A stretch of DNA of 64,000 nt from NCBI RefSeq assembly GCF_048128805.1, contig NC_136001.1, forward strand, positions 6,640,001-6,704,000. The letters run 5' to 3'. This document shows, one piece after another, positions 1 to 64,000 of the stretch. The notes beneath the pieces were generated by a model that was not told the origin of the DNA, did not search any database, and saw nothing but the letters and a program-made list of their open reading frames with translations. Each line of letters begins with the position of its first letter. Position 1 is the stretch's first letter. Position numbers and translations under genes: made by a program. This DNA comes from Centroberyx gerrardi (Eukaryota; Chordata; Actinopteri; Beryciformes; Berycidae).

Positions 1-509
1 TTAAATTCAATATATTGCAATATATCGTGTTTCTGCACTGCCCTTCCCAGAGATCACCTGTCAATCAAACAGTGTGGGTGGAGCTTGGAGTTTCTGTTGC
101 TGCAGTTTGAGTTTCTCTTTTCTTTGTCTGTTCAGTCATGGTGGCTATCACTGCTCATGCTAACTACCCAGTTCTTCTTCTTCTGTTGATTCCAAACAAA
201 CCGGAAACGTAAAATGCATCACCTCCTGTCCACCACAGGATTTTTCCCAGGAAAGAGCTACCAGACACCAGCTGTTTAGAACAACAAATGTAAAAGCTTT
301 CATGAACTGGAAATAGGATGAATCAATATTGTGTTATATCAGTCAGCAATACGGATATTTGTATATATGAAAATGTCATGGATTATTACCTTAATAATGA
401 AAGACTTCAATTTGTAATTTACTGTAGAACGGTACTGAATATTTCATAGGGGTTGCATGGAGGTGAATGCCATCCAACCAGCAGGGATATCAAAAGTCTC
501 TGACTCAAA

Positions 510-544
<35 letters not shown>

Positions 545-1080
545 TCACCCTTGAGAAATCCCTACAGCTGACACGGCATGTCAAAATTTCACAGCACGCT
601 AAATTCGGTGTGCGATGTCACCATGTTGTGCAATTTTCCCGTCCCTCTGCGCTCCTCTCTTTGAGGCTTCGTTACATAACGGAGTCGGTCTGATTCCCTC
701 TGCCCAATCACAAGGCCCAGTTAGCCTGACCTGCTGACATTGGCAGCCCAGACGTGACCTGACAGCATTTCATAGACTGTCTGGCTTAAACATATTGGAG
801 TTAGTGGCAGGGCTCCACTAGATTTACACTCATGAAATGTTTTATGACTCCAGGCATGAGCCAGGCCTTTAATAGGAAGATCATCGTATGTACTCTAAAT
901 GCACCACTATAGTCTGTAGAGGTTAAGGCACTGAAGATGAAAAGCGCTAATATATATTATAAAGATATCACACGCTTTTAACACTTAAATGCATCAAGTT
1001 TGAATGGAGAACTTTGATTTGAACTGTTTTAGTGATTGCTGTTTTAACTTTGTCCCACTGTTTCGTGTGAGCATCAGGTA
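1..1080. other. Intergenic sequence, no gene seen
   Basis: AT-rich DNA without a supportable exon. The only clear structure is a (CA)n microsatellite at about 513-542. Short open frames across it have no recognisable domain. Confidence 0.6.
513..542. repeat. (CA)n microsatellite
   Basis: About 15 uninterrupted CA units, read directly from the sequence. Confidence 0.95.
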
Positions 1081-1084
1081 CATT

Positions 1085-1250
1085 TTACATTGTAGTCATT
1101 CAGCTGATGCTCTTATCCAGTGAGTGAGCAGGTCGGGGGTCAGCGTCTTGCTCAAGGACACTTCAGCAGGACAAATGGCTGTTGCTGGGATCAAACCGGA
1201 GACCCTCCAGTTATGGGACAGTCTTTCTCACCAGGCTACACTGCCGCCAA
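1085..1250 (+). repeat. SINE-like teleost interspersed repeat
   Basis: The segment has the arrangement of a very common fish repeat: CATTCAGCTGATGCTCTTAT near the start, then a CTCAAGGACAC box, then GGCTGTTGCTGGGATCAAAC. The last box resembles a tRNA-like B-box region. A shorter relative starts near 26170. The family is recognised by its pattern only, and the exact name is not certain. Confidence 0.5.
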
Positions 1251-1264
1251 CAAATTGTTCATTT

Positions 1265-1826
1265 CAGAGGTGTGACCAAGTCAACTTGGCTCGAGTCCCA
1301 AGTCAGTCTCAAGTCTTGAGGCACAAGTCTCAAGTCAAGTCTCAAGTCTAAGTGTAGATTACCAAGTCAAGTCCAAGTCAAGTCCAAGTCAAGTCCATGT
1401 CATTAATGCCAAGTCTCAAGTCTAAATGTAGAACAGCAAGTCAAGTCAGAACAAATCCAGTATCAATTTAATATCTTAAAGAAAACTAAATATCTAGGAC
1501 TTTTCAATGCAATATCGTTTTAACAGGATAAAAACTTGGTAAGAGCATCATGAGCTTGGTTTCTAGAATCAGTTTCAACTTCAATAAATTCAATCATTCC
1601 ATACAAATTCAGAAAACAGAATTGTCGTCTGGTGGAACAAATCTCATCACTTTCAATCCAAGTCATTTACACAAAAACAAGATCTTTTGTCTTTTGAAGA
1701 CTTTAGAAACCTTTTCAAGTCATCAAAGTACAAGTCAAAGTCAAGTCCCAAGTCACCAGAACCCAAGTCAAGTCAAGTCTCAAGCGTGACTCGAGTCTGA
1801 CTTGAGTCCAAGTTGTGTGACCTCTG
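1265..1826. mobile_element. Non-autonomous hAT-type DNA transposon with AAGTC-repeat interior
   Basis: The ends are inverted: CAGAGGTGTGACCAAGTC on the left and GTGTGACCTCTG on the right. The element is flanked by a perfect 8-bp direct duplication, GTTCATTT (1257-1264 and 1827-1834). The CAG start and 8-bp duplication are hallmarks of the hAT superfamily. The interior is largely degenerate tandem AAGTC/CAAGTC units on both sides of an AT-rich core. There is no transposase frame, so it must have been moved by an enzyme encoded elsewhere. The intact duplication suggests a fairly recent insertion. Confidence 0.85.
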
Positions 1827-1915
1827 GTTCATTTTGACAGTGGTTACAATGAACCACTTTGGCTTCTATATAAGTGCGTTCCTAGGTGAAGTCACACTAA
1901 GGTTTTCCCATTTCA

Positions 1916-1982
1916 TTCCCATAGTGGGAGTTGAACCGGACTGCCTGGGTGAAAACCAGGAATTATAATCGCTCATATGGGA
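1916..1982 (-). pseudogene. tRNA-Glu(UUC)-like pseudogene
   Basis: On the minus strand the segment begins TCCCATATG and ends CTATGGGAA, giving a perfect 7-bp acceptor stem. The anticodon arm CCTGGTTTTCACCCAGG is intact and carries TTC, as in eukaryotic tRNA-Glu. A GGTTCAACTC box resembles the T-loop. The D arm is shortened and the T stem no longer pairs properly, and the copy is only 67 nt long. It is therefore probably a dead tRNA copy or a tRNA-derived repeat head rather than a working gene. Confidence 0.6.
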
Positions 1983-3029
1983 CTGTTGGCCTTCATGACA
2001 AGAAGCTCAAGTAGAATGGCTTCCAAAATATTTGGGGGTTTAACAAGCAGCAGTTTCAACAGTCAGGAAAAGTTTTATTTTTAACAACTGTGTCACAAAG
2101 TCGGCCACTGTGCTATCACTGTACTCTTAAGCAATTTTTGAAGTGAGTCTGACATTCTTCCAATTGCTTCAGAGCCGCCAAGAATTCTTACTCTCAACCT
2201 ACCTATCAGTTTCCTCTTCTCTCTTTCCGTCCCTCTCCTCTCGTCCTATTCCTTTATGCATTGACTACTCTTTCATTTCTCCTTCATTCACATCTCTCTC
2301 TTTCACTTTCTCCCTTCTCTCTGTCTCTATATCCAGACTGCTCCTACGCAGATGTGCAACCTCTAACTCTTTTGCAATTGTCTGTCCGCTGAGACGTCTG
2401 CAGCATCTATTTTCACCCTTATTCTCGGTCTCGTTCCACCTCAGAGACTGCCAGTGGAGGCCATATTCACTCCTCCTGAAACCACAAAGGAAGAGAAGAT
2501 TTCAACAGTAAACCGCTGTAAATAGGACCTTACTCAGACTAGCTGGTACCAGATTGGAGCCGGGTTTTTCAGCGCCGGTGCATCGACGCCAAGAGTTTTT
2601 ATGTACAGTACATGTGCCGGGTGGCCCCAAATCCTGTTTGACTTTTGCATTTGTTTATGGACTTTTTCTGCCAATAAACATAAATGTCATTTAATCCCCT
2701 CACTTATGATGCCTGCAAAAACTTTACAGCTCATTATTTTCCTCTCTACGTGTCCAAATAATGTTACATTTTCTGTAGTCAAAACCACATTGAAATGGGG
2801 CAAAGCTGTTTTCCAATTTCTAGACAAAGAGCATGTTTGCTGCTATGCAGCTATGAATTGTATCTCAAATTAATGGCGATACCTTGGTATAATTATTGTA
2901 AACAAATGAGACCATAGTGGAGACGATTGGCAACCTCTATCTCACACCAGTGGTATTGTTAGTGTTAGTGTTTCTCAAAATTAAGACCACATTTCCCATA
3001 AGTGATTTTTCCATTGGACTGTCACTCCT

Positions 3030-3310
3030 TCCACCATCTGCTATTGACAGAAACTCTGAAAGATTTATCTCTGTTTACTCTGGAAGAACAGAACCTCTTC
3101 CTGTTTTGTGCCGTAAAGCAATACAGCAGATTTCCCTCCAAATCCACCAGGTGGCTCACAATGTAAAATGCAGAGTAGAGGCTGATAGAGGCTGACAGTC
3201 TTCTCAATGTTGGTCTCTTTTGTTTACGTTAATTATACTAATGTCCCAAAATGAATGTAGTAATGATTTATTGATGTTAAAATGACCTTTAATGGATCAA
3301 TTGACTGATG
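3030..3310. repeat. Interspersed repeat, copy 1 of a local family
   Basis: It shares several blocks with 4450-4740. These include CCTCTTCCTGTTTTGTGCC, GCAGATTTCCCTCCAAATCC, GTGGCNCACAATGTAAA and a tail with GTTTAC followed by TGATTTATTGATGTTAAAAT. A third partial copy lies near 29340-29405. This is a dispersed repeat and not a gene, although a short frame runs through it. The family name is not recognised. Confidence 0.65.
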
Positions 3311-3489
3311 ATCCCATGAACTTGACAATAGTCTAGGAACGTTTCACTGAATAGCAGATTTATGATGTTCACAACACCAATTTTGGGTTTTGTCATTTAG
3401 ACTGTCATTGGGAATTCCTTAGTCTGTATAATGTATTTTCTTGCCACGTAACTATAATGTAACCCAAAGTGCATCTAGAAAGAGATGAA

Positions 3490-3611
3490 GAGAGAGAGAG
3501 AGAGAGAGAGAATACTGCTAGCTTTGTTTCCAACTCGTCTTACCAGTCCAGTCCGACATTAGACAGGAGGAAGTTTTACAGTGACACACACACACACACA
3601 CACACACACGC
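3490..3611. repeat. (GA)n and (CA)n microsatellites
   Basis: A (GA)n run at about 3490-3511 and a (CA)n run at about 3582-3609 lie roughly 70 bp apart. Confidence 0.9.
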
Positions 3612-4077
3612 TCACATGCGTAATAGCCCACAGATGTGTTCTCAACCCTTGGCTCTCCAAAGAGGATATCCTGATGACTGCCTGGTCGACCTGCCAAATC
3701 TTCACAGGAACAGAACAAAAGAAATAATGCAGGGACGAGGCACAGATGATGAGAGCACTATTCACATTTCAAATGATTTTTTTTCCCTTGAACCTATTAG
3801 AGAATGTTCCAGGCAGTGAACGTAGACACGTTTCGAGTGGAGACAACATGTTCATCACTACTGGTATTCTGGCTTGAGATGGAGCAGGGGTCTATCCAGA
3901 GAGGAACATCTGCATGTAGGAACAAATTGAAAGGTTCATTAAAAAGCCATCCTTTAACTTGTCTCACTATCTCCAACATTATGGCACTCACAGGAACGAA
4001 GGAGGACATTTGTAATAGACAATAGCCTTTCCTTTTACCCTTCTACGAGGTCTTCACATGCTATGGCGTTTGTGAGC

Positions 4078-4079
<2 letters not shown>

Positions 4080-4118
<39 letters not shown>

Positions 4119-4142
4119 TTATTTATTTATTTTTTTTTTTTT
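4080..4142. repeat. (AT)n microsatellite grading into TTTA and poly-T
   Basis: About 17 AT units are followed by four TTTA units and then a poly-T run. This is a simple low-complexity tract. Confidence 0.95.
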
Positions 4143-4449
4143 GGTGGTTCAAAGTGTTCCTGGGATTCAAGGACAAGCAGGTGAAGGAAGGGAGAATAAC
4201 CAGCCAAGCCCTGCACACAATAACGGATAGAAGAGCAAAACAGTTAATATTTGATAAGCTGACCCGCTGCCCACTTTGTCTGTATTGTCAGCAGTCTTTC
4301 ACCAACATGAAGCACAATGAAAAAGTTACTCAACAACATGGAAAGTCAATGTTAGCGCTGACATCTCGTCATCCAAAACAAACAAAAACTGACAGGTCAA
4401 AAATAGTTGCAGTCTTCCTGTAAACGCTTGGATGCAGCATGTTTTGAAT

Positions 4450-4740
4450 GGGGCTCGCATTTCCTGTAAACTCTGTTGCTTCTTGTCACAGAGAGAATGC
4501 TGCTAACACAAAAGGTTTAGCTCCGCTTGCACTGGGAGAACAGCGCCCTCTTCCTGTTTTGTGCCATAAAGAAATCTCCCCTTGTGCCGTAAAGCAGCCC
4601 AGCAGATTTCCCTCCAAATCCGACCTGGTGGCACACAATGTAAACTGCAGAGTATAGTGGCTGGTAGACGCTGCCAACCTTCTCGCCAATGGTCTAGTTT
4701 GTTTACAGTAATGATTTATTAATGTTAAAATGCTACAACA
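4450..4740. repeat. Interspersed repeat, copy 2 of a local family
   Basis: It is the same family as 3030-3310, in the same orientation, and ends in GTTTACAGTAATGATTTATT. An extra short duplication of the GTGCC(A/G)TAAAG block distinguishes it from copy 1. Confidence 0.65.
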
Positions 4741-5889
4741 TTTCACATTTTTATTAAATGATATGCCTTATGATCCCTCAGTCCTGCATGCCCTAAACCC
4801 TATATTGTACAAAAACATAAAAAGTACCATGAATTATATATTATCTAATATGAAAATCGAAAAGCTTGGGTTTTGCATTTTGTTATCATGGTAACAAGAA
4901 CCACCATTCTAAGAGGGAGTTGCAGCCTAAAAATCAGCAAGGTAAATGAGGACTTTGTCATTAACTGCTTGTTAATGCTTGTTAACTTGTTTGTAAAACG
5001 CGGTGTTTATTTGCTTCAGTTTTGCATGTGGTTTACTAATTGCTCCTCATTAGAGATGTGAATGGTGAGGTGAGCAGTCCAAAGCAAACGAAGAGGAAGG
5101 AGAATGGAGTTTGCTCACCATTGTCTCGCCATTTCCCTCCTGACGGGAAACGGGGTTCCCTGCGGAGGACGGGTCTATCTACGCGGCCCGAGGCACCCCA
5201 GTTTGTTTGGCAAGCTTATAGATACACGTGCAAGCGCACGCAGGCGCACACGCATCCACACACAGCCAAGACAAATAGTCTCCCCGCGGACATACGTAGT
5301 GCAAAACACACACTCATCACCCCCACGCTGCATCTATCATCGCGCCTCTACAATATAAATGATAGATCACAGAGATTCGGCTCAGCTCTCGACAACTGCG
5401 GCTCTCCACGATCCCCAAAGCCAATTAATCAGCCCAGACAATCCACTCTGTCCCGGCTCAGTGAGCTGAATTCAGACATAAAACACCTCCTGTCTTGCCA
5501 TCAGCATGTAACCTTGAGGCCGTCTGAACACCATAAAGCCAGCAGGAACACTGATAAGATACCGCATGTGTACGTATATGGTCTGCTGTGTGCGGCACTT
5601 GATGTTATGGAATGCACACGGCGTTTTTTAAAGGGGTCACACAAACATCAGTGTCCTTTGGGTGCGCAGACAGGCAGACAACAGGGCAGTCAGTTGGCTT
5701 TTAGTACTTCTCCGTGGCTTGTACCAATGAGAAATAACAGCACAAGAGCTGGTCAGGTGTAGGTGTGGCTTGTCAAGTTATTGTTATTTTGTCATCCATT
5801 AAAGACCATAATGGAAATAAATGTTTTAAGTAACGCTTTCTCGTGCGATTCCTCTTGGGTCAAATGTTTTTATCATGTACTTGTCTATT

Positions 5890-6080
5890 TTCTAAATCAG
5901 ATCACATCAAATCAAATCAAATCCCTGCCCCAACAGCTGAAGTCAAAGTGCCCATGAGCAAGGCGGTTAACTCACAGCTGTTCCAGTGGAGCTGCTCAGT
6001 AGCCAATAGTAGAAACCTGTGGTTGTACTGGGCAGCTCCCAGTGTGAATGTGTTAACTGTCAGCGCAAGGCATTATTTAA
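5890..6080. repeat. SINE-like fragment
   Basis: It contains GTGCCCATGAGCAAGGCG and GGGCAGCTCCCAGTGTGAAT. These blocks are typical of a teleost dispersed repeat whose intact form carries the phrase 'cttgagcaaggca'. It ends where the next element (6091) begins. The assignment rests on pattern only. Confidence 0.45.
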
Positions 6081-6090
6081 AAACCAAGTG

Positions 6091-6651
6091 CAGGGGCGGT
6101 CTTACTATAGGCAAAGGTAGGCGATTGCCTTAGGGCCCTGCAGCCAGAGGGCCCCACAAAGCATTTATCAATACACAGGATATGATGTTAATATCCCTCG
6201 TGCCATAATCCAAGGTGAGCATTCATATAGATCCAATTCAGAGTTTAACAGAATGATATACTACCATACCAATGAGTACCATAGAAAACATCAGGCTACA
6301 CCGTCATAAAGCTACAGCATCATAAGACAGGCAGCAACATTCACCAGCTACCTACTCTAGTTACTCTAGTTGTAAGAGAAGACAAGAATAGAGGTAATTT
6401 TCCATCAATTTAAAGAAACTGACTTCATGTTTTTGTTACAGTAAAAATTATTTCAAGAGAGAAAAAATGAAGCAAAATTACTTTTTGCTAGTGTTGCTGC
6501 TAGCAATATTATCACTGCCTCCAAGCTCAGCCCCGACTTGAAGGTAATGTATTGAAAGGATGTATTGAAAAAGGTGAATGTTGGGACTCAGGGGGCCCCA
6601 TGTTTGCATTTGCCTAGGGCCCCCAAATCACTAACTCCATGGCAGTGCCTG
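6091..6651. mobile_element. Probable non-autonomous DNA transposon with GGGCCC-rich ends
   Basis: The left end reads CAGGGGCGGTCTTACTATAG and is followed by CCTTAGGGCCC. The right end carries TTTGCCTAGGGCCCCC and closes with GGCAGTGCCTG. The two ends are imperfectly inverted (CAGGGGCGGT against CAGGCACTGC). No flanking target duplication remains, so this is probably an old hAT-like copy. No protein is encoded. Confidence 0.5.
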
Positions 6652-6894
6652 CAGTATACATGCATATGTGGGAAAAGACACTGGTTACAACAACTTTGTA
6701 TGAGCCCATATTTTGCTGAGTGACCCATGACCCAAACCAGGTGGGGAGGGTATACTATATGTGTATAAGTGGATGTCAAGGTAAACGCTACCATAGAGGG
6801 CCACATCATATGGGACGAATTACCTGTTGCTTCTACCCCGACCACCCCACCTTCCAGCTCTCTGTGGTCTTAGTAACCCCCCCAGAGCAACGCA

Positions 6895-6926
<32 letters not shown>
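6895..6926. repeat. (CA)n microsatellite
   Basis: About 16 CA units, read directly. Confidence 0.95.
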
Positions 6927-6928
<2 letters not shown>

Positions 6929-8160
6929 TGCTTACCCCCTAGATACAGCACATCATTACCAAAGTACAAACTCCAGACCAGATCCCTCCCTGATTGCTGT
7001 ACCAGACTCCTTCCACCTACACCCCCCATCCCCCCCACCCGTCATCGCCCTCATCCATTACAACAGTTCGACAGTCTCCTTGTGCTCGGTGAGTCAGCAA
7101 CTTTTTGCACGTGCAACATTAGATGCAGCGACGGCGGCTGCTCCCCTTGTGTGTGTCAGCAGCGGTGCAACAGGCCTGGAGGTCAAAATGAAAACCGTGT
7201 AAACTGAGAGAACGCGAATCGAAAGCAATGCCCATATCTGCACTGTAAAATAATGTCAGTAAAATAATAATCATGAAACGTCGTGGAGGATTCATGTTCT
7301 TGTATGCAAATGTTTAGCAGTCATTCCTGTCTAAAATCAAATTTGAGATGAGAGGTTCTCAGGGTGAGTTCTGGGTGAACTGGTGTGTGTGTGTTATTAT
7401 GCAGCTACAGCAGATACACTCACCGTGTGTTCACACTGCGAGCAACACCATCATAAGTCACCAGAAGTCCATTCATTTCCTATGGAGCTGAGCTACCAGG
7501 GAAAGTCGGCCAATATGTGGACGGTCAACAGGCTTGAGAAAATTTGGCCACATCAGCAGTTAGATCAAAATTGATTCCAGTCATTCAAAGTTTCACAGTT
7601 TTATTTGAAAGGTTACAGGAATAGAAAGCGACGTGTGGAGAACGGTTGCATCCATCGTTGGGGTCGATAGTAAACTCTTAAGTAATTTTATTGAGCATTT
7701 TCTGTTTAAGATTGATGTTACCTAGTTAGCACTTGCTAGTTACTGTACTGTTATGAAGGCAATACCAAAGCAGCAACAAATACTTGATTTGGCTGTTCAA
7801 AACTTTGTAGCTGCAGACCACTATAGGTGCATTCAGAGCCTTTGGCCCCGCCCACAATGTGTCCACCCATCAACCAAGTTGCTCACAGTGTGAACACATG
7901 GTTACAAAGTCAAAGTCTTCTGCTTTGTAGATATAAACTGTTTTAAAATATTGTAGTCTAGGTCAAACCTCTGCCCTCTGGCTGGGAGACGACCTCATTA
8001 ACCAGTAGACTATCCTGCCATCCAAGTATAATATACAATACTTTGCAATGAGTACTACTGCAATGAGTTATAATGTAACTCATGTCTTGCTGATTGGTCC
8101 AAATGCAGTAAATACATTTTCGGAGTTCTTATACAAAATACACATGTACACATGCTTGTT

Positions 8161-9912
8161 TCTTTTCATTTTATTTGTAAATGCATCTTGGGTAGAACAA
8201 AGAAAAAAATATATATAATATATTCATATGTACTGAAACGTTATGTTATGTACATATTGAGGGTTTACACTAGAAATCTTCACAACCACTGACTTTTTAA
8301 GATATGGTATCAGAATAGTCTTCTGTGTGTCTCCTGTGGATGCAGCTATGTACACTCCTGCATATTTACATACATTCATAGGATGCGATAAAACACCTGT
8401 GTTCAAACAAGCATTGAAAATTCAAAAATTGAATGAAAGGAATGATGTACAATATTGTGTACCCCTGCTTTTTTTTTTGTCGCTTGACATACATGAATTA
8501 TGCATGGACGGTATTGTCACACCCCTACATCTTCACAGCAGGGCGTGATATACATAGCAAACAATGTTCTAGCAAAAAATAGGACGTTCAAAAACGGCCT
8601 CAAAAAGGATGTTGTGACTACATTTCCCCAGAAGCTCATTCTCCTGGTTGTTCAGCACCATGGTGTGTAGTGTGTGTCCACTTGGGCCACCTCAACACTA
8701 ACATACCGCCAGTTGAGGGCCAAGGCTGGTCGGGGGTATTCCAGTAACAGATAAAGTGTAGTTGAGGCAGATTTTGTGTCAAGTCAACAGCAAAATAATA
8801 GTTAAAATAATAACAAGAGCAAACTGAGACATTCAGTTTCATGGCTATGCACTGATTGACATGGGCTGCAGTATGACACCTTTTGATTGTTAGGCTTGAA
8901 ACCATCTTACAGTCACGTAACACCCCATCAAACATGGATCACTGAAAAGCATGACTTCTGAAACCATTTGGCTCTCCAGTAAGGATTTTGTGGTACAGTA
9001 AGGCCAGAAAAGCGATAAGAATAGCAGACCAACAGGTACACAAGGCTTCTTGATAAAAAAGCTGAATAAAACAACAAAGAACACTTAACACTGATCAGAA
9101 GGCCCATTTAACAATCATGACTGTGCGCTTAACTTTTTAGTTGTGTATCAATTTTGCATTTTTTGTGTTGCTCTATTACTCCCCCCCGCCCCGCCCCCCC
9201 ACCTCCCCCTCCTTGTGTCTTAGCAGGTTTAGAAAGTTGCTCTAAAATGTTGAGAGGACTCCCAGTAGCTTATAGCGACGTTGCCTTACTTTGTTATGCT
9301 ATCAGTAGTTCATGTCCACATATTACAATGGTTCTCTACCTGTGCATCAACATCGAGTTGAACGACAAAGGTATTCTTCGACCTTTCCGTCAATGAGCTA
9401 TGGTGCAAGGCAGCAAAAACAAGGACGAAGCTTCAGGAGAAACCTCAGTCTGACTTCCTAAACATTGCATAAGATGAGGAATGTCCAAGACATTGGCAGC
9501 TTTCAGGAAGATAAAAGGCAGTTGTTCTTATCCAGGTAAAATAGAAACGCAAGGCTATTACCAAAGCAGTCTCGTAATCCAGATTGAAAGAAAATAAACT
9601 TATCTTATCTTCTGCTGAGAGAGGAGATAAAGACAGAGCAAAAAAACAAACAGAAGGAGCACAACATACAAAAGCACCAACAGCAACAACAATCTTTAGC
9701 GAAGTTGATCACGGAGAGGATGGTAACTCGTCGTTGGTTTGCCTTTGTACAATAAATTAGAACGTCACAATCACACGCTTCTGGAAAAAGCAACGCGCGC
9801 TCCCACCCACGCATTCACACCGATACAAGTATCCCAACATACACACACACACACACCCAGCTCCCGTGGCCTATGTCCGTGTGAGAGTGATCCCAGTGAT
9901 CCCAGTGGGGTT
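8161..9912 (-). other. Downstream flank of KLF15, possible long 3' UTR
   Basis: This lies directly after the KLF15 stop codon on the minus strand and contains no exon. Minus-strand AATAAA occurs near 8170. Without transcripts the true cleavage site cannot be chosen. A C-rich run at 9180-9210 and a short (CA)n at about 9838-9858 are present. Confidence 0.35.
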
Positions 9913-15640
<5,728 letters not shown>

Positions 15641-17600
15641 CCCTGGCTAGTGCCAAAAGGTTGTCTCCCGTTTGTCTTGCACGACTGTGTTTAAAGTGGT
15701 TTATTAGAGAATTATTCCTCGTGTTGCTGGGAAAGCAGGAGCAAATAAACCCAGCGAGGGGTTGGTAGCAAGGCCACGCTTCTCACTGGAGTGAGATAGT
15801 CAAACACCTGTTGTTCTCTCTCAGGATGGAAAAAGTAAGCTTGGGGAAAAAAAACCTCTTGCAATCCAAGGTCTCCAGTCAGGATACGTCTAAATAAGAA
15901 CAAACAGAGACAGTGAGAAGTCTGATAATCTCAATTCCATGTGCAACTGCACCTCAAAAAAAAAATAACAGAAAAAGATTTGAAAGGAAAGAAAGAACCT
16001 GACTCAGAACCAAAGATCACTAGGACATGAAAAGTCCTCTGATCCATCTATCAGCCCATATGAGACTCTGCCCACGTATGCAAAATCTAAATGCTGCATA
16101 TTTAAATTTCAAGTTCACACACTGTAGGCTTGCAAGTTGAATGAGGCTGTCCTTTAAGAGCAACCATATCACACTCCATTACTAGAATTTCAGTGACTCA
16201 ACAGAAAGAAAAAATAACTTCATGACATAATGAAATAGATACTATCCTACATTTCTATTTCTACAATTTGTATTTTTGTGTATTTAACTTTTTTTAATAG
16301 GATGACATAATTTGAATTGACTTTTTGTAATAGCCCTCTAGGTATGGTCCTACTCTATACTGTCTAGTTGTAGGCTATTTAGGCTCTGCTAATGTACAAT
16401 CACAGCAACCATCATATTAGTTGCCCTCACAAGATAGAGATTTTTTTCATATTTTTTCTTATATTTTGACTTATACATAGATTACATAGATGTTTTTATT
16501 TTCTCCTACATCCCCATAGGATTTTCTTACAGTGACCATTTCATACTTTATGCATAGGATTTTTTTTTCTCCTATAGTATCTCTATTGGATTTTCTTATG
16601 GTGACCATGCTGTTTTCTTTTCTTTTATTTATTTCCTATGGTGTTATTATAGGATTCTCTTATAGTGACCTTATCGTCCTTTAAAGTATTTTTTAAATCT
16701 CCTATAGTATTAGGATTTATTCATTTATTTATTTATTTTTAACTTATATACCAATTTTTTAACCTATTTTTTACCTGTAGCAACTGAAAGTTTTCCTGCG
16801 ATATTTGTATAGTGTTTCTCTAAAATTGATCATAGGATTACTACACCTATTTTTCATTATGATAATGATGGAAAAGTCATAGCCTTCAGCATAATAGTAA
16901 TAATATAAATGAACATGAAAACATGGGTCCGCTTTATTATCATTACTATACCTATAATAGACTTCATAAATAAGTTATTTTCCTGGTCATTTATTGTAAC
17001 CCCCCTTCCCCTTTCCAGGGGCCCCTGTGCTGTGTGACCGACAGTAACCCGCCCGACCAGAGCAAACTGTCAACATTATTATCAGAAAAAACCGCATGGG
17101 GCAGTCGGGAGCAGTGTGCGCTCCTCCGCTGCATAAATCACCTGCCCGCTTGTTTACAGGACACTTAAAGAGCAGTAAATCCAGGCAAATTACTGTCATT
17201 GGAGTTGGGGAGACACCCGGTTATCAGCTTATCACAGCCACTGTCGGCCGGCGCATCACTGCCGTACCATTCATCCCTACGGCGGGAGTCTTTACTATTC
17301 ATTTTCAAATGTTGATGAAAATGAATGCTTCCATACAGCTACCACGACCTGCATGTTTTGGAAATGACTGAGTTTATTCATTCTCGCCGGGGCCTTACAT
17401 TTACACTTGCAACATAACAATTAGGCTACTCTGTTTTTAATTGTACAATAATAATAATAAACTAATCATAGCAATCAACATGCTTTGCACAAACTGATTT
17501 TACAGGCAGCAGTGGATTAAAGCAAATAGGGGAACTTGTTAAATCCCGTCACATGTGCTGCTGCACAGGAGGGAATAAACTCATTTTGATTCATTTCCAC
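15641..17600. other. KLF15 5' flank/intron, AT-rich, no exon assigned
   Basis: Upstream of the KLF15 ATG the sequence is AT-rich, and no confident 5' UTR exon boundary was found. Positions 16495-16725 hold degenerate repeats of a CTCCTATAGTAT...TTATAGTGACC type, which recur at 26335-26500. Confidence 0.45.
16495..16725. repeat. Degenerate repeat with CTCCTATAGTAT and TAGTGACC motifs
   Basis: Three to four imperfect units of roughly 60-100 bp each carry 'CTCCTATRGTAT', 'GGATTYTCTTA' and 'AGTGACC'. A related block lies at 26335-26500. Confidence 0.5.
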
Positions 17601-17639
17601 TATCAAATTGAAGCCATCCGTTATTAGAACATACAGCAT

Positions 17640-18260
17640 CGTGCTATATTCCCCTGCCCATCCCCTTGGCCATGCATAACGCATGAGTAGGCGCGCTTCT
17701 CTCGCTCTCCTACAACGTAAACATGTTTTCGTCCAGCCTGCTGCTGCAGCATATGGCACCGAGCAGCCGAACGCACGGCCAAACATCCCCGAACCCGCTC
17801 CGAGATAAAAAGCCAAATAAACCAGATTCCTTTTCTTACCGTGTTCAGTCAACGCAAATATAATCCCAAACGCAAACGCGCGGTGAGTTGTAGTTTTATT
17901 CCTTGGCATCCGATAGGGGAGATCTACTGCCAGCGCATGATTTGCCCTTGAGACTCGCCATGCAGCAGCAGCAGCGTTCAGACTGGACTGAGCGCTGACT
18001 GAGTTGTACTATATGACCGTCACATGACTGCCAGTGTGCGCTACGAGGGTTTACGGGAGTGAGAAATAAGAGGCCGGGGACTGAAGGCTCGTCCCCGCTC
18101 TGCAGCCTGATTGGTCGGGAGGGTGGGGGCCGGAGGCGGGCCCTCCGGTACGTCCGTCAGGATTGCGTGGAACAACATGTGGGGATGCTTTGCTGGAGGA
18201 GGAAAGCGAAGAAGAGGAAGAGCAAAAACATTACACGGGGTTCCTTCCTTTGAAGTGGGT
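17640..18260 (-). promoter_or_regulatory. CpG-rich region, candidate KLF15 promoter
   Basis: Base composition shifts here from AT-rich to CpG- and GC-rich, with GGCGCGC, GGAGGCGGGCCC and several CpG-containing blocks. It lies 2.0-2.6 kb upstream of the KLF15 start codon. Vertebrate KLF15 genes have a non-coding first exon, so this is a reasonable promoter site. That is inference: no transcription start is visible. Confidence 0.35.
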
Positions 18261-18479
18261 TCTCGAGGATGTAGTGGGAAATAAAGCATAAATTGTTGTT
18301 TTTCTGAAAATATAAATGATTTTTGCTTTTTCTGGTGATTGATCACTGACTAAAGGTTTTAGTTTACCACTTAGAGAAAATAATATGCATAATATACTAT
18401 TGCTAGATTCTTATTCAGAGTTTCAATTTATCACTGAGAAATTATACATAGGCCTACATGTCACAGAGAATCAACATGT

Positions 18480-18502
18480 CACATAGAGGAGCCTCCCCCC
18501 AT

Positions 18503-18537
<35 letters not shown>

Positions 18538-18592
18538 TAAAACCAAGTGAGATGCTTTAGAGAGGAAAAAAGTTTTTAACCTGCACCCCCAT

Positions 18593-18640
<48 letters not shown>

Positions 18641-18690
18641 ATGCTCACATGCGTAATAAAACCAAGTGAAAGGCTTTAGAGAGGAGGAAA
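18480..18690. repeat. Duplicated block with two (CA)n tracts
   Basis: Two tandem copies of a unit each contain CCCCATGC, a (CA)n run (18503-18535 and 18595-18634) and ATAAAACCAAGTGA...GCTTTAGAGAGGA. Confidence 0.8.
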
Positions 18691-19494
18691 CCTTTTATTT
18701 TTAAAAGAGGTTATGTGTCAGTGTTGGCACATGTGTTTTATTTCCAACTGGAAGGAGAATAAAGCATATAAAAATAATCAGCTATTACAAGGCTATTACT
18801 ATATTATGATGAAATGACACAGACACTCCACCTATATTTAACCCTTACTCTATTAACAGCTGCTTCTGACGACAACAACGGGGCAGTAGATGGCTTTCAC
18901 CATCATTCACAAATCAAAGCCGCGGAGGTTTTGTCGGAGGTAACTAGGTCAGCGTGGGTCAGCGGCCTTCAGCGTGGGGCTATGAGCGCAGACCACTAGC
19001 CCGACGACAACAACAGCTACCACGATTCCTCAAATCTACAAAGAGAGGAACTCGCTCTCGCAGGAAGAATGCGGGCAAACCAGCAGAGCGGGGCAGAGCC
19101 GGACGGGAAGCCTTTTCCAAAGGCCCGTCCTTTACTGTTTGTTTAAGCAGCCACTCCAGCATCCTGAGAGAAACACATGATCACAAGGAGAGACACACAC
19201 ACACAGAGAGACACATGGCGAGTTATTCTAGGATTCTGCAATTAAGTGTATCCGCTTAATTGGCGACGAGGCGGCAGACGTTTTCTTGCACAGTGCCTGG
19301 AAATAGATTCTCAGGCGTCGCTGCGTTTTAAAGGCTGCGTCTTTTTCTCTCTGCAATGATTGCGTTAGCGATTAGAACGGAGATCTTCTTTGTTTTTCTG
19401 TAGTGGTAAATAAAAAAACTGGGTAAACCCTGACCTCCACCAATATGATCAAGAATCAATTATACTTTCAGAAAGGCATTCGCTTTTTTCCCCT

Positions 19495-19740
19495 TAAAGT
19501 CACAATGAAACGGCATTTTGAGAGCAGTGTAAACCAATGAGAGATCAGTTATGGAGAGAAAGGCAGGCAGAGGCGGGACTGTTCCAAAATCTGTGATGGT
19601 TTTATTGGTTGGACTCTTTATGTAGGCTTCCTGGTACACGATGATGTCACCACTAAAGATTTTCCCTTCTCCAGGAAGTAATGAGATTTTGATTTTTTTG
19701 GCATAAATTGTCAGACAGGTGTATGGTATGATAGTTTCAG
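19495..19740. repeat. Interspersed repeat, paired with 43640-44000
   Basis: Shared blocks include CACAATGAAAC, GTAAACCAATGAGA, AAAATCTGTGAT, TTTTATTGGTTGGA, GATGTCACCACTAAAGATTT and GTGTATGGTATGATAG. The two loci are in the same orientation. No protein is encoded and the family is not recognised. Confidence 0.65.
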
Positions 19741-19937
19741 TGTCATTTGGGGCCGGTGTCTCATGCTGCTTTAAAAGATCCTCATATCCTCATATGACTT
19801 ACCTCAGTTTATACCGTTTACTATGATGTATACCATGATCATAAAGAATTATATGAGTCCAAAAAGGTGGTAAACTCTATTTCTGCAAATCCAAAAGCTG
19901 TGTAAACTGAGATTACCCTCCACTACATCCCCCACAC

Positions 19938-20267
19938 CAGTGATTCTCAACCTTTTTCATAACAAGGACCCATAATTTAGTCCACATTAGGGCCACAGAC
20001 CCCCATTTGATGAGATGTTGTCTCTCGGACCCAAATCTGAGAATATTTTTATTGTCAGATATGATTTTGTCCAGAATTCCATGACTATCTGTATTGTAGG
20101 TAGAGAGATAACAGTGAAATATGATCAAAACAGTCATTCTTCTACATTCTCTAATTGTGTTCACTTCTTGTAAACTGATGAATCACAATTCATCAGTTTG
20201 CTGGGGACCCCCTGGAACCTCCTCGAGGACCCCTGGTGGTCCCCGGACCCCACGTTGAGAACCGCTG
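19938..20267. mobile_element. Non-autonomous hAT-like element (CAGTGATTCTCAACC ends)
   Basis: The left end CAGTGATTCTCAACCTTTTT is inverted at the right end, CACGTTGAGAACCGCTG. The flanking 8-mers CCCCACAC (19930-19937) and CCCTACAC (20268-20275) match at 7 of 8 bases. The CAG ends, the 8-bp duplication and the size of 330 bp fit a hAT MITE. The interior has repeated GGACCC blocks near both ends. Confidence 0.8.
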
Positions 20268-22739
20268 CCCTACACCGCTCATACCGGTTTGTCTGCAAGT
20301 CACTCTCAACGACTATATGGCATGTCAACAAATCGCTTCATTCATTCCTTATGAAGAAAAGCTTGGGAAACCCTGTATATTCTGCAAATCCTTCCCTTAC
20401 AGTCCCTCCATTCCTGTGCAATCGCTTCCCCTCCGACCCCGCGGTGTCGTCAGTCGAGTATGAAGTAAAGGGCCTGACCGAGCGCACCGCGGGACCCTAT
20501 GGAGAACGCATTACAGTAACTCGAGGCTAATAGGCCGACCGCGCGGAGCAGCGTGTCTGGCTGATCCCAATTGACCTCTTAATCCAGGCATCAAACTGGA
20601 GCCCAAACCATGAGATTGCCGCTCCGCCCGGCCCGCAGATTACACTCTAACCTTCGTCTGGTCCGGGCATCGGATGTGCGGGTAAGCGGTGCTGATTCGA
20701 GGATTAGTCGCTCGCCTTTGCCCTACTTCTCCTCCTCTGTCTCCGTCTCCCCCCGGGATGCGCAGAAGCTGGAAGATGTGGAAATCATGGTTCCTCTTTG
20801 CCCTCCAGAGATGTCGTACGCCGGAGGAGGCCACATCGCTGCCGGGAAAGCTATCTGCGTGGAAATAACCAAGTGGGTTTATTCCAAATAGATGCAGCAT
20901 GTGAGATATTACTGACATAAGATGTGACACTGCTGCATACATTTACTCAGTGCATGCCTATATGTAGTTAGGGGGAAAAAAAGACTATTTTATTTTCACT
21001 TCGTTCATTACTTAGGTACAGTCTCATCAATTAGTTTTAACTTTCTCTCCATTTCCTCTATTTTTTTTTATATTTTCTTCTTTTTTCAATTCTCTAACTG
21101 CTTTTCTTGATTCTCATTTTTTTTTTTTGTCATATGTGTTCATATGATATTGTAAGATTGGGCCCAATTATCTTTTGTTGTAATGCACGTTCTATCGATG
21201 CCTTCTATCCAATGATAGAATGACAGTTGGTGGCAGACAGGCATGGTGATTTGTGTCACTTACTGGCCACCATACGCTCTGCGGGAGATCTGTTGATGTT
21301 GTTGCAATTCCCACTGGTCGCCAATAGAGGTTGATGAAATGAATTGATTACTTAATGCCCCTTTAAGATAAGGATAGGCATGAATATATGATGTCATTTA
21401 CTGAGTGGTTCAGTGCCAAGTTCAAAGGCTTATAGATATCTTAGGAAAATCGTAGTAGTGTTATCAGTTCTGCACCAGAAAATCCCCATGGGTGCACCAA
21501 CTGATACCTTCACCATAGTTCCCAATAGATTCTCTATGGAGCAGCTCCAGATACTGGCTACTCTCTCCCAGACCAAAGGAGTAACATGCATGAATTCTTA
21601 AATTGAGTGGCATTAGCCTTTACACTCTCAGTCACAATGCATTAAAAGACAACTGTGCGATACTTATTCTGAACCTCCAATTCATTTAACGTACAGTTAG
21701 CTGCTCCTGACAGAAAATGTGCCAAACTATTTGCATGAATTGGATTTGCATTAATCACCGCTGAATTTGTTCAGAGTGCGCAGCGGGCAACACATGCAGT
21801 CAAACATAGTGGAACTTGTCTGAGAACTAATTAAAAGATGATGTCAGTTATTCTACAGTTGGTAAGAGCGTGGAAACGTACTCTAGTGGCTGTTACGGCA
21901 TCAAAGCAATATTCAAATCATGCTGCAGGGAGACACCAATCGATTTAACGAAGCCGCTATCTTCTTCTTTATGCTCAAAGACAGTCCATCAACATTTGTG
22001 CCAATTAACATTTCTCTCCCAGAGCCAGAAACCAGAGAACTAGGACTAAACCATGTGATGAGATCAGGAATACCCAATTTCCCCATGGGGATCATTAAAG
22101 TTTTATTTTGTTTTATCTCCATAGAGAATGAATTGGGGAGATTTTCTGTTTCAGAAATGACATCAGTACCACAGAACAAAGCTCACACAGGTATAAAAAC
22201 TCTGAGAAACTTTATGTGGCTCCACAACATTTTCAATTTATTATCTACGGGGATATTATTCCCAGTGACATCACATGTTTAATCCAAGCTGTCTTGTTTT
22301 TGGCTTTAGGAGAGTGTTGATCACATTGACTGTACCTATTGATTCTTCAAATTGGATGGTGTTCCCCTTTAAGTAGGACATTATTAAGAGCACACCCTGA
22401 TATAAAATGAGACCTAAGTCCATTCCAGTCATCCACCACCCATATATGGTGCAAGTCGTGCACCTGGATAATATCTCCAGACATTTACTGTTGTGATGGG
22501 TGGTCCAGTCTCTGCAAGGCACTTTCTACTTTGCAACACTGTCTGTTATGGCCGGCACTAGTCTGTGAAAGTTCCAGGATCCTGGGTGTTCATCAGAGCA
22601 TGTAACCATCACATGCACACTTAACATACTAATGGTGGATGATATACTATACTATTACACTGTGTTTGAATGGCATCCTTTGTACTGTTACATGTCTGAA
22701 GATGCACTGATACATTTTATATACACTGTATATGTTGTT

Positions 22740-22860
22740 AAAGGGGCGATAAGTACGATTTTTTTTTTTTTTAGGAGATTCGATATGGTTGTTTGCAATT
22801 CCTACTGGTCACCAGTAGAGGTCGATAAAGGTTCTAGATGATTTAATGCCCCTTTAAATG
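22740..22860. repeat. Short dispersed repeat ending in TTAATGCCCCTTTAA
   Basis: It resembles 21295-21370 and, in reverse orientation, 53870-53935. All carry an ACTGGTCRCCARTAGAGGT-like core next to a TTTAATGCCCCTTTAA or AAAGTGGCATTAAGTAAT end. Confidence 0.5.
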
Positions 22861-23003
22861 TGCACAAAATATTCTGTAGTCTTTCTGTCTTGCCTCTGAT
22901 TATAAAGGAGTTGGATGGTCTATCTAAACATGGTGAAAGTATCAAAACGCACGGTCGCCAACTAAATCCACACAATTCATATTAGAAAAGCGAGCCTCTA
23001 AAC

Positions 23004-24997
23004 TATGGAGATTTTTTCCTATCTTTATGCAAGAGCGTTGTCTTTCAATTTGAGAGCATGACTTATTGATTTCACGTTCAGATTTTGTAATGCTTTCCTT
23101 CAAACCTTGCCCTCGCACTCAAATATGTCCTGCTTGCACTTAGATTTGCTCTGCTTCTGCTCAAACTGTATGCTTGCACTCAGATAATGTTGCTTGCACA
23201 CAGATTTCCTGCGCTCCAGCTTCAGCCCTTCTCCTCGCACTCAGGCTGCTTCTGTGCGCTCGTGAAACGTCTGCTCTCGGATTTCTGCTCTGCTCTCGGA
23301 TTTTTTTGTGCAACAACCCTGTCAAAATTCCCCAACCAATAGAATGCCAGGTGTAGTGTTGACCAATGAAATGATCCCTGCCTCGTTGCGGGCGCGTTCG
23401 CTTTACTTCTTAGAGCGTCCTGTACGGGCGGTTACTGTTTAACCGGGTTCATCCACTCCCGCCCTCCGGGGCTTTATTAAATACGACTTTTGGAATAAAA
23501 GGACAGTTAATGTATATACCAGCACCCGTACTTTTTCTCTTACTATAATAGCTACATAAAATAGTAGCCGTGTAGCACACCGGCCTCCCGTCGGTGTGCT
23601 AGAGGAGAAAACAACGTCACCTTCATGACTCAGGAGCGGGAGTCTTGCGGATCACTGGCCAATATGGACCGCCAAAGTCAAGGACCTCAAGTAAGTTTTT
23701 TATTTTAATGGTGCTATTACTTCCTTCAAATTGAATTGGTTAAGTCATATTTGCGGCACAAGAATGCATCCATGATAATATGCTTGGCTTTCAAGTGTTG
23801 TACGTTATGGGAACATTGTTGCTAGGCAACTAACAACAAAATGGACACCGCCGTGTTTCTTTTTTTCCTGTAACAGCAAAAGTAACCAGCTAACACATTA
23901 AGACAGTAGAAAACAAAAGTAAATTCACTGAGCTACTACATTTTAAAAACGCAATTGGTGTGTTGTGTATATATCCTTCTCTTCAAATGATGTTTACCGT
24001 TGCTGTGTCAAACTCTGCTCTATCAGAAAGGTTTCACATATTGGAAATACGGTAAACACGTCCCCACTTGCAGGTATCATATTCATATCTGTAACATATC
24101 TACAATTAAATCAGTTACATTGCAGACATTAAGCACTAGCTTTCCAGTTGAACAACGAGGGGTCTGTTACTGTTAAAGCTGAGGAAATCCTTAAATTAAA
24201 TTGTGGGGACGTGTTTACGCATATTATCATGGATGCATTCTTGTGCCGCAAATATGACTTAACCAATTCAATTTGAAGGAAGTAATAGCACCATTAAAAT
24301 AAAAAACTTACTTGAGGTCCTTGACTTTGGCGGTCCATATTGGCCAGTGATCCGCAAGACTCCCGCTCCTGAGTCATGAAGGTGACGTCGTTTTCTCCTC
24401 TAGCACACCGACGGGAGGCCGGTGTGCTAGACGGCTACTATTTTATGTAGCTATTATAGTAAAAGAAAAAGTACGGGTGCTGGTATATACATTAACTGTC
24501 CTTTTATTCCAAAAGTCGTATTTAATAAAGCCCCGGAGGGCGGGAGTGGATGAACCCGGTTAAACAGTAACCGCCCGTACGGGACGCTCTAAGAAGTAAA
24601 GCGAACGCGCCCGCAACGAGGCAGGGATCATTTCATTGGTCAACACTACACCTGGCATTCTATTGGTTGGGGAATTTTGACAGGGTTGTTGCACAAAAAA
24701 TCCGAGAGCAGAGCAGAAATCCGAGAGCAGAAGTTTCACGAGCGCACAGAAGCAGCCTGAGTGCGAGGAGAAGGGCTGAAGCTGGAGCGCAGGAAATCTG
24801 TGTGCAAGCAACATTATCTGAGTGCAAGCATACAGTTTGAGCAGAAGCAGAGCAAATCTAAGTGCAAGCAGGACATATTTGAGTGCGAGGGCAAGGTTTG
24901 AAGGAAAGCATTACAAAATCTGAACGTGAAATCAATAAGTCATGCTCTCAAATTGAAAGACCACGCTCTTGCATAAAGATAGGAAAAAATCTCCATA
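23004..24997. mobile_element. Foldback (long inverted repeat) DNA transposon, 1994 bp
   Basis: The arms at 23004-23783 and 24219-24997 are inverted copies about 780 bp long. I count fewer than ten differences, including one T-run length change. The termini read TATGGAGATTTTTTCCTATC and its complement. A perfect 6-bp duplication, CTAAAC, flanks the element (22998-23003 and 24998-25003). Each arm has clustered TGCTTGCACTCAGAT-like sub-terminal repeats, CCAAT-type boxes, a GC-rich stretch and a local hairpin built on CTAGCACACCG. The spacer of about 435 bp contains a further inverted pair, GTAAACACGTCCCCAC. No transposase frame is seen. The superfamily is not assigned; the 6-bp duplication argues against hAT and P (8 bp), Tc1/mariner (TA) and Harbinger (3 bp). 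Confidence 0.88.
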
Positions 24998-25003
24998 CTA
25001 AAC

Positions 25004-25420
25004 GAGCCGTTTGGACTTCCGTAACTTTGTGGCGTCACAAAGGTTCGCTCATTATAATTTTTGTAAGAAATAATAGACTAACAAAGTGTTTTTTTCAAAG
25101 CGGTTGAGCGGTTGTCATTATTTATTACCGGAGAGTTTTCCCTACCTGTAGCTGCCGGGCCGCGGGGTCTCACGTTTCACTCTTGAAACGATTACCCAAT
25201 CAGAACAGAGGGTCATTAATATTAATGAGCCTTAAAGACACAGCGACAGAAACAGCCTGTTCTTGGTAAGGCTCAGAGAGATGCTGGAAAATGAACGTGT
25301 AAAAATGGATTGAGAGTGTTTTTGGTTCATGACACCACACACACAGCTTTGAATGGACCTCAAGACAGAAAATAAAACACTGGAAAGTGGAGAGTATGGG
25401 ACTTTTAAGGGTACAATATT
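25004..25420. repeat. Older teleost repeat interrupted by the foldback element
   Basis: The sequence left (about 22915-23003) and right of the foldback element reads as one continuous repeat once the element and one CTAAAC copy are removed. The right part includes CCCAATCAGAACAGAGGGTC, TTAATATTAATGAGCCTTAA and a GTGGAGAGTATGGGAC end, a set typical of a very common percomorph repeat. The name is not certain. Confidence 0.5.
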
Positions 25421-25734
25421 AGTACCCTAATTGTTTTGTGAGGATAAACAGTGTGTTTGGGCTTTGGTACTATCTAAATTAAAAGACTAGAATATTGGAA
25501 AGGGACCTGATATCTGCAGCAGGGAAAGCACCATAATATATCTTCTTCTGAGCTGCTATGTCGAAATCGATGGCAAAAGCCTCCTACTGGTCGTCTCCTT
25601 GGATGTTGACCTTTGGAAATGGGTCCATTTTCTGCCACTGTGCTGATCTGCAATCAGATTTAGTGTCAGCTAGGTCAGTTATTTAGAAAAATAGCATCCA
25701 GTCCAACACAAGTTAATGATAAGCTTTGTTAACC

Positions 25735-25735
<1 letters not shown>

Positions 25736-25771
<36 letters not shown>

Positions 25772-25795
25772 ACCCCCACCTACCTTCCGCACATA

Positions 25796-25827
<32 letters not shown>
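25736..25827. repeat. (GT)n followed by (CA)n, an inverted microsatellite pair
   Basis: About 17 GT units, a 26-bp spacer and about 15 CA units. The two tracts are complementary and could fold into a hairpin. Confidence 0.95.
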
Positions 25828-25829
<2 letters not shown>

Positions 25830-26334
25830 GACCAGAAGCCAGGTGTACAGACATCGGGTACAAGTACAGCACAGTTCCAGTACTTTGAGAATATTTTTAA
25901 AATCTCTGTATTCAGACTCTAAACCTCAGCACTTTGTTTATAACTTTCCAGACGTTTTCTTCATGCATCTGCTAGTTGATGCCCAGATATAGATTAAATG
26001 TGAATTTGTACTGCATACAAGTGGAAAACACTGTGGACCAATATCTTCTGTGTTTTGAAAAGAGACAAAATAATAATATATTATTATAATAGTATTTCAG
26101 GATTTCACTTTTTTAACTGATATTCTGAATACACTGACAGCTTTCATTTTATTTACATCTTAGTTGTTCATCTGACTGTCTTATCCAGAGCAACCGACAA
26201 TGAGTGCAACAGTTAAATAAGCTTCAATAAAAAGATCACCAACATGACAAGGAATTACATATATTTTAACCAGGATTGAGAATGCCTGCAGGACATCAAT
26301 GGGGTCAAAAGGTCAAAGAGGAAGGTAGGCAAGG

Positions 26335-26500
26335 AGAAATCACTATAACAATCCTATAATATTCCTATAGGGTCTTATAATGTATCTGTGTTACTCAATA
26401 GTGACTTTATAGTGAGGTTATTGTACTTTATGGTGTGTTTGATCTCCTATGGTATCACTATAATATTCCTATAATATTCCTATAGGGACTTTTCCTCTGA
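26335..26500. repeat. Repeat with CTATAATATTCCTATAGG motifs
   Basis: Three copies of a CTATAATATTCCTATAG-like unit occur with CTCCTATGGTATCACTATAA. It is related in motif content to 16495-16725. Confidence 0.55.
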
Positions 26501-28635
26501 TATTTGTATTATATGAATGAGTGAAGTGTCAATAATTGCTTACATATTAACTAATATTGTGTTATCTAACTACTTATTGGAGTTTGTGTTTTCTGAATGG
26601 AAGCTATGGGGGAAGCTCCATTATGGTTTTGGCGCCATCTACTGGTAAGAAAATACGTAAGGTTGATTGCAATGATGATGCTTTTAAGTGCTGCCAGAAA
26701 TATTGTAATTAAGAAAGAAATTAGCCAACAAAATGGTAAATAGAACTGAGAAAGTGGGAATTTTCTATGATAACTGGGGAAACTAGACTTTCTAAGTAAC
26801 TTCTCCAGAATATGACTACTATATGTTATTGTTGGCCAGTTCAATTTAAATAATTAGTATTGTTGTATGTCGCTATTGTCACTCAACTTTTAATTGTCAT
26901 AGCAACTTTTGGTAAATAAAATAACCAAAGCATCAATTACAATCCTTATATGCATTTTTCCTTTTCCTTCTGCTGCTGCAGGACACAGTAGCTCTGTGCC
27001 GCTTAATTTATACAATGAAACAATAACAGCACCCATAAAAACCTACTTCTTTTACTTTTTGTTATTATTCCCGACCAAAAGCACTTGAATGGGGAACAAG
27101 TCGTATTTACGAAATCAAAATGGAGAAATAGGAGCTTAAGAGGAGACACCGAAGGCAGCATCAGTTACCATGACAGCAGAACACAACGTTAAAAAAAAAA
27201 AAAAAAAAGGGTAAAAAGAGTCCAGTCTAAAGGAAACTCCAATCTAAAGAACAGTTTTTTCCGGGATGCTTATATGATAAAGTTATTTCTACAGAAGACA
27301 GAGTGACACAGCAAACAGACGGTAGGTGGATTTCATTGGTGAATACCTCCAAAGTGAAAAGGTGCTTCAAGGAAGTTTATATTAGCTAGCTAGTACTAGC
27401 CTGCAAGTTGCCATGTAAGCTAACGTAACAGTTTAACGCTAACGTTACTCCAAAATGTTCGCATTGTTAAAATGAATTGTAATGCTAGTTTCAAATGTAT
27501 TTGGAACAGTATATATGGAGCATTCACGACCACTGTTCCCTCTAAACTGCCAGTTTGGTGACTTACACGATATTATCAGGTTAGAGGAAACAAAGAGATC
27601 AACTGTTTTATCTCTGGGTTAACAAAGATAACGTTACGTTAGGTCTGCGGAACGGACGCAGTGTGAGTCGCAGCAGGGCTCGTGCTCCTCCTACTCTATC
27701 CAGTATGCACATGGTCCTCTGTTGGACCCTGACTAATTGCACTGATGGGAAGAAAACACAACAGAAATATACACTGGTCTAGAGAATATTGCACTGAGTT
27801 CGAGAGAATAAAAAGGCAATATAACTATGCAGCCAGAACAGAGTTGAGTAAGTTATATGGCAGTAGGTGCAGGTGCTGGATACCAGCAATAGACTGCTCT
27901 TGTCCATTTTGATACCATTGTTAAGTGTGGTAGTGGTGTGCATTACTGTCTGTCTGTGTGACCCTAACCCTACTAAACATCTAATCATCATGTATTAACA
28001 ACAATAACAGTAAAGACATTGTTAGATAGATCATCAAATATACAGTAGGCTATCTGGTGCAAATATGACCATGTACAATTCATTTCCACTGTGTATTTCA
28101 AATGCATTTTGAGTCTGAATCATATTTCCTAGCTGTAATTTCTGACTTGATAACATTGGTTTGTCAAACCTCTGTAAGTCGCAAAAATGTATAATATTCT
28201 ATAATATAATGTTTACATCTAGTAATTTATCACATCAACCAAATATTAATATTCATCAGTCATTGCTCCACTTTCTCCACAGAAATTGAACATAAGCAGG
28301 TTTGGAAGATTTGTTGGTATATAATATGGACTTTGCCATTGCTGAGTTGATGCCCTTAATGCCAGCCAGTATTGACATTAACAGAGAATCTTGACAAATT
28401 AAATGTATCGCCTTTAGAAATAGGCCATTTGTATGTGTTGCAGGTCTGTGCCCCGCAGCCAAGTTTAACACTGAGCCAAGTCCATGTGGGAGGCCAGTAG
28501 TAGCCTTGAGCTATATTCATTGACACTGACCTGCACTGGTTTGTCCCAGAGAGATGTTGTCAACACAGCCAAGTAAGTATATGCTACAATACCATGCCAC
28601 ACATAAGAAACAATCACAATGATCTCATCCCACAG

Positions 28636-28707
28636 AGGGACCAGAGGTGCGTTCAGGCACCCTTGTTGTTTCAGAGACTGATAGTATTGCGGAATCTTGT
28701 AAACCAG
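28636..28707 (+). CDS. Possible upstream coding exon of CFAP100
   Basis: The segment sits between an acceptor-like CCCACAG and a donor CCAG|GTACAG. Its frame joins in phase to the next exon (28825), giving an acidic/Ser-rich peptide (VSETDSIAESCKP) ahead of LRMRKTRQAPF. It has no ATG, so a further upstream exon would be needed. Mammalian CFAP100 does have a Ser/Glu-rich N-terminus. This is a hypothesis only, because no homologous residues are certain. Confidence 0.25.
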
Positions 28708-28832
28708 GTACAGTAGGTAAAGCGACAAACTTGAAAAAGAGAGAGAGAGAGCAAGCATTATTTAAAAAAAGCACTATATATGTTATTGTTTCCCATACAC
28801 ACATTTATTTCATTCTGTGTGCAGACTTGAGA

Positions 28833-34393
<5,561 letters not shown>

Positions 34394-34412
34394 AGACCCT
34401 GCTGACGGCCAC

Positions 34413-34493
34413 AATAAAGGTCTACTTATCAGACATCTGTACAGTTGAGAACTACAGCTTTTTGTACAAGTATTTGGTCATATTTTCAATAAA
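34413..34493 (+). promoter_or_regulatory. CFAP100 poly(A) signals
   Basis: AATAAA occurs at 34413-34418 and again at 34488-34493, 20 and 95 bp after the stop codon. Either would give a very short 3' UTR. Confidence 0.7.
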
Positions 34494-34883
34494 GCTGCAT
34501 TTATTCATTTGTAGTCACAAGCTCTGTATGTGCAATGACTTCACCAGACAATTAATGCTCATTTTCTAGATATTTTCAGTGTAATTATTAGGAGGTGGTG
34601 ACTGTGGTCAGTTACACATATGTAGAGTTTTAATCAGTTGTGTTTCCCATAAACTGCCAAATACTATATTCACACTGTTTTCATGGTTTTGCATTTCAGT
34701 TTTACTCTTTTGTGTTGACTGTCAGGACAATCTTCATGAAAACTACCCTAATGAAATCTATATCTGGTTATGTTAAAACATAGTCTTTTTTATATTTAAT
34801 CATTTTACATATTGCAAGTGTTACAAGAAAAGAAAGGGGAATGAAGGCCTCTACACACAACAGTCTTGATTGTGCTTCGATTC

Positions 34884-34889
34884 TTTATT
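34884..34889 (-). promoter_or_regulatory. ZXDC candidate poly(A) signal
   Basis: Minus-strand AATAAA lies about 0.7 kb after the ZXDC stop codon. If it is used, the ZXDC and CFAP100 transcripts end about 350 bp apart, tail to tail, without overlap. Confidence 0.5.
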
Positions 34890-35588
34890 TCTTCTCTCTG
34901 CGTTTGGCTCCGCCACTCTGTAAACCCAAAGCTAATAAATAACAAATAGATGAAATTATTACACAAAGGTAACATATTACATATATAAACAAGTGGACCG
35001 GCATGTTTTCAACATGGATTGCTGCTGCCATAGAAAAATAAATCTAACAAAGAGTAAAAAATGAAAACATTGAAACAACTAAAGCAAATAACCCAATGGT
35101 ATTTGTGTGCACAGCATGTGGTGTCTGTAAGGCAATTGGAGCATAGACAGCACACTGTGTGTATGAGTGGCAATGTGGCACCATAGAATAGACACCGATT
35201 TGTTAACACCCGATCGACATAAGAGCCTCTCGCATGTGCACAAGGCTTAAGTCTCTTTAACATAAGAGTGCTATCAGTCTTGATTGTGGTATAAACAAGA
35301 TTTTAGAAAGAAAGAGACAGTAATATTCCTCTAAATGAAGAACTCCTCTACATTTATCATTCTACTCATCTCAAGGTGCATTATCTGTGGGATCAAATCC
35401 ATCCTCGCTCCCAGACTACATTCCAAAAAGGCTTTGAAACTCCTGGAAAAAAGATGAAGAAACCACTTCATGGAATAGAAGATGTCACGTTATGTTTGTT
35501 GGTGTAAAGTGTGTCAGTGGACAGTGGCAGTGAGGCCGCTGATCACAGCGGTCCATTTCACCCCCTATGACCCCTGGGCCCTGTGGGG

Positions 35589-38500
35589 TCACTCCAGGTC
35601 CTGCAGGTTGATGGTGCTTCCTGTGAACTGGGAGTTGTCGGAGCCGTTGTCGTCCTCGGTCATCACTGAGGGTTCCTGGGATGATACACAACGGCAGAGT
35701 TAAGTTCTCTCATCTCAAACTTGACCCAGAGCCTGGCATTTCTGGACTGATGTCACTCCACAGGATGTTAGGCAAACAAATAGTTCATGACAGGGTTTAA
35801 AGATAAGATCATTCCCTCGATTAGAACTGGCTTACTCTGCATTCACGTCACGTGGGAAAGACAGCAGATATGAGCTTCCTACTGGAAACGGTTCACCTCA
35901 GCTTTCAGCTGCTAAAATACTACTTGGCAACTGTGGGTTTTGCAATGGAGCACAATTTCTCAGACTTTGTGAATTCTGACATCAACAAGGAAATACCAGT
36001 AGTCAAGTGTAGGGAATATTCTATTCATTTTAAATACAGCAAACAAAATGAACAGTTTTCATCAGATAAGTGATTTTGTAACTACAACTCTGCCATGAAA
36101 GAGTGGTTGACATTGCGATGTTTGGTTTGCTGTAAAACATGAACTCAAATGTATCGCTCACTAAGTTCATGTGTGCTAAGCGTGAAAAAGCTGATCAGGA
36201 GCAACCAAAGTATACAGAAAACTACAATCATGATGTCTTGGAGGCTTGAAACAAGTCATTCAGAGGGTTATTCCCACATGACTAGAATGCAGCATCCAAC
36301 ATTCACATCCATGTACCCTTTGCCCAGCTACAACACTTTCTAAAATGTGACTCGCTGCTTCTCATTACAGCTGCTGGGTGTTTGCTGCAGTGCCGACATG
36401 AGCACAAGGCGTCTAAAATGGTAGATGAGAGATGATCTCACCTGTAAGATGTTGACGGGCAGATCGACAGTTAGCTGAGAGTGGGAGCTGGAGGGCTGAG
36501 AGCTCAGCTGGAAGGCCAGATCACCGTCACTGGCTGGGTCATCCTGCAGACACACACTTAGATCAGCCTATATTCCAAGTGGCACAGCCTTACTTCTCTA
36601 TGCAGTTAAGCACTGTCCCATTTAGAAATGTTTTCCTGAACAGTCTTAGACCCCCTTTCTACCTGCATTAACCCGTGTCAAAATTACAAGACAAAGTGAT
36701 GTGCAAGGCAAGAGAAATCAGATTTCAGTCTGTGTACCATAGATTATTTTAATGTCAAGTATAAATATAATCCAGCTACTGACACATGTTAATGTGTCTC
36801 ATATGGCGGAAAGGGGGCCTTATTTCATTCAGATGTCTTGGATCTCACCTGTAGCAGCTGGATCTGGACATACTGGGCCCCGGTGACGGGGTCCCGGAGA
36901 GTCAGGCCCCCATTGGCCGCTGTGGCGCCTTCCCCATAACGAGCACCAGAGGGAGCCAGTGATGCTGGGGCACTTGCAGCCTTTGCTCCTTTCGTTTTTC
37001 TCTGGCTCAATCCTAAACTCCCTGGATTAAACAAAGAGAGCAAATACAATCACTGGCTGTTGCACAGTCACTGTAGTCGCTAGCTGTCTAAGTACAGCAC
37101 AAAACCTACAAAAAAACCTGAGATTGGTGATTGTGTGTGTGTTTACCAGAGGAGGCTGCTGGGCCTCTCTGCTTCTTCTTCTTGGCCAGCTGAATGGCTC
37201 TGTAGTCAGTCCTGGCTGAGCCTCCACTCTCCTACCACACAGAACAAGTAGACGTAATCACACCCTTCTACATTAAAACCACTAGGGTTAGACCAATATG
37301 GGTTTTTGAAGGCTGATACCATTTGGATTGAAGCTGCTGCGGGCAGATATTTTGTGCCGATATACAAACTCTTAAAATGTGACAATTTTTATGCCAAAAA
37401 AACTTCTGAAACAGCATTTAGACCATCATGAAAGAGTAAAGTCTGTTGACCACACCACACTGGAATGATTTCTCTGACCATTTGATATAAAAATAATAAT
37501 ACAAACAGTGACTAGCTGTGGTCAGGGAGGAACTTTCATCATATCAGAGGTGGAGCATACTGACTGGACAAGATCCAGTTTTTAATATAAAAGGCCAACA
37601 GTGTTTCCTCTGTCATTTTATGCAGCTGCGGTGCTTAGGGGGATAATTCTAGTGTTGTATCTGGTTTGGGTCTGTAGTGCTGTTTGAGGCTGTAGTGCTA
37701 AAAATGTTTTTAATCATAACAAAATAATTTCTTCTAAAACATTGACTACACTGATTTCAATTTTAGATGATAGTAAGACTAAATTACAATGCTAATTTAA
37801 TTGCACATTTTCTCTAGCAGTGGTGGTAATTTCCTTGATGTGATGGCACACCACTGCTAAATGAATACAGAGGAAACACTGGCCAATATATCAGTTTAAC
37901 CCTAAAAGCCCCTGTACCCAACAAATACCACTTCTCACTTATCTTTAAATTTCCAACCACTCACCAGGAAGCTGCTAGGTGAAACTGCACTGAGCTCCGG
38001 ATCTTTCTGCGGGCTGAAGCTGCTGTTGCTGCTGTGACCAGGGAAGACAAACTGGGTGAGGACCTTGCCCCCCTCCTGGGGCCCCAGCACCTCCACACAG
38101 CCCAGCAGAGGCCCCGCTCCCCCCTGGCCTCCCACCTGCTTGGAGGGCGAGGCCAGCAACTCGGCGACGGGGGCCACCGCCAAAGAAGCCGTGGGCTCCA
38201 CGCTCAGAGCGCTGGAGGAGCTGAGGGGGTGCTGGAGCGGGGGGTCCACAGAGGTGCCGGCGCCCTGCATGGTGAGGGCGGTGAGGGTCCCCAGGGCCTC
38301 CGGGGTGACCGTCTGCACGTCGTCCAGGTTGAGGGTGCCCTGCGGGGGCAGGACGTCGCCCACCGTCCCCTCCAGCCCGTGGTGGGGGCCCATGTCAGCG
38401 CCGGCCGCCAGGATGAGCGGGTCCACGGCCTTGGCCAGGGCGGTGCTAGCACCGGCGCCAAGCGTGGCGCCCACAGAGGAGGGGTCGATGGTGAGGATGC

Positions 38501-41500
38501 CCGAACTGACCAGGGAGAGGTCCATGGCGAACGTGCCCGTGGCGCCGCTCCCGCCGATAGGAACTCCCACCCCGATGCCTGCGGTGGGCGCGGGACCTCC
38601 CGGCACGCTGGAGAAGAGGGAGCTGAGGTCCAAGTTGGTCAGCTGGTCGCCCCCGGCAACGCCTGGCCCACCAACGGTCGTCGGGGTGGAGCTGATGAGC
38701 TCGCTGCTGGGGGTCAGGGTGGGCGTGGTCTCCATCTGGCTCAGAACATCTGTGATTGAGGCAGAGGCTTACAATATATACACAACACATACAATATAGT
38801 TAAAGATTTAAAAAATCTACATAATAGTAGACTCAAAGTACTTGTGTGATTTCTTATCTTGCCTGTATGCTAATATATAAAATATATCACTAGCAGATTG
38901 CAAGCAATTCCTGGATGTGCATGCATGTCTGTATTGCTACCAGTGCTGGCTGATAACGTATACTCAGTAATGTTATCACTTTAGAGTAGCGTAACAAATT
39001 ACCATTTCAATTCAGTCAAATTATTAGTTAACAATAAAAAAATAAGCAGTTGCTTTTATTGTCACCCATCACTCGAAATATGAGAATAAAGTTCAATTAT
39101 CAAAAAGCTGTTATTAACCCCACTCCTGATTCATTTTCCTTATAATGAGTCTTCTCAAACTGAGCTAGCTTAAATATGAAATGTAAGTGAAGTTGACTTT
39201 CTCTGGGTGGAAGTGTTCCCACTACATTGATTTTATCCAGTAAAAGGATGACAAGAACATTAGACATCAACACCGTTTGTTTTACATTTGAAATAAGTAA
39301 TGAGTAATGCATTAAATCTTTCAGTAACGTGCCCAACAGTGATCGCTACTAACCAGCACTGAGGTGATGGTGTTTGAGCATGTGGCTCTTAAGGCTGCTG
39401 CGTGAGGAGAAGTGTTTGGAGCAGTTGGCCACGGGGCAGCGGGTCCTCAGGGTGCTGGCGTCCTGCTTATGCTTCTTGGAGTGGATGTACAGGCTGCTGC
39501 GCGCCGAGAACTTGGCATTACAGCCTAAGGTACAAACAAGAGACAAGGGGTCATGCAGCCCATAACCTCTTCACCAAACATTAGAAATATTTAGAGAAAA
39601 GTTAACTTCCAAAGCGGTACAATAGTGCTGCAATACCTTTTGCATCTGTGGCATGAGCATGCCAGTCAGAATGAAATATCAGACCAATTTAATGGTTGAA
39701 ATAAACATGAAAATAAACAACTGTAGACCTATCAGAACATAAGTTAGCTTGAGTGGACTGATTTCTCAATTAAATAATGGTGAACCAAGAAATAACAACA
39801 TTTTTAAAAACTCACAACCTGAATTTAAGACTTATGTGTTTTATTGAGCTGTGCTGAAGACATTTTATGGCCTTGAGTTTAGATAATATAATTCAAGACG
39901 TGAAGACTTTTTCATGACCGGCATGAAAAATGTTCAATCGGTCAGTCTACAACTGATCACAACAATAGTGTCATTTGATAAATAAAAGACACCTGTTGCC
40001 ACTGGCTGGAGGACACCGTTACTAATCCTATATTTTGTTCTTGTGGCCTGTGCTGACCTTCTGCATGGCACTGGAAGGGCTTGGTGCCCAGGTGGGTGAT
40101 GCTGTGGCCCTTGAGGTGCTCTGCCCGGGTAAAGGACTTCCCACAACCCTCCTCTGAACAGATGAAGCGACGGTCGTCATCGTGTTTCCTGATACGCGAA
40201 CACAGGGAAGGAGGTACATGGTCATGAAGAAGCTCTTGTAACACAGACAGCAACGTGATTACAGGTACAAGGGTTGAACAAAATAGCAGAAACACTTTGA
40301 AGCAGCTAAATCACAATTACAAAAGGCAGCTACACACGCAAGTCATACATTAAGTTGAATGCCAATTAGCAGTATGTGGCAGATTTAAAAGAGGTCTGAC
40401 AATCACCAATTAGTTTTCAAAGCGACAAGGGGCAACTAACAGAGTTGCAAAGAGGCCAAAAAGTCAGGGCCTAAATTGCATCGGTCACAAAAACTGTAAA
40501 ATGATTCAATGTGGCAAGGGGAACAGTCTGGAAAATCACAACATAGTATGTCAAACACAGACAAATTGCATCGGCAAAGAGGAACAGTGCAAGTCGATGC
40601 TCAGTGACAAGAATAGACAGACACTTAACAGGAAAGTTACTAAACATCACAAAAACATGGTCTAAAAAACTACCACAGAATTGCAACACGGTCAACTGAA
40701 ATTGTATGTTGTGAGCTTCACAAAACTGGCATTTATGGCAGGGCTGTCTTTTGGAAACTGCTTGTATCTATGGCCAACACACAAAGATACATAAGCTGGT
40801 GTAAGGAGCACAAAACCTCGACCTCTGAGCAATGGAAGAAGGTCTGCTGGATTGTCTTTCACCCCAGGGTGGCCCTATTCATTATCATTATCTATTCTTG
40901 GGTGTTTGCATTATTTTGTCCACCCGCTGTATATACTGAGGAGAAAGCATCTATTATCAAACACTTACCGTTTGTGTCGGAGCAACTTTGACATGCTGGT
41001 GAAGGACCAGCCACAGCCCTCCGAGTCACAGACGAATGGCCTCTCACCTGGAACCGCAGAAAGCAGACGCTCATTTATCAATACATGGGATCTGATGCGA
41101 CTATCCCTTGTGCAATTTTGGATGAGCACCTATGTAGAAACCTGGCTTGGATGTTAGAAGAAAGAGGTGGGCGGGTTATAAGTGTTCACCTCCCATCACT
41201 GATGTTTGGTGGAATTAGACCCACGACACCTCCTGAGGAATCAACAGGAAGTTCTGGCGTGTCAGAACCGCCTCCCCTCCACACCCACTGTCAACACTAA
41301 ACAGAACTATTGTCACGTATTCTATCTTGTAGCTAAGCTTAGGCTTATCCATTGTTCCCTACATTACCCATTAATTTCTAACCTTGCTGTCGGCCTCAAA
41401 AACATTAGGCTAAAGGGGCAGCTCACCCTTCTGGCTTGAAACGGCCTGCTCAACAGTTCAGAAAGCAAACTATATCAGCAAACGCATAAGAATTATACCA

Positions 41501-44500
41501 AGATCTGAGAATGGTGTATGACTACCCACTTCTGCTACCATGACACATATCTTAGACAGGAGAGAGACTTACATGCTTTGGACCCATACCGTACTTTTCA
41601 GCCAAAGCCACTGGTTGCTGTTTTTAGCTGCCTCAGAAGCGACCTTTGTGGCATGCTGTAGTCCCAGACCACAAATCCCTGAGTACACTACTAGTGGATG
41701 TAGCTCCAAATCCACAACAGCCATCTTCTACAGGGTGTACCCTGACTCTCCAGCCTCACTGTTCAGCCTCAGCTGCTAACCTCCTCCTTTTATACCTCAA
41801 CTACTGCATCTTCCCATGGCACAGTGTTGGACTGTAACACTAGGTCAGGTCTTAGGCTGTTGCTGAATACAACTGTTTAGAGAACAAACAAAAAAAAAAG
41901 AGCAATAAAACAAATCATTGATCCCCCTTTACACCTGCCATTAACATGCATAAAGCATAAGCTTATCTGCATAAAAAATTGGGTGTAAATTCATCATAAT
42001 GCATTTCTGTTCCTGCAAACTGTGCAAAGTTCTATGCAAGGATCCAACGGCTTGAGATGAAACGTGGTTATTGATTGTAGTATTATAACGTACATTGACT
42101 TCACAGAGAGCTAGCAACAAGGTTAAAGAGCATTTTACATTTAGCTCTCACGTGCATAGTCTAAAAGTAAGCATGATAAAAATCCAACGCATCTGTAACA
42201 GAATTTGCTTCTCTCATTTGTAATGAGTGAACTTCCAATGGAGAGTAACACATTCAAAGCATGAAATGTGATCAAGGGGATGACAGACAATCTCACATTT
42301 CAATATCGACACTCAAGATGGATGTTAATGCCATATGTAAATGTAAACTGACAAAATCTCTCAACACATTTCAGACACAAGATTCATATTAATTCCAGGT
42401 ATAAAGGGAGCCACTGTTCACTGAACCTGTGCCTTTAGGTCAGAATTTTAGAGCTTTAGGGCTAGCCTTTTGAACTGTGTAGGCATAAGTTATAGCAGTA
42501 TTCAGACACTAATCCAATCTGAGCCTACCAGTGTGGCTTCTCATATGGATCTTGAGGCGGCAGGCCTTGTCATACATCTTGTCGCAGCCTGGATAGGTGC
42601 AGGTGAAGTGGCCCGTCTCTCTGAAGTGAGTGCGGTTGTGGGAGAAGAGAGCGCTGAAGGTGATGAAGGTCTTCTCACAGCCTGGACAGGTTATAAGGGG
42701 AACAAAAGGAAGGACAATGATGGTGGCCAATGGAAGGAAAGACCCTCACAGTATACTGTGAAAATACAAAATGAAGTCAGAGCATTTAGTGGTTTGTGCC
42801 TTAACGAACTGAGCCATCAGGAATCAAGGCAAGTTTTTTTTTTGTAAAAATCCACCCGTGCAAAGTTGCCTAGTGCAGCTTAAAGATTAACAATGGAGTT
42901 TTCCATGTAAACAACATGGATTTGTTTACCTTCATAATTTCACTCATTTAGACATAGAGTATGTTGTTAGACCTCGATGGCTATGTTGAATAAATGTATT
43001 CCCTTCAAAGACGTTTGGAAAGTCTTAGTTTTTAATGTTTACAAGGCTACAATGTTTACATCCAGATCTCAGTGCAGCGGCTTGGAGAGGAAGCTCCGCC
43101 CCTTCATTTGATTGACGACCAAAGCTGTAGGTAACCATACCAGCTACTTCACCTGTTGGCACATCAGTTACGAGAACTTCCAGCTAGACTAGCGAACAAG
43201 CTAACTTACCAGTTGACCAAGAAGAAGGCTACGTCTGCATAGGTACATATTTCTTTCTCTAACTTCATTTTTCTCCACCAATCAACAGCTTCTCCAGTAT
43301 TAATATGGTGTCTCCTTTTATCCATGAGTTTTCTCCACTCAACATTACGATCAGGGTTTTGTTTCTTTGCTCTCCCAAACTCAGTTGTGTCTTTTTCTTC
43401 TGCCGACATGGTTATTGAGTGAGCAGAGAGGAAAATAACCTGGAACGGTGTGTGGCCCCTCAGCTCTCCCTCTCCACACAATATTGTGTTCTACATCACC
43501 TCCGTACTCATGTTGCGCTCGTGCGTCCTGATGCGCGTGATTGAAAACCATGTGATAAGTGTTTTTGTTGTTGTACGGAGAGCAACTTTGCTCACTAGTG
43601 CTACTAGTGGCCGAAAAAACTCTGCTGGACATCTTTTAATGTCACAATGAAACCAAATTCTGAGAGCATCTTAATTCCTTAATCTGATGCATTTCCTGTT
43701 GAAACAGGATATTAGGACGGGACATAATGCAGGGAGGGATCGTTCAAAAGTGTAAACCAATGAGATATCAGGGAGAGAAAGGCAAGTTTATTTGTTGGGA
43801 GGGGCGGGACAGTTCAAAAATCTGTGATAGTTTTATTGGTTGGAAATTTTATGTTGCCTCCTGGTACATGATGTCACCACTAAAGATTTTCTGTTTTTCA
43901 GGAAGTAAAAGTAAGGAGATTTTGATATAAAAATACAATTAAATAAATTTTTGTCTTTTTTTGCATAAATTGTCAAATATGTGTATGGTATGATAGAATG
44001 AGCTAAAAAGCTGAAAAACTAATTTTTTATCTGAGTGACTTTAAGTAACATTTCTGGAGCTGATAAAAACAAAATAAAAAAAAAATCAAACAAGCAACTC
44101 CAGCTTGTGGTGCTACCTGGGAATTCACACTTGTAGGGCCTCTGGGGCTCGAAGTGGACCCTCTGGTGGTTGGTGAGTCGTGTTGCACTGCGAAACCTCT
44201 CGCTGCAGATGTCACACATGAAAGCGTTCTCCTGGTCGTGGACTTTGACGTGAGCCTTCAGGTTGTAGACGGTGGTGAAACGCCGACCGCAGCCTTCAAA
44301 CTGGCAGGTGTGCGGCCGCTGCTTGTCATGGGACTGGAGGTGGCGCTTCAGCTTGTAGGAGGTGGCGAAAGCCCAGCCGCAGCCCTCCACGGTGCACTGG
44401 TAGGGCCGTGGGTCCTCGGCATGGTTCAGGAGGTGAACCTTCAGCTTCTGGCGTGTGTCGAATGTGCAGGAGCAGTCCGGCTCAGGGCAGTCGAAGGAGA

Positions 44501-46100
44501 CGGCGGTCTCCTTCTTGGACCTAATTAGATGTGCAGACTGGAAGTCCTCGTTGTCACAGTCTGCCATGGTGGCTTTGGGGGACGGGGTGACCAGATCGCC
44601 CTCCGTTATGGCACACAGCACCCCTGCCTCCTGCTTGATGATGGGACAGGAGTCCAGAGAGGTGCCCAGCTCTGACAGCGAACAGTCATCCACCAGAGCC
44701 AACTCAGAGTCGCTCACAGACAAGCCAGGTCTCGGCTCCTCATGCTGGCCTGAGCTGGTCACCGCCAATGTGCTGATCTTCCCTATGGATTTAGTACCAC
44801 TATCATAGTTGAGAAGAACAATGTCCTCGTGGTCTTTCATGCCCAGGTGCTCCTTCAAGCTTACCATGTCGTCCTCTTTGTGGACATAGCCCTCTGGTGG
44901 GGCCGCGAGAGTCAATATCCCGTTTTCTATGGTCACTATGATGCTTTGGTTGTTTATCATGATAGTTCCCGAGAAGGTTTCGCTAGCAGGCGGACTTGTG
45001 GAGGCCGCGTCCGGGTTTGCGTTGTCCCGCAGCCCCGCTGGGTCGGAAATGAACTCGGAAGTGTCCATTGCTTCAACGATGCCTGCGTTTCCTGAAATCA
45101 AGGCACTACTGTCTTCATTACGGGACTGCGACGACAGCTCGCAGGGCAGCTTGCCTTCATTGTTTTCAGTGCAAATTTGGCCACAAATCTTATAGCCATA
45201 TTCGTTTGTCAAAACAACGTCTTCGACCGTCTGGTGATAATTACTTTGTTTAGCATTAACCTCGGCAGAATTCTCATTTAGTAAACCACAAACAGACTCA
45301 GCTTTTCTCAAGGCCTTGGCTTCCAGACAGCTCAAGTTGTCATTAGATTCAATGAGAATATTGTTGTTTTCAACCTCCATGGAGCCACAGGGACTAGTTT
45401 TTGAGCACTCTGGCGTTTTACCTTTTATCTTATCGCCGTCCTTGGATAATACATCCAGTCGGTCTTTGCTTGCCTCGCTGATACCATCCTCTTGAACAAT
45501 ATTGAAAACAACATATAATTCCTGGGTGCTTTTGTCTGCTCTGTTAGCCGTGTTGTCGCTGGCTAGTGAAGGCTGCTGGGAGGCGCCGTCCTCACGCTGC
45601 TGCCGTAAAACTGGAGACGGTAACGTTAGCTGCCGCTGCTGCAACTGTTCCTCTTCCCCTTCAAACAGAGGCAGCGCCATTTGCATTCCGCTGTCACCGC
45701 TCTCTACTCCGTATTTCCAGGCAGTCCTCAATAGCTCCTGCGGGGGGAATTGTACATGTAGCTCACTGTCTTTCTCTGTGTTCACGTTACGGAATCCGAC
45801 ACTCGCCCTTTCGTCCGGCAAATTGTTATGGCAGGTTGGTTGCCGTTTGCTGACAGGCGAGCAAGCCGCCCCGCTGCCATTTTCCGCCAGTAGGCGATAC
45901 GGAGATGTCCTCGGCCTGTTGTTGTTGTTGTTGTCGCTTTGTGGCTCAGTCGACTCCAAAAGTCTATCCGCTTCGTTTTCGGTCGAAATAAAGCCAGAAA
46001 TCGCCCCTGTCGTTGATCGAAGCGGAGACGAAGCTGTTCTGTGTAGGGCGCCATGTTGAGAGTGAATGTTTTGGGCATCAGAAAGCCCCTGGATTTCCAT
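35589..46100 (-). CDS. zxdc: ZXD family zinc finger C, transcriptional co-activator
   Basis: There are ten coding exons: 46100-44117, 42681-42529, 41047-40969, 40188-40058, 39524-39354, 38749-37965, 37231-37147, 37021-36849, 36543-36442 and 35675-35589. The product is 1249 residues (human about 858). Ten C2H2 fingers lie at about 535-835, with marks such as [56 protein letters not shown] and [15 protein letters not shown]. The C-terminal half has TPSSEL...[19 protein letters not shown] and the end [10 protein letters not shown], all ZXDC features. In mammals ZXDC binds CIITA and supports MHC class II transcription. The ATG at 46100 has a good context (AAGATGG); an earlier in-frame GTG (46175) is not used. 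The N-terminus before the fingers (534 residues) is much longer than in mammals and low in complexity. Confidence 0.95.
37283..37600. repeat. Dispersed repeat, copy 1 of three (ZXDC intron)
   Basis: It starts CTAGGGTTAGACCAATATGG and ends around CATATCAGAGG...GGACAAGATCCAG. Relatives are at 48065-48262 (right part only) and 60918-61262 (most of the unit). Confidence 0.6.
42850..43640 (-). mobile_element. Probable DNA-transposon remnant with one coding exon (ZXDC intron 1)
   Basis: On the minus strand an ATG at 43409 opens a 67-codon exon ([17 protein letters not shown]..., ending [12 protein letters not shown]) that stops at a donor, AACTG|GTAAGTT (43210). The segment is bounded by GTTGCCTAGTGCAGC on the left and CACTAGTGCTACTAGTGGCC on the right, blocks typical of dispersed repeats. 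The peptide has the W-R-K-x-K...A-x-V-A-x-F-L-V pattern seen in transposon-linked fish proteins. No next exon was found. It is more likely a repeat-carried fragment than a host gene. Confidence 0.35.
43640..44000. repeat. Interspersed repeat, paired with 19495-19740
   Basis: It has the same block order as the 19.5-kb copy and the same orientation, within ZXDC intron 1. Confidence 0.65.
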
Positions 46101-47214
46101 CTTGGTATCCCTGTAGCAGCGGCACAGAAAAGGCCCGCCCTGCTGTATGGATGTAGAGGAGATCCGTGGAGCCACTTCACAGTTTACTGCAAGCCGTGGC
46201 CTAATGCTGCCTTCAGCTGCTACATAAAATATCGTAATAACGGCTTTAGCGAATATGAGCGACCCAATAGAGTGGCAAATACGGCTGAGAAAAGTAGGTA
46301 TTTAGACTTAAGACCTTAAAAGGTTTGGCTTCACGTTCACTCTGTACAAGACAGAACACAATGTCAGAGCTAGGAACTTCTATGATACCCCAGTTGCAGA
46401 TGTGACATTTAAGAGGTGAAAAGCATGGAAGTCCTGTGAACGACTGAAGCTAAAAGCAAGAACCTTTGGCTGATAAATTAATTAAGACACAAATTATGCC
46501 AATTTTGTCCTCTTCATTTTGCCGCTGCAGCACGAAGTAGGTCTGTGGCATTTGATTTCTAAAAGAAAATGACAGCCACGATGTAAAGCAACTTTTGGAA
46601 GTAGTTGGAAGTACGAGTTTACGAGGAGCACTTGAATGCAGCACAATATCCTTCAGTGTAGGGAAACTGTGGAGTGGGTTTAAGTGCAATGGATCTCAGT
46701 AGGATGTTTATTTTTTTCCACTCATGAACTGTGATATTAAAATATACTTATACTAATAACGCTTTAATTTTCAATTGAAATATGAAGCCAAGTACATTCC
46801 ATTAATAATTTGAAGCCTTAAGTAATCAACATTTACCAACATAACATTGTGGCTCTTCATGACGTTACCACTGAGTGGTAGTATAGGACAGTTAAACATC
46901 AAATAGCCTGCTGAACTTTGAAATAAACTTTATATATTCTCCTCCATGATTAAACCAATATTTAATGAACAAGGGGCCCTCAGGGTTTAGCCCATGCATT
47001 TACCACTCACTCTTTGATATTAGAATTGAACCCCACTTTGTGATGTTGTTGCTCTTGGGTATTGTTATATGATCCCCCAGCCCTAAATCTGTAAGTCTGT
47101 TGCACTGCATGGACACTGAATCCATGATGAGATTAGGACACTGAAAAGCATCCACATAGTAAATCAACAGCAGTCATTTTGAGCTTATTATTTTAGTTTG
47201 AGGCAGAAGTGAAA

Positions 47215-47485
47215 GTTGGTGTGTGTGTGTGTACTGTGTGTGTGTACTTGTATCCTTATGAAGACCAAATGCCTGAACAAGGATATAAAGATGAGGAAAA
47301 CCCTTCAAAGTGAGAACATTTTGCTGGTCCTCACTTCTACAAGGGGCTAGTTAGGGTCAGGACTTGGGTTTAGGGTTAAGAATAGAATTAGATTTAGGTT
47401 AGGATAAGGGTTAAGGTTAGGGGTCAGGGGTCAATGTAGTCAATGGAAGGTCCTAACAAGTATAGTACATACATTTGTGTGTGTG
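47215..47485. repeat. Dispersed repeat with GGTTAGG-like core and flanking GT runs
   Basis: It contains (GT)n, TCCTCACTTCTACAAGGGGC and a degenerate GGTTAGGG/GGTTTAGGGTTA stretch, closing with a second (GT)n. This is a common teleost repeat type and is not telomeric DNA. Confidence 0.5.
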
Positions 47486-48064
47486 TTGGTGCATTGCCTC
47501 CATGTTGGTCCCAATAACACCAGCACTGGCCTGAGACTGGAAGCACGGCCGACTGCTGGCATTATTCTGACCACCACAGAGCAGGAGTGCAGTCTCTTCT
47601 TCACACACTTTCTGCTAATATGTCATATTGTCATAAACAAATTGCTCTCGCTGTGGCAGTAGACTGATAAACAACACCTCTTGTTTCATCATGAATAGCT
47701 GGTGTTGACAAGCCTAGGCCTAGAACATCAGAATGTAACCCTAACCCATGACATAAAACTGAGCCAAAACATTGTTTGTCTGATGGAATACTAGGACTAG
47801 AGATGTGAACAAGATAAAAAAAAAAAGTGTTTGATTGCTGCACTGATACTCTTGTTGTTGTTGTTGTTGTTGTTGGCAGATACTGACATCCTGTCATGAT
47901 CAACATCAAGACCAAATATGACTGCTATGTAACGTGACACATTCAGCAAGTTTTTCTATAAGCACCTTTGTAGGAAGTTTGACAGTTTTGTTCTTGTCAT
48001 GGGACACTGAAACCCTCCATTGAAACCCAGAATAATACTACTAATACTACTAAAATAATAAAAC

Positions 48065-48262
48065 ATATTCATGGATACTTGTATGGAATCTGATCAACAT
48101 ATTTCATTAGAATCAATTCAGATAAAGGTCTTGCCATAGACAACCAGTGTAGTATTGATCAATTCTACAATAAATATGTAATCAATCAAACTGCATCATA
48201 TCAGAGGAGAATGACCCCGACTGGATCAGATCTGATTTGTAATAAAATGCCAATTATCAGCT
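48065..48262. repeat. Dispersed repeat, copy 2 of three
   Basis: It shares AATATGTAATCAATCAAACT and GCATCATATC with 61180-61225, plus the surrounding 150 bp. Confidence 0.6.
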
Positions 48263-48337
48263 GGGTCTTAACCCTAACATCCACATATAAGTGTAAAACA
48301 TCATCTAGACTTTACTGACACACAGTCTCAGACCATA

Positions 48338-48370
48338 ACCTTTGACCTTTGACCTCTGACCTCTGACCCC
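48338..48370 (-). promoter_or_regulatory. Array of AGGTCA-type half-sites at 7-bp spacing (DR1-like)
   Basis: On the minus strand the array reads as successive GGTCA half-sites one base apart, including an exact AGGTCAAAGGTCA. This is the DR1 arrangement bound by RXR-partnered receptors, HNF4 and COUP-TF. It may equally be a short simple repeat. It lies 15 bp beyond the donor of the copine exon. Confidence 0.4.
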
Positions 48371-48385
48371 TGCGCTGTCCCTCAC

Positions 48386-48490
48386 CTGTCGTAGTCTCCG
48401 TTGCAGAGCGCTCGGACAGGGATGGTGAACGGCTGCCAAACCGGGTTCAGGTTGTTCTTGATCACCTCGGTCTTATGGCAGATGGTGAAC
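48386..48490 (-). pseudogene. Isolated copine C2B-domain exon
   Basis: On the minus strand a 105-bp exon is bounded by the acceptor TGTGTTCGCAG|G and the donor GACAG|GTGAGG. It has one open frame with [15 protein letters not shown] and [11 protein letters not shown]. This is the second C2 domain of a copine (CPNE5/8/9 type), a calcium-dependent phospholipid-binding protein, and the phase is the one expected for that exon. I found no neighbouring copine exon (the preceding DPFLVFYR segment or the following DWDRDGSHDFIGEF segment) in the flanking few kb. It is therefore a stranded exon of a lost gene, a retained duplicate, or part of a gene with very long introns spanning BIN2 and ZXDC. The coding sequence shows no damage. 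Confidence 0.7.
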
Positions 48491-50900
48491 CTGCGAACAC
48501 AGACAGGCAGCTCAACACAAACAGGATCCATCTGGAAAAATGAACCCTTGTTATTTTTCATTTATCCTTCATGCAGTCGGGTAGTCTCGCTGAGATCGAG
48601 ATGTGTTTTTCAACAGACCTGAGAACAGAAATTCAGTACAACTCAACATTCCAGCGACAGAGATTATAAATAGCATTCGCAGAAAATGTGAGATATTGCT
48701 TTAAAATTATTGAGGGGGACAAAGAATTCTAGTTTCAAAGTGCTTTGCAGTCTTTTTGAATTATAAGGTGTGTGCTAACTCTCGGAGGTAACCACTGTCA
48801 ATCCCCCAAACAACAGCCAATCAGCAGTCTCCAGGGGAGGGCTGACCTCCAGCTTACTGCCAACTTCAGTCAAAGAGCAGTATGTGATTCCTTTTGATGT
48901 GTTTTACCTTTTCAAACCATCCTGATTTCACATTCATCCATATCGTTCATCTCTTGTGATTGAATAAATATGAAAAGCTTTAAAGTCCATCCACTCTCCG
49001 GTGTTTTAATCGGCACTCCCACCAGGACAGCAAGATCCATACAATCCACATACCACAAAGTTGCCCATGTTTTATAAGGTGCATAGACTCCGAAACCAGT
49101 CTAGCAGTCCTGTGATCTGGTGGCATAATTACTGGATTTCAAACACAGTAGAGATGTGAGGAACAGGGAGCCTTATAGATGAATATAACAAACTGAAACA
49201 GAACAATCATTACCTGTAATCATGAGGCAACATACAAGTGCAACGGTCAGTCTCTCTCTCTCTCTCTCTCTCTGGAGAGTGTCCAAAAGAAATTGCATGA
49301 AAAGGTTAGCTAGCTCTACTACAGAAGTTGCATGAAGTTAGCTTGTTTAAGACCAGCATAAAAACCACACAGCACTCGATCATAAAAACATAAAGCATGA
49401 ATAGTTTTACGCCACAGAGTTTGGAGCAAAAAAAAAAAAAATTAAATTGGAAAACGAAAAAAAAAATGCCTTTTTTTCTGTTTTCCAATTTTTTTTGCTC
49501 CGAATCAAATGTTTTATGGTCACGATTCATCTCGTAGTTGGTTGGCTTGGTTCCAGGCTTAAAACTCTACATAAGGATTTTCTGAAACGTCAATGGAGGA
49601 ATGAATGGGAAATTCACTTCCTGGAACCGGAGCCGTTCAAAAGTGGGCGGTCACTGTTGAGCTCTATATGCAAATTGAGCTTTCGGCTGATTTTAAGTTG
49701 TAATTTCTTCAAAATGACAAAGTACAATGTATTCATATGTAATGTGGGAACAGAAATGGATGTACAGAAGATGATTGCCTTGGATTTCTGAGCTAATTAT
49801 TGAAAATAGGTTTTTTATGAATGTTCAAAGTAGAGACATTTTACCAAGTAACTATTACTAATGCAGGGGCTTTATCAGTAAATTTCTCCTCAATGCTGCA
49901 GTGAAATCACTTAATGCTTATAGTACACACACTTTGAGACTTACCAAAGAAGAGTGTGTTGGATTTATGTGTGTGTTGGACTATTTATGGGTGGACAAGG
50001 TGTTACAGCAGTTCTTGAATTGTGTATGGCCAATATGTTCAATAGTAACACAAGGACCTTAATAGTAGGCTAAATATCTCCAAAATGCTGCAGTGAAATA
50101 GCTTTGAAAATTTGAGTTTTCATCTGATTTTAAATTTCAATGTCTCTGAAATGACAGTAAAATGTGTTCATATTTAGCATGGACACAGAAATGAATGTAC
50201 AGAAGAGGATTGGATCTCTGAACTAATTATTGAAAACACGTTTTTTTTTAATCAAATTTGCAGCCATGCGGGGACTGCTGCAGTGAAAATGTTGGAGCAT
50301 TATTATTGTTTCAGACTTGGTTTTATTGTTTTCACATGGTCTTGGTATCAGATTGAGATTTTCAAGCAAGCAAGAAAGCGATATTTAACGGCTATTTTAA
50401 TATTCTAAAAAAAACAATTTTCAGTCACACTAATTATTGCCGTTTTACAACCAGAATAAAATAGTATGCGATTAATAATCAGCTGTTATGGGCGGAGCCG
50501 CGAAGGTCCGCTCAATTTGCCCAAAACGCTTTGACAATAAAGTTATTTTGACTCAAGGCTGGGTGGGTACCGTAAAGACACCACTAGACGCGCAACAGAA
50601 TACAAGGTGCGGCTGGCTAGACCATGGTTTTACAAGAGACGGCTCACTTGGCCGCAGTGAGTATTGGAAGGCAGTATCTGTTTCACCACTACTTTTCCAC
50701 GGTTGGACTGCCACACGTCATGTTTCTGAAGCAGTGTTGAAACATCATCTGAGTCAGGACATGAGCAATCGAGTCGCATATTTTCCAGGTGAGCTGCCAG
50801 GTGGTTTTGCGTAGGATGACGTCCACCTTAGCGGGACTGCAGGTGGGAGTGGAGCTGAATTGCTATTTTGCAGTCTTTTAGGAAATATTTCCTCCACAGA
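48491..50900. other. Intergenic between the copine exon and BIN2
   Basis: No gene is supported. A (TC)n run is at 49249-49273. An imperfect inverted repeat lies at about 49377-49525, next to a GGGCGGTCACTGTTGAGCTC block typical of a teleost repeat. A 108-codon frame at 50488-50814 has no recognisable domain. Confidence 0.45.
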
Positions 50901-50939
50901 TTACAATCACAGATATTTCCCGCATTCCTTTGACAAGTT

Positions 50940-51172
50940 TGAACAAGAAGAAACTAATAGGCTAACTGCGCTTGCCTGCGTGCGTGCCTGCGTGCGTGAG
51001 CGCGCGCGTGTTCCTGCGTCTTGACATTTGTTTTGCTCCACCTCTATCGTCTTGAATTGAAGTCATATTTGCGGCAGCGGTGCGCGAGGCAGTTACGCTA
51101 CGCAGTAGAGGAAGCAGCAGGGAGGCGGCGGCGTGGGTTCAGCGGGGAGAAAAAAAGATAAAGCAATTCACG
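50940..51172 (+). promoter_or_regulatory. CpG-rich candidate BIN2 promoter / 5' UTR
   Basis: CpG-dense sequence (TGCGTGAGCGCGCGCGTG, GGAGGCGGCGGCGTGG) lies directly before the BIN2 ATG. The likely 5' UTR is open in frame from a GTG at 51080, but the peptide upstream of the ATG is not BIN2-like. Confidence 0.45.
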
Positions 51173-54100
51173 ATGGCAGAGAATAAGATGGGGCCAAACA
51201 TCCAGGCCGGAGCTGGATTCCTCGCCAAACGGGTCCAAAAGTCCTTGAGTCGAGCTCAGGAGAAGGTGAGCAACAACTCTGGTCTGTGTGAAGTTGTATT
51301 GTGGCCCTCAAACTTGTATAAACTGTACTTCAGATACTAGAGGCATGCAAGAGTGGGGCTTGTCATCAGTTTCTGTTTAGCTTACATCCCATGAGATATA
51401 CTCCTTCATTCTTGTTTACTCAGCCTGCTTTGGAGCCCTGCTTTACCACACTTTTCTACCAATTACCTGTAGAGACACATGGTACGTTTACAGTGTGACA
51501 TATTTGAGGCAGCTTTACCAGTTGTAGCTTGTCTTAAAAGTTGTGCACCAGTGATTCCCAAACTAGGGTCATGGGACCACCAGGGGTCCATGAAAGGGTT
51601 CCAGGAAGTACGCAGAGAAAATGAGGATTAGTTTAATTTCACTGTCACTCACTATAAATGAGTACAATGAGAGAATGTATAAGAATGGCTGTTTTGCTCA
51701 TAGGTTGCACTGTACCCACTGTTACCTGTTATATAGTTCTGTACCAAGTCATATCTGACAACGAAACAGCTCTCAGATGGGGGGACAAAGTGTTAATAAA
51801 TGGAGGTCCGTGGTCTGATGTGGATCATTGAAAAGTTAAGGAACTTGATGCAGATCATAACAGAGAGGGAAAGTTTCCTAGACTGGCAGTTCAATGTACA
51901 GAACTATAAACAAGTAGTAGTAGTCTAATGAGCTCAACAGTTCAAAGCCTAGTCTATGTTGTGAATTTGCTACATAAGAGTGATTCCTCTTTTGTCTGGT
52001 AGCCTGATATGTTAGAAAAATACACGGCGGACTTTCCCTATGGGAGTACCTTAATGTGATTCAGTACTGTACAGTTGTGTGTGTGGACACAAAAGCTGCC
52101 ACTTCCTGACTCTGCACTTCCTCTCACTTGCTGAGCCTGCTCAGTCGTTTGTGGTTTACTTGTTGCATTTCACTGCTCAGACTAAAAAAAACCAGATAAG
52201 AGTGTGTGGCTGAAGTTTGCATGTACTCTCAAGTTGCTAGGCTAAACGGTATTTTGGGGACGCACTGATTTTTAATCATGGAAAGTGGGAGGAGCAGGCT
52301 TAATAGTGAGACCCATTGTTGCGGATTTGAAGTTAAAGGTCAAGCAATTTCTCGTTCAGTCTTTCAAGCGGTTGCATGCAGTGGTCCGTGAAGGATGCTG
52401 TAATAGCCAGCCATGTGTGTCTGCTGTAGGTGAGCCATAGGAAAGTATATGGTGTAATCGTTGATGCAGGCCTAGAAACCTAAAGGAATATAATGTAGGA
52501 AACAGACAGCTGCATAGGTTTGTCACTCACAGTAAATATGCCATTCTGTTCCAGGTCCTTCAGAAACTGGGGAAAACCATGGAGACCAAAGATGAACAGT
52601 TTGAGCAGTGTTCCCAGAGTCTCAACAAACAGCAGGTACACCAAGACTACTACCTGAACTTGAGAAGCCCTCTCTAGATGCTATTCTTGTGCTATGTGCC
52701 AGTGCATTCAAAGCACGTTGAAACTTTAACCGTTGCTTCCATTAGTGATATGATTTTGACCGATTCTCTCTTTTGTTATTACTCACTTCTCACCGAGAGT
52801 GAAATTTAGGTCACTCATGTCGGCGGCCATTGCTGCATTTAGAAATGCAAGTTACACAAAGTCTTTGCTTTAATCTGCTTTTGTGGCTAAAGCGCTTATT
52901 CTGGCCCACATGCCCCTTCCCAAAACTCCTCAGTAAAGCCAAGCATTGTTGAGTCTGAATAATGAGAATGTTTTCTTATTGCTGTCCTTGTGGTGGGAGG
53001 CCAAGCCACACGCTCAGATAATGTGCATGGCTTCGACAACAGGAAATATTTTACACAAGATGCTACTCTTTAATTTTCTTATCCATAGTGCATAAACAGT
53101 GTTTGCTATGTCTCCTCCACAAATCTGTAGACAGGCATCACCCTTGTGACTAAAAGACAAATGAGACAGTTCATTCTTTAATTAAGAAGCTATCCATTTT
53201 TCAGGATTATTCGCATGCGTATGAATCGACTGACTTAACCCAGTGTTTTTCTCTCTGAGGCTTCAAGTTGCTCATTCCATGTTTAATGCATCAGCAACGT
53301 ATTAGACTGACTGAAACCAATGAAGAGCAACAGGAAGGAACTCAGCCCGCTGACAAGACCGCTTTCACTTGCAGACACCACTACCATCGCCACATAAAAT
53401 GTTGTGATTCTTATTTACCCTACTTTCTCAACAATGCAATGTGGTCTGATCTCCCACTGTGTTTTGTGATCGGATATCTCGGTTCTTTGTGCATGATGCT
53501 GCTTGGAACATATTGTTATGCATCGAAATGATACTGCAAACAAAACCGATTTATAAGCAGACTGATCTCAAATGTGCATAAAGAGCATCACTTTGCAATC
53601 ATTTTGTCAAGGAAATGATGACATTTGACTAACTCAGATTACCCACAGAGATACTGTTACTTGGTTTGACTTAAGCTGGGCTCTTTATGACTGCATTTTC
53701 ATTCCTTTTCTGCACACAGACGGATGGAGGCAGGTTATTCAAAGATGTCAAGGCTTACTATGCAGCGGTGAAAGGTAGGTTCTGAAAACTGTTTTTCCTG
53801 CTATAACCTCCAGTGAAAATCTACATAGACGCTCTAGACTTAACCGAATAATGACATAACCGGTGGCTTAAAGTGGCATTAAGTAATCTATGAGCTTTTT
53901 CGGTGTCTGTTGGTGACCAGTAGGGATCATAAAAGCTCCAATGGGTGCAGAGCTTTTGTTCCAAAACAGAGTACTGGCCAGAAAGTGAGTTTTGAAAGGC
54001 CGAAATCTCAGCCGCTGGTGAAGTAATCATTGAGTCATTGGTATTGATCAGCAATGCAATCAAACCCCCACAGATGTATTATGGTAATTTTGTGCCACGA

Positions 54101-55279
54101 AACAGTAAAAGTCATACTAAATGCTCCTTTTAGCTGAGTAAAATAAACTCATGAATGCAGAAATGTCGCTTTAGTTGTGTAGCAGTGTGGCAAAGTGACT
54201 TTTTGATCCACTAGCCACCGTGTCTGGTAGATTCCTAAATTCTACCACCTGCTCACATGTTTTTTTTTTACTAGCCACGTTTTAAAATCGGTGTCACCAC
54301 TTCTTATTGGAATATCACTTTTTTTCCCTTTGGCCCAGATGTCTCCTTCTGCCCCTTGCTGCAGTGCACCACCTCTTATTATCTGTATCTGTCGGCACAT
54401 TCCGCCTCCAGTTTGATGCTCTTATCCTCTTAGCCTCAGGGCAGATGAGCTAAACTGACAGAGCAGGGGCGTTTTTTCCCTGGTAATGAGAGTTCATATC
54501 AAAAAGATTTGTTTTGAAACGACGTTGGGAGTACGGCGCCCAGGAGTGGTCATGGGGAGAAAAAAAAGGCATATCAGATGTAAACACAGGGCAGTGCATA
54601 AGCATCACTGAGGGAGATGAAACTGTGTTACCAGCCACTGCTAAAAATCACCCACATTTTGCGGGTGGCGGGTGTTAATTTCCCACCCTATTGTGCAGGC
54701 TGTAGTACTCGAAAGTACACTGACAAAGTGACTATTTGCTGATGACTTGACTTTTTGAAACCTCCCTTTTTGCCCGGGAGAGCAAGCGAATAGAGAAGTG
54801 AATTTCCTCTATTCTTAGACCTTGTGCCGCCTTTTGCAATTCTGTCTGTGTTGCCATGTTGTAAGAGAACAAAATACAAGCTTGCAATCAAAAGAGCAGA
54901 CACGGCAATGCATGTATGATTCATTTGCAAGAAACTGTTGTATTTCTAGTGCTGTCAGCTGTAACTGCTACATTGTGAGCTCCTGTCAGGAAACCAGTTG
55001 TTGTTTTGACCTTTTCAGCGTAGGTGTAGCCTTAGCGCCACAAAGCCCAAAAACAATACCCCTGTTGGGGGTCATGACTAATGCTGATCCTGGTTAAGAT
55101 TATAGAGTAGAGTTGCATGAGGATTTTTTTTCATATTTTTCCTGTTCCTTTCCACAGCAATGCATGAGTCGTCCAAGCGGCTGTCCCAGACATTGAGAGA
55201 CGTCTACGAATCGGACTGGAATGGAGTAGAAGACCTGTCTCTCATTGTAGAGGTACGGCGTAGTTGTTCTCCTACCAGA

Positions 55280-55345
<66 letters not shown>

Positions 55346-58300
55346 TGTGTGTGTGAGAACAAACACCTGAGGGCTGCTCCACAAAGCCACAGCACCTGTT
55401 AAGCCAGGCTTATTTCAGTAAGCCAGGCTTATGTTCAGGAAATGGGTATGATCTTTGAAGAATGGCCGAATAGTTCCCAGTGAATATCGAATGGTATTTT
55501 TGCTTGAAATGTCCATCCCTATTTTAAACGTCATGAACGCGGAATTATCTTGATTGTTCAAGCCAGTTCAGTTAAGCCTTGATTGTTCAAACCTGATTAC
55601 GTTGGCTTTGTGGAACCGCTTAATCCCAGATCGATTTTGTAAGGTTAACTCAGGTCAGGCTTTTCCTACGAAGCCCTGCTTTTCTTAGCCTGCTTTGTGG
55701 AACGCCCCCCCCCCCCTCCCCCCCCCCGTGCAAATAGTTTGTGATTGGGTTAAAAGTTGTCGAACAGTTTGAAAAAGATGTTGCAATTGCTTTGAAGTGA
55801 TGCCCAGCTACCAACTTTGTCTCGTAGAGTGAGGACTTGCTGTGGAATGACTATGAAGAGAAAGTGAGTGATCAGATCGTCCGCACCATGGAGAACTATA
55901 CGAGCCAGTTCCCTGAGGTCAAGGTAGCCTGAGTTGTTTTTTTACTCGATTCAGATCCAATAAAACTGTTGGCAAAATGGCTCTACTACTACTGCTTCTG
56001 CTGCACCCCCTGTCTTTCAGGAACGAGTCGCTAAACGCGGTCGCAAACTCGTGGACTACGATTCAGCGCGTCACCACTTGGAGGCGCTGCAGAGTGCCAA
56101 GAAAAAGGACGATGCCAAGATAGCCAAGGTAGTACATGTATTACAGAAGACATTGCACAAAGGTGGAGAATGTAAGGCTGAAAACATATGGTGGCTTAAG
56201 TTTTGATGTTGTTGTTGTTTTTTTCTGCTGTCAAATCCTGCTGTTCAAATGTCTGTCCAACAGGCGGAGGAAGAGTTTAACAAAGCCCAGAACGTCTTTG
56301 AGGAGATAAACAACGAGCTGAGGGAGGAGCTGCCCGTTCTCTATCAGAGGTACGGTTGACTGACAGCAGGAGCATATGAACAAGATGCTGTAAATTTAGC
56401 ATTAGCATTGATATGAGATTAGACAAAACTTTAACGCAAGCATCTTTGTGAACCGATGTACAGGTTAGAAGCCGATTAGCAAGTGTGCATTATTAGCTGT
56501 TCACGTTGGGCCTCGTGCAAGAACGTTTTCGTATTCTCATCTTCAATTTCTCGTACTTTTTTTGTGAGGTGGACTCGTATGAGTGTGCCACGTCAGATTC
56601 ACCAAACGCTTGTATCTTCAGAAAACTGTCATAAATGACCCGCGTAAACACGGCGAATGGCACCTGTTCTAAATGCGCGTTCGCGAGAATTGTGAATTTG
56701 CACAATTGATGCCCCGATAATGCCATATAAGGTTAGGCGTCCGGCCCATATGTCGGGAAGCTTCATTCATAAAAATGACACTGAAGACTAAGAAGAAGTC
56801 TACCAGCTCTGATACTGAAGTCCTACAATCAGAAATTAGCCTAAACGAAAGCATATAATATTTAATAGCGTCAATAGTGGAACCAAAGGCCCTGCTAAAG
56901 CCAAGGAATGGGAAGAAATTAGGCTACTTGTGCTGTTAATGCAGTGTTGTCTGTTGTGCGTTCCCTTACAAAAAACAACTATAGTATTCCTATGCATTTT
57001 AGACGAATACTAAATAAATATCACAACAAAGCTATAATTCCCTATATGCATGTTATATTGATACTACAGAAGACAAAAACCTCAACCTGCTGCAGCATGT
57101 GATGTTAATAGGCCTATGTATGACTCTAATGGTAAGACCTAAAACCATTTCTCTTTTTTAAAATTTAGATTCACTTGCACATACCCACATTAACATTATC
57201 AACTGGAGTAAAATAGAAATCAGATTTATCTCCCTCTATAATGTATTTTCCCCAATACAATCTAACCTTGCCTTTGTCTCGCCTGAGTGTTAAATAACCT
57301 GGCAATTATTAGTGTTTTTATGTTTTCTCTTTGTATTGAGCGCGCTTATAGGCTACTATGTAACCCGCATGGATATTTATGAGATTTTATGCAGCACCGG
57401 TAAAATAATTTACACACTACCCTCTTTTGAAAAATCCAACAGTGCTCCCTTGCTATTTTTCCTGTGACTATAACCACTGTACTGGTTAATCTCAACATGA
57501 TTATACATTACGTATACATACATACATTACGTGACAATTTATATATTCAAACTCAAAATTTCTTCAAAGTGACAGAGATACAATCCATTAGTCAACAACA
57601 AAGTTTTTTTGCTTTGGAGAACGGCAGGTTGATTGTACGTGACTCGTGAAAAGAGAAAATTCAAAACTTTTCTTATAGGATTTCATTAATGGGATTGGAT
57701 TAAATCTGAAGAATTGGGTATTTCAAAAAGCATGTAAAAAATTTTCATCGAGCATAACCATATTCAATTCCAGACACCCTTGGCTGCACACACATACACA
57801 CTCTTTGATAGGAAATTTCACATTTAGTTTCTCAGACATGTAGGATGTCACATCACTTGCCTTTTGGCAGGAAACTCTATGGACCCTATCTTACACCCGG
57901 CGCAAAGCGCAGCGCAAGTGTCATTGCTAGTTTCTGACCGACGCAGTTGTCATTTTCACGACCAGCGCCCACGTTTAAATAGCAAATGTACTTGCGCCCA
58001 TCTGCCATCACGCACGAGCAGATCCGTTTCCTCAGCAGAAAACCGTTCGTTTCTCCAACTTGCCGAATCCGCCATTTAAATAGCAACGCGCCAAGGTGCA
58101 AGCGCACCTGGCTCTTAAAGGGAATGGGAGATGACACTCTGATTGGTTGAGTTCATGTTACGCCCAAAACACACCTATGATTAATTAAGGGACTTAGTAC
58201 AACCCCTTTGCGCCTTGCACCTTACTTTGCGCCCACATTGTGCGTCGTTTAACTAGCAATTTGGATTTGGACACGCCCTAAACGCACTTGCGCCATGCGC

Positions 58301-61300
58301 TTTAGACCATGCGCCATGGATCATTTAAATAGGGCCCTATGTGTTAAAGACTGAAAACCACACCAACAGTGTTTCCAGAATTGGCCTTCATATGTTAGCT
58401 CACTCATGTCTTTCTGGCCTCACAGCACGTTGTTGCCTTATCTTAACATATGGCAAGACCAAGGTCTGTTTTAGGACCGCAAATCTGGATTGGTTTCTGT
58501 AATCTCGATCTTGCAGTATCTGGATCAGAACTATCCCGCCGGCTAATGTTTTTGAAAAACTGACTCAACGTCAGCAAGATCAGTCCGATCCTGGATTGCG
58601 AAAAAGGGGATTAGAAAATCTGTATACTATGTGCATCGTAGGCTATTCACATTATCGGATCATATTTGCAGATGGAAGTAGCATAGATGCAATTTTGTCC
58701 ATAAGTATGTAGCTGTTCAAGAATTTTTTCCAGAAATATGTATGAGCTCAAAATATTTAGGGTCACATACTGAGAACACTTAATTTAATGAAGAGGCTCA
58801 TGTGGTGTCGGCACAAAATGAACTGAAAGCTTTCTGTCTTTGTGCAGCCGAATAGGTTGCTATGTGACAGTGGTCCAGAACATATCAAACCTGAGGGACG
58901 TCTTCTATAAGGAAATGAGTGTGGTAAGATATGACAACGATCCTCTTGCTTTCTCTCACTCAGACTAGTATTGTGAGGTATATCGTGGTGCGAGAAATAC
59001 CGCGGCAATTAGCGAGACTCCAGTTTTTAATAAGACATAAGGTGCAATCATGTTCACTTTGTATTGCAGCTGAACCACGACCTGTACAATGTGATGAAGA
59101 AACTGGAGACTCAACACTCGGGGAAAGCTTTCATCATCAAGGGTCTCAATAGGTAAGGTACTGGGCTGCACATGTGTTCTGATGTGTGATCACAGCGTTT
59201 CTCACATTTTCTCACTTGGTCAAAGCGGTAGTAGCTGACTAACCTAAATACCCAAGTAAATAATGCACACACTTAATGTTTCCATTTCTGTTTTAATGTA
59301 AAGTATTAAATTTGATTAAATACTTGTAGGCTAACAAAGTATACCAGTAAGTACAGAGCTTGCAAAGGCATGAAGGAAATAATTTGAGGTTGCTATCAGA
59401 CTTATTTAACAGACTTGCTAATGGAGAATTTTCTTAACCCCTTGTTCCCTGACTTTAGCTGACTTTACCCTTAAATTTCCCCTTAAGCAGCTTCAAAATT
59501 AGAAAAAAAAAAGAATTCCTGACTGTACAACAATGTCACATCCATATTCTGTATCTGCTTGTTCCAACTCTTTCTTGAAGCTCTAGCTGCTTATATTGAA
59601 TGAAATATTAAAATACAAGACGCCATGTTTTTATGGCTGCACCATTACATCAAATGGAAAAAATCTAGATGTTTGTGCATCATTTTCTACACATTTCCCT
59701 GTAATTCAGCATGACACGTTTGCCATGTCTTTGGAAAACTTGTTATCTTGACTAGAATTTAAAATAAAGTTCTGTGGGTTTGAACAAAGCTTGGCCGTGC
59801 AACCTGCGTTTGTAATGATGGACCCAGTGGCGGGGGCGGCAGGGAGGAAGAGGTTGAACGAAGTGATGTTTTTTGTGTTGCCCTTGCCTGTCAAAAGCAA
59901 ATGTGATGGGTTGTCTCCAAAATATAGAAAGATGTGTTTGAAAGCTTCCATTGCATTTTGCTCTAATACCTGATACATGTGGCTGGCTGATGTTGGTTTG
60001 AATGAATGCAGGTCAGGATACTACCTGCCAGGGACTTCAAATGAAAACTTGACCTTTTCTTTTCTGGTAAATTTATAGTCCAACAGTAAGTACTTTCTGC
60101 TCATCTTTTTCTTGACACAGCACCAAGTCGAAGAAGAGGAAGTCCCTGGTTATCTCCAACCCCATCCCCTGCAACACGGCCTTCCCAGCCGACCATGTGT
60201 CCATCCACTCGTCCACCGAGAACGGGAAAGACGGCGGGCCCTCTTCCCCCGGCCCACCGGATCAAAGCATCTCCGAAGAAACCAGCCTGCCGGAGGAGAC
60301 CTCCGGCGGCGTCCCGTCCAAAGACGTCACCGCGTCGGATTCGGATGACCTCGGCTCCAGCGGCGCCAACACGCCCAAGAGGCAGTCAACGTGCGACAGC
60401 GACAGGAGCACAGGAAGCCAAAGCCTGGAGGAGGCTGAGCCGGAGCCGGAGCCGAAGGCGGAGGCTGAGCCGAAGGCGGAGGCTGAGCCGAAGGCGGAGG
60501 CGGAGCCGGAGCCGGAGCCGGAGGCAGAGCCGGAGGCAGAGCTGGAGCTCGGCATGAACCGGTCGGACGACTCAAAGTCGGAGGTCGCGAGTCAGGAAGT
60601 GTCCGGTCCCTCCGATTCTGCAGACAGCGACGCCCCGCAGAGTCCGGAGCAGGAGAACGCGAGTGATCCACCGTCGCAGGAGGCGAAGACCAAACCCCCG
60701 CCTGTCCCGGCCCCTCGCCTCTCCTTCCGCTCAGAGAGACCCTCCCCACCCCCTGCTGAGGCTGACGAGGAGCAAGAGAAGGAAGAGGCAACATCTCAGG
60801 ACCAGGAGACGAATGGGTCAGGAAATGACTCTGATTCCCAGAATCCACCGGGCTTCCTTTACAAGGTAAAATAGTACATGAGTATCCCCAACAGGTCAAA
60901 TAAAATCAATTGATATTAGGGTTAGACCAATATGGGTTTTTGAAACCTGATAAGAATCTGATTTTGTGTGCCAGTATACAGTATCTTTAAATTTGACAAT
61001 TTTTCTGCCAAAATATTCCAAGTATTCAGTGTTATTCTTGGGAGGGTGGAAAAGCCTCTGAAATAGAATTTTAAAACACAGGGTACTTAAACTCTCCAAT
61101 GGATAATAATCTGATCAAAATGTTCAGTTTGAATTAATTCAGGTTAAGGGCTTCCCACAGCCAACCAGTTTAGTTTTGATCAATAATATAATTAATATGT
61201 AATCAATCAAACTGCATCATATCCATCGTATCAGGAGGACGACACTGATATCTGATTTGCAAATTGCTTCATGCAGTTTCACCTTTCTTTATTTACTAGT

Positions 61301-62146
61301 CAGTTGAATGAAATGGGACTTGCATGCAGAGTTGCAGGAGTAAGCACTACATTTCAATTGCTCATCAAAGGACCCTCATGTTAAAATGACCCTCATGTAT
61401 TTTGTATTTATTAAACATTCTAGGGGGGAAAAAAATTGCCACTTCTCATCACCTCGGTTCTTTGCATGTTTGCCTTTCTGTTTTCAGACCAGTTGTTCAG
61501 ACCAAGACAGTTGCGTAACTTTAGATTAATCGGCGATGAAGTTAAAACTCCCATCCCTAGTACTGGGTGATGTTGATGTGAGCTGTGTTTTACACCAGGG
61601 GGTGGCGCTAGAGAGTCACGCAGCATCGGAAGACGGCCTGCTGGAGTTCGAACAGGGGGACGTCATCCTCGTGCTCACAGACGCTCAGGAGGTTTGTGTG
61701 CTTTTACTTGTAAAGTATATTTCACTTTCCATATCACTGCAGAGTGACAGTAGAAAGGTCATAGTTAGGATCTTGGAAGATGACACATTTAATGTCATTG
61801 CCCTTTTATTGCACCTTGGCATGTTTTTTGTTCATGCTGAACAAGGTTGAAGGAAAGTGGGTTCATCAAAAACGTAAATCACAACCCTTGATCACAAAAT
61901 AACTCCTGGAACACATTGAACATCATAAATTGATGATTTTTTCTGATCTAATTGATGATATTTTCCTTTAAGATCTTACATGTGAGTGACTTTGCGACTT
62001 GTGGTTTTTTTTTTTTTTTTTTTATCTCACAGCAGGAGGGCTTGGTGAAGGGGATCAGGGAGGAGAGCTGGAACCAGCACAGGGATCTAGAAAATCACTC
62101 TGGGATCTTCATGGAAAAACTCATCCAGCCTGTTCAGGCGGAATGA
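51173..62146 (+). CDS. bin2: Bridging integrator 2 (N-BAR protein) with a degenerate SH3
   Basis: There are twelve phase-consistent exons: 51173-51265, 52555-52635, 53720-53774, 55158-55252, 55828-55923, 56021-56128, 56264-56349, 58848-58923, 59070-59152, 60121-60865, 61599-61691 and 62033-62146. The product is 574 residues. Residues 1-258 are an N-BAR domain that bends membranes: an amphipathic start ([16 protein letters not shown]), [49 protein letters not shown] and [20 protein letters not shown]. The last motif and the MHESSKR segment point to BIN2 rather than BIN1 or amphiphysin. A basic KSKKRKS stretch, an acidic EPKAEAEP repeat (about 362-400) and KPPPVPAPR (449-457, a PxxxPR SH3-ligand motif) follow. 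Residues 502-574 match the amphiphysin-family SH3 but lack its key residues. Mammalian BIN2 has no SH3. Confidence 0.94.
51549..51850. mobile_element. Degenerate hAT-like element in BIN2 intron 1
   Basis: The left end CAGTGATTCCCAAACTAGGG and the right end AAAAGTTAAGGAACTTGATG look like decayed inverted ends of the same kind as 19938-20267, with GGGTC/GGTCC blocks inside. No target duplication remains. Confidence 0.45.
54170..54680. repeat. Probable transposon remnant in BIN2 intron 3
   Basis: It carries CTAGCCACCGTGTCTGGTAG near one end and a GCGGGTGGCGGGTG block near the other. Similar paired blocks mark teleost DNA-transposon copies. The boundaries are uncertain. Confidence 0.3.
55282..55355. 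repeat. (GT)n microsatellite next to the BIN2 exon 4 donor
   Basis: About 74 bp of nearly pure GT starts 30 bp after the exon 4 splice donor. Confidence 0.95.
55371..55707. mobile_element. Probable MITE with TCCACAAAGC inverted ends
   Basis: The left end GGGCTGCTCCACAAAGCC is inverted at the right end, GCCTGCTTTGTGGAACGCCC. AAGCCAGGCTTA-type blocks lie inside. A C-rich run directly follows the right end and hides any target duplication. Confidence 0.55.
56490..56960. mobile_element. Transposon remnant with Myb/SANT-like peptide relic (BIN2 intron 7)
   Basis: A sequence beginning GGGCCTCGTGCAAGAACG is followed by AAGACTAAGAAGAAGTC and then a frame reading [17 protein letters not shown], with stop codons between the pieces. 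The last peptide resembles the start of the Myb/SANT-like accessory protein of PIF/Harbinger elements. It is broken and cannot be functional. The assignment is tentative. Confidence 0.3.
57881..58337. mobile_element. PIF/Harbinger-type MITE in BIN2 intron 7
   Basis: The ends GGACCCTATCTTACACCCGG and ATCATTTAAATAGGGCCC are inverted. They are flanked by the 3-bp direct repeat TAT (57878-57880 and 58338-58340), as expected for the 3-bp duplications of PIF/Harbinger. Sub-terminal GCGCAAGTG/GCGCCATGCGC blocks are typical of a widespread teleost family. The size is 457 bp, with no coding frame. Confidence 0.7.
60431..60545 (+). repeat. Coding minisatellite in BIN2 exon 10
   Basis: Imperfect units of GAGCCGGAGCCG and GAGCCGAAGGCGGAGGCT encode alternating EPEP and EPKAEA peptides (about residues 362-400). 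The frame is kept throughout. Confidence 0.85.
60918..61262. repeat. Dispersed repeat, copy 3 of three (BIN2 intron 10)
   Basis: It starts TTAGGGTTAGACCAATATGG, exactly as at 37285, and its right half matches 48065-48262. It is the most complete of the three copies. Confidence 0.6.
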
Positions 62147-62216
62147 GGCAATACTCACTGCTCGCCTTGATGCATTTCTTCTCCCATCGAGCTGTTGGTG
62201 ACTCACAGTCACACGC

Positions 62217-62238
62217 GCGCACACACACACACACACAG
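62217..62238. repeat. Short (CA)n in the BIN2 3' UTR
   Basis: About 10 CA units follow the CGCG step of CACACGCGCG. Confidence 0.9.
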
Positions 62239-62509
62239 AGGGAGTGAACCCATATGTTTTGGGCGCAGAAGCTGTACAAACAGATGAGCACAAGTCCCAC
62301 GTGGTTTCTCACATGCTACGATGTTGCAACTTGTTGGACAACTGTGATCGAGTTTTAGAACATTTTGTGAGAGGTCTGAATTGTTAACAAATGTTTGGTT
62401 TTATGTATGATTTACAGTATTTTGCTCTTGTTTGCATTTTCAAAGTCTTCCTATGAAACACTGTGAAACAAAAGATGCCTTTTTATACTGATGTTTTGTA
62501 AAGATACCT

Positions 62510-62515
62510 AATAAA
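62510..62515 (+). promoter_or_regulatory. BIN2 poly(A) signal
   Basis: AATAAA lies 364 bp after the BIN2 stop codon and is followed by a GT-rich stretch, as expected of a cleavage site. Confidence 0.7.
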
Positions 62516-62539
62516 GTTGTAAGTAAGAGGAGGGGTTTT

Positions 62540-64000
62540 GTGTTGAAATAATGAATTTGTATTTCTGACATGCGGGTTACATACAGTTTGGCCAGAAGGA
62601 TGAGTGCATGCATACACAGTAAAAACTCAAAGTGCAGTTTAGTGAAACTAACTCGGTGTATATGCATGTGTTTGTCAGTTATAATTTACAATTGCTAGTT
62701 ATCAGCTTCATAACTTGTAATCACAAGTTTATGAGTTGTGACTTGAAATCTTGAGTTGACAGCAAGGAAACTTATGTTGAATACCGTAATATTATTTTTT
62801 TTTTTACAGTGTAGAGACCTGATCTGTAATCTTCTCGATGATCCGTGGAGTTTTGTCTTGCTCTGGACCTGGTAGCACTAGAGGGCAGCAGAATCACAAC
62901 TTCTGACTGATGGTGTTTTTTCACTATAGTCCCATGTCGTTTCAGCAGTCATCTAGTAAAGTGAGGACACTGGTGAGGAAGGTGTCCCACTTCAAGCACT
63001 ACACCTTTGTCCCATTGCTCACCTTACCCGATATGTGACGAGAGGATTGGCACCAAACTGTGGTAGATAGTTCTGTTAGCATGTTGCACATGCTAACACT
63101 TCGTAGGCGATTAGCATTATCCTAAAATGAGAACTTGTAGCAGCTCGAAGGGATGGTTAGTTAATTTTAATGACACATGTCTAAATCTGCCAGGCTTGTT
63201 TGGAGGATTGGTAAAATAGACATAAAATTCAACAAAGAGAATTCACTTTCAGTTTTTCCTCCCGTGAGATTTTGAGCGTAACTTGTTTTCTTTACATCAA
63301 CGAGTGAAGTTAGCCAGACAGCTTAAGTTTTTTGCACTGTTGATTTGTAATGGACTAATGATGAAGATTGTGTTTAGTTATGAAGCAAGTTATGAATCTA
63401 CAGGCCGTAGAATAAAAACAATACCAACTTTGGCTGGCTTTATCTTCTTCATACTTTAGCATTATCCAATCATCTACGATTACTTAACACTGTACACTAA
63501 AGTGTTAGCATGTGCACCAGACAGAGCTATCTACTGGAGACACAAAGATGATTTGCTACCAATTTTCTTGTCAGATATGGGGTAAGGAGGCAGATGGGCC
63601 AAATTCCCCAAAAGTCAGTGTTTTCCTTTCAACTGACAGAGCCCAATGTGCAACCTCTGCTCTGTCTCAGGAATTAGCTTTTTTTTTTAAGCTAAATCTA
63701 TCCAAAATGCAAAATGCAACGGAAGTTCCAAAAGTGCATTTCCCAGAAAATCTACAACTTAAGGGCAAGAGACGATATCGAAGAGAGTTGTGCTGTCTTG
63801 CTAAATAGCTTGGCAGGAGGAGTAAGTGTTGGAATGAAAAAGTGCCTTGGGTCTTCTCTGTTCCAGGCGAGAACGTAGAACCGCACAGCTCTTTGTCAAA
63901 GTCTCTGCTGTTGGAATAAAACTCATTCTGCACCATTCCTGCTAAATGAAGTCACTGCAGTGACACAGGGACTTAATGTACTTCTGGGCTGACTTGGATT
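62540..64000. other. Downstream flank of BIN2, no gene seen
   Basis: No exon or tRNA was found in this stretch. A 98-codon frame at 63512-63808 has no recognisable domain. Any gene to the right begins outside the window. Confidence 0.5.

Follow-up and report, generated by a model that had tools for sequence, protein, structure and literature searches.

We propose that the twelve-exon gene described here is a fish BIN2 with a blunted C-terminal SH3 domain, that is, one whose ligand-binding face has been lost, and of this identification there is very little doubt. The gene (Table 1) lies in the window, by which we mean the whole stretch of DNA that was analysed (64,000 nucleotides, C5:6640001-6704000), in a genome of 779 Mb searched as 278 contigs, and the evidence comes from the genomic sequence of this one species. 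Its gene content and the pattern of its paralogues point to a teleost. The explanation that we prefer overall, and consider reasonably likely, is that of a blunted SH3 domain with a foldable-looking core accompanied by a tail that engages partners. It is built on what can be read from the DNA: the homology of the segment, its frame, the column of its intron, the change of all eight mapped ligand positions and the retention of the core.

Table 1. Features of the two BIN2 copies (positions are those of the window unless a contig is given).
Feature	Position	Strand	Basis
BIN2 gene, 12 exons, 574 residues	51173-62146	+	GT-AG splice ends, open frame
BIN2 exon 1: start codon, N-terminal segment	51173..51265	+	Gene model
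BIN2 exons 2-9: BAR domain	52555..59152	+	Splice sites, frame, Pfam BAR
BIN2 exons 2-5	52555-52635, 53720-53774, 55158-55252, 55828-55923	+	
BIN2 exons 6-9	56021-56128, 56264-56349, 58848-58923, 59070-59152	+	
BIN2 exon 10: acidic Pro/Glu-rich linker, PVPAPR motif, ends GFLYK	60121..60865	+	
PVPAPR, residues 452-457, sole PxxxPR in protein	60701..60718	+	Motif scan
AATAAA in intron 10 behind in-frame read-through stop (GFLYKVK*)	60899..60904	+	Possible SH3-less end
BIN2 exon 11: degenerate SH3 first half, RT loop, ALESH replacing xxHDY	61599..61691	+	
BIN2 exon 12: degenerate SH3 second half, Leu541 for Trp, FMEKL for FPENF, stop	62033..62146	+	
AATAAA after stop codon, likely main polyadenylation signal	62510..62515	+	
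Second BIN2 copy	C14:20.035-20.038 Mb, within C14:20028001-20048000		BAR match

The BAR domain, which matches the Pfam BAR model at 1e-34, identifies the gene. Among solved structures it matches human BIN2 best (4avm, E 4.1e-106, 356.8 bits), ahead of BIN1 (2fic, 298.7 bits) and AMPH (4atm, 282.1 bits), with a second BIN2 entry, 4i1q, scoring between 4avm and the BIN1 and AMPH entries. The domain is 70% identical to that of human BIN2, and a comparison of four BAR sequences gave 17 sites shared by the fish protein with BIN2, 1 with BIN1 and 2 with AMPH. The gene is thus nearest to human BIN2, as the initial annotation had it, and the bit scores together with the shared-site counts rule out BIN1 or AMPH; separate loci that are BIN1-like (on C10 and C21) and AMPH-like (on C13), labels given by best match, exist in the same genome. 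Human BIN2 also resembles the window BIN2 in having a proline-bearing tail able to present motifs to the SH3 domains of other proteins, but it is reported (PMC3527510) to have no C-terminal SH3, whereas the window BIN2 has an SH3 homologue. Because the no-SH3 feature of BIN2 rests on mammals, the orthology was kept on the BAR evidence.

On sequence comparison, the segment encoded by exons 11 and 12 is homologous to the BIN1 SH3 domain, beyond chance. A phmmer search with it returned the SH3 domains of BIN1 (5i22, E 1.6e-12) and amphiphysin-2 (1bb9, E 1.9e-12), and among the 15 matches listed four were BIN1/amphiphysin-2, the other 11 having E values of at least 0.017. The 68 residues align to the BIN1 SH3 with 26/70 identities and with a gap of three residues in the n-Src loop, so the alignment is not the gap-free one first described. 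Otherwise the initial annotation proved correct on re-reading in its coordinates, its frame, its exon numbering and the residues it cites, with an open frame that runs into exons 11 and 12 between GT-AG ends. ALESH occupies residues 509-513, Leu541 is encoded by TTG at 62042-62044, FMEKL occupies residues 563-567 and the KPPPV stretch starts at residue 449; ALESH was rightly read, although the box it replaces is in this family xxHDY/F rather than ALYDY. The intron within the SH3 falls in the same alignment column in the window BIN2, in both BIN1-like genes and in the AMPH-like gene, and as in BIN1 and amphiphysin-2 the domain stands after a GF[LMV][FY]K stretch. A WNQHxxLE segment is common to human BIN1 and the window BIN2.

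Whether such a segment is counted as an SH3 domain depends on what is asked of it. Homology to a solved SH3 (5i22) places it in the family; the ligand-binding aromatic, proline and acidic RT residues, of which 0/8 are present, do not, and neither do the curated Pfam cut-offs, under which a 76-residue query scored 21.1 bits (cut-off 30) with SH3_9, 19.0 (21.8) with SH3_2 and 13.6 (22.9) with SH3_1. Since all three matching models fall under the cut-off, Pfam annotation would miss the domain, and domain catalogues can miss remnants of this kind. An NCBIfam search with the SH3 segment gave no match, and in a search of viral contigs eight stretches matched the SH3 and none was confirmed. A search of the fish genome with the human BIN1 SH3 yielded 18 matches (E up to 10): six from the exon pairs on C10, C21 and C13, one from window exon 12 (E 0.015), and 11 that were weaker. 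The window SH3 used as the query against its own genome found only itself (two matches), a search that is insensitive because it missed BIN1 too.

The domain differs from the SH3 domains of BIN1 and amphiphysin-2 in its missing n-Src residues and, above all, in its ligand face, for which eight positions were mapped through what we take to be the Src SH3 numbering. None of the eight is identical to human BIN1, against 26/62 of the other aligned positions (one-sided Fisher p 0.019), and if conservative changes are counted the figures become 2/8 and 43/62 (p 0.021), the two being the BLOSUM62-positive changes of Y to H and V to I; these values are guides, since the lists of ligand and core positions are our own, chosen with the alignment in view, and the tests are small and one-sided. 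The BIN1-like genes of the same genome keep 8/8 (C10) and 8/8 (C21) of the ligand positions and the AMPH-like gene 6/8. Likewise, among 29 columns invariant in four intact SH3 domains (human BIN1, C10, C21 and C13), the window BIN2 keeps 0/6 ligand columns and 13/23 others (p 0.017, with the same reservation). The loss of the ligand face that was originally claimed is hence borne out. A sequencing error at Trp541 was considered and rejected, as it leaves the changes at the other seven of the eight positions unexplained.

The core tells a different story from the face, with all 13 listed core positions hydrophobic or Gly in the window BIN2 SH3. In 4000 simulated runs BIN1 was mutated, free of selection and of indels, until it reached the same identity (21/63): the full core of 13/13 was kept in 26 runs and was kept with no stop in 3, 334 runs had no stop and 165 had lost 8/8 ligand positions. 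The kept core is the unusual part, and the lost face is only mildly unusual under no selection, yet unlike the intact relatives; the absence of stops, as seen in 334 unselected runs, is weak evidence. Core retention is an indirect sign of an SH3 beta-barrel fold, and from these comparisons it appears, on balance, that the SH3 fold has been kept under selection and is not a mere relic. SH3 folds that do not bind PxxP exist, for example in the calcium-channel beta subunits. These resemble the window SH3 as an SH3-derived fold without the usual ligand face and differ in belonging to other families, whereas here family members in the same genome keep the face.

The alternative is a relic in slow decay that has lost its partner, is under relaxed constraint and stands at the stage before deletion, as in the second fish copy and in mammals; we regard this as possible, though rather unlikely. 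In the SH3 tree the window copy has the longest tip, at 1.28 substitutions per site, which fits relaxed constraint, and decay is in keeping with the weak donor of exon 11 and with the SH3-less human BIN2 reported in PMC3527510. The model distances from human BIN1 are 1.51 for the window SH3 and 0.85 for the fish AMPH SH3, compared with BAR distances of 0.64 for the window BIN2 and 0.44 for human AMPH; this excess in the SH3 is modest and the comparison is rough, with few sites, mixed taxa and an SH3 tree that misplaces AMPH beside one BIN1. What such decay accounts for poorly is the intact core without a stop, reached in only 3 of the 4000 unselected runs, the 13/23 retained non-ligand invariant columns and a homology that is still detected at E 1.6e-12.

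Tests of human BIN1 give an indication of what the altered face would do. As described in PMC11245310, the Y531S and D537V variants showed undetectable DNM2 peptide binding and poor DNM2 recruitment in cells, and they reshuffle, rather than abolish, the ligand profile of human BIN1; F584S, which alters a residue described as buried in the core, no longer binds the peptide and still recruits DNM2 in cells; and V583I matches wild type in its binding. W562 and F588 of BIN1 touch prolines of Tau (PMC6246682). The corresponding residues in the window BIN2 are H513 for Y531, G519 for D537, F563 for F584 (kept), I562 for V583, L541 for W562 and L567 for F588. By analogy, dynamin-type binding by the window SH3 is highly improbable, and the blunted domain would not be expected to recruit dynamin or other PxxP partners of the BIN1 type. 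For human BIN2, the lack of a C-terminal SH3 is itself given as the reason for its having no interaction with dynamin (PMC3527510).

In the mechanism that we propose, the BAR domain would bend membrane, as described for human BIN2, the tail would offer the SH3 domains of other proteins a PxxxPR motif like those recognised by CIN85 and beta-PIX, and the blunted SH3 would remain at the C-terminus as a retained fold, either inert or put to a new use. A scan of the window protein found neither PxRPx[RH] nor a basic-residue PxxP of class I or class II, and the only Arg-bearing SH3 motif among those scanned is PVPAPR; a PDB search with the PVPAPR region gave no match. Motifs of the PxxxPR type are bound by the SH3 domains of CIN85, and with a peptide of Cbl-b the beta-PIX SH3 forms a comparable complex (PMC3805583). 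Because the tail has a single PxxxPR motif and such PxxxPR-binding SH3 domains exist, it most likely recruits partners of the CIN85/beta-PIX type. The human BIN2 tail is shown to bind the SH3 of alpha-PIX and endophilin (PMC3527510). The picture is complicated by RIN3, whose proline-rich domain is cited as a binding partner of human BIN2 (PMC11361979, citing others); as human BIN2 is said to lack an SH3, a BIN2 may bind proline-rich partners by a different means. Exon 10 also contains a tandem repeat (60437-60548) of 6-nt and 18-nt units that encode an EP and KAEAEP run.

An intramolecular role for the SH3 was also weighed. The self-binding to KPPPVPAPR suggested at the outset was rejected as unlikely, with 0/8 of the face left and a motif that is PxxxPR and not a class I or II PxxP. 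Autoinhibition could take another form, in which the acidic, blunted SH3 touches the basic STKSKKRKS patch, where exons 9 and 10 meet, or the surface of the BAR domain, replacing a self-contact like that of BIN1. The charges suit such a contact, at -11 net over the 68 residues of the SH3 (BIN1 SH3, -9) and +5 over residues 255-275, and the BIN1 SH3 is described as contacting its own CLAP region intramolecularly (PMC6246682). That contact is one of an intact SH3, however, and a variant with KPPPVPAPR as the ligand has neither the face nor a matching motif. We consider autoinhibition improbable.

A blunted SH3 that is part of the protein also presupposes that exons 11 and 12 are used. That they are normally unused, so that the main product ends in intron 10 without an SH3, seems to us quite improbable, somewhat more so than autoinhibition. 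An AATAAA lies about 33 nt into intron 10, behind the in-frame stop, but it is weak evidence because, when the letters of the intron were shuffled 20000 times, 5.0% of the shuffles had one within the first 60 nt. The donors of exons 10 and 11 reach 6.1 and 4.5, where donor scores in the gene run up to 11.4, that of exon 11 (GAG/gtttgt) tying as second weakest of 11, whereas the acceptor of exon 12 is the best of 11 (the scores are from a weight matrix). Retention of the core is unexpected in an exon pair that is never used, and the GC3 of the pair, 0.735, stands against an intron GC of 0.33-0.36. The weak exon 11 donor and the intron 10 AATAAA do leave some room for SH3-less transcripts. Intron 10 also holds a dispersed repeat (window about 61032-61266), with 40 other matches on many contigs scored from 3451 first-look candidates.

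The second BIN2 copy of the genome, on C14, bears on the history of the domain. Its BAR exons are compact (7106-8999 of the C14 stretch, L034), its BAR is 63% identical to that of the window copy, and the two group with an ultrafast bootstrap of 97 (five sequences), the C14 branch being the longer (0.43 vs. 0.13). In 30 kb free of N around it, no SH3 was found by tblastn (E up to 1, at least 24 bits) or with family profiles. As a control, a four-SH3 profile gave window exon 12 12.5 bits and exon 11 2.6 bits, and up to 0.8 bits was reached in 20 shuffles of the C14 stretch, where the profile includes the window SH3; because the control exon scores low, an SH3 more degraded than that of the window could escape detection in C14. 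In the C14 copy the last residues of exon 10 are GFPHK, and the following plausible exon gives DVPAGNQAPLDSKSTVV, then a stop, so that the predicted join would add a short unrelated tail. The C14 copy thus differs from the window BIN2 in that no SH3 is detected and in that it would end shortly after GFPHK.

This ending without a detected SH3 is what decay before deletion would lead to, and of the initial proposal of an intermediate stage of loss or a kept fold, the loss stage gains support from the C14 copy and from the reported absence of an SH3 in human BIN2 (PMC3527510), while the part that invoked KPPPVPAPR falls away. With a blunted copy beside one that has no detectable SH3 in a single fish, an order can be read in which loss of the binding face can precede loss of the fold, and the fish BIN2 SH3 may be a domain that is being lost or turned to another use. 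We infer that an SH3 was present in the BIN2 of early bony vertebrates and that mammals and the second fish copy each lost it on their own. A more specific scenario, which we put forward tentatively, is that this ancestral SH3 was complete, that selection on one fish copy did away with the polyproline face alone and retained the fold as a new interaction module of a non-PxxP kind, and that the domain was discarded independently in the second fish copy and in mammals.

A broken partial duplicate of the window BIN2 lies elsewhere on C5, at about 30.39 Mb (C5:30384001-30394000; L037 7804-9337), matching exon 6 (100 nt, 96%) and a portion of exon 8 (59 nt, 92%); of seven exons tried, exons 5, 7, 9, 11 and 12 were not found in 30 kb. 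Upstream of BIN2 in the window, a minus-strand open frame that we take to be KLF15-like (14384-15646) ends in a partial C2H2 finger, and a PDB search with part of it gave no match. Its best other copy, at C14:25.32 Mb, is 56% identical and lies 5.3 Mb from the C14 BIN2, and the next, at C5:31.3 Mb, is 44% identical. The KLF15-like and BIN2 copies on C5 and C14 fit a duplicated chromosome pair only loosely.

We found no account of an SH3 in fish BIN2 in the open-licence PMC literature, which does not show its absence from print: it is unmentioned in the available portions of PMC3527510, PMC9527923, PMC4824007, PMC13404086, PMC3805583, PMC11245310, PMC6246682, PMC11361979, PMC12921775 and PMC13224677. 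Fish BIN2 goes in print under the names bin2a and bin2b. Bridging integrator 2b appears in a barramundi proteome table (PMC12921775), bin2 is among the maternal-effect candidates in a perch study (PMC13224677) and bin2 is cited as a cichlid sex-determination candidate (PMC11361979), with no mention of its domains in these portions.

A search of bacterial and archaeal contigs with the BAR domain gave 63 stretches that matched a pattern and one that was confirmed, a weak match in a Balneola bin (L001 10001-10189, 37% over residues 145-212) that is probably a chance coiled-coil likeness. Rfam and tRNA scans of the window found nothing. The window also contains a 760-residue open frame on the minus strand (44022-46301) with C2H2 zinc fingers near its end, and a near-perfect inverted repeat (23004-24997), reported as two pieces, whose arms (23004-23783 and 24219-24997) are 99% complementary and 435 nt apart.
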